From the NCBI RefSeq assembly GCF_900105785.1, contig NZ_LT629799.1, forward strand, positions 1,054,001-1,118,000: 64,000 nucleotides of DNA. Reading direction: 5' to 3'. The position numbers and the translations under genes were made by a program. The notes below the pieces were generated by a model, which ran no database searches, was not told where the DNA came from, and worked only from the letters and a program-made list of their open reading frames with translations. Source of the DNA: Microlunatus sagamiharensis. GTDB lineage: Bacteria; Actinomycetota; Actinomycetes; Propionibacteriales; Propionibacteriaceae. Below are positions 1-64,000 of the stretch, piece after piece (the first letter of the stretch is position 1; every line of letters begins with the position of its first letter).

Positions 1-33
1 GCCGTGCTCCCGGTCCTCGCCCGTCCCTCGTCC

Positions 34-39
34 TAGACT
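34..39 (+). promoter_or_regulatory. -10 element, leaderless start at 46
   Basis: TAGACT is followed by 6 nt and then the GTG at 46, so the expected transcription start falls at the start codon and the message would have no 5' UTR. The TAG at 34-36 is in frame with an open stretch from base 1 (ending RPSS), so it may also be the stop codon of a gene cut off by the window edge. Confidence 0.5.
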
Positions 40-45
40 CCCGAC

Positions 46-333
46 GTGCCTGCGTACCGGTCGCTGTTCTCGGGGTTCGCGCAGCTGGCCGAGGAGGTCG
101 GCCAGGCCAGCCGCGCCAACCGCGAGCTCTTCGAGCAGCTCGTCTCGGCCGAGGTCGGTCGCGTCGCCGCGCGCCTGGGGATCGTCCCGGCGACGGAGCT
201 CCACGAGGCCCGCGAGCGTCTCGACGAGGCCCGCTCCGAGCTCGCCGAGCTGCGTCTCGACCTGGAGGACCTGCAGGTGCGCCTCGCGACGCTGGAGGCC
301 ACCCGCAACGGTGGCTCCGGGGGCCCGGCGTGA
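46..333 (+). CDS. Small helical/coiled-coil protein of unknown function
   Basis: I do not recognise a named family in this 95-residue protein. It has no signal peptide and no membrane segment. It reads as two helical stretches, and residues 50-87 carry dense Glu/Arg/Leu heptads typical of a short coiled coil; a Gly-rich tail follows. In shape it resembles short phasin-like or UbiK-like helical adaptors, but that is only a resemblance. The GTG at 46 is chosen because a leaderless -10 hexamer sits exactly 6 nt before it. The stop overlaps the next gene by 4 nt (GTGA), and that gene overlaps tlyA in the same way, so the three are probably co-transcribed and translationally coupled. Confidence 0.7.
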   Translation: MPAYRSLFSGFAQLAEEVGQASRANRELFEQLVSAEVGRVAARLGIVPATELHEARERLDEARSELAELRLDLEDLQVRLATLEATRNGGSGGPA

Positions 334-524
334 GCGAGAGCGCGGGCAGCGAGCAGACCGACGCCCCGGAGGCGCCGCACACCGGCGACCAGCGCGTCGA
401 CGACGCCTTGCGCGGCGTGGCCGGCCTCGACCGGACGCCCGTGGACGAGCACGCCGAGCTCCTCGCGGACGCCCACGGGGCGCTGCAGGAGGTGCTCCGG
501 CACCCCACCGAACCGCAACCGTGA
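330..524 (+). CDS. Small acidic protein of unknown function
   Basis: This 64-residue protein is rich in Asp, Glu, Gly and Pro, and has no membrane segment, Cys motif or recognisable domain. Residues 1-20 look disordered; residues 21-58 could form two short helices (DDALRGVAGL and a Leu/Ala-rich HAELLADAHGALQEVL stretch). It is kept as a gene because it is joined to both neighbours by 3-4 nt start/stop overlaps (GTGA at 330-333 and GTGA at 521-524), the usual sign of a real, coupled actinobacterial gene. Function is unknown; its place directly before tlyA is the only clue. Confidence 0.6.
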   Translation: MSESAGSEQTDAPEAPHTGDQRVDDALRGVAGLDRTPVDEHAELLADAHGALQEVLRHPTEPQP

Positions 525-1303
525 CCCCGGTGCGGCTCGACCGGGCGCTCGTGGAGCGCGGGCTCGCCCGGTCGCGCGGCCAGGCCCAGGAGCTGATCCG
601 GGCGGGGCGCGTCACGCTCGCGGGCCGCTCGGACCTGCGGGCCTCCGACCCGGTGGGCGAGCAGGACCAGCTGGAGGCACGTACCGACCCTTACGTCTCC
701 CGCGCGGCCCACAAGCTGCTGGGCGCGTTTTCCGACCTCGACCTGGACGCGCGGGTCGCCGGGGTGTCCCGGGCGCTCGACGCGGGCTCCTCCACGGGCG
801 GCTTCACGCAGGTGCTGCTCGAGCGGGGGGTGGAGGAGGTCCACGCCGTCGACGTCGGCACCGACCAGCTGGCCCCGCGGCTCCGCGACGACCCGCGCGT
901 GCACGTCCACGAGCAGACCAACCTGCGCGACCTGACGCCGGCGCTCCTGGGCGATCGGCCCGTCGACCTCGTCGTCGCCGACGTGTCCTTCATCTCGCTG
1001 ACGCTGCTGCTCGAGCGGTTCGCGGCGGTCTCGGCGGCCGACGGCTGGTGGCTGCTGATGGTCAAGCCGCAGTTCGAGGTCGGCCGCGCGGCGCTCGGCC
1101 CCGGGGGCGTCGTGCGGGACCCGGACCTGCACCGCCGGGCCGTCGACGACGTCGCCGCGGCGGCCTCCGCACTGGGCTGGCACGTGCAGGCGCTCGCGCC
1201 CAGCCGCCTGCCGGGGCCGGCGGGCAACCGCGAGTTCTTCGTGCACCTGGGCCGCGCGGCGGGCGTCGGCCCGGGACCGGCGTGGGAGTCCTCCCTATGC
1301 TGA
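521..1303 (+). CDS. tlyA: TlyA-family rRNA 2'-O-methyltransferase
   Basis: TlyA proteins methylate 2'-hydroxyls of cytidines in 16S and 23S rRNA (known in mycobacteria, where loss gives capreomycin resistance). The 260-residue product has the expected two parts: an N-terminal S4 RNA-binding domain (about residues 1-60) and an FtsJ/RrmJ-type Rossmann methyltransferase domain. Visible motifs are the SAM loop DAGSSTGGF (about 87-95), and K65, D154 (VVADVSFIS), K182 (VKPQFE) and E238, which fit the K-D-K-E catalytic tetrad of the family. GTG 521 is chosen because it gives a normal S4 N-terminus (MTPVRLDRALVERG) and a 4-nt overlap with the preceding gene; the frame stays open further upstream but those codons encode no S4-like sequence. 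Length is normal. Confidence 0.93.
   Translation: MTPVRLDRALVERGLARSRGQAQELIRAGRVTLAGRSDLRASDPVGEQDQLEARTDPYVSRAAHKLLGAFSDLDLDARVAGVSRALDAGSSTGGFTQVLLERGVEEVHAVDVGTDQLAPRLRDDPRVHVHEQTNLRDLTPALLGDRPVDLVVADVSFISLTLLLERFAAVSAADGWWLLMVKPQFEVGRAALGPGGVVRDPDLHRRAVDDVAAAASALGWHVQALAPSRLPGPAGNREFFVHLGRAAGVGPGPAWESSLC
1296..1301 (+). promoter_or_regulatory. -10 element, leaderless start of nadK
   Basis: TATGCT, 6-nt spacer, then GTG at 1308. The hexamer lies inside the last codons of tlyA and shares its last T with the tlyA stop codon, so nadK may have its own promoter in addition to read-through. Confidence 0.55.
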
Positions 1304-1307
1304 CGCG

Positions 1308-2390
1308 GTGACGACCGCTCCCGGCTCGCAGCGCCGTGTCGCCGTGCTGACCCACATGGGCCGCCCGACGGCGATCGATGCCGCCACCCGGCTCATCCAG
1401 GGCCTGCACGCCTCGGGCGTGACCAGCCTCCTGCCGGCCGGCGACGAGCAGTGCCTGCCCCGACCGCTCGCCGACACCGTCGAGCCGCTCGGGTCGCCGA
1501 CCGACGCGTCGCCGGAGATCGAGCTGATGGTGGTGCTCGGCGGCGACGGGTCGATCCTGCGCGGCACCGAGTGGGTGCTGCAGGCCGACCTGCCGCTGCT
1601 CGGGGTCAACCTCGGCCACGTCGGCTTCCTCGCCGAGGCGGAGTCCTCCGAGATCGACAGCATCGTCACCCGCATCGTCGACCGCTCGTACGCGGTGGAG
1701 CAGCGCTCGACCATCGAGGTCACCCTGCGCGACTGCGACAGCGGCGACGTGGTCTGGTCCTCCTACGCGGTCAACGAGGTCTCGGTCGAGAAGGCCGCGC
1801 GCGAGCGCATGGTCGAGGTGCTCGTCGAGGTCGACGGGCGCCCGCTCTCGCGCTGGGCCTGCGACGGGGTGCTGATGGCCACCCCGACGGGGTCGACGGC
1901 GTACGCCTTCTCCGCGGGCGGCCCGGTGATCTGGCCGAACGTCGACGCGCTGCTCGTGGTCCCGCTCAGCGCGCACGCCCTGTTCTCCCGGCCCCTGGTG
2001 CTCGGGCCCACGTCGCGCGTGGTCATGCAGCTCATCGACCGCTCCCAGACCGAGGGCGTCGTCTGGTGCGACGGGCGGCGCTCGGCCGAGCTGCGCGCCG
2101 GGCTGCAGATCGAGGTGCAGCAGGGCAGCCACCGGCTGCTGCTCGCGCGGCTGTCGGAGGCCCCCTTCACCGACCGGCTCGTGAACAAGTTCGGGCTGCG
2201 GGTCGAGGGCTGGCGCGGCCAGGCGGAGGACCGGGCCTCGGAGGAGGACCGCGAGACGATCCGCGGCCGCGAGGCGCGCCTCGACGACGACGAGCACGGC
2301 GACGGCGACCGGTCGGACGACCAGCGGGAGGGCGCCGCCCGGCGCCGCCCGGACGGCGTCCCCGACGTGGCCGACACGGGCCTGCGGTGA
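1308..2390 (+). CDS. nadK: NAD kinase
   Basis: This cytosolic enzyme phosphorylates NAD+ to NADP+ using ATP or polyphosphate. The 360-residue protein carries the family hallmarks: GGDG at 78-81 (VVLGGDGSILRG), the NE pair at 156-157, and the conserved stretch [20 protein letters not shown] starting near 186. The catalytic core ends near residue 300; the last 50 or so residues are an extra acidic, Arg/Asp-rich tail that is probably disordered and makes the protein longer than the usual 290-310. GTG 1308 is supported by a leaderless -10 element 6 nt upstream. The stop overlaps recN by 4 nt. The order tlyA-nadK-recN is conserved in many actinobacteria. Confidence 0.95.
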   Translation: MTTAPGSQRRVAVLTHMGRPTAIDAATRLIQGLHASGVTSLLPAGDEQCLPRPLADTVEPLGSPTDASPEIELMVVLGGDGSILRGTEWVLQADLPLLGVNLGHVGFLAEAESSEIDSIVTRIVDRSYAVEQRSTIEVTLRDCDSGDVVWSSYAVNEVSVEKAARERMVEVLVEVDGRPLSRWACDGVLMATPTGSTAYAFSAGGPVIWPNVDALLVVPLSAHALFSRPLVLGPTSRVVMQLIDRSQTEGVVWCDGRRSAELRAGLQIEVQQGSHRLLLARLSEAPFTDRLVNKFGLRVEGWRGQAEDRASEEDRETIRGREARLDDDEHGDGDRSDDQREGAARRRPDGVPDVADTGLR

Positions 2391-4114
2391 TCTCCGAGCT
2401 CCGGATCCGCGACCTCGGCGTCATCAACGACGCCGTCGTCGAGCCCCACCCCGGCCTCACGGTCGTCACCGGGGAGACCGGCGCGGGCAAGACCATGATC
2501 GTCACCGGCATCGGACTGCTGCTCGGCGACCGCGCCGACCCGCGGGCCGTCCGCGTGGGCACCGCGCGGGCCGTGGTCGAGGGCCGCATCGTGGTGCCCG
2601 GCTCCGCGGCGCAGGCCGCCGACGGGACGGCGAGCGTCGTCGAGCGGGTCCGCGAGGCCGGCGGCGACCTCGACGAGGACGAGCTGCTCGTGGCCCGCCA
2701 CATCACCGCCGCCGGGCGCTCGCGCGCCTTCCTCGGCGGCGCCCAGGTGCCCGTGTCGGTGTGCGCGGAGGTGACGACCGAGCTGGTCGCGATCCACGGC
2801 CAGTCCGAGCAGGTGCGGCTCTCGGCCTCCGGGCGCCAGCGCGAGCTCCTCGACGCGTACGCCGGCCCGGAGCTGGCGCGTGCGCTGGGGGAGTACCGCC
2901 GCCGCTGGGCCGAGCACCGTGCGGCGCGTGCCGAGCTGGACGCCCTGGTCGCCGCGAGCGCCGAGCGGGCCCGCGAGGTGGAGCTGCTGCGGTTCGGGCT
3001 CGAGCAGGTCGAGCAGGTCGGCCCGGAGCCGGCCGAGGACGTGTCGCTGGCCGCCGAGGCCACCCGGTTGCAGAACGCCGACGACCTGCGGCTCTCGGTC
3101 GGCGGCGCCCTCGCGGCGCTGTCCGGCGACCCCGACGACCCGGGCGACGCCGGCGGGGCCTCGGCGCTGCTCGCGGCCGCCCGGCGCAGCCTGGACCACG
3201 CGGCGGCCGACCCGGCGGTGGCCGCGCTGGCCACCCGGGTGGCGGAGGCGGCGTACCTGCTCGACGACGTCGGCTCCGACCTCGCCCGCTACCTCGACGA
3301 CCTGGTGGCCGACCCGGCCCGGCTGGAGCAGGTCGCCGCACGGCGCTCGCAGCTCGCCGGCCTCACCCGGGCGTACGGGCCCACCGTCGACGACGCCCTG
3401 GCCTGGGCGGCGAACGCGTCGAGGCGGCTCGTCGAGCTCGAGGGCGGCGACGACCGGGTCGCGGAGCTGACTGCGGCGCTACAGGCGTCCGAGGCGGACC
3501 TGCGGACGCGCGCGGCCGGGCTGACCGAGCTGCGCACCGGGGCCGCCGAGGGCTTCGCCACCGCGGTCGCCGCCGAGCTGGGCGCGCTGGCGATGCCGCA
3601 CGCCCGCCTGGCCTTCGCGGTGTCGCCAGCCGAGCTGGGCCCCTTCGGCGCCGACGCCGTCGACCTGCTCTTCGCGGCCAACCCCGGCAGCGAACCCCGC
3701 AGCCTGGGCAAGGTCGCCTCCGGCGGCGAGCTCTCCCGCGTCCGGCTCGCGCTCGAGGTCGTCCTCGCCGCGGACCGGCCCGGCGGCACGCTCGTCTTCG
3801 ACGAGGTCGAGGCCGGCGTCGGCGGCCGCGTGGCCGTGGAGATCGGCCGCCGCCTCGCCGAGCTCGCCCGGCACAGCCAGGTCGTCGTCGTCACCCACCT
3901 CGCCCAGGTGGCCGCCTTCGCCGACCGCCACTTCGTCGTGGTCAAGGCCGACGACGGCCAGGTCACGACGAGCGGCGTGGTGCAGCTGCCCGAGGACGAG
4001 CGCCGCGCGGAGCTCGCGCGGATGATGGCCGGGATGGAGACGACCGACTCCGCGCTCGCGCACGCGGGCGAGCTGGTCGAGCTCGCCGCGGGGGCCCGGG
4101 CCGGAGCCCGCTAG
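2387..4114 (+). CDS. recN: DNA repair protein RecN
   Basis: RecN is an SMC-like ATPase that acts early in recombinational repair of double-strand breaks. The 575-residue protein has the Walker A loop GETGAGKT at 29-36, a long Ala/Glu/Arg-rich helical middle with breaks as expected for the shortened coiled coil, the ABC signature SGGELSR near 445, and Walker B VFDEVEAGVGG near 470, followed by a conserved H-loop region (VVVTHLAQVAAFAD). GTG 2387 is chosen because the frame reads MISELRIRDLGVIND, the canonical RecN start, and overlaps nadK by 4 nt (GTGA); the longer open frame upstream is antiphase to nadK and not coding. Length is normal for actinobacterial RecN. Confidence 0.94.
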   Translation: MISELRIRDLGVINDAVVEPHPGLTVVTGETGAGKTMIVTGIGLLLGDRADPRAVRVGTARAVVEGRIVVPGSAAQAADGTASVVERVREAGGDLDEDELLVARHITAAGRSRAFLGGAQVPVSVCAEVTTELVAIHGQSEQVRLSASGRQRELLDAYAGPELARALGEYRRRWAEHRAARAELDALVAASAERAREVELLRFGLEQVEQVGPEPAEDVSLAAEATRLQNADDLRLSVGGALAALSGDPDDPGDAGGASALLAAARRSLDHAAADPAVAALATRVAEAAYLLDDVGSDLARYLDDLVADPARLEQVAARRSQLAGLTRAYGPTVDDALAWAANASRRLVELEGGDDRVAELTAALQASEADLRTRAAGLTELRTGAAEGFATAVAAELGALAMPHARLAFAVSPAELGPFGADAVDLLFAANPGSEPRSLGKVASGGELSRVRLALEVVLAADRPGGTLVFDEVEAGVGGRVAVEIGRRLAELARHSQVVVVTHLAQVAAFADRHFVVVKADDGQVTTSGVVQLPEDERRAELARMMAGMETTDSALAHAGELVELAAGARAGAR

Positions 4115-4192
4115 GGCCGATCGCGCCCGTCGGGCCGTCGGCGCCGGGCGGGCCGTGTTCGTCCGGGCCGTCGGGGTGGCACCCGTGGGAGG

Positions 4193-5386
4193 ATGACCGG
4201 CGAGATGAGACTGCCTGCCGCCCTGCGCCGACACGCCGAGCCGGCGGAGGTCGGTGGCGTGGCGCGCCTGGACCGGCGGACGAAGAACCTCACCAAGCGG
4301 CTGCGCCCCGGCGAGGTCGCGATCATCCACCACGTCGACCTCGACCGGGTCAGCGCCGAGGCGCTCGTCGCCACCGGCGTCAGCCTGGTGGTCAACGCCG
4401 CGCGCTCGGTCTCTGGCCGCTACCCCAACCTCGGGCCGAGCATCCTGCTCGAGGCGGGCATCCCCCTCATCGACGACGTCGGCGAGGACGTCTTCAGCCT
4501 CGTCGCCGAGGGCGAGCGGCTCATCGTGGACGGCAACCGGCTGCTCGACGCCGGGGGTGCGGTCGTGGCCACGGGCACGCTCCTCACCACCGAGGTGCTC
4601 GAGGAGCAGCTCGAGCAGGCGCGCGCGGGGCTGTCGGACCAGATCGACGCCTTCGCGCTCAACACGATGACCTACCTCCGCGAGGAGAAGGAGCTGCTGC
4701 TCGAGGGCGTCGGCGTCCCCGAGATCCGCACCCGCATCGAGGGCCGGCACGTCCTGATCGTGGTGCGCGGCTACGACTACCGCGGCGACCTCGACACCCT
4801 GCGGCCCTACATCTCGGAGTACAAGCCGCTGCTCATCGGTGTCGACGGCGGCGCCGACGCCCTGATGGAGGCCGGCTACAAGCCGGACATGATCGTCGGG
4901 GACATGGACTCGTGCTCCGACGCGGCCCTGCGGAGCGGCGCCGAGCTGGTCCTGCACGCCTACCGCGACGGGCGTACGCCGGCGCTGGAGCGCGTCGAGG
5001 CGCTCGGCCTCCAGGCCGTCGTCTTCCCCGCGCTCGGCACCAGCGAGGACGCCGCGATGCTGCTCGCGGACTCCTACGGCGCCCGGCTGATGGTCGCCGT
5101 GGGAACCCACCTCTCGCTCGTGGAGTTCCTGGACAAGGGCCGCGCCGGCATGGCGTCGACCTTCCTCACCCGGCTGCGGGTCGGCTCCAAGCTCGTCGAC
5201 GCCAAGGGCGTCTCGCGGATCTACCGCAGCCAGGTCAAGGGCTGGCACCTCGCGCTGCTCGTGCTCTCCGGCGTCGTCGCGCTGGTGACGGCGATGGCGA
5301 TGACCGACGTGGGCGGGGCGCTGGGGAGCGTGCTGGTCGCGCGTCTCCGCGACCTCGCGTACTGGATCAAGGAACTCTTCACGTGA
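4193..5386 (+). CDS. steA: Division protein SteA (TPK-like domain)
   Basis: SteA is a cytokinetic-ring-associated protein described in Corynebacterium, related to thiamin pyrophosphokinase catalytic domains. The 397-residue product has the conserved opening [14 protein letters not shown] (about 28-41), the TPK-like core [19 protein letters not shown] with GDMDS near 235, and a C-terminal hydrophobic helix (about 350-368, [17 protein letters not shown]) that should anchor it in the membrane. ATG 4193 is used; ATG 4205 (MRLPAALRR) has a better-spaced GGGAGG Shine-Dalgarno and is a real alternative. It overlaps the next gene by 4 nt, the usual steA-steB arrangement. Whether it retains any kinase activity is not visible. 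Confidence 0.88.
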
Positions 5387-6321
5387 TCAACTTCCGCTAC
5401 CACATCGTCTCGCTGATGGCGGTGTTCCTGGCCCTCGCCGTCGGGATCGCCGTCGGCGTCTCGCTCAGCCCGTCCGTGGACGAGAGCATCCTCACGCAGG
5501 CCCAGCAGGACCGGGACCAGGTCACCGCGCTGCGGGCCGAGCTCGACCGGCGGACCAGGCTCGACACCTACCGCAGCGCGTACGACCAGCGCACGGCCTC
5601 GCTCGTGCTGGCCGGGCAGCTGCCCGAGTACAGGGTCGCGGTCGTGGCCATGCCAGACGCGCCGGGCTCGGTCGTCACCGCCGTGTCCGACGCCGTGGCG
5701 ACGGCCGGCGGCCGGGTGGTCAGCGAGGTCAAGGTCGCCTCCGAGGTCGCGGACCCGACGCAGGCGGCGGCGGTCCGGGAGGCGGTGGCACCGCTGGCCG
5801 TGCCGGGCCTGACCGACGCGATGTCGCCCGCGACCAAGGTCGGCTGGAGCCTGGCCCGCGCGTTCACCTCCAAGCAGATGACGACCCGCGACGACTACGC
5901 CAGGTCGGTCGGGACGACGCTCACCGCCGCCGGGCTGATCGACGTGCGCGACGACGTCGACGACTACGCCCAGCTCGTGGTCGTCGTGACCGCGGCGACG
6001 ACGACGCAGCCGGTCGACGCCGCGGTCACCACCGCCGACGTCGAGCTCCAGACGGCGCTCAAGGAGCAGGGCGGCACCGCCGACGCGCCCGGAGTCGTCG
6101 TCGCCGGGCCGAACAGCGCCGGGCTCACCGGCACCGACGTCGGGGCGATCCGCGCCACCTCGCCGAGCGCGTCCGAGCTCAGCACCGTCGACGTCGCCGA
6201 CCTGCCGAGCGGCGTGGTCACGACGGTCCTCGCGGGGAAGGAGCAGGTGCTCGGCCGCCAGGGGCACTACGGCGCCCTGGCCCGGGCCGACGACGCCCTG
6301 CCGACCCTCCCGATCCGGTGA
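5383..6321 (+). CDS. steB: MctB/SteB-family membrane protein
   Basis: The protein belongs to the copper transporter MctB-like family; in Corynebacterium the neighbour of steA (SteB) is its division partner. The 312-residue product begins [20 protein letters not shown], a single strongly hydrophobic N-terminal helix (about 6-28), followed by a Gln/Arg/Leu-rich coiled coil (about 40-70) and a large soluble, presumably external, alpha/beta region. No heavy-metal CXXC site is present, so the copper label should be treated with caution. GTG 5383 is chosen for the canonical N-terminus and the 4-nt overlap with steA. It also overlaps the next gene by 4 nt, tying division genes to the envelope-polymer genes that follow. 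Confidence 0.82.
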
Positions 6322-7250
6322 ACCGCCCCCTCGAGCCGGCGGTCCCGCCTGCGGGTCGAGGTCCCGGGCTGCTGCGCGGCCTGGCGAGCGCCGCGACCGC
6401 CGCGGCGGCGGCCTGGGCCGCGGACGCCCTGGCGACCCGGGCCCCGGACGCGCGCTGGGCACGTCGCTGGTCGCGGACCAACCACGCCGGCGCACCGGTC
6501 ACCCTGCTCGAGGGGCCGGTCGCCGCGGGCGCGGTCCTCGTCGGGTGCGGGGTCGACGCGCTGCTCGGGGCGCCGACCGCGCGGCTGCGTGCGGTGGCGG
6601 TGGCCGGGGCGGGTGCCGGGCTCGTGGGGGCGTACGACGACCTGGCCGGGAGCGCCGACGCCCGGGGGTTCCGGGGGCACCTGACCGCGCTGCGCCACGG
6701 CCGCGTCACCAGCGGGACGGTCAAGATCGTCGGGGTCGGCCTCAGCGGGTTCGCGGCCGCGCTGCTCCTGGCCGTGGACCGGCCGCGCCGCGGGCCCGAC
6801 GTCCCCGTGGCCGACCTGGCGGGTGTCGTCGTCGACACCGCGCTCGTCGCCGGCACGGCCAACCTCGTGAACCTGCTCGACCTGCGGCCCGGCCGCGCGG
6901 CCAAGGCCGTCGTCCTGCTCGCCGGACCGCTGGCCGGCGCAGGGGCCGGACCGGCGCTCGGCGCGGCGGTCGGCAGCCTGCCGAGCGACCTCGCCGCCCG
7001 CTCGATGCTGGGCGACTGCGGGGCCAACGCTCTCGGGGCCGCCGCGGCCACCGCGGCCGCGGCCCGCCTCGGCCTCCCGGCCCGGTGCGTCGCCCTCGGC
7101 GCGGTCGCCGCCCTCAACCTGGCCAGCGAGCGCGTGAGCTTCACCGCCGTCATCGCCCGCACGCCCGTGCTGGCCTGGCTGGACGGGCTCGGGCGGAGGC
7201 GTCCACCTCAGGACCAGCCGGACGGGCCGGACGGGCCGGGCCAGGCGTGA
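6318..7250 (+). CDS. Polyprenyl-phosphate glycosyltransferase (WecA/MraY-type)
   Basis: This 310-residue polytopic membrane protein has the sparse motifs of the PNPT superfamily, which moves a sugar-1-phosphate from a nucleotide sugar onto undecaprenyl phosphate at the inner face of the membrane. Visible in order: TNHAG near 55, the Asp pair in GAYDDLAG near 100, KIVGVG near 136, the [13 protein letters not shown] motif near 183 (matches the N-x-x-N-x-x-D motif of the family) and [11 protein letters not shown] near 235. Several Ala/Leu/Val helices lie between them. It is shorter than MraY (about 350). Overlaps of 4 nt on both sides place it in one operon with steB and the MOP flippase. The exact sugar is unknown. 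Confidence 0.75.
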
Positions 7251-8854
7251 GGCTGCGCGGCTCCGTGCTGCTCGGCGTCGGCGGGCTGACGCTGGCGGCG
7301 CGGGTCGTCGGCTTCGGCCGCTCGTTGGTCTTCTCCAAGACGGTCGGCGACACCTGCCTGGGCGACGTCTACAACGCGGCGAACGCGCTGCCGAACGTGC
7401 TCTTCGAGGTCGCCGCCGGCGGCGTGCTGGCGGGGGTCGTCGTCCCCGTCGTCGCCCGCCACGTCGGGGCCGGGCGTCGTGACGAGGCGCACCGGACGAC
7501 CTCGGCGCTGCTGTCCTGGACGCTGCTGGTGCTGAGCGTCGTGGCCGTCGCGGCGCTGCTCGGCGCCGGGATCTACGCCCGGGCGTACGCGAAGGCCGAC
7601 TGCGCGGGCAGCGTCGGGGTGCTGACGACGCTGGTGGTGGTCTTCGTCCCGCAGGTCTGGTTCTACGGCGTCGCGGTCGTGACGGCGGGCGTCCTGCAGG
7701 CCCACGGCCGTTTCCTGGCCGCCGCGACCGCGCCGCTGCTCTCGAGCGTCGTGGTCATCGCCGCCTACGTGCTCTTCGCCGGGCTGGCCGCGCCGGGGGC
7801 CTCCGCCGACCTCGGCCTGCTGAGCGGTCGGGCCCTGCTCGTGCTCGGGCTGGGGACGACGGCCGGGGTGGTCGCGCTGGCCCTGTGCACCGCCCTGCCG
7901 CTCGCCCGGCTCGGGCTGCGGGTGCGACCGACGCTGCACTTCGCGCCGGGCGACGCTCGCGTCGTCGCAGCGATCGGCGCGGCCGGCTTGGCCGGGCTCG
8001 TGCTGCAGCAGGTCAGCGTCCTGGTGATCAACCTGGCCGCGCAGCGCGACCCCGACCCGGGGGCGCTCACCCGCTTCACCTGGGCCAACGCGCTCTACCT
8101 GCTGCCGTACGCCGTCCTCGCCGCCCCCGTGCTGCAGCTGACCTTCCCGCGGCTGGCCGCCGCCGCGGAGCAGGGGGGCGCGGAGGTGGCGGGCGTGCTG
8201 CGCCGCACCGCGCCGGCGCTCGTCGTCCTCGGGTGGCTGGGCGCGGCGCTGCTCGTGGCCACCGCGGTGCCGGTAGCCCGGGTCTTCGTGCTCGGTCCGG
8301 GGTCGGGGCGCACCGCGGCCCTGGCCGGGCCGGTGGCCGCGCTCGCACCGGCCGTCCTCGCCTTCGCGCTGATGGGCCTCGCCACCCGCACGCTGCTCGC
8401 CCAGCACCGGGCGCTCGCCGCGGGCACGACGACGGCCGTGGCCTGGGGCGTCGTGACCGCAGGAGCGCTCGTCAGCGCCGCGGCCGTGCCGACGGGCGTC
8501 CTGGTCGTCGCCCTGGCGACCTCGGTGTCGCTGGGCCTCGCCGTGGGCGCGGTCGTGGGCTGGGTCGCGGTGCACCGGAGCCGGCCCGGGGACGCACCGG
8601 GCGCAGGGCTTCCCGCCGCGCTCCTGGCCGGGGTGGTCGCGGCCGTGCCCGCGGTCCTCGCTGGCGGGGCGCTGGCCCGGCTCGGGGACGGGGCCGGCCT
8701 GGTCGTCGCGGCGGGGCTGGCGCTGGCCGCCGCACTCGTGACGGCGGTGGTCTTCGTCGGGGTCCTCGCCCTCGTTCGTCCCTCCCTGCTGCGCGCGACC
8801 TGGGCGCTGCGGCACGTCGGCTCGCCCGAGGAGGCGGTGGGCGCCCGTGGCTGA
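7247..8854 (+). CDS. MurJ/MOP-superfamily lipid flippase
   Basis: This 535-residue integral membrane protein has about 14 predicted helices and the look of MurJ/MviN or Wzx-type MOP flippases, which turn lipid-linked precursors to the outer face. The opening [34 protein letters not shown] region and the [15 protein letters not shown] stretch near 45-60 are typical of the MurJ group. It is probably not the housekeeping MurJ, which in actinobacteria usually lies near the replication origin; its partners here (a phosphoglycosyltransferase, a GT-B enzyme and a glycerophosphotransferase) suggest export of a wall or teichoic-type polymer intermediate. GTG 7247 is chosen for the 4-nt overlap upstream; it overlaps the next gene by 8 nt. 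Confidence 0.78.
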
Positions 8855-9929
8855 GGTGAGCGGCGGGGGACCGCGCACCCGCGTCGCGATGGTGCTGACC
8901 GCGAGCACCGGCGGCATCGGGCGGCACGCCGCGAGCGTCGCGCCCCGGCTCGTCGGCCGCGGCCTCGACGTGGCGGTCTGCGCGCCAGAGCTGACGCTCG
9001 AGGCCCACGACCTGGGGGTGCCCACGACACCGCTGAGCACGCGCAGCCTGGCCCGCGCCGTGCGGGGCGCCGACGTCGTGCACGCGCACGGCTACAAGGC
9101 GGCCGCGCTCGCCCTCCCGCACGCCCGGGTGCACCGGGTGCCGCTGGTCGTCACCTGGCACAACGCGGTGCTCGGCGAGGGCCGGACGGCGACCGCGGGC
9201 CGGCTGCTGCAGCGCCTCGTCGCCCGCGGCGCCGACGTCGTGCTGGCCGCCAGCGAGGACCTGCTCGACACCGCCCTCGCCCTCGGCGCCCGCGAGGCCG
9301 AGCTCGCGCCCGTGGCCGCCCCGGCGCTCGCGCCGCCAAGGACCGGCCGGGAGGAGCGGCGGGCGGGCCTCCGCCTGGCTGCGCACGACGTGCTCGTGCT
9401 CACCGTCACCCGGCTGGCCCCGCAGAAGAACCTCGACCTGCTGCTCGACGTCGCCGCCCGGACCCGCGACCGGTCCGACCTCGCGTACGCGCTGGTCGGG
9501 GCCGGTCCGCTGCACGACGAGCTCGCCCGCCGCGTGACGGCCGAGGCCCTGCGGGTGAGCCTGGTCGGGCCGACCGACGACGTCGCGTCGTGGCTGCACG
9601 CCGCCGACCTCGGCCTGCTGCCGTCCCGGTGGGAGGCCCGCGCGCTGGTGGCCCAGGAGGCGCTGCTCGCCGGGCTGCCGCTGGTCGCCACGCGCGTCGG
9701 CGGCGTCCCCGGACTGGTGGGCGACGCCGCCGTCCTGGTCGACCCCGACGATCCCGACGGCACGGCCGCCGCCGTCCTCGCGCTGGTCGACGACGCGGAC
9801 GCGAGACGGGCGCTGGCCGACGCCGGGCTGCGGCAGGCGGCGACCTGGCCGGACGAGGACGACGTGGCCGACGACCTGGTCCGCGTCTACCGGCACGTCC
9901 TGGCCGGGCGCGGGCGCACCGCTCCTTAG
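8847..9929 (+). CDS. GT-B glycosyltransferase (family 4 type)
   Basis: This 360-residue cytosolic glycosyltransferase has two Rossmann-like halves. The N-terminal half shows the acceptor-side glycine loop (TASTGGIGRHAAS, about 13-25) and a HAHGYKA segment near 75. The C-terminal half has the nucleotide-sugar region (TVTRLAPQKNLDLLLD near 183, GAGPLHDEL near 217) and the retaining-GT E-x7-E motif within SRWEARALVAQEALLAG near 262. Acceptor and donor are not readable. It overlaps the flippase gene by 8 nt and ends in a TAG that also begins a possible -10 hexamer. Context suggests a step in building the polymer handled by the adjacent phosphoglycosyltransferase and flippase. Confidence 0.82.
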   Translation: MAEVSGGGPRTRVAMVLTASTGGIGRHAASVAPRLVGRGLDVAVCAPELTLEAHDLGVPTTPLSTRSLARAVRGADVVHAHGYKAAALALPHARVHRVPLVVTWHNAVLGEGRTATAGRLLQRLVARGADVVLAASEDLLDTALALGAREAELAPVAAPALAPPRTGREERRAGLRLAAHDVLVLTVTRLAPQKNLDLLLDVAARTRDRSDLAYALVGAGPLHDELARRVTAEALRVSLVGPTDDVASWLHAADLGLLPSRWEARALVAQEALLAGLPLVATRVGGVPGLVGDAAVLVDPDDPDGTAAAVLALVDDADARRALADAGLRQAATWPDEDDVADDLVRVYRHVLAGRGRTAP

Positions 9930-9932
9930 ACT
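9927..9932 (+). promoter_or_regulatory. Possible -10 element upstream of 9987 gene
   Basis: TAGACT made from the TAG stop of the preceding glycosyltransferase gene plus ACT. It would give a 5' UTR of about 48 nt to the ATG at 9987. No clear -35 is visible. Confidence 0.3.
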
Positions 9933-9986
9933 GGCGCGTCCTTCGCGCCGGTCGCCCGGCCCCCCGAACCCCCTCTGCGAGCCACG

Positions 9987-11714
9987 ATGACCGAGACCAC
10001 GCCCGAGACGACGGAAGAGCCGGCGGAAGCGCCCAAGGCCGCCTTCGCCATCGAGGGCGCCGTCACCCAGACGCCCACCCGGATCGCCTGGGGGCTCGGC
10101 GGCGGCGACCTCCTCCTCGGCGGGCTCGGCGTGCTGACCCTGCTGTCCGCCGCGCTCGGGCTGCCCGACGTCGTGGTGCTCGTGCTCGGCGTCGTCGTCG
10201 CGGTGCTCGTCGGGCTGGCCATGCGGGCGCAGCTCGCCCGGCCGGTGGCCGGCCTGGCCGGGACCGCCCGGGTGGTCGTGCTGGCCGCCGCGGTGGTGGC
10301 CGCGCTCGACGCGGGCTGGACCCGCTGGTGGCCGCCGGTGCTGCTCGCGGCCGCGGTCGTGGCTGAGGTCGGGTACTCCCGCCTGGTGCGCGTCGCCGTG
10401 CCGTTCGGCAGCCACCTGCCGGGGGTGAGCGTGCGCCCGACGTCGCGGTTCAAGCCGGTCTGGCTCGCGTACGCGGGGGCGGGGGCGCTGGTCCTCGTCC
10501 TGCTCCTCGTGCTGCTCCCGCTGCCCGCCTGGCCGGCCTGGGTCGTCGCCGTGGCGGCCCTGCTGCTCGCCGTCGCCGCACTCGTCGACGCGGCCCTGTG
10601 GGTCCTGCAGCGGCGCCGGGCGGAGGGCCGGCTCAACAAGACCCTCGTCGCGTACGCGCCGCGGTTCGCCCTGCACTGGGACGCGCAGCCGGGCACCGGC
10701 TACCAGATCGGGCGCTGGATCCCCTACCTCGACCGGCTCGGCGAGCGCTACGTCGTCTTCGTGCGCAACCCCAACAGCTTCGCCGAGGCCGAGCGCCTCA
10801 CCGACCAGCCGGTGCTGCTGCGCCGGGGCGCGCGCGAGATGGACGCGGTCATGGTCAGCTCGCTGCGGGCCGTCTTCTACGTCAACAACGCGCTGCGCAA
10901 CGTCCACGTCGTGCGCTACGCCGGCGTCCGGCACGTGCAGCTCAACCACGGCGACAGCGACAAGGCCACGAGCTACAACCCGGTGTTCCGGATGTTCGAC
11001 CGCAACTTCGTGGCCGGGCAGGCCGCGGTCGACCGGTTCAGCGCGCACGGGATCTCGACCGCGCCGGACTTCTTCGCGATCGTCGGGCGCCCGCAGGTCG
11101 AGGACGTCGTCGTCGCGACGCCGGGCACGCCGGTGCGCCGCGTCCTCTACGCCCCGACGTGGGCGGGCATGCACGCCGACTCCGCGTACAGCTCGCTGCC
11201 GATCGGCCCGCAGATCGTGCGCGGGCTGGTCGAGCGCGGCTGCACCGTGGTGTTCCGGCCGCACCCCTACACGGGCCGCAACCCCGGGCTGCGCGCCGCG
11301 TCGGAGGAGGTCACGGCGATCCTGGCCGACCACCGCGCGCGCACCGGCACCGAGCACGTCTTCGGCGAGCAGGCCGAGTCGGTCTGGACGATCACCGACT
11401 GCTTCAACGCCGTCGACGCGCTCGTCTCCGACGTCTCCAGCGTGGTGCCCGACTTCCTCTACTCCGAGAAGCCCTTCGCCGTCGCCGCGATGGGCGGCAG
11501 CGTGGACGAGTTCTTCGCCGAGATGCCCGTGGCCCGCGGCGGCTACGTGATCGCGGGCGACGCGTCGAACGTCGACGCCGTCCTCGACGATCTCCTCGGG
11601 CCCGACCCGCAGGCCGGCGAGCGGCACCGGCTCAAGAACTACTACCTCGGCGACTTCCCGGCCGAGACGTACGCCGACGCGTTCCTGGAGGCGGCCCGTC
11701 GCGAGATCGCGTGA
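9987..11714 (+). CDS. Membrane CDP-glycerol-type glycerophosphotransferase
   Basis: The C-terminal half of this 575-residue protein matches the TagB/TagF family, which transfers glycerol-phosphate or similar units from CDP-alcohols onto wall polymers. Recognisable pieces are VRYAGVRHVQLNHGDSDK (about 308-325), RVLYAPTWAG near 385, VVFRPHPYTGRN near 415 and ITDCFNAVDALVSDVSSVV near 470, which correspond to the catalytic His and the donor-binding region. Unlike TagF, it carries an N-terminal membrane part with about five or six helices (roughly 30-90, 95-130, 155-205), so it is membrane-bound. An ATG with no strong Shine-Dalgarno is used. It stands just after the flippase/GT genes and is probably part of the same surface-polymer pathway. 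Confidence 0.82.
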   Translation: MTETTPETTEEPAEAPKAAFAIEGAVTQTPTRIAWGLGGGDLLLGGLGVLTLLSAALGLPDVVVLVLGVVVAVLVGLAMRAQLARPVAGLAGTARVVVLAAAVVAALDAGWTRWWPPVLLAAAVVAEVGYSRLVRVAVPFGSHLPGVSVRPTSRFKPVWLAYAGAGALVLVLLLVLLPLPAWPAWVVAVAALLLAVAALVDAALWVLQRRRAEGRLNKTLVAYAPRFALHWDAQPGTGYQIGRWIPYLDRLGERYVVFVRNPNSFAEAERLTDQPVLLRRGAREMDAVMVSSLRAVFYVNNALRNVHVVRYAGVRHVQLNHGDSDKATSYNPVFRMFDRNFVAGQAAVDRFSAHGISTAPDFFAIVGRPQVEDVVVATPGTPVRRVLYAPTWAGMHADSAYSSLPIGPQIVRGLVERGCTVVFRPHPYTGRNPGLRAASEEVTAILADHRARTGTEHVFGEQAESVWTITDCFNAVDALVSDVSSVVPDFLYSEKPFAVAAMGGSVDEFFAEMPVARGGYVIAGDASNVDAVLDDLLGPDPQAGERHRLKNYYLGDFPAETYADAFLEAARREIA

Positions 11715-11726
11715 TCCGACGGCCCG

Positions 11727-11746
11727 CCCTTCGACAGGCTCCGGGG
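11727..11746 (+). repeat. Dispersed repeat, single copy
   Basis: CCCTTCGACAGGCTCCGGGG lies in the 51-bp gap between the glycerophosphotransferase and the APH-type kinase. It is one copy of the dispersed CCCTTCGACAGGCTCAGGG family also seen at 12748-12846 and 24274-24296. Confidence 0.6.
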
Positions 11747-11765
11747 TCGTGACTGGCTCGCGCTC

Positions 11766-12695
11766 GTGAGCATGCACGTGGGGCAGCTCCACGTCGACGA
11801 GGCGCTCGTCTCCGCGCTGGTCGCTGACCAGCTGCCCGCGTACGCCGACCGGCCGGTCCGGCTGCTGGCCCAGACGGGCACGGTCAACGCGATCGCGCGG
11901 ATCGGCGACGACCTGGCCGCACGGTTCCCGCTGCAGCCGGGGGAGCCCGCGCTCGTGCGGGCCGGGCTCGAGCGGGAGGCCGACGCCGCGCGCCGGCTGG
12001 TCGGGCGCTTGCGGGTGCCGGTCCCCGCACCGGTCGCGCTCGGCGAGCCCGGGCGCGGCTACCCGCTGGCGTGGTCGACCCAGACCTGGCTCCCGGGCCG
12101 CGACGCGACCACGACCGACCCGGGCGCCTCGGACGCCTTCGCCCGTGACCTGGCCGACCTGGTGGCCGACCTGCGGGCGGTGCCGACGCGGGGGAGGACC
12201 TTCGTCGTGGAGCGCCGCACCAACCGCGGCGGCACGATCGCCGACCACGACGCCTGGGTGCGGACCTGCCTGACCCGCAGCGAGGGACTGCTGGACGTGC
12301 CCGCGCTGAGGAGGCTCTGGGGCCGGCTCCGCGACCTCCCGCGCGGCGACGAGCCGGACCTGACGACCCACGGCGACCTGATCGGCGGGAACGTGCTCGT
12401 CACGGGCAGCGGTACGGGCGCGCGGCTGGGTGGGCTGCTCGACGTGGGCGGGACCGGGCCGGCCGACCCGGCGCTCGACCTCGTCGGCGCCTGGCACCTG
12501 CTCGAGGACGGCCCCCGCGAGGTCTTCCGGGCCGCGCTGGGCGTGGGGGAGGCGCCGTGGCGCCGCGGGGTGGCCTGGGCGTTCGAGCAGGCGATCGGGC
12601 TGGTCTGGTACTACCGCACGACCAACCCGGTGATGAGCCAGCAGGGCCGGCGGACGCTGGAGCGGGTGCTGCGGGCGTACGGGGACTCTGGCTGA
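11766..12695 (+). CDS. APH-family (aminoglycoside-type) phosphotransferase
   Basis: This 309-residue cytosolic kinase-fold protein contains the Brenner motif THGDLIGGNVLV (catalytic Asp near 202, Asn near 207) and a downstream Mg-binding segment GGLLDVGGTGPADPALDLVG. The N-terminal lobe has a short VNAIARIG strand and a Glu-containing helix (READAARRL) that fit the ATP-binding lobe. Members of this family act on many small molecules, and nothing in the sequence points to a drug; antibiotic resistance should not be assumed. GTG 11766 gives a normal N-terminus. It is a single gene with repeat-bearing gaps on both sides. Confidence 0.8.
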   Translation: MSMHVGQLHVDEALVSALVADQLPAYADRPVRLLAQTGTVNAIARIGDDLAARFPLQPGEPALVRAGLEREADAARRLVGRLRVPVPAPVALGEPGRGYPLAWSTQTWLPGRDATTTDPGASDAFARDLADLVADLRAVPTRGRTFVVERRTNRGGTIADHDAWVRTCLTRSEGLLDVPALRRLWGRLRDLPRGDEPDLTTHGDLIGGNVLVTGSGTGARLGGLLDVGGTGPADPALDLVGAWHLLEDGPREVFRAALGVGEAPWRRGVAWAFEQAIGLVWYYRTTNPVMSQQGRRTLERVLRAYGDSG

Positions 12696-15331
<2,636 letters not shown>

Positions 15332-15439
15332 CCCCGTCGGCCCGGCTTGCCCGGACGTACGACCGGAGGTGGGTCGTGGTCCACCCGTGGGCGGGCGGGT
15401 TCCGTCCCCGGGTGGAGGTGGCGGGCGCCGGTCGAGACC

Positions 15440-15445
15440 TAGCGT
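15440..15445 (+). promoter_or_regulatory. -10 element, leaderless start at 15452
   Basis: TAGCGT, 6-nt spacer, ATG 15452. It lies in a 120-bp gap that separates this gene from pyrG-NUDIX. Confidence 0.55.
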
Positions 15446-15451
15446 CCCGGC

Positions 15452-16666
15452 ATGGCCACCACCCTCGCGCTGCACCCCCGCCACCGGCTCGACCTGCGGG
15501 CGGTCGACCTCGCGCACGGTCTCCTCGCGCTCGGCGTCGACCGAGCCCCCGCGGAGGCCGTCCTCGCCCGCGCCGGGGTGCCCGACGACGGCCTGGTGGC
15601 CGCCTCGGTGCGGTCCGGGTGGCTGCTGCTCCTCGAGACCGTCGGCTGGGCCGCCGGCGCGGAGGTCCTCGTGTCCGCCGTGACCCACCCCGAGATGCCG
15701 GCGCTCGTCGCGGCGGCCGGGCTGGTGCCCGTCCCCGTCGAGGTCGACCTCGCCACCCTGCTGCCGTCGGAGGAGGCGCTCGCCGTCGCGGTAACCCCGC
15801 GCACCCGGGCCGTGCTCGTGGCCCAGCTCTTTGGCGGCCGGGCCGACCTCGACGCGCTGGCCCGCTGGTGCGCCGAGCGGCACCTGCTGCTCGTCGAGGA
15901 CGCGGCGCAGGCATGGGCGGGTGCGGGTTCGCTGGCCTCGGCCGCCGACATGACGCTCGTGAGCTTCGGGCTGCTCAAGACCGCGACCGCGGCTGGCGGG
16001 GCCGTGCTCCGGGTGCGCGACCCGCACCTCCGCGCCGCCATGGCCGGCACCGCCCTCGGCTGGCCGGCGCAGGCCCGGAGGGCGTACGCGGTCCGCCTGC
16101 TGCGCGCGGCCCTGCTGCTGGGGCTGGCCCGGCGACCCGTCTACGGGGCGTTCCTCGCGGTCTGCCGTCGGCTCGGTCGCGACGCCGACGAGGTCCTCGA
16201 CGCCCTGTCGCGACCGCGCGGTGCCGGAGACCTCGTGGCCCAGCTGCGGCGCCGGCCGTGCGCGCCGCTGGTCGCCCTGCTCGCGCACCGGCTGCGCGCC
16301 GACGACCCCTCGACGGCGCGGGTCCGGGCGCGGGCGGCGGCGGGGGAGCGGCTCCGCGAGGGGCTGCCCACGGGGTCGCTGCCCGGCGACCGGGTGGCGC
16401 GGCGGACGCACTGGCTGTTCCCCGCCCGGGCCTCCGACTCCGCGCGGCTCGTGCGGCGGCTCCGCGTGGTCGGCGTCGACGCCAGCGGCGCGACCAGCAA
16501 CCTCGTCGCCCTCACCGAGGACGGGCCGGCCGCGGACCTGATGCGCCACGTCGTCTACGTGCCGGCCTACCCGGAGCTGCCCGCGGCCGTCGTCCGCGCC
16601 GTGCACGAGGTGCTGCAGTCCGAGACGCGCGCCGAGCACGTGCGTGAGGCGTCACGAGCCGGGTAG
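15452..16666 (+). CDS. DegT/DnrJ/EryC1-type PLP aminotransferase-like protein
   Basis: The 404-residue protein has the DegT fold landmarks: LLLLETVGWAAGAEVLVSAV near 50-70, the ring-stacking/nitrogen-pairing motif VEDAAQAW with D150, and a candidate PLP lysine K176 in SFGLLKTATAAGG. Family members normally aminate keto-sugars. Here the C-terminal half (after about 200) is Arg/Ala/Leu-rich and diverges, and no sugar-nucleotide genes lie next to it, so the substrate is unknown. It begins at an ATG served by a leaderless -10 element, and forms its own unit between the NUDIX gene and ald. It could also be a non-catalytic or decarboxylating relative; the preserved lysine argues for an active enzyme. 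Confidence 0.72.
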   Translation: MATTLALHPRHRLDLRAVDLAHGLLALGVDRAPAEAVLARAGVPDDGLVAASVRSGWLLLLETVGWAAGAEVLVSAVTHPEMPALVAAAGLVPVPVEVDLATLLPSEEALAVAVTPRTRAVLVAQLFGGRADLDALARWCAERHLLLVEDAAQAWAGAGSLASAADMTLVSFGLLKTATAAGGAVLRVRDPHLRAAMAGTALGWPAQARRAYAVRLLRAALLLGLARRPVYGAFLAVCRRLGRDADEVLDALSRPRGAGDLVAQLRRRPCAPLVALLAHRLRADDPSTARVRARAAAGERLREGLPTGSLPGDRVARRTHWLFPARASDSARLVRRLRVVGVDASGATSNLVALTEDGPAADLMRHVVYVPAYPELPAAVVRAVHEVLQSETRAEHVREASRAG

Positions 16667-16808
16667 TCACCAGGTCGCTGGCGGTTGGTGGGCGAGCGCA
16701 CCGCGTGCCCCCGAGGGTGGCGTGCCCTGCCAGCCGTCGCCCAGCGAGGCCTGCGAGGACGGGCTCGCGCGTACGGCGGTGCCACCCGATTTCCGGGACC
16801 GCCCGTCC

Positions 16809-16814
16809 TATGCT
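16809..16814 (+). promoter_or_regulatory. -10 element, leaderless start of ald
   Basis: TATGCT, 6-nt spacer, GTG 16821; identical hexamer and spacing to the nadK promoter. Confidence 0.6.
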
Positions 16815-16820
16815 CCTCGG

Positions 16821-17936
16821 GTGTTGGTCGGAGTGCCGAGCGAGGTCAAGAACAACGAGTTCCGCGTCGCCATCACGCCCTCGGGCGTGCACGAGCTCAC
16901 GAGCCGCGGCCACGAGGTGCTCGTCCAGTCCGGCGCGGGTGTCGGCTCCTCGATCCCCGACGACGCCTACGCCGCGGCCGGCGCGAAGGTCGTCGAGGGC
17001 TGGGAGTCGGTCTGGGGCGAGGCCGAGATGGTCCTCAAGGTCAAGGAGCCCGTCGAGGTCGAGTACGACCGGATGCGGCCCGGGCAGGTGCTGTTCACCT
17101 ACCTCCACCTCGCGGCCAACCGGGCGTGCACGAAGGCGCTGCTCGACGCGGGTGTCACGGGGATCGCGTACGAGACGGTCCAGCTCCCGAACCATTCCCT
17201 GCCGCTGCTGGCCCCGATGAGCGAGGTCGCCGGACGGCTCGCCCCGCAGGTCGGCGCCTACCACCTGATGGCCGCGCAGGGCGGGCGCGGGACGCTGATG
17301 GGTGGGGTGCCGGGCACGCACCCGGCCAAGGTCGTCGTCATCGGTGCCGGGGTCTCGGGCATGGAGGCCGCGACGATCGCGCTCGGCATGCAGGCCGACG
17401 TCACGCTGCTCGACCTGAACATCGACAAGCTGCGCGACGCCGACCGGGTCTACCGCGGCCACATCAGGACCGTCGCCTCCAACAGCTTCGAGGTCGAGCG
17501 GGCGGTGCTCGACGCCGACCTGGTGGTCGGCGCGGTGCTCGTGCCGGGGGCCAAGGCGCCGACGGTGGTGACGAACGACCTGGTCGCGCGGATGAAGCCG
17601 GGCAGCGTTCTCGTCGACATCGCCATCGACCAGGGCGGGTGCTTCGAGGACAGCCGCCCGACCACGCACGCGGACCCGACCTTCCGGGTGCACGACTCGA
17701 TCTTCTACTGCGTCGCGAACATGCCCGGCGCCGTGCCGCACACCTCGACGTACGCGCTCACCAACGTCACCCTCCGCTACGCCGCCAGCCTCGCCGACCG
17801 CGGCTGGCGCGAGGCGCTGCGCCGCGACCCGGCGCTCGCGCTCGGGCTGAACACCCACGACGGCGTGCTGACCAACGGCCCCGTCGCGCAGGCCCACGGG
17901 CTGGACCACCGCGACGTGGCCGAGGTGCTCGCCTGA
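16821..17936 (+). CDS. ald: Alanine dehydrogenase
   Basis: Alanine dehydrogenase interconverts L-alanine and pyruvate plus ammonia with NAD(H) in the cytosol. The 371-residue length is exactly that of the family. Landmarks are the N-terminus [20 protein letters not shown], the catalytic K75-region KVKEPVE, the His of FTYLHLAAN (near 96), the NAD loop [10 protein letters not shown] (about 175-184), and the [11 protein letters not shown] segment near 268. The upstream in-frame extension to 16644 is not family-like, and the leaderless -10 element fixes GTG 16821. No Lrp/AsnC-type regulator is next to it. The stop lies 14 nt before the xerD start. Confidence 0.96.
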
Positions 17937-17950
17937 GCGCACGGACGCCG

Positions 17951-18898
17951 GTGGAGCGGCTGGTCGCCGCCTACCTCGACCACCTCGTGGTCGAGCGCGG
18001 CGTCTCGGAGCACACGCTCGGCGCCTACCGCCGCGACCTCGCGCGCTACACCGCCTGGCTCGCCCGCGCCGGCGTCGACGAACCCTCCGCCGTCACCCCG
18101 GCGCTCGTGGGCGCGTACGCGTCGTCGCTGGCCGAGGGCGTGCCCGGCGAGGACGGGGCACCGGGCCAGCCGGCGCTCGCCCCCGCCAGCGTCGCGCGCG
18201 CGGTGGTCGCCGTGCGGAGCCTGCACCGCTTCGCCGTCGCCGACGGGCTCACCGCCTCCGACCCGGCGGCGGACGTGCACCCGCCGCGCCCGGCCCGGCG
18301 GCTGCCCAAGGCCCTGTCGCTGGAGCAGGTGCAGACGATGCTCGACCTGCCCGCGACCGAGACCGTCGAGGGGCTGCGCGACGCCGCCCTGCTGGAGCTG
18401 CTCTACGGCACCGGCGGGCGGATCAGCGAGGTCGTCGACCTCGACGTCGACGACCTGACCCGCGCCCTCGCGGTGCCGCCCGACGAGCTCGCCGGGCTGC
18501 GGGTGCTGGGCAAGGGCGGCAAGGAGCGGGTCGTGCCGCTCGGGTCGTACGCCCGCGCCGCGGTCGAGGCCTACCTCGTGCGCGGCCGGCCGGCGCTCGC
18601 GTCGAAGGGCCGGGGGACCCCGGCGCTGCTGCTCAACGCGCGAGGTGCGCGGCTCTCGCGCCAGAGCGCGTACGCGGTCCTGCGCCGGGTCGCGGACCAG
18701 GCCGGGGTGCCCGGCGAGGTCAGCCCGCACACCCTGCGGCACTCCTTCGCGACCCACCTCATCGACGGCGGAGCCGACGTCCGCGTCGTGCAGGAGCTGC
18801 TCGGGCACGCGTCGGTCACGACCACCCAGATCTACACCCTCGTCACGGTCGACCACCTGCGCGAGGTCTACGCCGGGGCACACCCACGGGCTCGGTGA
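17951..18898 (+). CDS. xerD: Tyrosine recombinase XerD
   Basis: XerD with XerC resolves chromosome dimers at dif during segregation. The 315-residue protein has the N-terminal SAM-like DNA-binding domain ([19 protein letters not shown], about 8-26) and the catalytic domain with R157 (GTGGRISE), the beta-hairpin lysine region [11 protein letters not shown] (K188/K191), H260-x-x-R263 ([10 protein letters not shown]), H286 (LGHAS) and nucleophile Y295 (QIYT). GTG 17951 is the first normal start codon; the frame extends upstream only through a CTG and ald-overlapping sequence. Its position before parA-scpA-scpB is the standard actinobacterial order and supports XerD rather than a phage integrase. 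Confidence 0.93.
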
Positions 18899-19349
18899 GC
18901 CGGGGGAGGGCCGAGCGGTCGACCCCTGGCGGCCCCGTTCGTCGGTGGACACCGCCTTCGTGCGTGAGACCCGTCACGACGCTGACCCACCCTCCTCGGC
19001 GCCGGGGATGATGGCGACGGCGTCGGACACCAGGTCTCCGGACATCGCGTCGCTGTCCTGCTAGGACCGCAGCCGGCGGACGACCCGGCGGAGCTGCACG
19101 GCGGGGCTGTGGGCGTCGGACGTCCCCTGGTCCTGGGTCGACGGCCGGCCCCGGCCGCGGTGCGAGCATCGTGCTCCATGGAGCACCGTGCGTCCTGGCG
19201 GGCGCGCGTCGGGTGGTGGCCCTCCTGACCCGTCGACGGCGACGAGGTGGCCGCGGGGGAGGCAAGCGGGTGCGGAGGGAAGCTGCCCGCCGCCAGGCGT
19301 ACTAGGGTCGGAGGTCCCACGTCCACACCCCCGAGGAGCTGTTGCCGCC
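18899..19349. other. 451-bp gap between xerD and parA
   Basis: No convincing gene, tRNA or terminator is visible. It holds a perfect 16-bp palindrome GTGCTCCATGGAGCAC at 19171-19186, which is not the actinobacterial parS consensus, and a likely parA promoter (TAGGGT at 19305-19310) with a GAGGAG Shine-Dalgarno at 19333-19338. Short open frames on both strands lack coupling or family features. Confidence 0.5.
19305..19310 (+). promoter_or_regulatory. Likely -10 element for parA operon
   Basis: TAGGGT would start the transcript near 19317, leaving about 33 nt of leader with GAGGAG (19333-19338) 11 nt before the ATG at 19350. No obvious -35. Confidence 0.4.
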
Positions 19350-20342
19350 ATGGTGGACCCGCAGGACGGGCCTGAGCGCCTGCCCGCCGACCCGCCGCCG
19401 GTCGACGCGACCCTCGACGGCGCGCCCGACGACGACGGCGGCGCCCTCTTCGCCGCGCCCCGACCCGTCGCGAGGGACCTGCTGGCCGCGGCACGCCCCG
19501 ACTCCGACCTGGGTCCGACCGGTCGCCCGTGGCCCGAGCTCGGCGACCCGCCGCCGCTCGCCGACCCGCGTCCGCCCGCCGTCGTCATCGCCGTCTGCAA
19601 CCAGAAGGGCGGCGTCGGCAAGACCACCACGACGATCAGCCTGGGTGCCGCGCTCGCCGAGCTGGGGCGCCGCGTGCTGCTGGTCGACTTCGACCCGCAG
19701 GGCTCCCTCTCGGTGGGGCTGGGGGTCAACCCGCACACCCTCGAGCACAGCGTCTACACGCTGCTGCTCACCCGCGAGGTCGAGGTCGGCGAGGTCATCG
19801 ACGCCACCGACACCGAGGGCATGGACCTGCTGCCCAGCAACATCGACCTCGCCGCGGCCGAGCTGCAGCTGGTCAGCGAGGTCGGGCGCGAGCAGACCCT
19901 CAGCCGCGTGCTGAACAAGGTCAAGAACGACTACGACGTCATCCTGATCGACTGCGCGCCCTCGCTCGGCCTGCTCACGATCAACGCCCTCACCGCTGCG
20001 GAGTGGGTGCTGATGCCGCTGGAGTGCGAGTTCTTCGCGCTGCGCGGGATCGCCCTGCTCACCGACACGATCGACAAGGTGCAGGACCGGCTCAACCCCG
20101 ACCTCAAGGTCCTCGGCATCCTGGGCACGATGTACGACCCGCGCACGCTGCACAGCCGCGAGGTCCTCGACCGGGTGGTGCAGGCCTTCGGCGACCAGGT
20201 CTTCCACACCGTCATCCGGCGCACGGTCAAGTTCCCCGAGACGACCGTGGCCGGCGAGCCGATCACCAGCTACGCCAGCGCCTCGCCGGGCGCGGCCGCG
20301 TACCGGATGCTCGCCCGCGAGGTGCTCGCCCGGTGCCGGTGA
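19350..20342 (+). CDS. parA: ParA-family ATPase (scpAB-linked)
   Basis: This 330-residue Walker ATPase belongs to the ParA/Soj group. It has the deviant Walker A KGGVGKT at 86-92 (CNQKGGVGKTTTTI), the DFDPQGSLSVGLG A'-motif near 115-128, and Walker B VILIDCAPSLGLLT near 195-208. An extra Pro/Asp-rich N-terminal arm of about 75 residues precedes the ATPase core, as in the xerD-linked paralogue of actinobacteria; this one has no parB beside it, so it is probably not the chromosomal origin Soj. ATG 19350 is chosen for its GAGGAG Shine-Dalgarno. The stop overlaps scpA by 4 nt, placing it in the segregation/condensin operon. Confidence 0.9.
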   Translation: MVDPQDGPERLPADPPPVDATLDGAPDDDGGALFAAPRPVARDLLAAARPDSDLGPTGRPWPELGDPPPLADPRPPAVVIAVCNQKGGVGKTTTTISLGAALAELGRRVLLVDFDPQGSLSVGLGVNPHTLEHSVYTLLLTREVEVGEVIDATDTEGMDLLPSNIDLAAAELQLVSEVGREQTLSRVLNKVKNDYDVILIDCAPSLGLLTINALTAAEWVLMPLECEFFALRGIALLTDTIDKVQDRLNPDLKVLGILGTMYDPRTLHSREVLDRVVQAFGDQVFHTVIRRTVKFPETTVAGEPITSYASASPGAAAYRMLAREVLARCR

Positions 20343-21217
20343 CGTCCGGCGACCTCGACGCCGCGCCTGCGGCCCGCGGGTCGTTCGACGTCCACCTGAC
20401 GAACTTCGAGGGCCCCTTCGACCTGCTGCTGCAGCTCATCGGGCGCCGCCAGCTCGACATCACCGAGGTGTCGCTGTCGCTGGTGACGAGCGACTTCATC
20501 GCCCACGTCAAGGCGGCGGGCCCCTCGTGGGACCTCGACCAGACGACGCAGTTCGTGCTCGTCGCGGCGACCCTGCTCGACCTCAAGGCGGCGCGCCTCA
20601 TCCCGGCCGGCGAGGTCGAGGACCCCGAGGACCTGGCCCTGCTCGAGGCCCGCGACCTGCTCTTCGCGCGGCTGCTCGCGTACCGCGCCTTCAAGCAGGT
20701 GGCCGGCTGGCTGGAGGAGACGCTCGCCGCCGAGTCGCGGCGGGCGCCCCGCACGGCCGGGCTGGAGCCGCACTTCGCCCGGCTGCTGCCCGAGATCGAG
20801 CTGACCATCACCGCGGACGCGCTCGCCGCCCTGGCCGCCGGGGCGATGGCGCCGAAGGTGGCCGAGACCGTCTCGCTGGCCCACATCCACGCCCCGGCCG
20901 TCAGCGTCACCGAGCAGGCCGGCGTGCTGGTCGACCGGCTGCGCCGCCAGCGGCAGGCGACGTTCCGGGCGCTGACCGGCGACGCGGACCGGCTGACCAC
21001 GGTCGCGCGGTTCCTCGCGCTGCTCGAGCTCTTCCGCGAGGGTGCCGTCGCCTTCGAGCAGGTCAGCGCCCTGGGCGAGCTGACCGTACGCTGGACGGGC
21101 GCCGACTCCGGCGAGCTCGAGATCTCCGACGAGTTCGACGCGAACCCCGACGACGAGCGCGGGGCCGACCGGCCCGACCAGGCACCCCAGCAGAGACCCG
21201 AGGACGGCACGCCATGA
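20339..21217 (+). CDS. scpA: Condensin kleisin subunit ScpA
   Basis: ScpA bridges SMC heads with ScpB in the bacterial condensin complex. The 292-residue protein opens with the conserved FDVHLTNFEGPFDLLLQLI stretch (about 16-34), then LDITEVSLS and TTQFVLVAATLLDLKAARLI, and ends in the winged-helix region VAFEQVSALGELTVRW near 240-258 with an acidic tail. GTG 20339 is chosen for the GTGA overlap with parA; GTG 20333, two codons earlier, is possible. It overlaps scpB by 4 nt. Length is typical for actinobacteria. Confidence 0.93.
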   Translation: MTSGDLDAAPAARGSFDVHLTNFEGPFDLLLQLIGRRQLDITEVSLSLVTSDFIAHVKAAGPSWDLDQTTQFVLVAATLLDLKAARLIPAGEVEDPEDLALLEARDLLFARLLAYRAFKQVAGWLEETLAAESRRAPRTAGLEPHFARLLPEIELTITADALAALAAGAMAPKVAETVSLAHIHAPAVSVTEQAGVLVDRLRRQRQATFRALTGDADRLTTVARFLALLELFREGAVAFEQVSALGELTVRWTGADSGELEISDEFDANPDDERGADRPDQAPQQRPEDGTP

Positions 21218-21948
21218 CGACCGAGACGCAGGACGGCACGACGGCGCCCGCCGCCGTGGTCGTCCCGACGGCCTCGGAGATCGAGGCCCCGCTCGAGGCG
21301 CTGCTGCTGCTCGTCGACGAGCCGACGACCGAGCTCACCCTCGCGGAGGCCCTCGGCGCGCCCGAGGCCGTGGTCGTCGAGGCGCTGGAGTCGCTGGCGC
21401 GCTTCTACGACGAGACCGGGCGCGGCTTCGAGCTGCGCCGGGTGGGCGGCGGCTGGCGCTACTGGACCCGGGTCGAGCACGCGGACGTCATCGCCGCGCA
21501 CGTCGTGGGCGGTCAGACCGGCCGGCTCTCGCAGGCCGCGCTCGAGACCCTCGCGGTGATCGCCTACCAGCAGCCGGTCTCGCGCGGCCGCGTCGCGGCG
21601 ATCCGCGGCGTGAACGTCGACGGCGTGATCAAGACGCTGGTGGCCCGCGGCCTCGTCGAGGAGGCCGGCCACGACGCCGAGACCGGAGCGGCGGTGTTCG
21701 CGACCACCCAGGCCTTCCTCGAGAAGATGGGGCTCGGCAGCCTCGACGACCTCCCGCCGCTGGCCCCGCACCTGCCCGACGTCGCCGACCTCGAGGCCGA
21801 GCTGTCGGCGCTCGCGGCACCGGTGCCCGCGCCGCAGGACGAGCCGGCGCCCCCCGAAGGACCACAGGCACAACCACAGGCCGCCCCCGACGCAGACGCG
21901 CAGGCCGGCCGCACGCCCACCGGGCAGGACGAGGAGGTGGGGGCATGA
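21214..21948 (+). CDS. scpB: Condensin subunit ScpB
   Basis: ScpB is a dimeric double winged-helix partner of ScpA. In the 244-residue protein the two winged helices span about 18-190: [20 protein letters not shown] near 21-40, [12 protein letters not shown] near 84, and the highly conserved [20 protein letters not shown] near 103-122 with [23 protein letters not shown]-terminal Pro/Gln/Asp-rich tail of about 45 residues looks disordered. ATG 21214 overlaps scpA by 4 nt; the stop overlaps rluB by 4 nt. Confidence 0.93.
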
Positions 21949-22736
21949 GCCCTCGCAGCAAGCAGGGTGGCGGCGACCCCGCCGACGAGGGTCAGCGGCT
22001 GCAGAAGGTGCTGGCCCAGGCGGGCCTGGCTTCGCGCCGCGCGTCGGAGATCATGATCGACCAGGGCCGCGTCGAGGTGAACGGCCGCATCGTCACCGAG
22101 CAGGGCCGCCGGGTCGACCCCGAGCGCGACACCATCCGCGTCGACGGCTCGCGCATCCCGCCGCCCCGTCGGCACCGCTACATCGTGCTCAACAAGCCGC
22201 GCGGCTACGTCTCCACGCTGCACGACCCCGAGGGCCGCCCGACCATCGCCGACGCGGTCGTCGAGTCCGGGGCGAGCCACGCCCTGCTCAAGGAGCGGCT
22301 CTTCCACGTCGGGCGCCTCGACACCGACACCGAGGGCCTGATCCTGCTGACCAACGACGGCGACTTCGGGCACAAGCTCTCCCACCCGAGCTTCGAGATC
22401 GACAAGACCTACCTGGCCGAGGTCGAGGGCATCGTCAACGCCGTGACGCTGCAGCGGCTTCGCGACGGCATCACCCTCGACGACGGCCCCGTGCGCCCGC
22501 GCGGGCTCAAGGTCGTCTCGACGGTGGGCGGCAAGTCCCTGCTGCGCCTCACGCTGCACGAGGGCCGCAACCACATCGTGCGCCGTACGATGGACCACGT
22601 CGGGCACCCGGTCCGGCAGCTGTCCCGGATCGGCATCGGACCGGTGCGGCTCGGCACCCTCAAGGTGGGCCAGGTCCGCGACCTGACCTCCGAGGAGCTG
22701 GGCGCGTTGCTGGACCTCGTCGACGGCAGGCGGTAG
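21945..22736 (+). CDS. rluB: Pseudouridine synthase, RluB/RsuA type
   Basis: The 263-residue enzyme isomerises a uridine in 23S rRNA (RluB/E/F group) or 16S rRNA. It has an N-terminal S4 domain (about 19-66, [20 protein letters not shown]) and the catalytic domain with the RLDxxTEGL signature, [19 protein letters not shown], in which D126 is the nucleophile. KTYLAEVEG and [19 protein letters not shown] near 205-225 also fit. ATG 21945 overlaps scpB by 4 nt. In many actinobacteria the next genes are tyrA, cmk and der; here pafA follows after 29 bp instead, which is unusual. Confidence 0.92.
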
Positions 22737-22765
22737 GTCCGCACGAGGGGAGCCTGATCCGGTCC

Positions 22766-24139
22766 ATGGATCGCCGCATCTACGGCCTGGAGACCGAGTA
22801 CGGAGTCGCCTGCACGTCGGGCGGCACCCGCCGGCTGACTCCTGACGAGGTCGCCCGCTACCTGTTCCGGCGCGTCGTGACGTGGGGGCGCAGCAGCAAC
22901 GTCTTCCTGCGCAACGGCTCGCGGATCTACCTCGACGTGGGCTCGCACCCCGAGTACGCGACCGCGGAGTGTGACGACCTCGTCCAGCTCATCAACCACG
23001 ACCGGGCCGGCGAGCGGATCCTCGAGGACCTGATCGTCGACGCCGAGCAGCGTCTGGCCAGCGAGAACATCGCCGGCGACATCTACCTGTTCAAGAACAA
23101 CACCGACAGCCACGGCAACAGCTACGGCTGCCACGAGAACTACCTGATCAGCCGGATCGGCGACTTCTCCAAGATCACCGACGTGCTGGTGCCGTTCCTC
23201 GTGTCGCGCCAGCTGATCTGCGGCGCGGGCAAGGTGCTGACCACGGCGCGGGGCGCGGAGTACAGCGTGAGCCAGCGCGCTGAGCACATCTGGGAGAGCG
23301 TCTCCTCGGCGACGACGCGCAGCCGCCCGATCATCAACACCCGCGACGAGCCGCACGCCGACCCGGAGCGCTACCGCCGCCTGCACGTGATCGTCGGCGA
23401 CTCCAACATGAGTGAGACGACCACGCTGCTCAAGGTGGGGTCGGCCGAGCTCGTGCTGCGCCTGGTCGAGGCGGGCGTGCCGATGCGCGACCTGGCCCTG
23501 GACAACCCGATCCGTGCGATCCGCGACATGAGCCGCGACCGGACCGGACAGGTCAAGGTCTCGCTGTCGAACGGCCGGCGCATCTCCGCGCTCGAGCTGC
23601 AGACCGAGTACTACGAGAAGGTCGCGGAGTTCGTCAGCCGGGAGAGCCTGCGCACCTCGACCGTCGACCGCGTCCTCGACCTGTGGGAGCGCACGCTGCG
23701 CGCGGTGTCCGAGGACAAGCTCGAGCTGATCGACACCGAGATCGACTGGGCGATCAAGCTCAAGCTTCTCGATCGCTACTCAGCCAAGCACCAGCTGTCG
23801 CTCGCCGACCCGCGCATCGCGCAGATCGACCTGGCCTACCACGACATCCGGCGGGGGAGGGGCCTCTTCTCCATCCTCGAGTCCCGGGGCGCGGCCGCCC
23901 GCGTCACGACCGAGCCGGCCGTCTTCCGGGCGAAGTCCGTGCCGCCGCAGACCACCCGCGCCAAGCTCCGCGGCGACTTCATCCGGGCCGCGCAGGACTG
24001 CCGCAGCGACTACACCGTCGACTGGGTGCACCTCAAGCTCAACGACCAGGCCCAGCGCACGGTGCTCTGCAAGGACCCCTTCGTCGCCACCGACGAGCGC
24101 GTCGACCGCCTGATCGCGAGCATGCGGCGGGCGTACTGA
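22766..24139 (+). CDS. pafA: Pup--protein ligase PafA
   Basis: PafA joins the C-terminal glutamate of Pup to substrate lysines using ATP, marking proteins for the mycobacterial-type proteasome. The 457-residue protein starts [14 protein letters not shown] (E9 and E11 in the Mg/ATP strand) and has the conserved [20 protein letters not shown] block with D57 in the position of the catalytic aspartate, [15 protein letters not shown] near 115-129 and [20 protein letters not shown] near 188-207. Length and motifs are canonical. An ATG with a weak GGGGAG Shine-Dalgarno is used. No dop, pup, prcA or prcB lies beside it in this window; the FKBP and pafBC genes downstream are usual neighbours. Confidence 0.95.
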
Positions 24140-24273
24140 GCACTCACGGCTGAGCGGCGGCAGCCCTCGCGGAGGCCGTTCGAGCTGGAGGTCGGCGGGT
24201 CCGTCGCCGTGGGCGGGGGCGCCTTCGTGACCCGGCGGCGGCGCGGGGACGACGCAGTCCGACCGGTGGCGAA

Positions 24274-24296
24274 CCCTTCGACAGGCTCAGGGAGCG
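24274..24296 (+). repeat. Dispersed repeat, single copy
   Basis: CCCTTCGACAGGCTCAGGG followed by AGCG, identical to the forward copy at 12748-12770. It lies in the 238-bp gap between pafA and the FKBP gene, about 70 bp upstream of the FKBP -10 element; otherwise the gap holds nothing I recognise. Confidence 0.65.
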
Positions 24297-24365
24297 TGCT
24301 CGCGCTCGACGACGTCGCCCCGGCGGCACCGTCTCGATGAACCCTCGCTCACAGGTGCGCCCCTG

Positions 24366-24371
24366 TAACCT
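24366..24371 (+). promoter_or_regulatory. -10 element, leaderless start of FKBP gene
   Basis: TAACCT, 6-nt spacer, GTG 24378. Confidence 0.55.
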
Positions 24372-24377
24372 CGCCGC

Positions 24378-25412
24378 GTGCGAAACCGACGCCTCCCCCT
24401 GACCCGGGTCCTCGTGGGCCTCGGGCTCAGCGCCGTGCTGCTCACCCTCGGCGCCTGCGGCGACGACGGCGACCCCGCCGCGAGCGCGAGCCCGGCCCCG
24501 TCCGCCTCCGCGTCCGACAGCGCGAGCGCGTCGCCGTCGGCGAGCCCGAGCCCGTCGGCCAGCGTCACCCCGTCGAAGAACTTCGCCGACGTCAAGGTCG
24601 AGGGCGGCTACGGCAAGACGCCGAAGGTCACGGTCAAGTCGCCGTGGGCCATCGACCAGACGCGCGCCGAGGTCCTCCAGGCCAACGACAAGGGCGCCGT
24701 CGTGCAGCCCGGGTCGACGGTCGAGGTGAACTACTACGGCGTCAACGGGCGCACCGGCAAGAAGTTCGACGACTCCTTCAGCCGCGGCCAGTCGATCGCC
24801 TTCCCGCTCGACCAGGTGGTGCCCGGCTTCAGCAAGGGCCTGCAGGGCCAGCACCAGGGCAGCCGCGTGCTCATCGCGATGCCCGGCTCCGACGGGTACG
24901 ACGCGAGCGGCGGCAGCCCCCAGGCCGGCATCAACGTCGGCGACACGCTGATCTTCGTCGTCGACATCGTCGCCGTGCCGCTGACCGGTCCCGAGGGCAC
25001 CGCGGTCACGCCGAAGGCGGGCCTGCCCACCGTGGCCGAGACCGACGGCAAGCCCGTCGTGACCGTGCCCAAGACCGACCCGCCCAAGGACCTCGTGGTC
25101 CAGCCGCTCATCGAGGGCAAGGGCCAGAAGGTCGGCAAGGCCGACTCGGTGACGATCAACTACACCTGGGTCGACTGGAGCAGCGGCGAGGTCCTCGAGC
25201 AGACGTACGGCGCCAAGCCGGCGACCGCTCAGCTGGCCTCGCTCGTCCCCGGCCTGCAGCAGGGCCTCGTGGGCCAGAAGGTCGGCAGCCGCGTGATGGT
25301 CGTCGTGCCGCCGGCGCAGGGCTACCCGCAGGGCAACGCGACGCCGAAGGTCAACCCGGGCGACACGCTCGTCTTCGTCGTCGACATCCTCTTCACCTCG
25401 GCCGCCGGCTAG
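24378..25412 (+). CDS. Lipoprotein with two FKBP-type PPIase domains
   Basis: This 344-residue exported lipoprotein has a basic N-terminus, a hydrophobic stretch and a lipobox LGAC with C27 as the lipidation site. An Ala/Ser/Pro linker (about 34-65) probably spans the wall. Two FK506-binding domains follow: about 112-200 (VNYYGVNGRTGKKFDDSF, VPGFSKGLQGQHQGSR, GDTLIFVVDIV) and about 255-342 (INYTWVDWSSGEVLEQTYG, VPGLQQGLVGQKVGSR, GDTLVFVVDIL). The second lacks some active-site aromatics, so one domain may be structural. It should assist folding of exported proteins outside the membrane. An FKBP gene at this point between pafA and pafB is standard in actinobacteria. The leaderless -10 fixes GTG 24378. 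Confidence 0.9.
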   Translation: MRNRRLPLTRVLVGLGLSAVLLTLGACGDDGDPAASASPAPSASASDSASASPSASPSPSASVTPSKNFADVKVEGGYGKTPKVTVKSPWAIDQTRAEVLQANDKGAVVQPGSTVEVNYYGVNGRTGKKFDDSFSRGQSIAFPLDQVVPGFSKGLQGQHQGSRVLIAMPGSDGYDASGGSPQAGINVGDTLIFVVDIVAVPLTGPEGTAVTPKAGLPTVAETDGKPVVTVPKTDPPKDLVVQPLIEGKGQKVGKADSVTINYTWVDWSSGEVLEQTYGAKPATAQLASLVPGLQQGLVGQKVGSRVMVVVPPAQGYPQGNATPKVNPGDTLVFVVDILFTSAAG

Positions 25413-25428
25413 CCCGCGGCCGCGGCCC

Positions 25429-25914
25429 TCAGCGGGGGAGGAGCGCCTTCTCCGCGAAGTACGTGGCGTGCGGGTTGGCGTTGAAGTTCTCGATCTCGAC
25501 GTAGCCCGTGCTCTCGTAGATGTGCCGCGCGTCGTGCTGGCGCGAGCCGGTGTCGAGCCGGGCGACGCGGTAGCCGCGCCGGCGGGCCTCCTCCTCGAGG
25601 AAGGCGAGCATGCGCCGGGCGATCCCGTGCCCGCGCAGCGCGGGGACCACGTACATCCGCTTGATCTCGCAGGCGCCCTCGTCGGGCAGCTGCTTGATCC
25701 CGCCGCAGCAGGCGGCTGCCCCGTCGACGTAGCCGACCCAGAAGCCGCCGCCGGGCGGGCCGAGCTCGGCCGGGCCCGCCTTGGGCATGCCCGGCCCGTT
25801 CTGCTCCAGGCCGTCGTAGAGGACCGCGATCTCGGCCGCCATCGCCCAGAACAGCGTCTCGCCGTCGCCCTCGTCGACCCGCGCCGGGCGGAACTCCACC
25901 TCTGCCACGCTCAC
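25429..25914 (-). CDS. GNAT-family N-acetyltransferase
   Basis: The 161-residue protein carries the GNAT core: EIKRMYVVPALRGHGIARRM (about 91-110) holds beta4 and the acetyl-CoA pyrophosphate loop R-G-x-G-I-A, followed by LAFLEEEARRRGYRVARLDTG and a C-terminal YESTGYVEIENFN stretch. The substrate is unknown. The GTG at 25914 is chosen over earlier in-frame codons because TAGCGT lies 7 nt before it on the minus strand. It is transcribed away from the FKBP gene end-on (16 bp between stops) and lies just downstream of the DUF3866 gene. Confidence 0.82.
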   Translation of the reverse strand: MSVAEVEFRPARVDEGDGETLFWAMAAEIAVLYDGLEQNGPGMPKAGPAELGPPGGGFWVGYVDGAAACCGGIKQLPDEGACEIKRMYVVPALRGHGIARRMLAFLEEEARRRGYRVARLDTGSRQHDARHIYESTGYVEIENFNANPHATYFAEKALLPR

Positions 25915-25921
25915 CGGCCCG

Positions 25922-25927
25922 ACGCTA
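25922..25927 (-). promoter_or_regulatory. -10 element of the GNAT gene, built on a stop codon
   Basis: On the minus strand TAGCGT precedes GTG 25914 by 7 nt. Its TAG (25927-25925) is the stop codon of the DUF3866 gene. Confidence 0.5.
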
Positions 25928-27079
25928 GCGGGCGGCGCCCGCACCCTCGTCCACCAGCGCCGCGGCGTGCCGTCCCGCGGCGGCCGCGGCGAGGAAGTAC
26001 GCGGGGTCGCCGTCCAGCCCGCGCCCCATCGTCGTCATGCGCAGCGGGGCCGCGAGGAGCGCGTCGTCGAGACCGTCGAGCGGCACCCGCACGAGCCGGT
26101 GCCCGGTCGGCCCGGCCAGCCCCGCCGCCGCGTCGTCCACGGCGGCCGCCATCGCGACCACCTCGGCCAGCCCCTCGATTCCGTGCAACCTCCCCGCTCC
26201 GGCGAGGTCGGGCACGGCGACGTCGGCGGGGCGCAGGGCCACCCGCCCGTACGCGGTGAGGCTGTGGTGCGAGACGCCGCGGTGCCGTGGGCGGGCGTCG
26301 GCGCCGGAGACCCGCAGGCTCGCCACGGCCCGGCCGGCGAGGGTGTCCACGGCGTTGACCGCCTCGCCCGCGCCGACGCCGGAGAAGCCCCAGCGGGTCC
26401 CGGTTCCGAGGTTGCCGGGACCCTGGGTGACGACAACGACGTCGGCCACGAGTGCGAGCCGGGCCGCGAGGAGCCCGGAGTGCACGCTGACCGCCTCGAG
26501 GTCGCCGCCGAAGGACTGCCCGACCGTCACCGTCGCGGCCAGCAGACCCGCGTCGCGGAGCTGGGCCACGGCCCGCGAGAAGGCGATGGGCAGCGCGCCC
26601 TGGTCGCTCATCACGTAGACCACGCGGGTGCCGGGCCGGTCGTGGGCGATCGCGAGCAGGGTGGGGGTGAGCGCGGAGTGCAGGTCGGCGACGACGACGG
26701 GCAGTCCGTCGAGCGAGTCGGCGTCGGCGAGCAGGTCGTGGTGCGGCGAGCCCTGCTCGTCCGCGCCCGCGACCATCGCCTGCAGCGGCAGGTAGCGGGC
26801 CTTGACCAGGTGACCGGCGGGCTGCGGCGGCTGGGCGCCGACCGTCCCGTCCGCGCCGAGGGCGGCGACCACGAGGGCGTAGCCGCCGGTGCCCAGCCCG
26901 CGGTCGAGGGCGGCGACGTTCAGCAGGACGCGGTCGCCGACCTCCGGAGCGGCCATCAGGTCGGTGTACGCGAGCGCGCGGACGCCGGTGCCGGTGTCGT
27001 CGCGGCGCACGTCCAGCTCGACCGCTCCCCGCCAGCCGCCACGCACGCCGGTCACGCCGCCCGAGGCCCACACGATCAC
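25925..27079 (-). CDS. DUF3866-family protein
   Basis: This 384-residue, soluble protein matches my recollection of DUF3866, a family of unknown function often found near the paf genes. Visible conserved-looking stretches: VLLNVAALDRGLGTGGYALV near 52-71, HLVKARYLPLQAMV near 89, HDRPGTRVVYVMSDQGALPIA near 146, VTVGQSFGGDLEAVSVHSGL near 184 and VVVTQGPGNLGTGTRWGFSG near 215. The GQSFGGDLEAV and GPGNLGTGT segments look like phosphate- or nucleotide-binding loops, but no reaction can be assigned. The GTG at 27079 is supported by a minus-strand TAGGGT 7 nt upstream. It is divergent from the VOC gene. Confidence 0.75.
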   Translation of the reverse strand: MIVWASGGVTGVRGGWRGAVELDVRRDDTGTGVRALAYTDLMAAPEVGDRVLLNVAALDRGLGTGGYALVVAALGADGTVGAQPPQPAGHLVKARYLPLQAMVAGADEQGSPHHDLLADADSLDGLPVVVADLHSALTPTLLAIAHDRPGTRVVYVMSDQGALPIAFSRAVAQLRDAGLLAATVTVGQSFGGDLEAVSVHSGLLAARLALVADVVVVTQGPGNLGTGTRWGFSGVGAGEAVNAVDTLAGRAVASLRVSGADARPRHRGVSHHSLTAYGRVALRPADVAVPDLAGAGRLHGIEGLAEVVAMAAAVDDAAAGLAGPTGHRLVRVPLDGLDDALLAAPLRMTTMGRGLDGDPAYFLAAAAAGRHAAALVDEGAGAAR

Positions 27080-27086
27080 CCGCCCG

Positions 27087-27092
27087 ACCCTA
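27087..27092 (-). promoter_or_regulatory. -10 element, leaderless start of DUF3866 gene
   Basis: Minus-strand TAGGGT, 7-nt spacer, GTG 27079. It is back to back with the VOC promoter, 40 bp away. Confidence 0.5.
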
Positions 27093-27132
27093 GAGGTCCG
27101 TCGACCGGTGTGAGGCTGTCGGTGCCCGCCGC

Positions 27133-27138
27133 TAGCGT
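27133..27138 (+). promoter_or_regulatory. -10 element, leaderless start of VOC gene
   Basis: TAGCGT, 6-nt spacer, ATG 27145. Confidence 0.6.
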
Positions 27139-27144
27139 CGGCCC

Positions 27145-27585
27145 ATGACGATCCGTGAGGTCCAGGTCACGTTCGACTGCGCGGGGCCGGACGCGCTCGC
27201 CGACTTCTGGTGCGCGGTGCTCGGCTACGACAAGCAGCCGCCGCCCGCCGGCTTCGACAGCTGGGACGCCGCCCTCGACGCCTGGGGCGTGCCCGCCGAG
27301 GAGCGCGACTCCCGCTCCGCGGCTGTCCCGCCCGAGGGCGAGACCGGTCCGCGGCTGTTCTTCCAGCGCGTCCCCGAGCCCAAGACGGTGAAGAACCGCG
27401 TCCACCTCGACGTCCGCGCCGCGCCGGGCCTCAGCGGCGCCGAGCGCGCGGACGCCCTGGAGGCCGAGGCCGCCCGCCTCGTCGCCCTCGGCGCCACCGT
27501 CGTCCGCCGCCTCGAGGCCGACGGCATGGACGAGGCGGTCATCGTGGTGCAGGACCCGGAGGGCAACGAGTTCTGCCTCGACTGA
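27145..27585 (+). CDS. VOC/glyoxalase-like protein
   Basis: The 146-residue protein has the glyoxalase/bleomycin-resistance fold, in the subgroup with the DFWCAVLGYDK opening (about 20-30) and the closing VQDPEGNEFCLD (about 135-146). A middle segment FFQRVPEPKTVKNRVHLDV carries the paired-strand His that usually binds metal. These proteins bind or isomerise small ligands; no specific substrate can be inferred. It is a single gene with its own leaderless promoter, divergent from DUF3866 and upstream of pafB. Confidence 0.85.
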   Translation: MTIREVQVTFDCAGPDALADFWCAVLGYDKQPPPAGFDSWDAALDAWGVPAEERDSRSAAVPPEGETGPRLFFQRVPEPKTVKNRVHLDVRAAPGLSGAERADALEAEAARLVALGATVVRRLEADGMDEAVIVVQDPEGNEFCLD

Positions 27586-27648
27586 GCGGCCCGACGCCAC
27601 CACGGCTCGCCGAGAGCGGAATCGCACGGGTGGTCGAGTCGGCCGTAG

Positions 27649-27654
27649 TAGTTT
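27649..27654 (+). promoter_or_regulatory. Possible pafB promoter
   Basis: TAGTTT lies in a locally AT-richer stretch (GTAGTAGTTTCATCAC). Transcription from here would begin near 27661 and give pafB a 5' UTR of about 160 nt that contains the whole structured element at 27699-27789. No confident -35 or PafBC/LexA operator could be picked out. Confidence 0.35.
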
Positions 27655-27698
27655 CATCACTCGCCCGAAGGACGGACCGCCGTCGACCCGGCCAGCGC

Positions 27699-27789
27699 CG
27701 GATCCTGCGCCGGTGTCTGGACGACGAGCCGACGAACACGCTTTTCGTTCGTCGGCGAGGAGGAAGACACCGGACCAGAGCAGGATCCG
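27699..27789 (+). ncRNA. Structured leader element, copy C (upstream of pafB)
   Basis: Three stacked perfect stems: GGATCCTGC 27700-27708 with GCAGGATCC 27780-27788; CCGGTGTCT 27710-27718 with AGACACCGG 27765-27773; GCCGACGAAC 27728-27737 with GTTCGTCGGC 27747-27756. The apical loop is ACGCTTTTC. The 5' internal-loop strand is GGACGACGA and the 3' strand is GAGGAGGA; 6 unpaired nt (ACCAGA) lie between stems 1 and 2 on the 3' side only. It lies 32 nt before the pafB ATG. Two related copies are at 29791-29910 and 29921-30040 with different stem sequences that still pair. It could be a cis-regulatory RNA or a palindromic DNA repeat; no known class is recognised. Confidence 0.6.
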
Positions 27790-27820
27790 CGTCCGAGCGG
27801 AGCGAGGACAGAGGACACGT

Positions 27821-28795
27821 ATGGCACCGCGCAAGACCGAGCGCATCGTGAACCTCACGATCGCGCTCCTGGTCGCCGGTCGCTACCTGCCCAAGACGCG
27901 GATCCGGGAGCTGGTCGAGGGCTACCACGGGCTGACCGACGCGGCCTTCGAGCGGACGTTCGAGCGGGACAAGGACGAGCTGCGCGAGCTCGGCGTGCCG
28001 ATCGAGGTCGGCGGCTACGACCCCCTGTTCGACGACGAGGCGGGCTACCGGATCCTGCCCAGCGAGTTCTCGCTGCCGCCGATCGAGCTCGACGCCGAGG
28101 AGGCGTCGGTGGTCGGCGTGGCGGCGCGGGTGTGGCAGCACGCGAGCATGGCCTCCTCGACCCAGAGCGCGATGACCAAGCTGCGCGCGGCCGGCGTCGA
28201 GCCGGACCCCTCCGCGCTGGCCGCGCTGGAGCCGTCGGTGCAGGCGACCGAGGCGGCCTTCGGGCCGCTGTGGAACGCGGTCCTCGAGCGCGTCCGGGTG
28301 CGCTTCACCTACCGCGACGGCAGCCTGCGCACCCTCGAGCCGTGGGGCCTGACCTCGCGCCGGGGGCGTTGGTACGTGGTCGGGCGCGACGTCGACCGCG
28401 AGGCCACGCGGATGTTCAAGCTCTCGCGCATCGGCGACGTGCCCGTGGCGGTGTCCCGGCCCGGAGCGTTCGAGGCGCCCGAGGGCCTCGACCTGCGGAC
28501 GCTGGCCGCCAAGCTCGACCCCCAGGAGGCCACGGCCGAGGCGCTGCTGGCGGTCCGGACCGGCAAGGCCCCGTCGCTGACCCGGCGTGGCCGGCGGGAG
28601 GGCACGTCCGACCTCGCGTGGGCCGCCGGCGGCCGTGAGGGCTGGTGGGTCGGCTACGGCAGCCTGCCGGGCATGGCCGAGGAGGTCGCCGGCCACGGGG
28701 CCGACGTGCTGGTCGTCGAGCCCGTCGAGCTGCGCGAGGCGGTCGTCGGGCGGCTGCGCGAGGTCGCGGCACGCGCCGGGGCGGTGGCGCGGTGA
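27821..28795 (+). CDS. pafB: PafB, WYL-domain transcriptional regulator
   Basis: PafB forms with PafC a heterodimeric activator of LexA/RecA-independent DNA-damage genes (shown in mycobacteria). The 324-residue protein has an N-terminal winged helix (about 1-60, ERTFERDKDELRELGVPIEV), a WYL domain (about 145-215: VRFTYRDGSLRTLEPWGL, GRWYVVGRDVDREATRMFKLSRI, where the family motif lies) and a C-terminal WCX domain. ATG 27821 is chosen because it gives the conserved start MAPRKTERIVNLTIALLV and follows GAGGAC; the open frame upstream runs through the structured element. The stop overlaps pafC by 4 nt. It is probably regulated through the long leader. Confidence 0.93.
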   Translation: MAPRKTERIVNLTIALLVAGRYLPKTRIRELVEGYHGLTDAAFERTFERDKDELRELGVPIEVGGYDPLFDDEAGYRILPSEFSLPPIELDAEEASVVGVAARVWQHASMASSTQSAMTKLRAAGVEPDPSALAALEPSVQATEAAFGPLWNAVLERVRVRFTYRDGSLRTLEPWGLTSRRGRWYVVGRDVDREATRMFKLSRIGDVPVAVSRPGAFEAPEGLDLRTLAAKLDPQEATAEALLAVRTGKAPSLTRRGRREGTSDLAWAAGGREGWWVGYGSLPGMAEEVAGHGADVLVVEPVELREAVVGRLREVAARAGAVAR

Positions 28796-29754
28796 CGAGC
28801 CAGGCGCAGGTGCGCCGGCTGCTCAGCCTCGTGCCGTACCTCCGCGAGCACGACGGCGCGGCCGTCGCCGACGTGGCCGCGGCGTTCGGGGTCAGCCCGA
28901 AGACGCTGCGCGCCGACCTGAACGTGCTGTGGATGTGCGGCATGCCGGGGCTGTCGCCGGGCGACCTCATCGACATCGACATGGACGCGGTCGACGGCGA
29001 GGGCGTCATCCACCTCAGCAACGCCGACTACCTCACCCGGCCGCTGCGCCTCACCGCCGACGAGGCGCTGGCCCTCGTGCTGGCCCTGCGGACGCTCCGC
29101 GAGATCGCCGGACCGGACCAGCGCGCCGCGACCGACCGCGCGCTGGCCAAGCTCGAGGGGGCGGCGCAGGCCACGCCGACGGGGTCGGCGTCGGTCGCCG
29201 TGACCTCCGCGACCGAGGACGTGCGGGCGACGCTGGCCGACGCGCTGCAGCGCGGCCGGCGCCTCGACCTCACCTACGACACGGCGACGCGCGACGAGAC
29301 GACGCAGCGCTCCGTCGACCCGCTGCGGCTCTTCGTCCTCGACGGCTTCGGCTACCTCGAGGCGTGGTGCTACCGCGCGGAGGGCCTGCGGACGTTCCGG
29401 CTCGACCGCATCGCCGACGCGGCGGTGACCGACGTGGCGGTGGAGAAGCACGACGTCGAGCTCGCCGACCTGAGCGCCGGCTGGTTCGCCGGGCTGGCCG
29501 ACGCACCCGTCGTGACCCTCGAGCTGGCCCGTGAGGCGGCCTGGGTCGCCGAGTACTACCCGACCGAGACCACCGCGCCCGGACCCGATGGCGGCGTCGT
29601 CGCCACGTTCCGCGTCACCGACCCCGCCTGGCTGCGCCACCTGCTGCTGCGCCTCGGCGGCTCCGCCCGTGTCCTGTCCCCGTCCGGCGCGGGCGACGCC
29701 GCCGCCGAGGCGGCGCAGGAGGCCCTGGCGGCGTACGAGTCCGTCGGCCTCTGA
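28792..29754 (+). CDS. pafC: PafC, WYL-domain transcriptional regulator
   Basis: This is the second subunit of the PafBC DNA-damage activator. The 320-residue protein has an N-terminal winged helix (residues about 1-60, RRLLSLVPYLREHDGAAVAD, SPKTLRADLNVLWMCG), then a WYL domain (about 155-225: LDLTYDTATRDETTQRSVDP, GFGYLEAWCYRAEGLRTFRL, DRI) and a WCX domain (about 240-320). GTG 28792 overlaps the pafB stop by 4 nt. The stop is followed within 40 nt by the first copy of the tandem structured repeat. Confidence 0.93.
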   Translation: MTSQAQVRRLLSLVPYLREHDGAAVADVAAAFGVSPKTLRADLNVLWMCGMPGLSPGDLIDIDMDAVDGEGVIHLSNADYLTRPLRLTADEALALVLALRTLREIAGPDQRAATDRALAKLEGAAQATPTGSASVAVTSATEDVRATLADALQRGRRLDLTYDTATRDETTQRSVDPLRLFVLDGFGYLEAWCYRAEGLRTFRLDRIADAAVTDVAVEKHDVELADLSAGWFAGLADAPVVTLELAREAAWVAEYYPTETTAPGPDGGVVATFRVTDPAWLRHLLLRLGGSARVLSPSGAGDAAAEAAQEALAAYESVGL

Positions 29755-29790
29755 GCACGAGGGTGCGCTCCGCGCTCGGCCACGTGCCGC

Positions 29791-29910
29791 GAGCGTCGGG
29801 GACCGGGCGCCGGTCTGCCTGGACGACCGATCGGGGGCGACATGCTTTTCGTCGTCCCTGGGAGGGAGGAAGGCGGATCGTGTCAGCGCGCGGTGCGCGA
29901 GACGGCGAGA
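29791..29910 (+). ncRNA. Structured repeat, copy A (tandem pair)
   Basis: A 120-bp unit differing from copy B at only three positions. Stem 2: CGGTCTGCCT 29811-29820 with AGGCGGATCG 29871-29880 (10 bp, two G-U). Stem 3: GGGGCGAC 29834-29841 with GTCGTCCC 29851-29858 (one G-U), apical loop ATGCTTTTC. Stem 1: ACCGGGCGC 29802-29810 with GCGCGCGGT 29886-29894, one mismatch, and 5 unpaired nt (TGTCA) between stems 1 and 2 on the 3' side. The internal-loop strands are GGACGACCGATC and TGGGAGGGAGGA. The architecture matches copy C at 27699. Confidence 0.6.
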
Positions 29911-29920
29911 GCACGCTGTC

Positions 29921-30040
29921 GAGCGTCGGGGACCGCGCGCCGGTCTGCCTGGACGACCGAGCAGGGGCGACATGCTTTTCGTCGTCCCTGGGAGGGAGGA
30001 AGGCGGATCGTGTCAGCGCGCGGTGCGCGAGACGGCGAGA
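29921..30040 (+). ncRNA. Structured repeat, copy B (tandem pair)
   Basis: Second 120-bp unit, 10 bp after copy A. Stem 1 is perfect here: ACCGCGCGC 29932-29940 with GCGCGCGGT 30016-30024. Stem 2: CGGTCTGCCT 29941-29950 with AGGCGGATCG 30001-30010. Stem 3: GGGGCGAC 29964-29971 with GTCGTCCC 29981-29988, loop ATGCTTTTC. The unit ends 8 nt before the GTG of the small membrane gene at 30049, so it would sit in that gene's leader. Confidence 0.6.
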
Positions 30041-30048
30041 ATGGGCGC

Positions 30049-30342
30049 GTGTGGTGGGTCCTCCTCTTCGTCGCGATCGCGCTCGGCGGTGCCGTCGTGC
30101 TCGTCCTGGTCGGTCTGAGGGTCTGGCGCTCGGCGCGGGGGCTGCTGCACGAGGTCGACGTGCTGGCGGTGCGGGCGACCGAGCTCGCCGACCTGGTGGC
30201 CCAGGTCGAGGTCGCCCTGCCCGCCAGGCGGGCAAGCCTGGACGGACACGGCTCCGAACCCCTTCTCGACTCAGGTTGGCCGGGTACGGTCGAGCCGTAC
30301 GATGACCGTGGCGCGACCGCGCCGGGAAAGAAGGAACTATGA
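30049..30342 (+). CDS. Small single-span membrane protein before tatA
   Basis: This 97-residue protein starts with a strong transmembrane helix (about 2-22, WWVLLFVAIALGGAVVLVLV) followed by a basic patch, then a Leu/Glu/Val helix (about 30-60, HEVDVLAVRATELADLVAQV) that may be coiled coil, and a disordered tail. It resembles short DUF948-type proteins in layout only. GTG 30049 is chosen because upstream codons belong to the repeat unit. It overlaps tatA by 4 nt (ATGA), so it is co-translated with the Tat genes. Similar unnamed small membrane proteins sit between pafC and tatA in related genomes. Confidence 0.65.
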   Translation: MWWVLLFVAIALGGAVVLVLVGLRVWRSARGLLHEVDVLAVRATELADLVAQVEVALPARRASLDGHGSEPLLDSGWPGTVEPYDDRGATAPGKKEL

Positions 30343-30641
30343 CCCCGCTCGCTCTCGGCGGTCTCGGTGTCCCCGAGCTGCTGATCATCCTGGCCGTCGT
30401 GCTGCTCCTCTTCGGCGGCTCCCGGCTCGCCGGCCTCGGCAAGAGCAGCGGGCGTGCGCTCCGCGAGTTCAAGGAGGAGACCAAGAGCCTCCCCAAGAAC
30501 GACAAGACCACGGCCGCCGACGACCTGGCGGCCGACCACGACGCCGTGACGCCCGAGCCCCTCGCGCCGACGGACCCGGGCTACACCCAGCCGCCGCGCA
30601 GCACGCAGGCCGGCTCGACCGACCCGCGCCGCGACGCCTGA
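30339..30641 (+). CDS. tatA: Twin-arginine translocase subunit TatA
   Basis: TatA oligomerises to form the Tat export channel for folded proteins. The 100-residue protein has a short N-terminal membrane helix (about 8-26, GVPELLIILAVVLLLFG), the hinge GGSRLAGLGKSSGRALREFK with the conserved Gly-Gly and Phe (FG... F44), an amphipathic helix and a charged, Pro-rich tail. ATG 30339 overlaps the upstream gene by 4 nt. tatC follows after 27 bp. Confidence 0.94.
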   Translation: MTPLALGGLGVPELLIILAVVLLLFGGSRLAGLGKSSGRALREFKEETKSLPKNDKTTAADDLAADHDAVTPEPLAPTDPGYTQPPRSTQAGSTDPRRDA

Positions 30642-30668
30642 CGTCGCTGACGACCCTGCACTAGACCC

Positions 30669-31550
30669 GTGTCCCTCACCCTCCGGGGCCGCCCGGTCCG
30701 GCTGAGCCTGGCGTGGCTCCGGCCGCCCAAGGGCAGCCCCGACGGCTCGATGAGCCTCTTCGAGCACATCGCCGAGCTGCGCTACCGGCTCATCGTCATC
30801 GCCCTGACGGTCATCGTCGGCACGGTGGTGTGCTGGTTCTTCCGTGACTGGCTGACCGACATCATCTTCCGGCCGTACCAGCTCGCGGCCGACGCGCTGC
30901 GGGCCAAGAACCCGGACGCGGAGATCCAGCTGGTCAACAACGGCGTGGCGTCGCCGTTCACGCTGGCGCTGAAGGTCTCGGCCCTGGCCGGGCTGCTCCT
31001 GACCGCGCCGATCTGGCTCTACCAGGTCTGGGCGTTCATCGTGCCGGGCCTGCTGGCCAAGGAGAAGAAGTGGACCCTGATCTTCCTGGGGTCCGCGACG
31101 CCGCTCTTCCTCGCCGGGGTGGCCGTCGGCTACTACGTGATGCCCAAGGGCCTCGTCGTCCTGCTCGGGTTCACCGAGAACGGCATCACCAACCTGCAGG
31201 ACGTCAACCAGTTCCTGTCGTTCCTGATGCGGTTCATGCTCGTGTTCGGGGTGGCCTTCCTCATCCCCGAGGTGGTGCTGATCCTCAACATCGTCGGCGT
31301 GCTCAAGGCGAAGTACCTCTCCAAGTACCGCTCGATCATCATCTTCGGCACGTTCGTCTTCGGGGCCGTGGCGACGCCGTCGACCGACCCCTTCTCGATG
31401 CTGGCGCTCGCCCTGCCGATGACCGTGCTGTTCATCGTGGCCGAGGTGATCGCGCACGTCCTCGACCGGCGCAAGGCCCGCCGCGGCACGCTCGACCCGG
31501 TGGCCCGGGACCGTGCGCTGCGCGACATGGCCGACGGGGAGAGTGTCTGA
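30669..31550 (+). CDS. tatC: Sec-independent translocase TatC
   Basis: TatC is the signal-peptide receptor of the Tat system. The 293-residue protein has six membrane helices and the conserved MSLFEHIAELRYRLI (E and R near 31-41), the periplasmic-loop stretch VSALAGLLLTAPIWLYQVWAF with conserved Pro (near 115), FVPGLLAKEKK-like IVPGLLAKEKK, and GVAFLIPEVVLIL near 196. An N-terminal arm of about 27 residues precedes the usual start; the GTG at 30669 fits the gap after tatA with TAGACC upstream, but an internal ATG (MSLFEHI, 30750) is a possible alternative. Confidence 0.94.
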   Translation: MSLTLRGRPVRLSLAWLRPPKGSPDGSMSLFEHIAELRYRLIVIALTVIVGTVVCWFFRDWLTDIIFRPYQLAADALRAKNPDAEIQLVNNGVASPFTLALKVSALAGLLLTAPIWLYQVWAFIVPGLLAKEKKWTLIFLGSATPLFLAGVAVGYYVMPKGLVVLLGFTENGITNLQDVNQFLSFLMRFMLVFGVAFLIPEVVLILNIVGVLKAKYLSKYRSIIIFGTFVFGAVATPSTDPFSMLALALPMTVLFIVAEVIAHVLDRRKARRGTLDPVARDRALRDMADGESV

Positions 31551-32481
31551 TCCGGACGGGCTGACCCCCGCCCGCGACGGCTCCGCACCGGCGTCCATCG
31601 CGCTGGTGGTCAACCCGACGGCCGCCAAGGGCGGGGCGCTCACCAGCCTGCCCCGGGTGACCGGCCGGCTGCGCGACGCGGGGCACGAGGTCGAGGTGCT
31701 GCTCAGCCGCAGCCCGGACGAGGCGGCCGCCCTGGTGGACCGGGCGGCGACGAGCGGCGCCGGCGTCCTCGCCGTCATGGGCGGCGACGGGATGGCGCAC
31801 CTCGGGCTCGACGCCGTGGCCCGCCGCACGGCGGCCGACCTGGGTGCCGGTCTCGCCCTCGGGCTGGTGCCCGCGGGCACCGGCAACGACTTCGCCCGCG
31901 GGCTCGGGCTCGACCCGCACGACCTCGAGGCGAACGTCGGCGTCCTCGCCGCGGCGCGTACGCGCGCCGTGGACCTGCTGCGCGTGGGGGAGCGCTGGGT
32001 GGGGTCCGTCGTCGCCACGGGGTTCGACGCGCTGGTCAACGCCCGCGCGAACCGCATGGCCTGGCCCCGCGGCTCGGCCCGCTACACCCTCGCCGTGCTC
32101 GCCGAGCTGCGGACGTTCACCCCGCTGCGCTACTCCCTCGTCGTCGACGGGACCGCGCGCGAGCTGGACGCGATGTTCGTCTCGGTGGGCAACACGACGA
32201 GCTTCGGTGGCGGCCTGCGGATCTGCCCGCAGGCCGACCCGTACGACGGGCTGCTCGACGTGACGATCATCCACCCGGTGAGCCGGGCGCGGCTGCTGCG
32301 GCTGCTGCCGCAGATGAGGAGCGGACGCTTCGCCGCCGACCCGTGCGTGGAGCAGCTGCGGGCGAGGTCGGTGCGGGTCGCGCAGGGAGCGGGGACCGCG
32401 TACGGCGACGGCGAGGAGCTGGGCGCCACCCCGGTCTCGGTCGAGCTGGTCCCGGCGGCCGTCCGGGTCTGCCTGCCCTGA
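31543..32481 (+). CDS. Diacylglycerol/lipid kinase family protein
   Basis: This 312-residue protein has the DagK/YegS catalytic domain: VVNPTAAKGG near 24-33, the nucleotide loop MGGDGMAHLGLDA near 83-95, and PAGTGNDFARGLGL near 113-126, plus GFDALVNARAN and the acidic DGEELGATPVSVEL end piece. It should phosphorylate diacylglycerol, sphingoid or related lipids at the inner membrane face; the lipid is unknown. GTG 31543 gives an 8-nt overlap with tatC. The order tatC-dagK-helY is standard in actinobacteria. Confidence 0.88.
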   Translation: MSDPDGLTPARDGSAPASIALVVNPTAAKGGALTSLPRVTGRLRDAGHEVEVLLSRSPDEAAALVDRAATSGAGVLAVMGGDGMAHLGLDAVARRTAADLGAGLALGLVPAGTGNDFARGLGLDPHDLEANVGVLAAARTRAVDLLRVGERWVGSVVATGFDALVNARANRMAWPRGSARYTLAVLAELRTFTPLRYSLVVDGTARELDAMFVSVGNTTSFGGGLRICPQADPYDGLLDVTIIHPVSRARLLRLLPQMRSGRFAADPCVEQLRARSVRVAQGAGTAYGDGEELGATPVSVELVPAAVRVCLP

Positions 32482-32510
32482 CGCGCACCGACCGCCCTGG
32501 GGCCACCGGG

Positions 32511-32516
32511 TAGGTT
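32511..32516 (+). promoter_or_regulatory. -10 element for helY
   Basis: TAGGTT, 8 nt, GTG 32525. Confidence 0.45.
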
Positions 32517-32524
32517 CGGTCGTC

Positions 32525-35404
32525 GTGAGCGCGGAACAGGTCAGTCCCGCCGAGGCGTACGCGCGGTTCCGTGAGCGGCGCTCCTCGCCGCAGCTCGCGG
32601 CCTTCGCCGACGGGTACGGCTTCGGCTTCGACGACTACCAGCTCGAGGCCTGCGCGCACGTCGAGTCGGGCTCGGGCGTGCTGGTCGCCGCGCCGACCGG
32701 CGCCGGGAAGACGATCGTCGGCGAGTTCGCGGTCTACCTGGCGCTGCAGCAGGGGCGCAAGGCCTTCTACACCACCCCGATCAAGGCCCTGTCGAACCAG
32801 AAGTACGCCGACCTCGCCCGCCGCCACGGCGCCGCGAACGTCGGCCTGCTGACGGGCGACAGCTCGATCAACTCCGAGGCCCCCGTCGTCGTCATGACGA
32901 CCGAGGTGCTGCGGAACATGATCTACGCGGGCTCGCGCACCCTCGACAACCTCGGCTACGTGGTCATGGACGAGGTCCACTACCTCGCCGACCGCTTCCG
33001 CGGCGCCGTGTGGGAGGAGGTGATCATCGGGTTGGCGGAGTCGGTCCAGGTGGTCGCGCTCTCGGCCACCGTGAGCAACGCCGAGGAGTTCGGCGAGTGG
33101 CTCGCCGCGGTGCGCGGCGAGATGGAGGTCGTCGTCTCCGAGACCCGGCCCGTCCCGCTCTACCAGCACGTCCTCGTCGGACGGAACCTCTACGACCTCT
33201 TCGCCGACGTCGCCCCCACAGCACGCCCCGACGCCCCGCCCGGGCGCGGCGAGGTCAACCCCGCGCTGCTGCGCGTCGCCCGCGATGAGTCGCGCCACGT
33301 GCGCGACGACTCCCGCCGGCCGCGCGGCCGGAACGGGCGCGGGAAGCGCACCGTCTCCTACGGCAGCGGCGCGTACGGCGGTGCCTCCGCCCAGCACGGG
33401 GGTGACGAGCGGCGTCCCCGCTCGCTCTCGGCGCCGAGCCGGCGCGAGATGGTCGAGCAGCTCGACCGGGCCGCGCTGCTGCCGGCGATCGTCTTCATCT
33501 TCTCGCGCAACGGCTGCGACGCCGCCGTGCGCCAGCTCCTCGCCAGCGGCGTGACGCTCACCCGTCCCGAGGAGCAGAGCGAGATCGCCGGGGTGCTGTC
33601 CCACCACCTCGGCGGCCTCGACGAGGCCGACCTGCGCGCGCTCGACTACCCGCGCTTCGCCGAGGCGCTGACCCGCGGCGTCGCCGCCCACCACGCCGGC
33701 ATGCTGCCGGCGTTCAAGGGGTGCGTGGAGGAGTGCTTCGTCCGCGGCCTCACCAAGGTCGTCTTCGCCACCGAGACCCTGGCCCTGGGCATCAACATGC
33801 CGGCGCGCAGCGTCGTGCTGGAGAAGCTCGTCAAGTACAACGGCGAGACCCACGCCGACATCACGCCGGGGGAGTACACCCAGCTGACCGGCCGCGCCGG
33901 TCGACGCGGCATCGACGTCGAGGGCCACGCCGTGGTCCTGTGGCAGCCCGGGCTCGACCCGCGCGCCGTGGCTGGCCTCGCCTCGCGGCGCACGTACCCG
34001 CTGCACTCGTCCTTCACCCCGACCTACAACATGGCCGTGAACCTCATCGGCAGCGTCGGCCGCGCCCGGGCCCGCGCGCTGCTCGAGCAGTCGTTCGCCC
34101 AGTTCCAGTCCGACCGCAGCGTCGTCGGCGTCGCGCGCACCGTGGCCCGCAACACCGAGGCCGTCGCCGCGGAGTGGGCCGAGGCCGCCTGCGAGCTGGG
34201 GGACTTCGAGGCGTACGCACGCCGGCGCGCCGCGATCGCCGAGCTCGAGGCCGACGCCGCCCGTGAGCGCAAGGCCGACCGGAGGGCCGAGAGCCTCCAG
34301 AGCCTGCTGGGCCTCAAGACCGGCGACATCGTGCGCGTGCCCGCGGGCCGCAGCCAGGGCTGGGTCGTCGTGCTCGACCCCGGGACCCACGAGGGGGGCA
34401 GCGACGAGGCGCCGCGGCCGCTGGTGATGACCGAGGACCGCCAGGTCCGCCGGCTCGCCCTGGTCGACTTCCCGTCGCCACCGGTCGTCGCGGGGCGCAT
34501 GCGGGTGCCCAAGCACTTCTCGCCCAAGGAGCCGGCGTCGCGGCGGAACCTCGCCGCCGCGTTCCGCTCCCGGCTCGCCGAGGTCGACCTGACTTCCCCC
34601 GGCCTGCGACGGCCCCCGGCCGACGCCGAGGTCGCCGCGCGCATCGACGAGCTGCGCGACCAGCAGCGCCGCGACCCCGTCCACGCCTGCCCCGACCGCG
34701 AGCGGCACGCCCGCGGCGCCGAGCGCGCGCTGCGCCTCGAGCGGGAGAACGAGCGGCTCGAGGCCCGGGCGAGCACGCGGACCCACACCATCGCCACCTC
34801 GTTCGACCGGATCTGCCTGGTCCTGGAGTCGCTCGGCTACCTGACCGGCGACACCTCGCACGGGCCGCGCGGAGAGGTCAGCGACGCCGGGCGGATGCTG
34901 GCGCGGATCTACGGCGAGCTCGACCTCGTCGCGGCCGAGTGCATCCGGGCGGGCGTCTTCGACGGCCTCTCCGTCCCGCAGCTGGCCGGGGTGCTGAGCT
35001 CGCTCGTCTTCGAGGCGCGGCGCAGCGACGACCAGGCGCGTCGGCCCCGGATGCCCGACGCCGCGTCCAGCGCGGCCGTCGACCGGGTCCGCAAGGTCTG
35101 GCGCGACGTGTCGCTCACCGAGCGCGACGCCCGCCTGCCCCGCACCGGTGAGCCGGAGATCGGCTTCGCCGAGGTCGCGTACGGCTGGGCGGCCGGACGC
35201 TCGCTGGCCGCCGTGGTCGAGCAGACCGACCTGACCGCCGGGGACTTCGTGCGCTGGGTGCGCCAGGTGGTCGACTTCGCCGGCCAGGTGGCCGACGCGG
35301 CCGGCCCGGGGCGGCTCCGCGAGACCGCCCACGCGCTGGTGCGCGCCATGCGGCGCGGCGTGGTGACCTTCGAGGCGGACGAGCTGGAGACCGACGAGAC
35401 GTAG
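32525..35404 (+). CDS. helY: DExH-box RNA helicase HelY (Mtr4/Ski2-like)
   Basis: This 959-residue helicase has motif I APTGAGKT near 55-62, Ia TPIKALSNQK, motif II VVMDEVHYL (DEVH, near 148), motif III SATVSN near 182, motif V/VI VVFATETLALGINMPARSVV and QLTGRAGRRGID near 455-466, then the arch-like and C-terminal DSHCT region typical of Mtr4/Ski2 (YLTGDTSHGPRGEV, GRMLARIYGELDLVAAECI, near 775-815). It is likely to unwind structured RNA during decay or rRNA maturation. A charged insert (about 235-310, Arg/Gly/Asp-rich) between the RecA domains looks disordered. The stop codon TAG forms part of the next promoter. Confidence 0.92.
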   Translation: MSAEQVSPAEAYARFRERRSSPQLAAFADGYGFGFDDYQLEACAHVESGSGVLVAAPTGAGKTIVGEFAVYLALQQGRKAFYTTPIKALSNQKYADLARRHGAANVGLLTGDSSINSEAPVVVMTTEVLRNMIYAGSRTLDNLGYVVMDEVHYLADRFRGAVWEEVIIGLAESVQVVALSATVSNAEEFGEWLAAVRGEMEVVVSETRPVPLYQHVLVGRNLYDLFADVAPTARPDAPPGRGEVNPALLRVARDESRHVRDDSRRPRGRNGRGKRTVSYGSGAYGGASAQHGGDERRPRSLSAPSRREMVEQLDRAALLPAIVFIFSRNGCDAAVRQLLASGVTLTRPEEQSEIAGVLSHHLGGLDEADLRALDYPRFAEALTRGVAAHHAGMLPAFKGCVEECFVRGLTKVVFATETLALGINMPARSVVLEKLVKYNGETHADITPGEYTQLTGRAGRRGIDVEGHAVVLWQPGLDPRAVAGLASRRTYPLHSSFTPTYNMAVNLIGSVGRARARALLEQSFAQFQSDRSVVGVARTVARNTEAVAAEWAEAACELGDFEAYARRRAAIAELEADAARERKADRRAESLQSLLGLKTGDIVRVPAGRSQGWVVVLDPGTHEGGSDEAPRPLVMTEDRQVRRLALVDFPSPPVVAGRMRVPKHFSPKEPASRRNLAAAFRSRLAEVDLTSPGLRRPPADAEVAARIDELRDQQRRDPVHACPDRERHARGAERALRLERENERLEARASTRTHTIATSFDRICLVLESLGYLTGDTSHGPRGEVSDAGRMLARIYGELDLVAAECIRAGVFDGLSVPQLAGVLSSLVFEARRSDDQARRPRMPDAASSAAVDRVRKVWRDVSLTERDARLPRTGEPEIGFAEVAYGWAAGRSLAAVVEQTDLTAGDFVRWVRQVVDFAGQVADAAGPGRLRETAHALVRAMRRGVVTFEADELETDET

Positions 35405-35407
35405 AGT
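35402..35407 (+). promoter_or_regulatory. -10 element of the 35416 gene, built on the helY stop
   Basis: TAGAGT, 8 nt, GTG 35416; the TAG is the helY stop codon (35402-35404). Confidence 0.5.
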
Positions 35408-35415
35408 TCTGCGTC

Positions 35416-36927
35416 GTGCCCACGCCCACCCCGTTCCGCACGGGGTCGGTCGTCGTCCGCGCCGTCACGGTCTTCGTCCTGACGGTCGGACTGGTCGGTG
35501 CGGGGTCGTGGGTGCCGACGCAGTCGCGCGACGAGGCGGCGACCGTCTCGGCCGTGACCCGCAGCTGGGCCCAGCTGGGGGAGATGCTGCGCACCGTCGA
35601 CGTGGTGCACGCGCTCTTCTACTCGGCCATGAAGGTCTGGCTCGACATGGAAGGGATCTCGACGCTGACCCTGCGGGCCCCCTCGGTGCTGGCCTGCGGC
35701 CTCGCGGCCGGCCTCGTCGTCGTGCTCGGTTCGCTGCTCCTCACCCCCCGCGCCGGGCTCCTGGCCGGGCTCCTCATGGCGGTCTGCCCCCGGGTCACGC
35801 TGGTCGGCACCGAGGGGCGGTCCGGGGCGTGGTTCACGGCGGCCGCCGTGCTCCTGGTCCTGCTCGTCGTCCTGGCCACCCGGCGGCCGTCGGCGCTCTG
35901 GGTGCTGCCGGTGGCCCTCGCGACCGCGCTCGTCGGCGGCCTGCACGTCTACTCCGCCCTGCTGCTGCCCGTCCTCGTCGTGTGGCTGTGGGCCCCGCCC
36001 GACCCCCAGGGGCGGCCGCGCCGGGTGCTGCACCTCGGACTCCCGCCCGGCCGTTGGCCACCGCTGGTCGGTCTCGTCCTGGGCGTCGTGCCGGTCGCGC
36101 TGCTCGCGTGGCGCGCTCGCGACCAGCAGGCGCAGGTCGACTGGATCGACCCGCCGACCGCGGAGTCGCTGGCCAAGATCGCCACGGAGACGGTCGCCCC
36201 GCTCAACGGGCTCTGGGCGGTCCTGGCGTGGGCGACGGCCGCGGCCGGCCTCGTCTGGCTGGCCCGCAACCGCCGGGGCCGACGCGGCACGACCTTCCTG
36301 CTCGTCGGATGGGCCGTCGTGCCCGGGCTGGTGCTGATCACGGTCTCGGCGGTGTGGACGCCGCTCTACTCCCAGCGCTACCTGGCCTTCTGCGTCGGGG
36401 CGCTCGCCCTGCTCGGCGGGGCCGGCATCGCCTCCGTACGCCGGGGCTGGCTGGCCTTCTGCCTGGCGGCCGCCCTGCCGCTCGCGTCCGCCGTGACCTA
36501 CCGCGACCAGCGCGAGGTCGACGCCTGGGACAGCTGGGCCGAGATCGCGGCGATCGTCGCCTACCGCGGCAACCCGGGCGACCCGGTCGTCGACTACCCG
36601 CTCGTCTCCGCGATCGCCGTCTCCTACCCGGGCGCGCTCGGCACCGGTCCGGTGCTGAACGCCGGCGAGGACCGGCTCTCCCGACGCTACCTCTGGGACG
36701 ACCGCCTGCCGCTGACCGCGGTCGAGCCGCGCCTGCGCGGGGTCCAGCGGCTCTGGTACCTCTCGCCCGTGGGCGACGAGACCCGGCGCACCCTCGAGAT
36801 CCGCCGGCTGCGCCAGCTCGGCTTCAGCGGCGAGATGCTGCAGCGCAGCGACGCCGAGCAGACGTGGCTCTTCACCCGCACGGCCGCTCAGGCCGAGCGC
36901 GGCGACCTGCTGATCGCCGCCGGCTGA
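35416..36927 (+). CDS. Polytopic glycosyltransferase (GT39/ArnT-like, GT-C fold)
   Basis: This 503-residue membrane protein has about 10-12 helices. The first extracytoplasmic loop holds TQSRDEAATVSAVTRSW (about 36-52), matching the D-E signature of polyprenol-phosphate-sugar-dependent GT-C enzymes, and is followed by HALFYSAMKVW and the EGRSGAWF stretch near 134. The last 130 residues form a soluble outside domain (AYRGNPGDPVVDYPL, DRLSRRYLWDD). Substrate could be a protein or a lipid-linked glycan; PMT-like mannosylation is possible but unproven. It is a single gene, convergent with tldE. Confidence 0.75.
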   Translation: MPTPTPFRTGSVVVRAVTVFVLTVGLVGAGSWVPTQSRDEAATVSAVTRSWAQLGEMLRTVDVVHALFYSAMKVWLDMEGISTLTLRAPSVLACGLAAGLVVVLGSLLLTPRAGLLAGLLMAVCPRVTLVGTEGRSGAWFTAAAVLLVLLVVLATRRPSALWVLPVALATALVGGLHVYSALLLPVLVVWLWAPPDPQGRPRRVLHLGLPPGRWPPLVGLVLGVVPVALLAWRARDQQAQVDWIDPPTAESLAKIATETVAPLNGLWAVLAWATAAAGLVWLARNRRGRRGTTFLLVGWAVVPGLVLITVSAVWTPLYSQRYLAFCVGALALLGGAGIASVRRGWLAFCLAAALPLASAVTYRDQREVDAWDSWAEIAAIVAYRGNPGDPVVDYPLVSAIAVSYPGALGTGPVLNAGEDRLSRRYLWDDRLPLTAVEPRLRGVQRLWYLSPVGDETRRTLEIRRLRQLGFSGEMLQRSDAEQTWLFTRTAAQAERGDLLIAAG

Positions 36928-36969
36928 CGTCCCCGCCGGCGCGTCCCAGGCCGGCGCGAGGGCCCAGGT

Positions 36970-38418
36970 TCAGGAGGCCTGGCTGACCGTCGAGTAGTTG
37001 AAGTCGGGGATCCGCAGCGGCGGCATGACGGTCTTGGTCACGTAGTCGTTCCACTCGCGGCAGAGCACCGGCACGCTCGCGCCGATCTCGGTGGCCCGGC
37101 CCAGCAGCTCGACCGGGGACTCGTTCCAGCGGAAGTTGTTCACCGCGGCCACGACCTCCCCGTCCTCGACCAGGTAGACGCCGTCGCGCGTCAGGCCGGT
37201 CAGCAGCAGCCGCTCCGGGTCGACCTCGCGGATGTACCAGAAGCAGGTGACCAGCAGGCCCCGCTGCGTGCTCGCGATCATCTCCTCCAGCGTCGCCGTG
37301 CCCCCGGCGTCCATGACGAAGTTGTCCGCGGGCGGCGTCGCGCGCAGCCGGGTCGCCGCCGCGTGGCCGCGGTTGCGCACCAGCTCGGTGAGCACGCCGC
37401 CCTCGACCCAGCGCACCGGCTCGACGGCCAGGCCCTGGTCGAACGCGAACGAGGTTCCGTCCGGCGACATCGTGGAGGCCACGAACGGCAGCGTCTCCTG
37501 GCCGGGCCAGGCGGGGTCCCACAGCAGGTCGACGGGCAGCGGTGTCAGCCGCTCGCCGATCCGCGTGCGCCCTTCGCCCGCAGCGAAGACGTTGCTGCCG
37601 TCCTCGGCGTCGCGCGCGCTCGCGGTCCAGGCCGCGTAGATGACGAGGTCGGCCACCGGCCCGGGCGGCAGCAGGGTCTCGTAGCGCCCTGGCGGCAGCT
37701 CGATGGTCCTCCTCGCCCAGCCGAGCCGGCGCGAGACCTCGGCGTAGAGGGCGTCGACGTCCACGTCGTCGAAGGTCCGCGTCGCCTGCCCGACCCAGGC
37801 CGAGCGCTGCCCGACGGGGGGACGACCCCCCGAACCCCCCGCGGGGTCGTCGTCGCTGGCGCTCCTCGGACCCAGGTCGTCGCTCTTGCCGTTCAGCTCC
37901 AGGCGGCCCTGCGGCTCCACGCCCCGTCGGCGCAGGCCGGTGCTGCTCGCCAGGTAGACCGTCGAGACCACGTGCTCGGCGAAGCCGTAGAGCAGGTGGC
38001 CGTCGGCGGCGGCCCGCTCGAAGGCGCGCCCGAGCCCGGCCGCGACGTCGGCCAGGGTCTCGACCGTCGTCACCGCGGGCTCGGCCCGGACGTCGCCGTC
38101 CTCGGGGTGGGCCTCGTCGGCCACGAGCGGCACCGGCTCGTCGGCCGGGGACGCGGCGCGCGCGGCGGCCTCGGCCGCGGCGACCAGCGCCGCCACCTCG
38201 CCGACGTCGGTCAGGTCGGCGGCGACCGTCGCGACGGCGGTGCCGCCTTCCACCTCGGCGGTCGCGGTGACGGCCAGCGAGCGGCCGTGCATCTCGCCGT
38301 TGGTCGTGAGCGCGTTGGCCGCCCAGCGGAGGTTGACCTCGTGGCGCTCGGTGAGGACGGCCACGACGGGCCCGGTCGCGACCCGCAGGGCCTCGTCCAG
38401 CAGGTCGGCGACGCTCAT
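36970..38418 (-). CDS. tldE: Metalloprotease subunit TldE/PmbA
   Basis: This is the partner of TldD in the heterodimeric TldD/E protease that trims small modified peptides. The 482-residue protein opens MSVADLLDEALRVA and shows the family pieces SAWVGQATRTFDDVD near 205-220, FAFDQGLAVEPVRWVEGGVL near 325 and the conserved end DGEVVAAVNNFRWNESPVELL. It lacks the HExxxH motif, as expected for TldE. An Asp/Gly/Pro-rich insert (about 185-202) derives from a low-complexity CCCCCC/GGGGGG stretch at 37816-37846 and is not typical. ATG 38418 overlaps tldD by 4 nt. Confidence 0.9.
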   Translation of the reverse strand: MSVADLLDEALRVATGPVVAVLTERHEVNLRWAANALTTNGEMHGRSLAVTATAEVEGGTAVATVAADLTDVGEVAALVAAAEAAARAASPADEPVPLVADEAHPEDGDVRAEPAVTTVETLADVAAGLGRAFERAAADGHLLYGFAEHVVSTVYLASSTGLRRRGVEPQGRLELNGKSDDLGPRSASDDDPAGGSGGRPPVGQRSAWVGQATRTFDDVDVDALYAEVSRRLGWARRTIELPPGRYETLLPPGPVADLVIYAAWTASARDAEDGSNVFAAGEGRTRIGERLTPLPVDLLWDPAWPGQETLPFVASTMSPDGTSFAFDQGLAVEPVRWVEGGVLTELVRNRGHAAATRLRATPPADNFVMDAGGTATLEEMIASTQRGLLVTCFWYIREVDPERLLLTGLTRDGVYLVEDGEVVAAVNNFRWNESPVELLGRATEIGASVPVLCREWNDYVTKTVMPPLRIPDFNYSTVSQAS

Positions 38419-39947
38419 GCTGCTCCCTCGGACGCGGTGTTGAGCACGTTGACGCCGCGGAACAGCGCCGACGGCGACCCGTGCGAGACGGGGGCGGACT
38501 GGCCGGGCTGGCCCTTGCCGCAGTTGAAGGCGCCGCCGAGCAGGTAGGTCTGCTCGCCGCCGACCGCCTCCATCGAGCGCCAGAAGTCGGTCGTCGTCGC
38601 CTGGTAGGCCACGTCCTTGACCTGCCCGGCGAGCCGGCCGTCCTCGATACGGTAGAAGCGCTGCCCGGTGAACTGGAAGTTGTAGCGCTGCATGTCGATC
38701 GACCACGACTTGTCGCCGACGACGTAGAGGCCGCGCTCCACGCGGCCGACCAGCTCCTCGCTGCTCGGGCCGCCGGGCTCGGCGGCGAGGGAGACGTTCG
38801 GCATCCGCTGCATGGGGATGTGGCCGGGGGAGTCGGCGTACGCGCAGCCGTTGGAGGGGCCGAGACCCTTCTCGGCGGCCATCTGGCGGTTGAGCTGGTA
38901 GCCGACGAGCGTGCCGCCGGAGACGATGTCGAAGGTCGTCGCGGCGACGCCCTCGTCGTCGTAGCCGATGCTGGCCAGGCCGTGCTCGACGACGCGGTCG
39001 CCGGTGACGTGCATGACGGGGCTGCCGTAGTGCAGCGAGCCCAGCTGGTCGAAGGTCGCGAACGAGGTGCCGGCGTACGCGGCCTCGTAGCCGAGCGCCC
39101 GGTCGAGCTCGGTGGCGTGACCGATCGACTCGTGGATGGTGAGGAAGAGGTTGCTGGGCTCGATGACGAGGTCGTAGCGCCCGGCCTCGACGCTGGGCGC
39201 GGCCGCGTGCTCGGCGAGCAGCGACGGGATCTCGGCGACCTCGGCGTCGAAGTCCCAGCCCGTGCCCGTCAGGTACTCCCACCCACGGCCCGCTGGCGGT
39301 GCGAGGGTGCGCATGGTCGCGAAGCCGTGGGCGCCGACGCTCACCGCGGTCAGCGCCGGCTGCACGCGGACGCGCTGCTGCGTGGTGGTGGTGCCGGCCA
39401 GGTTGGCGAAGAACTTGTCCTCCCGCACGAGGTGCAGGCTCGCCGAGGTGTGGCTGACGCCCTCACCGGCGAGGAGGGCGGCCGACAGCTCGAGCATGCG
39501 GCCCTGGCGCTCGGCCTCGTCGACGTCGAAGGGGTCGACGTCGTACGCCGACACCCAGGTCCGGTCGGCGTGCACCGGCTCGTCGGCCAGCTCGACTCGG
39601 TGTGGCGTGAGCGGCTTGGAGATGCGGGCCGTGGCCACGGCCCGCTCGGCGAGCCGTGCGGCGACGTCGGCGGTCAGCGCGATGCCCGAGGCGAAGCCCC
39701 AGACGCCGTCGTGCACCACGCGCACGGCCAGGCCGAGGGTGGCGTGGTCGGTGCTCGACTCCAGCGCGGTGTCGCGGAACGAGCGCAGCCCCTCGCGGAT
39801 CTGCTCGACGCGCAGGTCGGCGTAGGTGCAGCCGAGCGCGCGGGCCCGGGACAGGGCGGCGTCGGCGAGGGCGTGGAGGGGGAGCGCGGTGAAGGATGGG
39901 TCGATCCCGTGGGGCGCGCTCGGCGGACCTGGAGGCACGGTCGCCAC
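38415..39947 (-). CDS. tldD: Metalloprotease TldD
   Basis: This is the catalytic subunit of TldD/E. The 510-residue protein has the zinc motif HESIGH with H272, E273 and H277 followed by ATELDRALGYEAAYAG, and GYQLNRQMAAEKG, RMPNVSLAAEPGGPSSEELV and the C-terminal GKGQPGQSAPVSHGSPSALF, which carries the conserved C-terminal third-ligand region. GTG 39947 is used; a minus-strand TATCGT (39951-39946) would instead favour a leaderless start at the GTG at 39938, three codons in. tldD and tldE form a two-gene operon divergent from hisF. Confidence 0.92.
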   Translation of the reverse strand: MATVPPGPPSAPHGIDPSFTALPLHALADAALSRARALGCTYADLRVEQIREGLRSFRDTALESSTDHATLGLAVRVVHDGVWGFASGIALTADVAARLAERAVATARISKPLTPHRVELADEPVHADRTWVSAYDVDPFDVDEAERQGRMLELSAALLAGEGVSHTSASLHLVREDKFFANLAGTTTTQQRVRVQPALTAVSVGAHGFATMRTLAPPAGRGWEYLTGTGWDFDAEVAEIPSLLAEHAAAPSVEAGRYDLVIEPSNLFLTIHESIGHATELDRALGYEAAYAGTSFATFDQLGSLHYGSPVMHVTGDRVVEHGLASIGYDDEGVAATTFDIVSGGTLVGYQLNRQMAAEKGLGPSNGCAYADSPGHIPMQRMPNVSLAAEPGGPSSEELVGRVERGLYVVGDKSWSIDMQRYNFQFTGQRFYRIEDGRLAGQVKDVAYQATTTDFWRSMEAVGGEQTYLLGGAFNCGKGQPGQSAPVSHGSPSALFRGVNVLNTASEGAA

Positions 39948-39981
39948 GATAACGACAGGCTCCGACAGCCCGGCGCCCCTC

Positions 39982-39987
39982 TAGGCT
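39982..39987 (+). promoter_or_regulatory. -10 element, leaderless start of hisF
   Basis: TAGGCT, 6-nt spacer, GTG 39994. Confidence 0.6.
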
Positions 39988-39993
39988 GAGCGC

Positions 39994-40803
39994 GTGCCAG
40001 TCGCCGTCCGCGTCATCCCCTGCCTCGACGTGCACGCGGGCCGGGTGGTCAAGGGCGTGAACTTCGTCGACCTGCGCGACGCGGGCGACCCGGTCGAGCT
40101 CGGCGCCGTCTACGACGCCGAGGGCGCCGACGAGCTGACCTTCCTCGACATCTCCGCGAGCTCCGACGGCCGCGAGACGACCCTGGAGGTCGTCCGCCGC
40201 ACGGCCGAGACGGTCTTCATCCCGCTCACCGTCGGTGGTGGCGTCGGCAGCGTGGCCGACGTCGACGTGCTGCTGCGGGCCGGCGCCGACAAGGTCGCCA
40301 TCAACACCGGCGCGATCCGGCGGCCCGAGGTGATCGGCGAGATCACGCGCCGCTTCGGCAACCAGGTCCTCGTGCTGTCGGTCGACGCCCGGCGCAGCCC
40401 CGACCAGCCCTCCGGCTTCGAGGTGACCACGCACGGCGGTCGTCGCGCGGCCGGGATCGACGCGGTCGCCTGGGCCCGGCGCGGGGTCGAGGAGGGCGTC
40501 GGCGAGATCCTGCTCAACTCGATGGACGCCGACGGCACCACGGCCGGCTTCGACCTCGAGATGATCGCCGCGGTCCGGGCCGCGGTCGACGTGCCGCTCA
40601 TCGCCTCGGGCGGGGCCGGCCGCGTCGAGGACTTCCCGCCGGCCGTCGCCGCCGGGGCCGACGCCGTGCTCGCCGCGACCGTCTTCCACTTCGGGACGCT
40701 CACCGTCGGCCAGGTCAAGGACGCGATCGCCGACGCGGGCTTCCCCGTGCGGCGCGCGTCCTTGGCGATCGAGCGCCCGACCAGGGAGACTGTCGCGACG
40801 TGA
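39994..40803 (+). CDS. hisF: Imidazole glycerol phosphate synthase cyclase subunit HisF
   Basis: HisF uses ammonia delivered by HisH to turn PRFAR into imidazole glycerol phosphate and AICAR (histidine synthesis). The 269-residue TIM barrel has catalytic D11 ([15 protein letters not shown]) and D140-region ([13 protein letters not shown]), phosphate loops VGGGVGS near 80 and ASGGAGR near 205. The rest of the his operon is not adjacent here (usually hisA/hisH lie upstream in actinobacteria), so hisF appears to be separate or at a rearranged edge. It overlaps the HIT gene by 4 nt. Confidence 0.96.
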
Positions 40804-41285
40804 GCGCCCCGGACAGCACCGCCAGCACGAGCGCCAGCACGCGGGAGGACGGCGCGCGGCAGGACGGCACGCGAGACGACTGCCTCTTCTGCCGGATCGT
40901 CGACGGCTCGATCCCGTCGCGTCAGGTCCACGCCGACGAGCACGCGGTCGCCTTCCTCGACATCAACGGCTGGCACCGCGGCCACACGCTGGTGATCCCC
41001 CGTCGCCACGTCGACGACCTCGTCTTCGGGCCGTCGGCGCTCCCCGAGATCGCGCCCGCCATCGACGTGGTGGCCCGTCGGCTCGTCGAGCGGCTGGCCC
41101 CCGACGGCGTCAACATCCTCTCCTCGGCCCGCCCGGCCGCCGGCCAGACCGTCTTCCACGCCCACGTCCACGTCATCCCCCGCTACGCCGACGCCGCGGG
41201 CTTCACCAACCTCGTGAGGCCCGACGAGGTCCCCGCGGCCGAGCTCGACGCGGTGTGGCACGAGATCACGGACGACCGCACGTGA
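40800..41285 (+). CDS. HIT-family nucleotide hydrolase/transferase
   Basis: This 161-residue protein has the HIT core: [16 protein letters not shown] (about 28-43), [20 protein letters not shown] and the triad HAHVHVIPR near 120-128. The N-terminal 27 residues are Ser/Thr/Asp-rich and probably disordered. HIT proteins of this branch hydrolyse adenosine phosphoramidates or related AMP-linked compounds. It overlaps hisF and the following glycosyltransferase by 4 nt each, so it is part of a three-gene operon. Confidence 0.9.
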
Positions 41286-42589
41286 GCTCCCCGGCTCCTG
41301 TCGCGACGGAGGTCCCGCCGGGCCGGGCCGCCGTCCCGCTGACGAGGGGCCGCAAGGCCCGCCTGCTGCTGCTCGAGGTCGGCCCGCCGGCCGTCGTGGC
41401 GCTGCTGGTGCTGCCCTTCGTCATCGCCTACAGCCACTGGTGGCCGCGGCTGCCCAACACGATCGACCTCCAGGTCTACGTGTACGCGGTCAAGGACATG
41501 GTGGCCGGGCGCGACATCTTCCAGACCGTCACCCCGGGCTGGAAGCTCCCCTTCATCTACCCGCCGATCTCGGCGGTCCTGATGACGCCGCTGGCCTTCG
41601 GGCCGTACGTGTTCTGGCAGCTGGCGTGGACGGTCGCCGGGGTGGGCGCGATGCAGTCCGTGCTGCGCCGGTGCGGGGTGCCCCGCGGCTGGCGGCTCGC
41701 CGTGGTCGGGTCGGTCGCGGTCGTGGCCGTCGAGCCGATCCGGACCACCCTCGGCTACGGCCAGGTCAACACCTTCCTGATGGCGCTCGTGGTGGCCGAC
41801 CTGCTGCCGCGCTGGCCGGGGGCGCCGCAGCGCGAGCGGCGCTCGCAGGGCGTCCTCGTCGGCCTGGCGACGTCGGTCAAGCTCACCCCGGCGCTCTTCG
41901 GCGTCTTCGCCTTCCTGGCCGGCCGGCGCAGGTTCGCGATCGTCTCGGGGCTGTCGTTCATCGCGTTCACCGCCGTGGGGTACGCGTTCCTCCCGAGCAA
42001 CACCGTCGCCTACTACACCGGCCTGTCCGGCGGCGACACCCGGTCGCCGGCCTCTCCCTTCTACGTCGGCAACCAGAACCTGCTGAGCGTGTTCTACCGG
42101 CTGGCCGGCACGAGCAGCACCACGACGACCCTGCTCGGCCTCGGCCTCGCCGCCGTCGTGGCGGTGCTCGGCACCCTCGTCGCGGTCCACTGGTGGCGCG
42201 TCGGGCAGAAGGTCTTCGCGATCGCCCTCGTCGGGCTGTGCACCAACCTCGCCTCGCCGGTGTCGTGGACCCACCACTACGTGTGGATCCTGCCCATGGG
42301 CGTCGCCGTCCTGACCCAGGCGCTCCCGCGCTGGGTGCGGGTCGTCGCGGGCTTCTGGGTGGTCTGGGTGGCGGTGTGCCTGCCGCTGTCGGTGCTCCCG
42401 TACGGCGACCGGGTCGAGCTGACCTACACGCCGCTGCAGGAGCTGGTGGCCAACCTCGGGCCACTCACCGGCGTCGTGCTCGTCCTCGGGCTGGTCGTCC
42501 AGCTGCTGGTGACGCGGCGCCGCGAGCTGCCGCGCCACGCCCTGGTGGCCGGCGGCGAGCCGGTCACGGCGCCCGCGCTCCCGCGCTGA
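41282..42589 (+). CDS. GT87-type polyprenol-linked mannosyltransferase-like protein
   Basis: This 435-residue protein has about 10-12 membrane helices and the layout of DUF2029/GT87 enzymes, which use polyprenol-phosphate-mannose to add alpha-1,2 mannose to lipoglycans. The first loop has [20 protein letters not shown] (near 55-74, holding the Asp of the GT-C motif) and [33 protein letters not shown] near 158, [14 protein letters not shown] near 198 and [16 protein letters not shown] near 322 are typical of the family. GTG 41282 overlaps HIT by 4 nt. The acceptor is unknown. Confidence 0.82.
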
Positions 42590-42634
42590 GGACGGCGCGG
42601 GCGGAAGGCTCGCCGCGGCGTCGGCGACCCGCAC

Positions 42635-42640
42635 TACATT
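42635..42640 (+). promoter_or_regulatory. -10 element, leaderless start of ilvD
   Basis: TACATT, 7-nt spacer, GTG 42648. It argues against the upstream in-frame TTG at 42639. Confidence 0.5.
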
Positions 42641-42647
42641 GACGGCT

Positions 42648-44378
42648 GTGACCGACACGATCCCGCAGACCTCGACCGACGGCTCCGCCTCCGACGCCAG
42701 CGCGGGCGTCGACATCAAGCCGCGCTCCCGGGTCGTCACCGACGGGCTCGAGGCGACCGCGTCGCGCGGCATGCTGCGTGCGGTCGGCATGGGCGACGAC
42801 GACTGGGTCAAGCCCCAGGTCGGCGTCGCGTCGAGCTGGAACGAGATCACCCCCTGCAACCTGTCGCTCGACCGCCTGGCCAAGGCGGTCAAGGACGGGG
42901 TGCACGCCGCCGGCGGCTACCCGCTCGAGTTCGGCACCATCTCCGTCTCCGACGGGATCTCGATGGGCCACGAGGGCATGCACTTCTCGCTGGTGAGCCG
43001 CGAGGTCATCGCCGACTCGGTCGAGACCGTCATGTCCGCCGAGCGGCTCGACGGCTCGGTGCTGCTGGCGGGCTGCGACAAGTCGCTGCCGGGCATGCTG
43101 ATGGCGGCCGCCCGCCTCGACCTGGCCTCGGTCTTCCTGTACGCCGGGTCGACGATGCCGGGCCGCGTCGGTGACAAGGACGTGACGATCATCGACGCCT
43201 TCGAGGCCGTCGGCGCGTGCGTCGCCGGGCTCATCACCCGCGAGCAGGTCACCGAGGTCGAGAAGGCCATCTGCCCGGGCGAGGGCGCCTGCGGCGGCAT
43301 GTACACCGCGAACACGATGGCCAGCGCGGCCGAGGCCCTCGGCATGTCGCTGCCGGGCTCCGCCGCCCCGCCCGCCGTCGACCGGCGCCGCGACGGCTAC
43401 GCCCGCAAGAGCGGCATGGCCGTCGTCGAGCTGCTGCGCCGCGGCATCACCGCGCGCGACATCCTGACCAAGGAGGCGTTCGAGAACGCCATCGCGGTGG
43501 TCATGGCCTTCGGCGGCTCGACCAACGCGGTGCTGCACCTGCTGGCCATCGCCAACGAGGCCGAGGTCGACCTGACCCTGGACGACTTCGTGCGCGTGGG
43601 CAAGAAGGTCCCGCACCTCGGCGACCTCAAGCCCTTCGGCCGCTACGTGATGACCGACGTCGACCGCGTCGGCGGCGTCCCCGTGGTCATGAAGGCGCTG
43701 CTCGAGGCCGGGCTGCTGCACGGCGACTGCCTGACGGTGACCGGCAAGACGATGGCCGAGAACCTCGCCGACATCGCCCCGCCGGACGTCGACGGCACGA
43801 TCCTGCGCGCCCTGTCCGACCCGATCCACCCGACCGGTGGCATCACCATCCTGCGCGGCTCGCTCGCTCCCGAGGGCGCGGTGGTCAAGAGCGCCGGCTT
43901 CGACACCTCGGTGTGGGCCGGCACCGCCCGCGTGTTCGACGGGGAGCGGGCGGCCATGGACGCGCTCGAGGACGGCACGATCAAGGCCGGCGACGTCGTC
44001 ACCATCCGCTACGAGGGCCCCAAGGGCGGTCCGGGGATGCGCGAGATGCTCGCCATCACGGCGGCCATCAAGGGCGCCGGCCTCGGCAAGGACGTCATGC
44101 TGATCACCGACGGCCGCTTCTCGGGCGGGACGACGGGGCTGTGCGTCGGCCACATCGCTCCCGAGGCGACCGAGGGAGGGCCGATCGCGCTCGTCCAGGA
44201 CGGCGACCGGATCACCCTCGACGTGGCCAACGGGACGCTGGAGGTCGACGTCGACGAGGCCGAGCTGGAGCGTCGGCGCGCCGCCTGGACGCCCACCGAG
44301 CGTCCGGCCCGGCGCGGCGTGCTGGCGAAGTACACCAAGCTCGTCCGCTCGGCCAACGTCGGCGCGGTCTGCGGCTGA
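42648..44378 (+). CDS. ilvD: Dihydroxy-acid dehydratase
   Basis: IlvD dehydrates dihydroxy-isovalerate and dihydroxy-methylvalerate in valine, leucine and isoleucine synthesis; it is an Fe-S enzyme. The 576-residue protein has the three cluster cysteines C70 (ITPCNLS), C143 ([11 protein letters not shown]) and C215 ([13 protein letters not shown]), and the catalytic Ser region [10 protein letters not shown] near 487. An Asp/Ser/Thr N-terminal arm of about 20 residues precedes the core. GTG 42648 is fixed by its leaderless promoter. It is separate from ilvBNC, about 4 kb downstream. Confidence 0.96.
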
Positions 44379-44392
44379 GGCGGGGTCCGGCG

Positions 44393-44797
44393 ATGGGCGT
44401 GCCGCGGCTGCGCCAGACGGTCCTCGACACCGAGGACCCGCGTCGTCTGGCGGAGTTCTACCGGGTGCTGCTCGGGCTCGCGTACCGGCCCGGGGACGAG
44501 CAGGTCGACCCGGAGGGCGACGACTGGCTCGTGCTCGTGGGGGACGGCGGCGCGCCGGCGCTCGCCTTCCAACGGGTCGAGTCGCTGCCGCACGCGACCT
44601 GGCCGGCGGGCGAGCGGCCGCAGATGCTGCACCTCGACACGACCGTCGCCACGGCGGCCGAGCTCGCGGAGCAGCACGAGCGCGCGCTCGGCCTGGGCGC
44701 CACGCTCCTGCACGACCGGTCCGACGACCCGGACGAGCCCCTCTACGTGTACGCGGACCCGGCGGGCCACCCGTTCTGCATCTTCGTGGGCGACTGA
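44393..44797 (+). CDS. VOC/glyoxalase-like protein
   Basis: The 134-residue protein has the glyoxalase-like fold, with RRLAEFYRVLLGLAYRPGDE near 17-36, MLHLDTTVATAAEL near 83 (containing a metal-position His) and the closing YVYADPAGHPFCIFVGD. No substrate can be named. The ATG at 44393 has no strong Shine-Dalgarno and lies 14 nt after the ilvD stop, so it is probably read from the ilvD transcript. Confidence 0.82.
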   Translation: MGVPRLRQTVLDTEDPRRLAEFYRVLLGLAYRPGDEQVDPEGDDWLVLVGDGGAPALAFQRVESLPHATWPAGERPQMLHLDTTVATAAELAEQHERALGLGATLLHDRSDDPDEPLYVYADPAGHPFCIFVGD

Positions 44798-44826
44798 ACC
44801 CGGGCGACCCAAAGCTTCCCGGCCGC

Positions 44827-44832
44827 TAGCGT
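44827..44832 (+). promoter_or_regulatory. Relict -10 element of a truncated gene
   Basis: TAGCGT, 7 nt, GTG 44840, the same leaderless layout as intact genes here, but it now serves only the gene fragment at 44840. Confidence 0.4.
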
Positions 44833-44839
44833 CGGCCTC

Positions 44840-44893
44840 GTGCGAAGCGTCACCGACGAGGAGCGCCGCGCCCGGCTCGCGGTCCGGCACCGT
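44840..44893 (+). pseudogene. 5' remnant of a winged-helix DNA-binding protein gene
   Basis: The frame from GTG 44840 reads MRSVTDEERRARLAVRHR, which resembles the N-terminus of the winged-helix DNA-binding (HTH_42/DUF1006, YcaQ-like) family, then turns into antisense sequence of the next locus at about 44885-44895. Eighteen residues are too few for certainty, but the intact leaderless promoter in front supports a true gene start cut by a deletion or insertion junction. Confidence 0.4.
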
Positions 44894-45173
44894 ACGTCCC
44901 CGGTCGGTTGTTCAGGGTGGCGTCGCGCGCCGTCGCCTGGTTGTTCGGGGGGTCGTCGTCCAGCGAGTGGGCGAAGTAGGCCCCGTCACCGCGGACCGCG
45001 TCCTGGCAGGTGAAGTACCGGTTGGTGCCGACCGTGTCGCCGGTGTTGGTGACCTGCGCGGTGAACGCGGCCGTCGAGCCGGGCACCGTCGTCAGCACGA
45101 CGCACAGCGCCAGCCCCAGCAGCGCCACCGCCCCCACAGGCCGCGCAGCGGCGGGAGCGTCCGGCGTCCGCAC
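44850..45173 (-). pseudogene. Truncated SipW-type exported surface protein
   Basis: From GTG 45173 the protein has a basic N-terminus and a hydrophobic helix (about 14-32) leading into TVPGSTAAFTAQVTNTGDTV, the layout of SipW-dependent signal peptides. It continues through a threonine/asparagine-rich, TasA/camelysin-like mature start to NNRPGTYG, then changes near 44895 to antisense of the winged-helix remnant and stops at 44850. Related proteins usually continue for 100-200 more residues, so this is a 3'-truncated gene. It directly follows the signal peptidase gene (8 bp). Confidence 0.55.
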
Positions 45174-45180
45174 CCCGCGC

Positions 45181-46071
45181 TCACGCGTCGTCCTCCACGG
45201 GGCCGAGCCCGACGACCAGGCACCCTAGCAGCGGCAGGCTGCACACGCCGGCGACGAGGAGCAGCCACGCCACGTCGAGGTGCGGGTGCCCGACGATGTG
45301 GAACGGGGCGCCGGGAGTGGGCGCGGTGACCGCGACCGAGCCGACCTGGCCGGTCAGCAGGTCGACGTGGTGGCCCGGCATGCCCTCCACGCGGGTCGGC
45401 AGCAGTCCGCCGGAGACGACGTCGGCCTCCGGCTGGGCGCCGGGCGGGTTGCGCACCGAGATGAGGACCGGGTGCACGAAGGGCCGCAGGACCAGGACCG
45501 CGAGGCACAGCAGCAGGCAGGTCCCGAGCACCCGCACGCTCGAGCGCCAGTACGCGCGGACGTAGCGGCGCGTGCCCACGAGCAGCACCGCGCCCGCCAC
45601 CACGAGCATCGGCAGGGCCTTCACCGCCCAGCCCATCCCGATCAGGCGGACCTGGACTGTCCCGACCAGGTCCTCGTCACGGACCGGGTACGGGTCGGTC
45701 GCGCCGTTGATGTCGCCCCGGACGACCAGCTGGCCGGCCGGCGTCTTCTCGACGACGCGGTGGGTGATGATCTCGGCTGGGTTCTGGCGGGGGTGGTAGC
45801 TGACGACGTCGCCGACCGCGATCCGCGACGTCGGCTCGTAGCGCGTCAGGATCATCGTCCTGACGGGCGCGGCCCGGCCCATGGACGGGGTCTCGATCAC
45901 CGCCCACGACCCGCGGTCGAGGCGCCAGGCCAGTCCGGCGAGGAGCAGGCCGGCGACGAGGACCAGGACGGCGAGGGCGGCGTACGTCTGGCCGGGTGTC
46001 CCGCCGGGGCGCAGGCCCGGCCGACGCCCGCCCGCGGCGGGACGACGTCGACCGGGTCTGGGGCGGAGCAC
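45181..46071 (-). CDS. SipW/ER-type signal peptidase I
   Basis: This 296-residue membrane protease has a helix near 30-49, catalytic S63 in IETPSMGRAAPV, and H104 in EIITHRVVE, in place of the Lys of ordinary bacterial signal peptidases, followed by RGDINGATDPYPV with the conserved Asp. This His-type (S26B) layout marks SipW enzymes, which process a small set of substrates such as TasA-like surface proteins. Two or three more helices lie near 145-165, 180-200 and 270-290. Its two flanking substrate-like genes are both broken, so it may be without clients. GTG 46071 is used. Confidence 0.82.
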   Translation of the reverse strand: MLRPRPGRRRPAAGGRRPGLRPGGTPGQTYAALAVLVLVAGLLLAGLAWRLDRGSWAVIETPSMGRAAPVRTMILTRYEPTSRIAVGDVVSYHPRQNPAEIITHRVVEKTPAGQLVVRGDINGATDPYPVRDEDLVGTVQVRLIGMGWAVKALPMLVVAGAVLLVGTRRYVRAYWRSSVRVLGTCLLLCLAVLVLRPFVHPVLISVRNPPGAQPEADVVSGGLLPTRVEGMPGHHVDLLTGQVGSVAVTAPTPGAPFHIVGHPHLDVAWLLLVAGVCSLPLLGCLVVGLGPVEDDA

Positions 46072-46085
46072 CGTGCCTCAGGCGA

Positions 46086-46768
46086 TCAGGAGGTGAAGGT
46101 CCAGGTGAGCGGCTGCGCCGCGGCGAGACCCTGGTAGGTGTTGCCCGAGGGGGCGGGCAGGGTGACGGCGAAGGTAAAGGTCACCGAGGCCGACGGGGCG
46201 ACCGGCGCCGTCAGGGTGAGGGCGAGGCCGTGGTGAGCGACGCCAGTGTCGAGCTCGCCGGGCTGACCGTCGTGGTCGTGCTGCCCACCGTCTGGGTGAT
46301 GACGACCCGGAGCGTGCTGCACAGGTCCGTCGCGCTGGTGCCCGCGATGCCGCCGCTCTGGGTGCACGTGCCGGCGGCGAGGGTGAACGCGTTGGCCGGC
46401 GCGGTGCCCGAGTTGGTGATGGTGACCGTCGTGCTCGTGGACTGGCCCGGCACGAGGGCGAGGACGCCGCCCTACTTGTTGATCGTGGCGCAGGTCGCGG
46501 AGTTGGTGCCCGCGTAGCCGCCGGCCCCGGAGTTGCTGGAGCAGGTGACGTTGCCGGGAGCGGGTCCCGTCTCGGTCATGATCAGGGTGCCCTCGCCGAC
46601 GGTGTTGACGCTGTTGACGATCGAGGCCGTGAAGGCGGCCAGGCTGCTGTTCATCGAGAAGGCCAGCACCACGGCCCCGACGACGCCCGTGAGCAGGGCG
46701 AGCGGGGTCAGGCGGCGACGGGCGGCGGCTCGCCGGGGAGCGGCTGAGCCGGCGGTCGGTGCGGACAC
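46086..46768 (-). pseudogene. Disrupted SipW-dependent surface protein gene
   Basis: From GTG 46768 the frame encodes a basic start, the helix LTPLALLTGVVGAVVLAFSM and the mature-type start NSSLAAFTASIVNSVNTVGE. It runs to ATINK, then meets TAG (46474-46472), after which the same frame continues GGVLALVPGQSTSTTVTITN through SPASSTLASLTT. Near 46220 a +1/-1 shift is needed to reach GLALTLTAPVAPSASVTFTF and the end WTFTS at 46086. One amber codon plus one frameshift therefore break an otherwise coherent protein of about 225 residues. Sequencing error could explain one lesion; two, beside a truncated sister gene, suggest decay. Confidence 0.65.
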
Positions 46769-46924
46769 GCGGGGTTGGCCCTTTCCAGCGGTGGTCGGAT
46801 GGTCCGAGGCACCCCGATGCCCCGATCGCGCCATGGATGCTTGGGACGAACTGTTCGAGAGGTGGGCGGTATTGCATATACACAAATCTGAGAAACCGGC
46901 TCTCCGTCGACCGAGGAATGCCAC

Positions 46925-47857
46925 GTGAGGAGCGCCGCGGACCGCGTCCGTCTGCAACCGCTGGCCCGTGCCCGCGTGGCGTCCCTGGGTGAGGTCGGGC
47001 GACGCTGGGAGGCGGGCCTGCCGGCGCTGCTGCAGGAACTGGCGGACCGGTGGTCGCTGACGCTCGACCGCGCGCTGCCCGGGGGGAGCGCGTCCTACGT
47101 CGTCGGGGCCCGGACGGCGGGCGGCGAGCCGGCGGTGGTCAAGGTCGCGATGGCCGACCCGGGCTTCGAGGCCGAGGTGGAGGCCCTCCGCGACGCGCGG
47201 GGCCACGGCTACGTGCGGCTGCTCGACCACGACCCCGGTCGCGGGGCGGTGCTGCTCGAGCGGCTCGGTGCGACCCTGTCCGGGTCGGGGCTGGGCCCCG
47301 AGGAGCAGCTCGACGTGCTGGCGGCCACGCTCGCCGTGGCCTGGCGTCCGCCCGACCGCCCCGCCGTCGACCGGGCCCGCGCCCTCGCCGAGGGCATCGA
47401 CTCCCGCCTCGACCACCTCGAGGCCGCCGACAGGCCCGCGGTCACGCGGGCGCTGGCGTACGCCTCCGAGCTCGGCGGCACCGACCCGGCCGACCCGGTG
47501 CTCGTGCACGGCGACCCGCACCCGGGCAACCTGCTCAGGGTCCCTCGACCCCGAGCCGGCGCTCCCACCGGCTGGTGCCTCGTCGACCCCGAGCCCTGCG
47601 TGACCGATGCCGCCTACGACCTCGGCGTGGCGGTGCGCGACTTCTCCGCGACCCTGCTCGCCGACCCGTCGGGGGCCGTCGACCGGCTCCGGGCGTGGTG
47701 CCGCCGCGTCGCCGCCCCGGCCGGCGTCGACCCGGACCGGGTGTGGGCCTGGGGCTTCCTCGAGCGGGTGTCGACCGGGCTGTACGTCCGCTCCTTCGGC
47801 GCGCCCGTGGTGGCCGGGCCGTTCCTGCGCTCGGCCGCGCTCCTGGTCGACGGCTGA
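46925..47857 (+). CDS. APH(6)/hydroxyurea-kinase-like phosphotransferase
   Basis: The 310-residue kinase-fold protein resembles the aminoglycoside/hydroxyurea resistance kinase family (PF04655). It has ASYVVGARTAGGEPAVVKVA (lysine of the N-lobe near 75), the Brenner motif LVHGDPHPGNLL near 193-204 and VDPEPCVTDAAYDLGVAVRD near 222-241. The true substrate is unknown and resistance is not implied. The start (GTG) follows an AT-rich stretch at 46875-46915 that may hold its promoter. Confidence 0.8.
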   Translation: MRSAADRVRLQPLARARVASLGEVGRRWEAGLPALLQELADRWSLTLDRALPGGSASYVVGARTAGGEPAVVKVAMADPGFEAEVEALRDARGHGYVRLLDHDPGRGAVLLERLGATLSGSGLGPEEQLDVLAATLAVAWRPPDRPAVDRARALAEGIDSRLDHLEAADRPAVTRALAYASELGGTDPADPVLVHGDPHPGNLLRVPRPRAGAPTGWCLVDPEPCVTDAAYDLGVAVRDFSATLLADPSGAVDRLRAWCRRVAAPAGVDPDRVWAWGFLERVSTGLYVRSFGAPVVAGPFLRSAALLVDG

Positions 47858-47951
47858 GGTCCCGGCCGGTCTGCGGACCCGCCCGCGCGCCCGCGGATTT
47901 GCCAGGGCCCCCTAGCGTCCTTCCGGATACCGGGACGACCCCTGCCGCAGG

Positions 47952-47980
47952 TTGACGCGCCCGGCGTCGGGGCGGACTCT
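47952..47980 (+). promoter_or_regulatory. Promoter of the ilvB leader
   Basis: TTGACG (47952-47957), 17-nt spacer, GACTCT (47975-47980), then 6 nt to the leader-peptide ATG at 47987, giving a leaderless leader mRNA. A second TAGCGT at 47913-47918 is a weaker alternative. Confidence 0.5.
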
Positions 47981-47986
47981 TGAGGC

Positions 47987-48022
47987 ATGCAGCACCTCCT
48001 CGTACGCAAGCGCGTCGTCTGA
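47987..48022 (+). CDS. ilvB leader peptide (attenuation)
   Basis: A 12-codon open frame encodes MQHLLVRKRVV: five of its eleven residues are Leu or Val, with adjacent Leu-Leu and Val-Val codons. It is followed after about 50 nt by a GC-rich hairpin and TTTTTT, and then by ilvB. This is the layout of branched-chain amino-acid attenuation; an ilvBNC leader peptide is documented in Corynebacterium glutamicum. Stalling at Leu/Val codons under starvation would prevent the terminator. Confidence 0.7.
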   Translation: MQHLLVRKRVV

Positions 48023-48027
48023 GCCCA

Positions 48028-48077
48028 CCCCGCTCGTCGACGCTCCCTCGTCTGCCATCCGGCGGCGGGGGTTTTTT
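48028..48077 (+). terminator. ilvB attenuator terminator
   Basis: CCCCGC (48028-48033) can pair with GCGGGG (48065-48070), directly followed by G and six T (48072-48077). The loop is long, so the exact stem may differ, but a GC-rich arm abutting a T-run is rare in this genome and fits an intrinsic stop 140 nt before ilvB. Confidence 0.55.
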
Positions 48078-48217
48078 GTTGCCCACGCGTTCATCGACGC
48101 CTCGGGCGACGAGGGTGGAAGTTGCACCGGCGTAACATCCAGCAGGTCCTCATGGCCAGCGCACCGCCAGCGCTGGGTCTTGCAGGGGGACCGCACCGCA
48201 CGAGGGAGAGACCCGCG

Positions 48218-49972
48218 ATGTCCACGACAGACTCCGCCGCACCCGAGCAGACCGGCGCCCAGTCGCTCGTCTCGTCGCTCGAGCACGTCGGGGCCGAGGT
48301 CGTCTTCGGGATCCCCGGCGGCGCCATCCTCCCCGCGTACGACCCGCTCTTCGACTCCACGGTCCGTCACATCCTCGTCCGGCACGAGCAGGGCGCCGGG
48401 CACGCCGCCGAGGGGTACGCCGTCGCGACCGGCAAGGTCGGGGTCTGCATGGCCACCTCCGGCCCGGGCGCCACGAACCTGGTGACGCCGATCGCCGACG
48501 CCTACATGGACTCGGTGCCGATGGTCGCCATCACCGGTCAGGTCGCCGCCCCCTCGATCGGGACGGACGCCTTCCAGGAGGCCGACATCCGCGGCATCAC
48601 GATGCCGATCACCAAGCACAGCTTCCTCGTCACCCGTCCCGAGGACATCCCGGCCGCCGTGGCCTCGGCCTTCCACATCGCCTCGACCGGGCGGCCCGGC
48701 CCCGTCCTGGTCGACGTCACCAAGGACGCGCTGCAGGCCACCGGCCCGTTCAGCTGGCCGACGCGGCTCGACCTGCCCGGTTACCACCCGGTGACCCGTC
48801 CCCACGCCAAGCAGGTTCGCGAGGCCGCGCGGCTGATCGGGGAGTCCCGGCGCCCGGTGCTCTACGTGGGCGGCGGCGTGCTCAAGGCCCGCGCGTGGGA
48901 CGAGCTGCGCGAGCTCGCCGAGCTGACCGGCATCCCGGTCGTGACCACCCTGATGGCCCGGGGCGTCTTCCCCGACAGTCACCCGCAGAACATGGGCATG
49001 CCCGGCATGCACGGCACGGTGGCCGCTGTGGGTGCGCTGCAGCGCTCCGACCTGCTGATCGCGCTCGGCACCCGCTTCGACGACCGCGTGACCGGCCAGC
49101 TGTCCTCGTTCGCCCCGGGCGCCAAGGTCATCCACGCCGACATCGACCCCGCCGAGATCTCCAAGAACCGCAGCGCCGACGTCCCGATCGTCGGGGACGC
49201 GAAGGAGGTCATCGGCGAGCTGACGTCGCTGCTGCGTGCCAGCGACGCCCGGCTGCCCGACGTGGGGGAGTGGTCGCGCTACCTCGGCGACCTCAAGCAC
49301 CGCTACCCGACGTCGTTCGACCTGCCGACCGACGGCACCCTGTCGCCGCAGCACGTGATCAAGCGGATCGGCGAGATGACCGGGCCGGACGCGTACTACG
49401 CCTCGGGCGTCGGCCAGCACCAGATGTGGGCCGCGCACTTCCTGCCCTGGGAGCTGCCCGGGCGCTGGCTCAACTCCGGCGGGCTCGGCACCATGGGCTA
49501 CTGCGTGCCCGCGGCCATGGGCGCGAAGGTCGGCCGGCCGGACGCGACCGTGTGGGGCATCGACGGCGACGGCTGCTTCCAGATGACCAACCAGGAGCTC
49601 GTGACCTGCGCGCTCGAGGGCATCCCGGTCAAGATCGCCGTGATCAACAACCAGAGCCTCGGCATGGTGCGGCAGTGGCAGACCCTGTTCTACGAGGGCC
49701 GCTACTCCAACACCGACCTCAAGACCAACCGCATCCCCGACTTCCCCAAGCTCGCCGAGGCCATGGGCTGCGTCGGGCTGCGCGCCGAGACGGCCGAGGA
49801 CGTCGACGCGGTGATCGACAAGGCGTTGTCCATCGACGACGCCCCGGTCGTGGTCGAGTTCGTCGTGCACAAGGACGCCATGATCTGGCCGATGGTCGCC
49901 GCCGGCGCCAGCAACGACGACATCAAGATCGCCCGCGACATGGCGCCGAACTGGGCGCAGGAGGACCTCTGA
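48218..49972 (+). CDS. ilvB: Acetolactate synthase large subunit
   Basis: IlvB makes acetolactate from two pyruvates, or acetohydroxybutyrate from pyruvate and 2-oxobutyrate; it needs ThDP, FAD and Mg. The 584-residue protein has the ThDP glutamate E57 ([14 protein letters not shown]), the FAD-domain [12 protein letters not shown] near 283, and the Mg/ThDP motif [20 protein letters not shown] near 452-471 ending in NN. ATG 48218 is chosen for its GAGGGAGAG Shine-Dalgarno at 48202-48210 and the family-like short N-terminus; the open frame further upstream runs into the attenuator. It is the first structural gene of ilvBNC. Confidence 0.96.
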
Positions 49973-50015
49973 TGTCCGCGCACCGGTCGGCCCGCTCGAG
50001 CTTCGGGGAGGACTC

Positions 50016-51651
<1,636 letters not shown>

Positions 51652-51670
51652 CCCGTACGGCTGGTCGCCC

Positions 51671-51739
51671 ACGAGGCACCTCCTGCGCGACGAGGCACCC
51701 CCTGCAGGGGGTGCCTCGGAGCGCAAGGGGTGCCTCGTC
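51671..51739. repeat. 69-bp compound palindrome, left copy
   Basis: The element is a near-perfect palindrome of 34-nt halves (30 of 34 positions match), and each half contains two copies of CGAGGCACC(C/T)CCTG-type motif. The central part, CGAGGCACCCCCTG followed by its exact reverse complement (51691-51718), has no loop. It lies between ilvC and the DUF559 gene and is matched by a copy of the same length at 52756-52824. Confidence 0.75.
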
Positions 51740-51853
51740 CGCGTTGGAGGACCTAGTGCCGTTCGTCCACAGGGAGGCCGTGAGACGCAGCGTCGTCCAC
51801 AGGGTCGACGAGCAGCCCTGGTACCGGGTCCCGCCGCCTGCTGACGTGGTCGC

Positions 51854-52756
51854 GTGGACGTCCTCCTGCGCTCCTGGCTCGTGTCCCGCGGGCTCTCCGA
51901 CCAAGACCTGGGCCGCCTGCAGGCCGTCGGCGACCTCGTCCGTCTCCGGCGTGGCGGCTACCTCCGGGGCGACGTCCGCGACCTGACGCCCGAAGACCGG
52001 CACCGTCTGCTGGTGCAGGCGACGGTGCCGCTGCTGGAGCGTGGCTCGACGTTGAGCCACGGTTCGGCGGCCGTCGTCCACGGGCTTCCGGTCGACGCCC
52101 TCGGCCTCGCCCAGGTCCACCTCACGCGTCCTCGCCGGGGTGGCGGTCGTACGCGCGCCCTGGTGCGGGTGCACACGAGCGCCCTCGCGGAGCACGAGCT
52201 GGAGGAGCGCGACGGGCTGAGGCTGACCTCGCTCGCACGGACCGTGGTCGACGTGGCCCGCTCGATGCCGTTCGAGAGGGCCGTGCCCACCGCGGACCGG
52301 GCCCTGCGGCTCGGGCTCGACCGGGATGCGCTCGACGCCGCACTCGTCCGCGCGGCGCGATGGCCCGGTGCACCCGTCGCGCGACGTGTGGCGGCCTTCG
52401 CGGACGGGCGGTCCGAGTCGGTCGGTGAGTCCTTGAGCCGGGTGCTGCTCGCGGAGCGCGCCGTCCCCGCGCCGGAGCTCCAGCTGCCCGTCCTGGACGG
52501 CCGCCACCTCGTCGCTCGCGTCGACTTCGCGTGGCCCGACGCCGGCGTGGTCGGGGAGTTCGACGGCAAGGTCAAGTACGGCAGGCTGCTCGCCGAGGGG
52601 GACGACGTGCGCGAGGTCGTGCACCGGGAGAAGCTGCGTGAGGACGCGCTGCGCGACCTGGGCTGGCAGGTCGTGCGCTGGACCTGGCCGGATCTTGCGC
52701 GCCCCGAGGTCGTCGTCGACCGTTTGGCACGTGCTTTCCGGAGGGCTCGTCGGTGA
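51854..52756 (+). CDS. AbiEi-like winged helix plus DUF559 nuclease-like protein
   Basis: This 300-residue protein has an N-terminal winged-helix/AbiEi-antitoxin-like part (about 1-50, RLQAVGDLVRLRRGGYLRG; then SHGSAAVVHGLPV near 68 and LTSLARTVVDVARSMPFERA near 124) and a C-terminal DUF559/Vsr-like domain (VARVDFAWPDAGVVGEFDGK with D, E and D-x-K in the PD-(D/E)xK pattern near 220-240, then HREKLREDALRDLGWQVVRW). Members are widespread in actinobacteria and of unknown role; annotation as an antitoxin is not supported by a toxin partner here. The stop overlaps the first base of the right-hand palindrome. Start GTG 51854. Confidence 0.78.
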   Translation: MDVLLRSWLVSRGLSDQDLGRLQAVGDLVRLRRGGYLRGDVRDLTPEDRHRLLVQATVPLLERGSTLSHGSAAVVHGLPVDALGLAQVHLTRPRRGGGRTRALVRVHTSALAEHELEERDGLRLTSLARTVVDVARSMPFERAVPTADRALRLGLDRDALDAALVRAARWPGAPVARRVAAFADGRSESVGESLSRVLLAERAVPAPELQLPVLDGRHLVARVDFAWPDAGVVGEFDGKVKYGRLLAEGDDVREVVHREKLREDALRDLGWQVVRWTWPDLARPEVVVDRLARAFRRARR

Positions 52757-52824
52757 CGAGGCACCTCCTTCGTCGCGAGGCACCTCCTGCAGCGGGTGCC
52801 TCGCCGAGAAGGGGGTGCCTCGTC
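52756..52824. repeat. 69-bp compound palindrome, right copy
   Basis: It starts at the last base of the DUF559 stop codon. The two 34-nt halves match at 28 of 34 positions, with the same outer arms ACGAGGCACCTCCT and the same order of four CGAGGCACC motifs as the left copy. The two copies are the same length and orientation-symmetric, and lie 1,016 bp apart around one gene. Confidence 0.75.
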
Positions 52825-52860
52825 AGGGCGTAAGAAGGGCGCGGGAGGGGAAGCGTCGGC

Positions 52861-53481
52861 TCAGCGGGAGCGGACGGACAGGTTGACCACGCGGGTGCCG
52901 TCGGCGCGCAGCGCGGTGCCGACGACGTAGACGCGGCTGTCCGGGATGCCGGTCTGGGTCGTCTCCTGGTCGTTGGCCAGGATGCAGAGCGACGTCAGCC
53001 CGTCCTCGGAGAGCGGGTTGGGGTGGTCCTTGACGCACTTCCCGTAGCTCTCCTGCAGCGCGGTGAGCGCGTCCTGCGCGCCCGCGGCGGGCACCTCGAG
53101 GGCGGCCTGCAGGGCGTAGTCGTGGGTGGAGACGTAGCGCGAGCGCACGACCTGCGTGTCGTCGGGCAGGTCCACGTCGCCGAAGAGCTCGACGTCGCCG
53201 AGGGTCACCGACTCGCAGGTGAAGCCCGTGAAGGTGTTGACGCACCGCGAGCCGTTCTCGGTGGTCATCGAGAAGTAGGGGATGCCCCACCCGCCGGCGA
53301 AGCGGGCGAGCACGAGCAGGGCGAGGATCACCCCGAGCACCAGGCTCACGCAGAAGATCGCGATGCGGAGCGCCTTGCGGGCCTTCGCCCGGCGACGGAC
53401 GGTCGTGGACGGCGCTGGCACCGCCCCAGGATGCCCGACCGGCTCGGGGTCGAGGGTGTCCGACCCGGCCGGACCGCTCAC
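52861..53481 (-). CDS. Single-span membrane protein of unknown function
   Basis: The 206-residue protein has a Pro/Ala/Asp N-terminal arm, a basic RRRAKARKALR stop and one transmembrane helix (about 40-60, IAIFCVSLVLGVILALLVLA), followed by an exported domain with three or four Cys (SRCVNTFTGFTCESVTLG; YGKCVKDHPN; SLCILAND), probably disulfide-linked. I do not recognise the family. GTG 53481 is used. It is read in the same direction as the O-methyltransferase gene, whose stop lies 7 bp upstream of its start, so the two are probably co-transcribed. Confidence 0.65.
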   Translation of the reverse strand: MSGPAGSDTLDPEPVGHPGAVPAPSTTVRRRAKARKALRIAIFCVSLVLGVILALLVLARFAGGWGIPYFSMTTENGSRCVNTFTGFTCESVTLGDVELFGDVDLPDDTQVVRSRYVSTHDYALQAALEVPAAGAQDALTALQESYGKCVKDHPNPLSEDGLTSLCILANDQETTQTGIPDSRVYVVGTALRADGTRVVNLSVRSR

Positions 53482-53488
53482 GACCGGC

Positions 53489-54052
53489 TCACCGCCGGAC
53501 GGCGACGAGGACGGAGGTGTCCTCGGCGACCATCACGTCGACGCTCGTGAACCGCTCGTCGGAGAGCCAGGCCACGCGCAGGTCGTCGACCCGGCCGTTG
53601 CGCAGCGGCGGCCACGACGCGCAGGGCACGAAGTCGTCGACCACGAGCATGCCGCCGTCGTCGAGCAGGGCGGTCACCTCCTCGCGGGGCCAGTCGCGGG
53701 CGCTGGCGGCGTCCATGAAGATCAGCGAGAAGGGCGCGTGGCCGGCGAGGGTGCTCCAGTCGGCGTGGATCACGTCGATGTCGTCGTCGGCGAACATCGC
53801 CATGACGCCGTGGGCGAGGCCGGGGTCGACCTCGGCGGTCACCACGCGGGTCGTCTTCGGGGCCCCGCTGCGCAGCCACGCCGCTCCGACGCCGCAACCG
53901 GTGCCGCACTCGGCGATCGTCCCCGTCCGGGTGGCGGCGAGCGCGGCCAGCAGCCGGCCGGTCTCGGTCCGGGAGGCCTGCACGTACCCGCGCTGGAGGG
54001 ACATCCGCAGCGCGCGCAGCACGAGCTCGGGCAGCTCGGGCGGGGCGCTCAT
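53489..54052 (-). CDS. SAM-dependent O-methyltransferase-like protein
   Basis: The 187-residue protein has a class I methyltransferase fold of the COMT-like (methyltransf_24/3) group: AECGTGCGVGAAWL near 50-63 (SAM loop), VVTAEVDPGLAHGVMAMF near 73, SLIFMDAASARDWP near 112 and LLDDGGMLVVDDFVP near 130. The substrate is unknown. ATG 54052 is chosen because CACACT lies 6 nt upstream on the minus strand, the same spacing as other leaderless starts here. It is divergent from the small gene at 54196 across a palindromic site. Confidence 0.78.
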   Translation of the reverse strand: MSAPPELPELVLRALRMSLQRGYVQASRTETGRLLAALAATRTGTIAECGTGCGVGAAWLRSGAPKTTRVVTAEVDPGLAHGVMAMFADDDIDVIHADWSTLAGHAPFSLIFMDAASARDWPREEVTALLDDGGMLVVDDFVPCASWPPLRNGRVDDLRVAWLSDERFTSVDVMVAEDTSVLVAVRR

Positions 54053-54125
54053 GCCAGCAGTGTGTGCGCCGTGGGGGCTCTCAGGAGCCCGAGGTCCCAT
54101 CATGTGGGAAGCCTCGGAGGTACCC

Positions 54126-54148
54126 GGACGTCCGATAGTCGGATGTCC
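54126..54148. promoter_or_regulatory. Palindromic operator-like site
   Basis: GGACGTCCGA, TAG, TCGGATGTCC: 10-nt arms with one mismatch around a 3-nt centre, directly abutting TAGCAT (54149-54154). It lies between divergent genes, the position expected for a repressor site. Confidence 0.5.
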
Positions 54149-54154
54149 TAGCAT
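54149..54154 (+). promoter_or_regulatory. -10 element of the 54196 gene
   Basis: TAGCAT immediately follows the palindrome, so a bound protein would cover the promoter. The transcript would start near 54161, about 35 nt before the ATG at 54196. Confidence 0.4.
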
Positions 54155-54195
54155 CTCGGTCACGGAGCAGGTCCACCACGAGCGCAGGACACGGC

Positions 54196-54351
54196 ATGTA
54201 CGAGATGTACCCGGACACGTGGCACGTCGCCGACGACGGCCAGCACGACACCGCAGGCAAGCCCCGGCGTCGTGCCCGCAAGGACCACCCGGTCGTCCCC
54301 GCCGTCGTCGTAGCCCCGACCGCCGCGACCCGTACGCGCACCGGCGCCTGA
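54196..54351 (+). CDS. Small basic protein, 51 residues
   Basis: The frame encodes MYEMYPDTWHVADDGQHDTA followed by a basic PRRRARKDH stretch and an Ala/Val/Thr/Arg tail. Short proteins opening with MYEMYP and a following RRR-R-K-(D/E)-H patch recur in actinobacterial genomes in my recollection, but no function is known. It has GCAGGAC upstream as a weak Shine-Dalgarno, a -10 and a palindromic site. Many Thr and Arg codons in the tail could reflect GC bias, so coding status is likely but not certain. Confidence 0.5.
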   Translation: MYEMYPDTWHVADDGQHDTAGKPRRRARKDHPVVPAVVVAPTAATRTRTGA

Positions 54352-54413
54352 CGCACGCGCCGGCTCCCGTCGGAGGACGGGTGCCGGACCGGCGTGCGCG
54401 GAGGCGCCGCGCC

Positions 54414-55478
54414 TCAGCCCTCGGCGGAGACCCTCGCCGCGATCGCGTCGCCGATCTCGGAGGTCGACCGCTTCGTCCCCGGCGTGCGCGCCGCGATGTC
54501 GGCCAGCACGGCCTTCTCCACGCGCGCCGCCTCGTCGAGGAGTCCCACGTGCTCGAGCAGCAGAGCCACCGAGCTGATGGTGGCCGTCGGGTCGGCCACG
54601 CCCTGGCCGGCGATGTCCGGCGCGGAGCCGTGCACCGGCTCGAACATCGACGGGAAGGCGCCCGAGGGGTTGATGTTCCCGCTCGCCGCCAGCCCGATGC
54701 CACCGGTGACGGCCGCCGCGAGGTCGGTGATGATGTCGCCGAACAGGTTGTCGGTCACGATCACGTCGAAGCGCGCCGGGTCGGTGGCCAGGAAGATCGT
54801 CGCCGCGTCGACGTGCAGGTAGTCGGTGCTGACCTGCGGGTACTCGGCCGCGACGCTCTCGAAGATGCGGCGCCAGAGCCCGCCGGCGTACACGAGCACG
54901 TTGTGCTTGTGCACCAGCGTCAGCTTGTTGCGCCGCCGGGTGGCCCGCTCGAAGGCGTCACGGACGACGCGCTCGACGCCGTACGCGGTGTTGATGCTGA
55001 CCTCGGTGCCGATCTCCGCGGGCGTCCCGCCGCGGAACGTGCCGCCGTTGCCGCAGTAGAGGCCCTCGGTGCCCTCGCGCACGACGACGAAGTCGACGTC
55101 GCGGCCGCCGACGACCGCCTCCGACAGCGGGGTCTCGACGCCGGGGTAGAGCTTGCTCGGCCGCAGGTTGACGTAGTGGTCGAAGGCGAAGCGCAGCTTG
55201 AGCAGCAGGCCGCGCTCGAGCAAACCGCTCGGGACGTCCTTGGCGCCCGGCGCGGCGCCGACGGCACCGAGCAGGATCACGTCGGCGGCGGCCAGCGAGG
55301 CCATGGTCTCGTCGGACAGCACCTCGCCCGTGCGCTGCCAGTGCGCGGCACCCAGGTCGTAGCGTGTCGTCTCGAAGGCGTCCGGGCCGGCGACGGCCTC
55401 GAGCACCTTCAAGCCCTCGGCGACGACCTCGGGACCGATGCCGTCGCCCCCGATCACGGCCAGCTTCTTCTGCGTCAC
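54414..55478 (-). CDS. leuB: 3-isopropylmalate dehydrogenase
   Basis: LeuB oxidises and decarboxylates 3-isopropylmalate (leucine) and 3-methylmalate (citramalate route to isoleucine) with NAD. The 354-residue protein has [20 protein letters not shown] at the start, [20 protein letters not shown] with substrate Arg residues, [13 protein letters not shown], the catalytic Lys region [10 protein letters not shown], and the Mg site [15 protein letters not shown] with [10 protein letters not shown] downstream. The GTG at 55478 is fixed by minus-strand TACGAT 6 nt before it. It is divergent from ilvE; together with cimA it supports isoleucine synthesis from pyruvate. Confidence 0.95.
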
Positions 55479-55484
55479 CGGCGC

Positions 55485-55490
55485 ATCGTA
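55485..55490 (-). promoter_or_regulatory. -10 element, leaderless start of leuB
   Basis: Minus-strand TACGAT, 6-nt spacer, GTG 55478. Confidence 0.55.
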
Positions 55491-55576
55491 GCGGCGACGC
55501 CACCGCCGCCGGGGGTCGTCGTCCACCCTGGAAGAACCCTCCGCGACACCCGTCCCGCAGCACAGAGAGTGAACCC

Positions 55577-56683
55577 GTGAGCCTCCCCTTCGACCTCCGT
55601 CCGCACCCGAGCCCCCGCAGCGCCGCCGAGCGCGCGGCGGTCCTCGCCGACCCCGGCTTCGGCGTGCACTTCACCGACCACATGGCCCTGGCCACGTGGA
55701 CGGCCGCCGACGGCTGGCACGACTCGGGCGTCGTCCCGTACGGCCCCTTCACCCTCGACCCGGCGACCGCGGTCCTGCACTACGCGCAGGAGATCTTCGA
55801 GGGGCTCAAGGCCTACCGCCACGCCGACGGCAGCGTGTGGCTGTTCCGTCCCGACCAGAACGCCGCCCGCCTCGCCCGCTCCGCGCGACGCATGGCGCTG
55901 CCCGAGCTGAGCCAGGAGGACTTCCTCGCCAGCATCGACGCGCTCGTCGCCGCGGACGAGGCGTGGGTGCCCGAGGGTGCGCGCAGCGCCGCGCAGGAGT
56001 CCGAGCAGAGCCTCTACCTGCGCCCCTTCATGTTCGCCTCGGAGTCCTTCCTCGGGGTCCGGGCCGCGCGCCGCGTGACCTACTGCGCGATCGCCAGCCC
56101 CGCCGGTCCGTACTTCGCCAGCGGCGTCCACCCGGTGCGCATCTGGATCACCACCACGTACAACCGGTCGGGTCCCGGCGGCACCGGCGCGGCCAAGACC
56201 GGCGGCAACTACGCGGCGAGCCTGCTGGCGCAGGCCGAGGCCGCGGAGAAGGGCTTCGACCAGGTGATGTTCACCGACGCCGTCGAGCGGCGCTGGGTCG
56301 AGGAGCTGGGCGGCATGAACGTCTACCTCGTCACCGCCGACAACGAGCTCGTGACCCCGGCCCTGTCCGGGACGATCCTCGAGGGCGTCACGCGCGACTC
56401 CATCCTGACGCTGGCGAGCGAGTTCGGGCTGACGCCGGTCGAGCGGCAGGTCGCGCTCGACGAGATGCTCGAGGGCATCGACTCCGGGCACGTCACGGAG
56501 GTCTTCGCCTGCGGGACCGCCGCGGTGATCACCCCGATCGGCCTGCTCGCCGACGAGGCGGGGGAGCACAAGGTCTCCGCCGGCGTGACCGGCGAGGTGA
56601 CCGCGGCGATCCGCAAGAACATGCTCGACGTCCAGTACGGCCGCGCCGAGGACACGCACGGCTGGATGCGCCGCTCGCTCTGA
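55577..56683 (+). CDS. ilvE: Branched-chain amino-acid aminotransferase
   Basis: This PLP enzyme (fold type IV) makes Val, Leu and Ile from their keto acids. The 368-residue protein has ILVE-type landmarks: [20 protein letters not shown]-like [15 protein letters not shown] near 74, the PLP lysine K207 in [29 protein letters not shown] near 239 and the phosphate-binding [10 protein letters not shown] near 315. Length and motifs match the BCAT group of actinobacteria. GTG 55577 gives [15 protein letters not shown]; the Shine-Dalgarno is weak. A 32-nt palindrome right after the stop probably ends the transcript. Confidence 0.95.
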
Positions 56684-56691
56684 GGTCCGTG

Positions 56692-56723
56692 CACGCCCCC
56701 TGGGCCCAGGCCCAGGGGGCGTG
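56692..56723. terminator. Palindromic hairpin after ilvE
   Basis: CACGCCCCCTGGGCC (56692-56706), CA, GGCCCAGGGGGCGTG (56709-56723): a perfect 15-bp stem with a very short centre, 8 nt after the ilvE stop. There is no T-run, as is common for actinobacterial terminators. Confidence 0.6.
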
Positions 56724-56771
56724 GGCCGTCCGCCCTGCGGGCGCGGGGTGGCGTGTGCCGACGTTCCGCGC

Positions 56772-56777
56772 CACACT
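56772..56777 (+). promoter_or_regulatory. -10 element of the cimA leader
   Basis: CACACT, 6-nt spacer GGCTGG, GTG 56784. The 11-nt string CACACTGGCTG is repeated exactly at the deoA promoter. Confidence 0.45.
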
Positions 56778-56783
56778 GGCTGG

Positions 56784-56810
56784 GTGCTGACCGTGGTCAT
56801 CATTCGCTAG
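56784..56810 (+). CDS. cimA leader peptide (attenuation)
   Basis: A 9-codon frame, GTG to TAG, encodes MLTVVIIR: consecutive Val-Val-Ile-Ile codons directly before a terminator (56837-56864) and cimA. This fits attenuation in response to isoleucine and valine. The -10-like CACACT 6 nt upstream implies that translation of the leader starts at the transcript's first base. Confidence 0.65.
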   Translation: MLTVVIIR

Positions 56811-56836
56811 CGCGCCGGGCTCCCGCCCGACGCGCC

Positions 56837-56864
56837 AACCTCCTGCACCCCAGGAGGTTTTTTT
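56837..56864 (+). terminator. cimA attenuator terminator
   Basis: AACCTCCTG (56837-56845), loop CACCC, CAGGAGGTT (56851-56859), with a run of seven T (56858-56864). It is the clearest intrinsic terminator in the window, placed between the leader peptide and cimA. Confidence 0.8.
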
Positions 56865-56922
56865 GTGCCCGCACGGGGCGCACCACGCCCAGCACGCCGT
56901 ACGCGCCACGACAGGAGCACCC

Positions 56923-58581
56923 ATGGCAGCGCAGCCCCGGCCCGTCCCGGCCGACTTCCACGTCTTCGACACGACCCTGCGCGACGGGTCGCAGCAGGAG
57001 GGGCTCAGCCTCTCCGTCGCCGACAAGCTGGCCATCACGGCCCTGCTGGACGAGCTCGGCGTCGGCTTCATCGAGGGCGGCTGGCCCGGCGCCAACCCGG
57101 GCGACACCGCCTACTTCGCGGCCATGGCCGACGGCGCCGTACGCCTCGAGAACTCCCAGCTCGTCTCCTTCGGCTTCACCCGACGCGTCGGCATGCGCGC
57201 CGCCGACGACCCGCTCACCGCCGCGCTGCGCGACTCGCGCGCCCCGGTCGCCTGCATCGTGGCCAAGAGCCACGACCGCCACGTCGAGCAGGCCCTGCGC
57301 ACGACCCTCGACGAGAACCTCGCGATGATCGCCGACACCGTCTCCCACCTGCGGGCCGAGGGCCAGCGCGTCTTCGTCGACTGCGAGCACTTCTTCGACG
57401 GCTACCGCGAGAACCGGGCGTACGCGCACGAGGTCGTCCGCACCGCTGCAGAGGCCGGGGCCGAGGTCGTCGTGCTCTGCGACACCAACGGCGGGATGCT
57501 GCCGCCGTGGGTCGGCGAGATCGTCGCCGACACCGCCGGGCTCGGCGCGCGTCTCGGCATCCACGCCCACAACGACACCGGCTGCGCGGTGGCCAACACC
57601 CTCGCGGCCGTCGACGCCGGCGCGAGCCACGTGCAGGGGACGGTGAACGGCTACGGCGAGCGCACGGGGAACGCCGAGCTGATCTCGGTCGTCGCCAACC
57701 TCGAGCTCAAGTACGGCTGGCCGCTGCTGCCCCCGGGCTCGCTGCGGGAGGCGAGCCGCCTCGCCCACGCGATCGCCGAGGTCACCAACGTCCCGCCGAG
57801 CGCGCGCCAGCCCTACGTGGGGATGAGCTCGTTCGCCCACAAGGCCGGCCTGCACGCCAGCGCGATCAAGGTCGACCCGAACCTCTACCAGCACATCGAC
57901 CCGGCCGTCGTGGGCAACGACATGCGCATGCTCGTCTCCGACATGGCCGGCCGGGCCAACATCCAGATGAAGGGCTCCGAGCTCGGCTTCGACCTCTCCG
58001 ACCGCGACCTCGCGGCCCGCATCACCGACCGGGTCAAGGAGCGCGAGGCGGACGGCTACACCTACGAGGCCGCCGACGCGAGCTTCGAGCTGCTGCTGCG
58101 CCGCGAGCTCGACCAGCTGCCCGAGTTCTTCGCGGTGCACTCCTGGCGGATGTACACCCAGGGCCACCCGGGCGGCGAGGGCTTCCCCGGCGGCCGCGTC
58201 GGCGACGACAGCGACACCGAGTGCACGGTCAAGCTGACCGCCCGGGGCGTGACGCAGCGCGTCGTCGGCGAGGGCAACGGCCCGGTGAACGCGCTCGACC
58301 AGGCCCTGCAGAACGCGCTGCTGACGGCGTACCCGGTGGTCGCGGAGTTCGGGCTGACCGACTACCGCGTCCGCATCCTCGACCAGGGCCACGGCACCGA
58401 CGCGACGGTCCGGGTGCTCATCCAGACCACCGACGGCCGCCGGCTGTGGACCACGGTCGGCGTGGGGCAGAACGTCATCGAGGCCTCGTGGGAGGCGCTG
58501 AGCGACGCCTACCTCTACGGCCTGCTTCACGCGGAGGCCGTGGACCCGGCCGAGGACCTCGGCCGGCTTGAGCGCGTCTGA
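56923..58581 (+). CDS. cimA: Citramalate synthase
   Basis: CimA condenses pyruvate with acetyl-CoA to (R)-citramalate, the first step of the threonine-independent route to isoleucine. The 552-residue protein has the TIM-barrel domain with DTTLRDGSQQEGLSLSVADK near 16-35, HAHNDTGCAVANTLAAVDAG near 210 (metal His) and GTVNGYGERTGNA near 237, and the C-terminal regulatory LeuA-dimer domain (NGPVNALDQALQNAL, YRVRILDQGHGTDATVRVLI near 470-500). The length and the C-terminal domain fit the CimA/AksA-type rather than LeuA. ATG 56923 follows AGGAG at 56913-56917. Confidence 0.92.
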   Translation: MAAQPRPVPADFHVFDTTLRDGSQQEGLSLSVADKLAITALLDELGVGFIEGGWPGANPGDTAYFAAMADGAVRLENSQLVSFGFTRRVGMRAADDPLTAALRDSRAPVACIVAKSHDRHVEQALRTTLDENLAMIADTVSHLRAEGQRVFVDCEHFFDGYRENRAYAHEVVRTAAEAGAEVVVLCDTNGGMLPPWVGEIVADTAGLGARLGIHAHNDTGCAVANTLAAVDAGASHVQGTVNGYGERTGNAELISVVANLELKYGWPLLPPGSLREASRLAHAIAEVTNVPPSARQPYVGMSSFAHKAGLHASAIKVDPNLYQHIDPAVVGNDMRMLVSDMAGRANIQMKGSELGFDLSDRDLAARITDRVKEREADGYTYEAADASFELLLRRELDQLPEFFAVHSWRMYTQGHPGGEGFPGGRVGDDSDTECTVKLTARGVTQRVVGEGNGPVNALDQALQNALLTAYPVVAEFGLTDYRVRILDQGHGTDATVRVLIQTTDGRRLWTTVGVGQNVIEASWEALSDAYLYGLLHAEAVDPAEDLGRLERV

Positions 58582-58609
58582 CGCCGGACGTACGCGAGGA
58601 CGGCGCGGG

Positions 58610-59275
58610 CTAGACCGCCGTACCGTCCTCGCGCTCCAGGCCGAGGAAGCGCCGCAGCGGCCCGGCGCCGCTCACCTCGACCGGCTCGCCGCGGACGAGG
58701 TCCTCGGGGCGCAGGACGAGCCGCTGGCTGAGGGCGAGCCGCCCCTCGCGCGCCGTCCGCACCACGTCGCCCTGGCGGTAGCCCACCCGACGGCTCACGC
58801 CGAGCGAGCGCGGGTTGTCCGTGAAGGCGGTCGAGGTGACCTCGGCCGCTCCGAGGTGGTCGAGCAGCAGGGTGCACACCGCGGTCCGCATCCGCGTGCC
58901 GATGCCGCGGCCCTGGTGCCGCTGGGCCAGCCAGGAGCCGGTCTCCGCGGTGCGGGTCACCGCGAACGAGCCGCCGGTGAAGCCCTGGGTGCCGACGAGC
59001 TCACCGTCGACGCGGACCGCGAGGTCGACCGAGACGTGCTCCGGGCCGAAGGCGGCGCGCTCCGACCAGTGGTGCGCCGCGAAGCTCTGGGCGACCTTCT
59101 CGGGGGCGACGCGGGTCCACGGGTGGACGAACGGCATGAGGTCCGGCGCGTGGATCCCCGAGCGCACCAGGTCGACGAGCCCGGGCAGGTCGTCGTCGGT
59201 GATCGCGCTCAGCGTCAGGTCACCGCTGCGCACGGTGAGGCCGAGGGGGGGCCAGAGCTCGGACGGTTCGGTCAC
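58610..59275 (-). CDS. GNAT-family N-acetyltransferase (RimJ/L-like)
   Basis: The 221-residue protein has the RimJ/RimL-like layout: VRSGDLTLSAITDDDLPGLV at the start, ELVGTQGFTGGSFAVTRTAE near 103, the acetyl-CoA loop QRHQGRGIGTRMRTAVCTLL near 128, SLGVSRRVGYRQGDVV near 167, and an acidic C-terminus (FLGLEREDG). It may acetylate N-termini of proteins or small amines; no specific target can be read. The GTG at 59275 (MTEPSELWPP) is preferred over an earlier ATG at 59317 because GAGGGT lies 6 nt before it. Confidence 0.8.
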   Translation of the reverse strand: MTEPSELWPPLGLTVRSGDLTLSAITDDDLPGLVDLVRSGIHAPDLMPFVHPWTRVAPEKVAQSFAAHHWSERAAFGPEHVSVDLAVRVDGELVGTQGFTGGSFAVTRTAETGSWLAQRHQGRGIGTRMRTAVCTLLLDHLGAAEVTSTAFTDNPRSLGVSRRVGYRQGDVVRTAREGRLALSQRLVLRPEDLVRGEPVEVSGAGPLRRFLGLEREDGTAV

Positions 59276-59362
59276 CGCCCGACCCTCTCCCATCGAAGGC
59301 CAGGGTGTCGACGGCATTCCCGCCGGCGAGGGAGGGACGCTCCCTGCCCGTGGACGCGCGGC

Positions 59363-60646
59363 TCAGGCGCTGATGCGGTCGATGACCAGCGGGCCCGGGT
59401 CGACCGAGCCGTTCCCGATGTCGAAGCCGCCCTCGAGCGCGGCCAGCGCCCGCTCGAACCGCTCGGGGGTGTCGGTGTGGAGGGTGAGCAGGGGCTCGCC
59501 CTCGCGGACCTCGTCGCCGATGCCGGCGTGCCAGGTGACGCCCGCCGCGGCCTGCACCGCGTCGCCCGGGCGGGCGCGGCCGGCACCGAGGCGCCAGGCG
59601 GCCACGCCGACGGCCATGGCGTCGAGCCGGGTCAGGATGCCGCTCGCGGGCGCGAGGACGTCCTGCGTGGCCTCGGCCCTCGGCAGGGGAGCGTCCGGGT
59701 CGCCGCCCTGCGCGCGGATCATCGCCTTCCACGCGTCGTACGCGCGCCCGTCGGCGAGCGCGTCGGCCGGGTCCACGTCGTCGCGGCCGGCGCCGGCCAG
59801 CATCTCGCGGGCGAGCGCGAGGGTGAGCTCGACGACGTCGGCGGGGCCGCCGCCCTGCAGGACCTCGACCGACTCGGCCACCTCGACCGCGTTGCCGGCG
59901 CTGCGTCCGAGCGGCGCCTCCATCGCGGTCAGCAGGGCGACCGTGCGGACACTGGCGTCGGTGCCCAGCGCGACCATGGTCTCGGCCAGCTCGCGCGCCG
60001 ACGCCTCGTCCTTCATGAACGCGCCGGTGCCGACCTTGACGTCGAGCACCAGCGAACCGGTGCCCTCGGCGATCTTCTTGCTCATGATCGACGAGGCGAT
60101 CAGCGCGATCGACTCGACCGTGCCGGTGACGTCGCGCAGGGCGTACAGCTTCTTGTCGGCCGGGGCGAGCCCGGAGCCGGCGGCGCAGATCACCGCACCG
60201 ACGTCCTCCAGCTGGGCGAGCATCTCCTCGTTGCTCAGCGCCGCCCGCCAGCCCGGGACCGCCTCGAGCTTGTCGAGCGTGCCGCCGGTGTGGCCGAGGC
60301 CGCGCCCGGAGAGCTGGGGGACCGCGACCCCGCAGGCGGCCACGAGCGGCGCCAGCGGCAGGGTGATCTTGTCACCGACGCCCCCCGTCGAGTGCTTGTC
60401 GGCGGTGGGGCGCGACAGCCCGGAGAAGTCGAGGCGCTCGCCGGAGGCGATCATGGCCGCGGTCCAGCGGCTCAGCTCGTCGCGGTCGAGCCCGCGCAGC
60501 AGCACGGCCATGGCCAGCGCCGACATCTGCTCCTCGACGACGGTGCCGTCGGTGTAGGCGGCGATCAGCCAGTCGATCTCCTCGCCCGACAGCGTCCCGC
60601 CGTCGCGCTTGGTCTTGATCAGGTCCACCACGTCGAAGGCCGCCAC
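59363..60646 (-). CDS. deoA: Thymidine phosphorylase
   Basis: DeoA cleaves thymidine with phosphate to thymine and deoxyribose-1-phosphate (salvage). The 427-residue protein has the signature SGRGLGHTGGTLDKLEAVPG near 115-134, KHSTGGVGDKITLPLAPLVA near 84-103, DVKVGTGAFMKDE near 189, and the C-terminal PYNP domain GDEVREGEPLLTLHTDTPER. GTG 60646 (MAAFDVVDLIKTKRDGG) is fixed by minus-strand CACACT with a 6-nt spacer; the upstream in-frame ATG at 60697 gives an unlikely Arg-rich extension. It is divergent from the FAH-family gene. Confidence 0.94.
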   Translation of the reverse strand: MAAFDVVDLIKTKRDGGTLSGEEIDWLIAAYTDGTVVEEQMSALAMAVLLRGLDRDELSRWTAAMIASGERLDFSGLSRPTADKHSTGGVGDKITLPLAPLVAACGVAVPQLSGRGLGHTGGTLDKLEAVPGWRAALSNEEMLAQLEDVGAVICAAGSGLAPADKKLYALRDVTGTVESIALIASSIMSKKIAEGTGSLVLDVKVGTGAFMKDEASARELAETMVALGTDASVRTVALLTAMEAPLGRSAGNAVEVAESVEVLQGGGPADVVELTLALAREMLAGAGRDDVDPADALADGRAYDAWKAMIRAQGGDPDAPLPRAEATQDVLAPASGILTRLDAMAVGVAAWRLGAGRARPGDAVQAAAGVTWHAGIGDEVREGEPLLTLHTDTPERFERALAALEGGFDIGNGSVDPGPLVIDRISA

Positions 60647-60652
60647 GCAGCC

Positions 60653-60658
60653 AGTGTG
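60653..60658 (-). promoter_or_regulatory. -10 element of deoA
   Basis: Minus-strand CACACT, spacer GGCTGC (6 nt), GTG 60646. The hexamer and first five spacer bases are identical to the cimA leader promoter. Confidence 0.45.
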
Positions 60659-60710
60659 CCGGGGCCGGTCCGCGGCCCTCCGACGGGCTGGGGGCACCTC
60701 GGGAGATCGA

Positions 60711-60716
60711 TAGGCT
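60711..60716 (+). promoter_or_regulatory. -10 element of the 60724 gene
   Basis: TAGGCT, 7-nt spacer, ATG 60724; the same hexamer as pyrG and hisF. Confidence 0.55.
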
Positions 60717-60723
60717 GGCCCGC

Positions 60724-61587
60724 ATGCGCATCGCCCGTTTCGCCGGTGACGGCGACCCCCAGTACGGCGTGGTCGAGCTGGCGGAGGACGGCGGCAAGCA
60801 CCCCGGCACCATCGCCGTGCTCACCGGTGACCCCATCGCCTCCCCGGTCGGCCTGACCGGCGAGCGTCGTGAGCTCGACGCCGTCCGCCTCCTCGCCCCG
60901 GTCATCCCCCGGAGCAAGGTCGTGGCCATCGGCAAGAACTACGCCGCCCACGCCGCCGAGATGGGCGGCGAGGTCCCCACGACGCCGCTGACCTTCTTCA
61001 AGCCGAACACCTCGGTCATCGGGCCGGGGGAGCCGATCATCTACCCGAGCACCACCGAGCACCTGTCGTACGAGGGCGAGCTCGCCGTCGTCATCGGCCG
61101 CATCTGCCGCGAGGTGCCCGTCGAGCGCGTCAAGGACGTGATCTTCGGCTACACGGTGGCCAACGACGTCACCGCGCGCGACCTGCAGAAGAGCGACGGG
61201 CAGTGGTCGCGGGCCAAGGGCTACGACACCTTCTGCCCGCTCGGGCCCTGGATCACCACGCACCAGAGCCTCGAGGAGGTCGCGGGCCTGCGCCTCACCA
61301 CCACCCTCGACGGCCGGGTCGTGCAGGACGGCAGCACCGCCGACATGGTCCTCGGCGTCGCCGAGGTGATCTCGTTCATCTCCTCGTTCACGACCTTGCT
61401 GCCCGGCGACGTCGTCCTCACGGGCACCCCGGAGGGCGTCGGGCCGATGCTGCCCGGCCAGGAGGTGACCGTGACCGTCGAGGGGATCGGTTCGCTGACC
61501 AACGTCGTCGCGAGCGACCGCAGCACCGCCTCCGACCGCAGCGCCGACCGCGACGCAGCGCGCAGCACCAGCGAGGAGGACGCGTGA
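60724..61587 (+). CDS. Fumarylacetoacetase-family (FAH) hydrolase
   Basis: The 287-residue protein has the FAH fold used by 2-hydroxyhepta-2,4-diene-1,7-dioate isomerases and acylpyruvases. Visible are KVVAIGKNYAAHAAEMGGE near 65, FFKPNTSVIGPGEPIIYPS near 89, the metal glutamates in EHLSYEGELAVVIG near 110-123, NDVTARDLQ near 145, and TGTPEGVGPML near 234. The substrate (for example acylpyruvates or oxaloacetate) is not decided by sequence. A Ser/Asp/Arg tail follows the core. It overlaps gltX by 4 nt, a pairing common in actinobacteria. Confidence 0.88.
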   Translation: MRIARFAGDGDPQYGVVELAEDGGKHPGTIAVLTGDPIASPVGLTGERRELDAVRLLAPVIPRSKVVAIGKNYAAHAAEMGGEVPTTPLTFFKPNTSVIGPGEPIIYPSTTEHLSYEGELAVVIGRICREVPVERVKDVIFGYTVANDVTARDLQKSDGQWSRAKGYDTFCPLGPWITTHQSLEEVAGLRLTTTLDGRVVQDGSTADMVLGVAEVISFISSFTTLLPGDVVLTGTPEGVGPMLPGQEVTVTVEGIGSLTNVVASDRSTASDRSADRDAARSTSEEDA

Positions 61588-63149
61588 GCGCGACGAGCAC
61601 GACCGAGGAGACCGGGCCCACGCAGACCGGGCCGAGCCCGGACCAGCCGGTCCACGCCCCGCGCGACGACGCCCGCGTCCTCGGCGACCTGGCGCCCGAG
61701 CAGGTCCGGGTCCGCTTCCCGCCGTCGCCGACGGGCAACCTGCACGTCGGCAACGTCCGCAGCGCGCTGTTCAACTGGGTCTTCGCCCGCCACTACGGCG
61801 GCACCTTCGTGCTGCGCGTCGAGGACACCGACGCCGGCCGCAACCTCGCGGAGTCCTACCAGGTCCTCTACGACTCGCTGACCTGGCTCGGCCTGACCTG
61901 GGACGAGGGCCCGGGCGTCGGCGGGCCGTACGCGCCGTACGTCCAGAGCGAGCGCGGTGACGTCTACCGCGACGTGGCCGCCCGGCTGCTCGAGAGCGGC
62001 GCGGCCTACCGCTGCTACTGCACGCGCGAGGAGATCGAGGCGCGCGAGGCGCTGCTGCCGAAGGGCGCTCCCTCGGGCTACGACGGCTTCTGCCGCGACC
62101 TGCCCGCCGAGCGCGTGGAGCAGCTGGAGTCCGTGGGTGCGCCCTCGGTCGTGCGGATGCGCGTCCCCGACGGCGACATCGTCTTCGACGACCTGGTCCG
62201 CGGCGAGGTGCGCTTCGCCGCCGAGCACGTGCCTGACTACGTCCTCGTGCGGGCCAACGGCGAGCCGCTCTACACGCTGGTCAACCCCGTCGACGACGCG
62301 CTGATGGAGATCACGCACGTGCTGCGCGGGGAGGACCTGCTGCCCTCCACACCGCGCCAGGTCGTGCTGTACGAGGCGCTCGCCCGCATCGGCGTCGGCC
62401 CGGGCCGCACCCCGCGGTTCGGTCACCTGCCGACGGTGCTCGGCGGGGGCAACCGGCGCCTGTCCAAGCGCGACAAGGGCTCGGGCCTCGCGGAGTACCG
62501 CGAGCAGGGCTACCTGCCCGAGGGCCTGCTGAACTACCTCGCGCTGCTCGGCTGGTCGATCGCCGAGGATCGCGACGTCTTCACCCTCGACGAGATGGTC
62601 GAGGCCTTCGACGTCCTGCGGGTCAACGCCAACCCGGCGCGCTTCGACCCGCGCAAGTGCGAGGCCATCAACGCCTCCCACATCCGCCTGCTCGACACCA
62701 CGACCCTGACCGAGGCGCTGGTGCCGTTCTTCGTCTCCGCAGACCTGGTCGCCGACCCGCCGACGCCGGAGCAGCACGCGCTGCTCGCCGCCGTCGCGCC
62801 GCTGGTCCAGGAGCGGATCCAGACGCTGTCGGAGGCCGTCGGGATGGTGTCGTTCCTGTTCGTCGACGACGCGGCCCTGCAGGTCGAGGACGGGCTCCTG
62901 ACCGCGCAGTCCGGACCGGCGCTGACCGCGGCCCGCGACGCCCTCGCCGGGCTCGAGACGTTCGACGCCGCGTCCATCGAGGCCGCGCTCCGGGCGGCCC
63001 TGGTCGAGGGGCTGGGCCTCAAGCCGCGGCTGGCCTTCGGGCCGGTGCGGGCCGCGCTCACGGGCCGCAAGATCTCGCCGCCGCTGTTCGAGTCGATCGA
63101 GCTGCTCGGTCGGGAGTCGACCCTCGCGCGACTCGACGCGGTCCGCTGA
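61584..63149 (+). CDS. gltX: Glutamyl-tRNA synthetase
   Basis: GltX charges tRNA with glutamate. The 521-residue class I synthetase has PSPTGNLHVGNVRSALFNW (HIGH-type motif as HVGN near 54), LRVEDTDAGRN, the Cys/Tyr region YRCYCTREEIEA near 150, and LSKRDKGSG (KMSKS-type) near 293. An N-terminal arm of about 37 residues, Thr/Pro/Asp-rich, is extra. GTG 61584 gives the 4-nt overlap with the FAH gene. In organisms lacking GlnRS this enzyme is usually non-discriminating; that cannot be told here. A tRNA-Glu gene was looked for and is not in the window. Confidence 0.95.
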   Translation: MSATSTTEETGPTQTGPSPDQPVHAPRDDARVLGDLAPEQVRVRFPPSPTGNLHVGNVRSALFNWVFARHYGGTFVLRVEDTDAGRNLAESYQVLYDSLTWLGLTWDEGPGVGGPYAPYVQSERGDVYRDVAARLLESGAAYRCYCTREEIEAREALLPKGAPSGYDGFCRDLPAERVEQLESVGAPSVVRMRVPDGDIVFDDLVRGEVRFAAEHVPDYVLVRANGEPLYTLVNPVDDALMEITHVLRGEDLLPSTPRQVVLYEALARIGVGPGRTPRFGHLPTVLGGGNRRLSKRDKGSGLAEYREQGYLPEGLLNYLALLGWSIAEDRDVFTLDEMVEAFDVLRVNANPARFDPRKCEAINASHIRLLDTTTLTEALVPFFVSADLVADPPTPEQHALLAAVAPLVQERIQTLSEAVGMVSFLFVDDAALQVEDGLLTAQSGPALTAARDALAGLETFDAASIEAALRAALVEGLGLKPRLAFGPVRAALTGRKISPPLFESIELLGRESTLARLDAVR

Positions 63150-63150
63150 C

Positions 63151-64000
63151 GTGGCGGCGAGCGGGGGAGCGGGGGACAGGCCGGGCAAGGGCCGGCAGCG
63201 GTCGGGCAACCCGGCCGTGCGGGGCGGCGTGCAGCCCCCGCGCGAGCGGACGGCGCGACCAGTCGCCCCGCTGACCAAGGAGTACCTGCCGGGGCAGCTG
63301 CCGGTGGACGGGGCGCCGTACCCGCTGGCCCTGCGCAACCCGGAGACGGTCTGGTGGCGCTCGCTGCTCGGCGCGCTGTTCGGGCTGTCGCTCTACCTGC
63401 TGCTGGTCATCCTGGTCAGCACGCTGGTCGTGCGGATCGGCTGGATCGTCACGCACCCGGTCGACTACAACACCTACTACGCGCAGGCGCTGGCGTACGA
63501 GCGCCCGATCGGGCTCCTCGCCTCGAACGCGGGCATCGCGGTCCTCATCCCGATCTCCCTGGCGCTCGTGCTGGTCATCCACCACGCGCGGACGCACTGG
63601 CTGTTCTCCGTGCAGCCGGGGATGCGTTGGCGCTACCTGCTGGTCTGCCTCGGGGTGTCGGCGGTGGTGTTCGTCGGCATCCAGGCGGTGATGGAGCTCG
63701 CGTCGCCCGCGGCACGCATCGCCCCGCAGGCCGACTTCGGGCTGTTCCTCGCGGTCGTGCTGATCAGCTCGCCGATCCAGGCGGCGGCCGAGGAGATCTT
63801 CTTCCGCGGCTACCTCATGCAGGCGCTCGGGAGCGCGGTGGCCAAGCCGTGGTTCGGCGTCGTCGCCTCCTCGCTCGTCTTCGCCCTGATGCACGGCACG
63901 CAGAACCTCGCGCTGTTCGTGAACCGCCTCGCCTTCGGGCTCCTCGCCGGGCTGCTGGTCTGGTTGGTCGGGGGGCTCGAGGCGGGCATCGCCGCGCACG
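63151..64000 (+). CDS. CPBP-family intramembrane protease (3' end cut off)
   Basis: The frame is open from GTG 63151 to the window end (283 codons). The protein has a Gly/Arg/Pro-rich cytoplasmic arm of about 65 residues, then several membrane helices and the CPBP/Abi motifs: AAEEIFFRGYL with E214, E215 and R219, and ALMHGTQN with H248. It is a probable glutamic/metal-type protease related to CAAX prenyl proteases; bacterial roles are mostly unknown. It starts 1 bp after the gltX stop, so it is likely read from the same transcript. The remaining C-terminal helix or helices lie beyond the window. Confidence 0.85.
   Translation, partial: MAASGGAGDRPGKGRQRSGNPAVRGGVQPPRERTARPVAPLTKEYLPGQLPVDGAPYPLALRNPETVWWRSLLGALFGLSLYLLLVILVSTLVVRIGWIVTHPVDYNTYYAQALAYERPIGLLASNAGIAVLIPISLALVLVIHHARTHWLFSVQPGMRWRYLLVCLGVSAVVFVGIQAVMELASPAARIAPQADFGLFLAVVLISSPIQAAAEEIFFRGYLMQALGSAVAKPWFGVVASSLVFALMHGTQNLALFVNRLAFGLLAGLLVWLVGGLEAGIAAH

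Follow-up and report, generated by a model that had tools for sequence, protein, structure and literature searches.

Three covarying structures in the pafB-pafC-tat region of Microlunatus sagamiharensis are probably copies of a small interspersed mobile element of the Propionibacteriales

Three structured elements in the pafB-pafC-tat region of Microlunatus sagamiharensis are probably copies of a small (about 120-150 bp) interspersed family of MIRU-like mobile elements of the Propionibacteriales, recognised via a folded single strand; the evidence for mobility comes from a second genus, designated g15. The elements lie in the window, the 64,000-nucleotide stretch of DNA analysed here, one before pafB and two as a tandem pair 3' of pafC (Table 1). 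The gene names given for this locus in the initial annotation are right, with PafC HTH, two WYL-WCX proteins and the TatA family as the neighbour families.

Table 1. Coordinates of the three copies in the window and of the parts of copy 1; z is fold stability relative to shuffles, and R1 is the covariance model.
Feature	Sequence	Position	Strand	Remarks
Copy 1, full element (P1, P2, putative G-A helix, P3, P4, tail)		27695..27820	+	R1 121.4 bits; z -5.5; in the gap between a glyoxalase-like gene and pafB, tail directly 5' of the pafB ATG (27821)
Copy 1, P1	5' arm GGATCCTGC; 3' arm GCAGGATCC	27700..27708; 27780-27788	+	positions checked; fold; P1 covaries
Copy 1, P2	5' arm CCGGTGTCT; 3' arm AGACACCGG	27710..27718; 27765-27773	+	positions checked; fold
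Copy 1, internal loop	5' strand GGACGACGAG; partner GAGGAGGA	27719..27728; 27757-27764	+	read as tandem G-A helix
Copy 1, P3		27728-27737 with 27747-27756	+	positions checked; fold
Copy 1, apical loop, 9 nt	ACGCTTTTC	27738-27746	+	positions checked
Copy 1, P4 hairpin	GTCC-GAGCGGAGCGA-GGAC	27791..27809	+	positions checked; covarying pairs
Copy 2, first of tandem pair 3' of pafC	variant ends (GAGCGTCGGGGACC ... GCGCGAGACGGCGAGA)	29797..29925	+	R1 91.4 bits; z -2.8
Copy 3, second of tandem pair		29927..30055	+	R1 97.5 bits; z -4.5

A single covariance model fits all three copies, with four helices designated P1, P2, P3 and a 3' hairpin, P4. The initial annotation had described the shared architecture correctly, with its three stems, 5-6 unpaired nucleotides on the 3' side only and 9-nt apical loop; it missed P4, and what it called an asymmetric internal loop reads as a potential G-A helix. 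P4 is a covarying hairpin, GYCC-GAGCGGAGCGA-GGRC, found 3' of P1 in copy 1, after which the tail reaches the pafB ATG. In the tandem pair the 3' end is a variant one, and copy 3 extends to GTG 30049, the start called for a small membrane gene that has no Pfam match. Judged from its sequence, the internal loop can pair, GAC GAC GA with GAG GAG GA, giving three tandem G-A steps between C-G pairs. Its columns are near-invariant among 23 copies, and a regular expression recovers the motif, canonical or strand-swapped, from 124 of 140 Microlunatus copies. The apical loop is also invariant in the 23 copies, which were picked by a pattern containing most of that loop.

R1 was built from these 23 copies, the three in the window among them, so that their own match (121, 91 and 98 bits) is by construction; the next-best match in the window scores 15 bits with filters off. 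Independently of R1, the pattern TGGACGAC...GCTTTTCG finds exactly copies 1-3 in the window, where 0.00 matches are expected. GAGCGRAGCGRRG matches the P4 of copy 1 and nothing else in the window when up to one mismatch is allowed. As first observed, pairing is preserved despite differing stems: across the 23 copies, which come from five relatives besides the own genome, both sides have changed in 21 of 32 pairs. The covariation score is 0.44, compared with 0.14 (sd 0.013) for shuffled alignments, with none of 500 shuffles as high and slid partners reaching at most 0.096, and covariation is present in all helices. Eight pattern loci, seven of them chance matches and one a truncated copy, were removed before the first alignment. 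The ends of the element are sharp: in the 140 copies, columns further than about 8 nt 5' of the model, and those past its 3' end, are without information.

In the own genome 43 copies score at E<=1e-4; they occupy either strand and have diverse genes as neighbours, which bears out the palindromic repeat family that the initial annotation had offered as an alternative. Copies are dispersed and sometimes in tandem, and the pair 3' of pafC would be a tandem duplication. Hits occur in 13 of the 20 genus genomes (own included); a second model, R2, finds the family in 44 of the 245 Propionibacteriales genomes, and six of these 44 belong to the own genus. At most 23 or 14 best candidates were scored per genome in these many-genome searches, and copy numbers there are thus lower bounds; the copies taken from relatives were the best-scoring ones (20 regions of 42 matches in G018, 40 of 58 in G017, 13 of 19 in G014 and 7 of 19 in G010). 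Searching relatives with a covariance model, as had been proposed, returned many hits with covariation, though not tied to the coding strand upstream of genes. Both orientations were found, an outcome that the initial annotation had counted against itself if gene association and covariation were lacking as well; association with gene edges and covariation are both present. Rfam gave no gathering-threshold match in the window, and a search of five loci at E<=1 gave one match, off the element. The window element had no match in plasmids or by viral pattern search, nor did the g15 element in plasmid and phage collections or by viral pattern search, and no title or abstract found in the open-access literature describes the family.

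Filled and empty sites were found in g15. At the argJ-argB junction, 23 of 29 parsed g15 loci are native, five are filled and one holds another palindrome; at an ABC-permease junction, 25 of 30 loci are native, four are filled and one retains a remnant. The filled genomes are scattered on a 24-genome tree, some nodes of which are weak. These insertions lie at ATGA or GTGA (RTGA) stop-start overlaps; the junctions are exact and each edge carries TGA. Of 38 parsed g15 copies, 28 contain an uninterrupted frame of 38-40 codons that spans the element from one edge to the other, RTGA to RTGA, and thus both neighbour genes stay intact. The frame measures 119 nt in 27 copies and 113 nt in one, while nine copies have no frame and one has a shorter frame; that 119 nt equals 2 modulo 3 adds no independent evidence, since the search itself imposed the frame. 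In Microlunatus itself no clean empty site was found, the G014 gaps that were read holding other palindromes or remnants. Their covariance models and shared anatomy suggest that the g15 and Microlunatus forms are one family.

The Microlunatus copies are concentrated at gene ends. Of 140 copies, 77 abut an antisense stop codon with their 3' edge, where uniform placement in the gap predicts about 27, and 13 abut a sense start; "abutting" means about -26 to +10 nt, limits chosen after the first genome had been seen, and genes were called by codon usage with a caller trained on the window and applied to other genera too. Convergent gaps account for 70 of the 140 copies, compared with 27 of 202 background gaps. 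In the own genome, 32 of 48 copies abut a stop and the right neighbour is antisense in 39 of 48. Elsewhere, antisense stops are abutted by 16 of 21 g15 copies, whose loci were for the most part the top match of each genome and include some orthologs, and by 5 of 18 copies of family f3. The stops abutted in Microlunatus are TGA in 48 of 78 cases, compared with 317 of 393 in the background (window plus G014), so that targeting of TGA is not visible there. TGA duplication in Microlunatus was likewise rejected, the left edge showing no peak of TCA, TTA or CTA.

One strand of the element is built to fold, whichever way the neighbours run. G-U pairs are favoured over A-C in P1-P3 by 95 to 21, and by 26 to 7 where both neighbours run the opposite way. 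The + strand is the more stable in 127 of 140 Microlunatus copies and all 58 other copies with RNA energies; DNA energies give 128 of 140 and 56 of 58. Two further candidates were rejected. Dependence on transcription of the left gene does not fit the pairing in P1-P3, which differs little (0.90-0.93) among the four gene orientations, and an independent sRNA with its own promoter does not fit the 60 nt upstream of the 140 copies, where no position is conserved save in the last 8 or so. No sigma-70-like site was found in window positions 27585-30100.

We favour a mobile element of the MIRU-like kind, in which the folded strand, as ssDNA or RNA, would be the form recognised by an enzyme acting in trans. 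At insertion sites that strand is antisense to the genes and stays foldable whichever way the neighbours run, and gene edges would be the sites where insertion is tolerated. The copy before pafB lies in the pafB leader and would supply the stretch where the pafB ribosome-binding site must be. Several results run against this reading: the palindromes or remnants in the G014 gaps where an empty site was sought, the Microlunatus stops that show no TGA targeting, the few antisense stops abutted in family f3, the searches that found no mobilising enzyme, and a link between the g15 and Microlunatus forms drawn from covariance models and shared anatomy. In addition, in 35 Microlunatus ortholog pairs, hand-picked with members shared among them and with pafB and some other pairs left out, 154 pairing-keeping double changes were counted against 53 single changes with mismatch, which is more pairing than would be expected of a dead copy. 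A retained function is therefore conceivable, given that orthologous sites keep their helices.

Such a function might be exercised at gene ends, by a transcript-end, insulator or translation element for which mobility is a mere mode of spread; a terminator, a 3' stabiliser or a ribosome-stalling hairpin near the stop, as in E. coli REPs, would be its forms. We regard this as possible, though on balance unlikely. The placement between convergent genes and against stops speaks for it, as do the pairing kept in orthologous copies, the other palindromes found at some of the same gene edges in G014 and the report, in passages of PMC12306157, that REPs less than 16 nt from a stop lower translation. 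P4 alone leans toward the gene's strand (7:15), which would favour a gene-end role; the lean is not significant. However, the strand selected for folding is antisense to the abutted gene, T-runs at the edge occur in 1 of 140 copies on the + strand and 0 of 140 on the - strand, with none in the window region, and a terminator would do harm between rplK and rplA, where one copy is found. Intrinsic terminators were rejected, and a scan of window positions 27585-30100 limited to loops of 3-8 nt found none.

Pairing might also be kept with little functional meaning by a mutational process, either fold-back template switching or gene conversion between copies. In line with such a process, the 154 pairing-keeping double changes in orthologs exceed the 24 single changes to G-U, and in one copy (L214) the G-A loop has been converted to a perfect palindrome. 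Yet fold-back correction should erase G-A mismatches, and the motif persists in most copies; moreover, no strand bias is expected from it, whereas G-U is favoured on one strand. We consider this account unlikely.

A relic of a REP or IS200/IS605 element, moved by a Y1 transposase, would explain a strand-specific hairpin and a short insertion target. In IS200/IS605 elements the cleavage site pairs with a guide; similarly, the outer P1 of g15 copies pairs the flank with an internal copy. Nevertheless, the Y1 family PF01797 was found in none of the 20 genus genomes and in 1 of 38 g15 genomes, by a search that was positive in 5 of 14 known genomes used as a control, and no mobilising enzyme was found among these genomes. 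This origin is very unlikely. A new transposition system, which we put forward as a speculation and likewise consider unlikely, would have the roughly 120-bp element move as a folded single strand, with the three-step G-A helix as the enzyme's handle; outer P1 would pair the target (GGTCAT, antisense of ATGACC) with the internal copy, so that the element would find stop/start overlaps by base pairing and insert a translation relay between two coupled genes.

Twenty pafB loci were compared, own included, one of which begins inside pafB and some of which end at contig edges. A copy precedes pafB in the own genome (G000) and G017 only; 3' of pafC, G000 has two copies and G017 has one, and a weak match in G001 probably sits there. 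In the pafB gap, G017 has an element with different stems and G014 has none, and the post-pafC site holds one copy and a remnant in G017 and nothing but a P1-like hairpin in G014. Although the leader copies in G000 and, with other stems, G017 would suit the cis-regulatory RNA tied to DNA-damage and Tat genes that was initially suggested, a regulator of the pafB-pafC-tat region is highly improbable and a pafB/Tat regulon was rejected, since the position upstream of pafB is not conserved (2 of 20 loci) and about 40 other loci of the own genome carry copies beside varied genes.

To our knowledge, MIRU-like insertion at stop/start overlaps is known from mycobacteria only. The family described here would extend it to another order, and adds to elements of this kind a covarying, strand-specific fold and, in many species, filled and empty sites with exact junctions. 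What moves such transposase-less elements, and how an insertion passes harmlessly between translationally coupled genes, can now be tested. The pafB copy also carries a caution: a structure with strong covariation beside a gene may belong to a mobile element instead of acting on that gene as a riboregulator.

Several known systems resemble this family in part. Integron attC sites are recognised as a folded single strand whose structure is kept while its sequence changes, and lie after a stop codon, where the antisense strand folds; their consensus core boxes are inverted, RYYYAAC and GTTRRRY. The family is similar in its structure-over-sequence fold, post-stop position and antisense folding, but it is dispersed and not in cassette arrays, and attC was rejected, as both core boxes occur in 0 of 140 copies. 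TRITs and intrinsic terminators are hairpins just after stop codons, as many copies here are; unlike them, the family lacks a T-run and its folding strand is the antisense one. TRITs are named in a passage of PMC3526491. REP/BIME elements, which go with RAYT transposases, are extragenic hairpins, some near stop codons (PMC12306157). The family, too, consists of extragenic hairpins, part of them near stops, but it is much longer than these elements, with four helices, and Y1 transposases are absent or nearly so. MIRUs, as described in PMC12548453, are short, dispersed, apparently mobile repeats at start codons, with an internal ORF coupled at -4 spacing. The g15 form shares this architecture, with insertion at a stop-start overlap that leaves both genes intact and an internal ORF that overlaps the downstream start by 4 nt in the 28 copies with the full frame. 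The likeness is one of architecture, and the g15/Microlunatus family belongs to a different order. It differs from MIRU also in its covarying fold, with a putative G-A helix, on the antisense strand, and in that the Microlunatus copies lie mostly at gene ends.

pafB and pafC are flanked by the three copies of the folded element in the window, one before pafB and two in tandem after pafC, in the gene order glyoxalase-like gene, WYL-WCX protein, PafC-type WYL-WCX protein, small gene lacking any Pfam match, and TatA-family gene. The three stems described in the initial annotation are correct, and we designated them P1, P2, and P3. A fourth hairpin, P4 (GYCC-GAGCGGAGCGA-GGRC), sits after P1; its loop pattern and tail occur in 105 of 140 copies sampled from five genomes, and the window's tandem pair carries a variant of it. 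The approximate consensus is CCCGACC.CCGCCGG-P1-GCGCC-P2-TGGACGAC...-P3-ACACGCTTTTCGT-P3'-...GGGAGGGAGGAAG-P2'-5 or 6 nt-GAGC-P1'-CGCG-P4-CAGAAGACACG, outside which no informative columns were seen in alignments of 23 and 140 copies. The internal loop of the initial annotation can pair, as judged from its sequence, with GAC GAC GA opposite GAG GAG GA giving three tandem G-A steps with C-G pairs between them. By regular expression, this motif is canonical in 103 of the 140 copies and has swapped strands in 23, with one or the other present in 124.

Copies of the folded element in the window
Feature	Position	Strand	Evidence
Structured unit, copy 1	27695-27820	+	R1 match, fold
Structured unit, copy 2, tandem pair	29797-29925	+	R1 match, fold
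Structured unit, copy 3, tandem pair	29927-30055	+	R1 match, fold

The proposed compensatory change in the stems was borne out in an alignment of 23 copies picked by sequence pattern: 21 of 32 pairs are altered on both sides, and the covariation score is 0.44, compared with 0.14 after shuffling and no more than 0.096 when the partners are slid. The suggested covariance search of relatives, using a model derived from these 23 copies (R1), produced matches in 13 of 20 genomes of the genus, M. sagamiharensis included, and none in the other seven. M. sagamiharensis itself has 43 copies at E<=1e-4. The flanks of two of these, at C1:200 and C1:4390367, are 98.8-99% identical, so this pair belongs to a recently duplicated region close to the contig ends; in a relative (G010 C1:3298480-3299144, locus L195), five tandem copies are spaced by ca. 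135 nt. The idea that the element is a cis-regulator tied to pafB was not supported, because the pafB leader carries it in just two of 20 genomes, M. sagamiharensis included. After pafC, one relative has one copy and a remnant (G017), another a P1-like hairpin lacking the inner part (G014), and a third a weak match (G001).

Among the 140 sampled copies, 70 lie in convergent gaps, 40 and 20 in co-directional gaps, and 10 in divergent gaps; in 400 kb of G014, 27 of 202 gaps of at least 40 nt are convergent. The 3' edge abuts an antisense stop codon (about -26 to +10 nt) in 77 of 140 copies, with ca. 27 expected under uniform placement in the gap (in separate counts, 32 of 48 in M. sagamiharensis and 45 of 93 in relatives). 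A sense start is abutted in 13 of 140, including the pafB copy, and the 5' edge has no comparable pinning, with eight of 90 copies that follow a left plus-strand gene lying within 20 nt of it. No common function was seen among the neighbor genes, with protein ends judged by eye. The abutting stops are TAA in 12 of 78 cases from the five genomes versus 5 of 393 in background from the window and G014. The rplK-rplA gap (NCBIfam names) of M. sagamiharensis holds a copy, L099, whose flanks are homologous to those of L204 in G018; judged by eye, L041 in G013 is similar. A second palindromic repeat (CCTGAGCCTGTCGAAGG / CCTTCGACAGGCTCAGG) occupies some gene edges without the element (G014 C1:400001-800000, loci L218-L237; L121, L123, and L128).

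Many copies have both flanks in common between different species. At the paired positions of 35 ortholog pairs chosen by hand, pairing survived 154 double changes, and a further 37 double changes left a one-sided mismatch. Single changes gave G-U in 24 cases and a mismatch in 53. The excess of pairing-keeping double changes argues against simple decay of the copies. Possible contributors are selection in place, gene conversion among the copies, and fold-back correction. That correction does happen is suggested by L214 (G018 C1:981367-981497), in which the G-A loop is now a perfect Watson-Crick palindrome, differing from its ortholog L191.

On the strand originally annotated, P1-P3 contain 95 G-U pairs versus 21 A-C mismatches; in copies with both neighbors on the opposite strand, the counts are 26 and 7. 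With RNA energies, the annotated strand gives a more stable fold than the complement in 127 of the 140 Microlunatus copies and in all 58 from another family (f3) and another genus (g15) of the Propionibacteriales; with DNA energies, it does so in 128 of 140 and 56 of 58. P4 by itself leans to the other strand, not significantly (7:15). Thus, the strand with the selected fold is the one antisense to the gene it abuts, irrespective of transcription from a neighbor. This speaks against the fold having originated in a 3'-UTR or leader role and instead for a single-stranded intermediate, with DNA and RNA alike compatible with the data.

R1 also found weak relatives in three f3 genomes, and a model built from seven of these (R2) matched at least 44 of the 245 Propionibacteriales genomes scanned, with at most 14 candidates scored per genome (at least six from Microlunatus, 10 from f3, and 28 from g15, whose genomes span 7.4-9.7 Mb). 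The initial observation was sound, and following it up revealed a dispersed family of folded elements, including the window copies, that spans the order. An antisense stop is abutted in 16 of 21 g15 and five of 18 f3 copies read. Among 20 loci in three g15 genomes, a called start codon coincides with the left edge in 14 and a TGA stop with the right edge in 12; 10 loci show both. The argJ-argB junction (NCBIfam names), read in 30 of 38 g15 genomes and parsed in 29, is native in 23, holds the element in five (one with extra sequence), and holds another palindrome in one; the empty site reads ...TCCTC GTGA ACAGTC and the filled site ...TCCTC GTGA-[CTGTGCAG ... GGGAGGCCCCA]-TGAACAGCC. An ABC-permease junction, read in 30 of the 38, is native in 25, filled in four, and a remnant in one. 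When the 24 genomes shared by the two sets are placed on a tree, some of whose nodes are weak, filled sites are scattered. Together, these junctions show insertion at RTGA, the stop/start overlap of adjacent genes. TGA is present at both edges of the inserted element, which could reflect either duplication of 3 bp or an end of the element identical to the target. In g15, the outer part of P1 is formed by the flank (mostly GGTCAT) paired to an internal ATGACC, and the two vary together. This looks like target-guide pairing, but adaptation following insertion may also account for it.

The element was not found in Rfam or, as far as searched, in phage, plasmid, or viral collections, and Y1 transposases were found in none of 20 Microlunatus genomes and one of 38 from g15. 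The TGA signature is absent in Microlunatus, where we infer mobility from the rest of the family. In g15, the inserted unit supplies GGGAGG ahead of the new start, and 27 of 38 parsed copies hold a 40-codon open frame that runs from the upstream-edge RTGA and ends 119 nt further on, at the RTGA where the downstream gene starts; one has such a frame spanning 113 nt, one a shorter frame, and nine none. A report on the MIRUs of mycobacteria describes them as apparently mobile units that enter at start codons and carry an internal ORF coupled at -4 (PMC12548453). The g15 element similarly enters a stop/start overlap, in most parsed copies with a frame running from RTGA to RTGA, and thus works like a MIRU.
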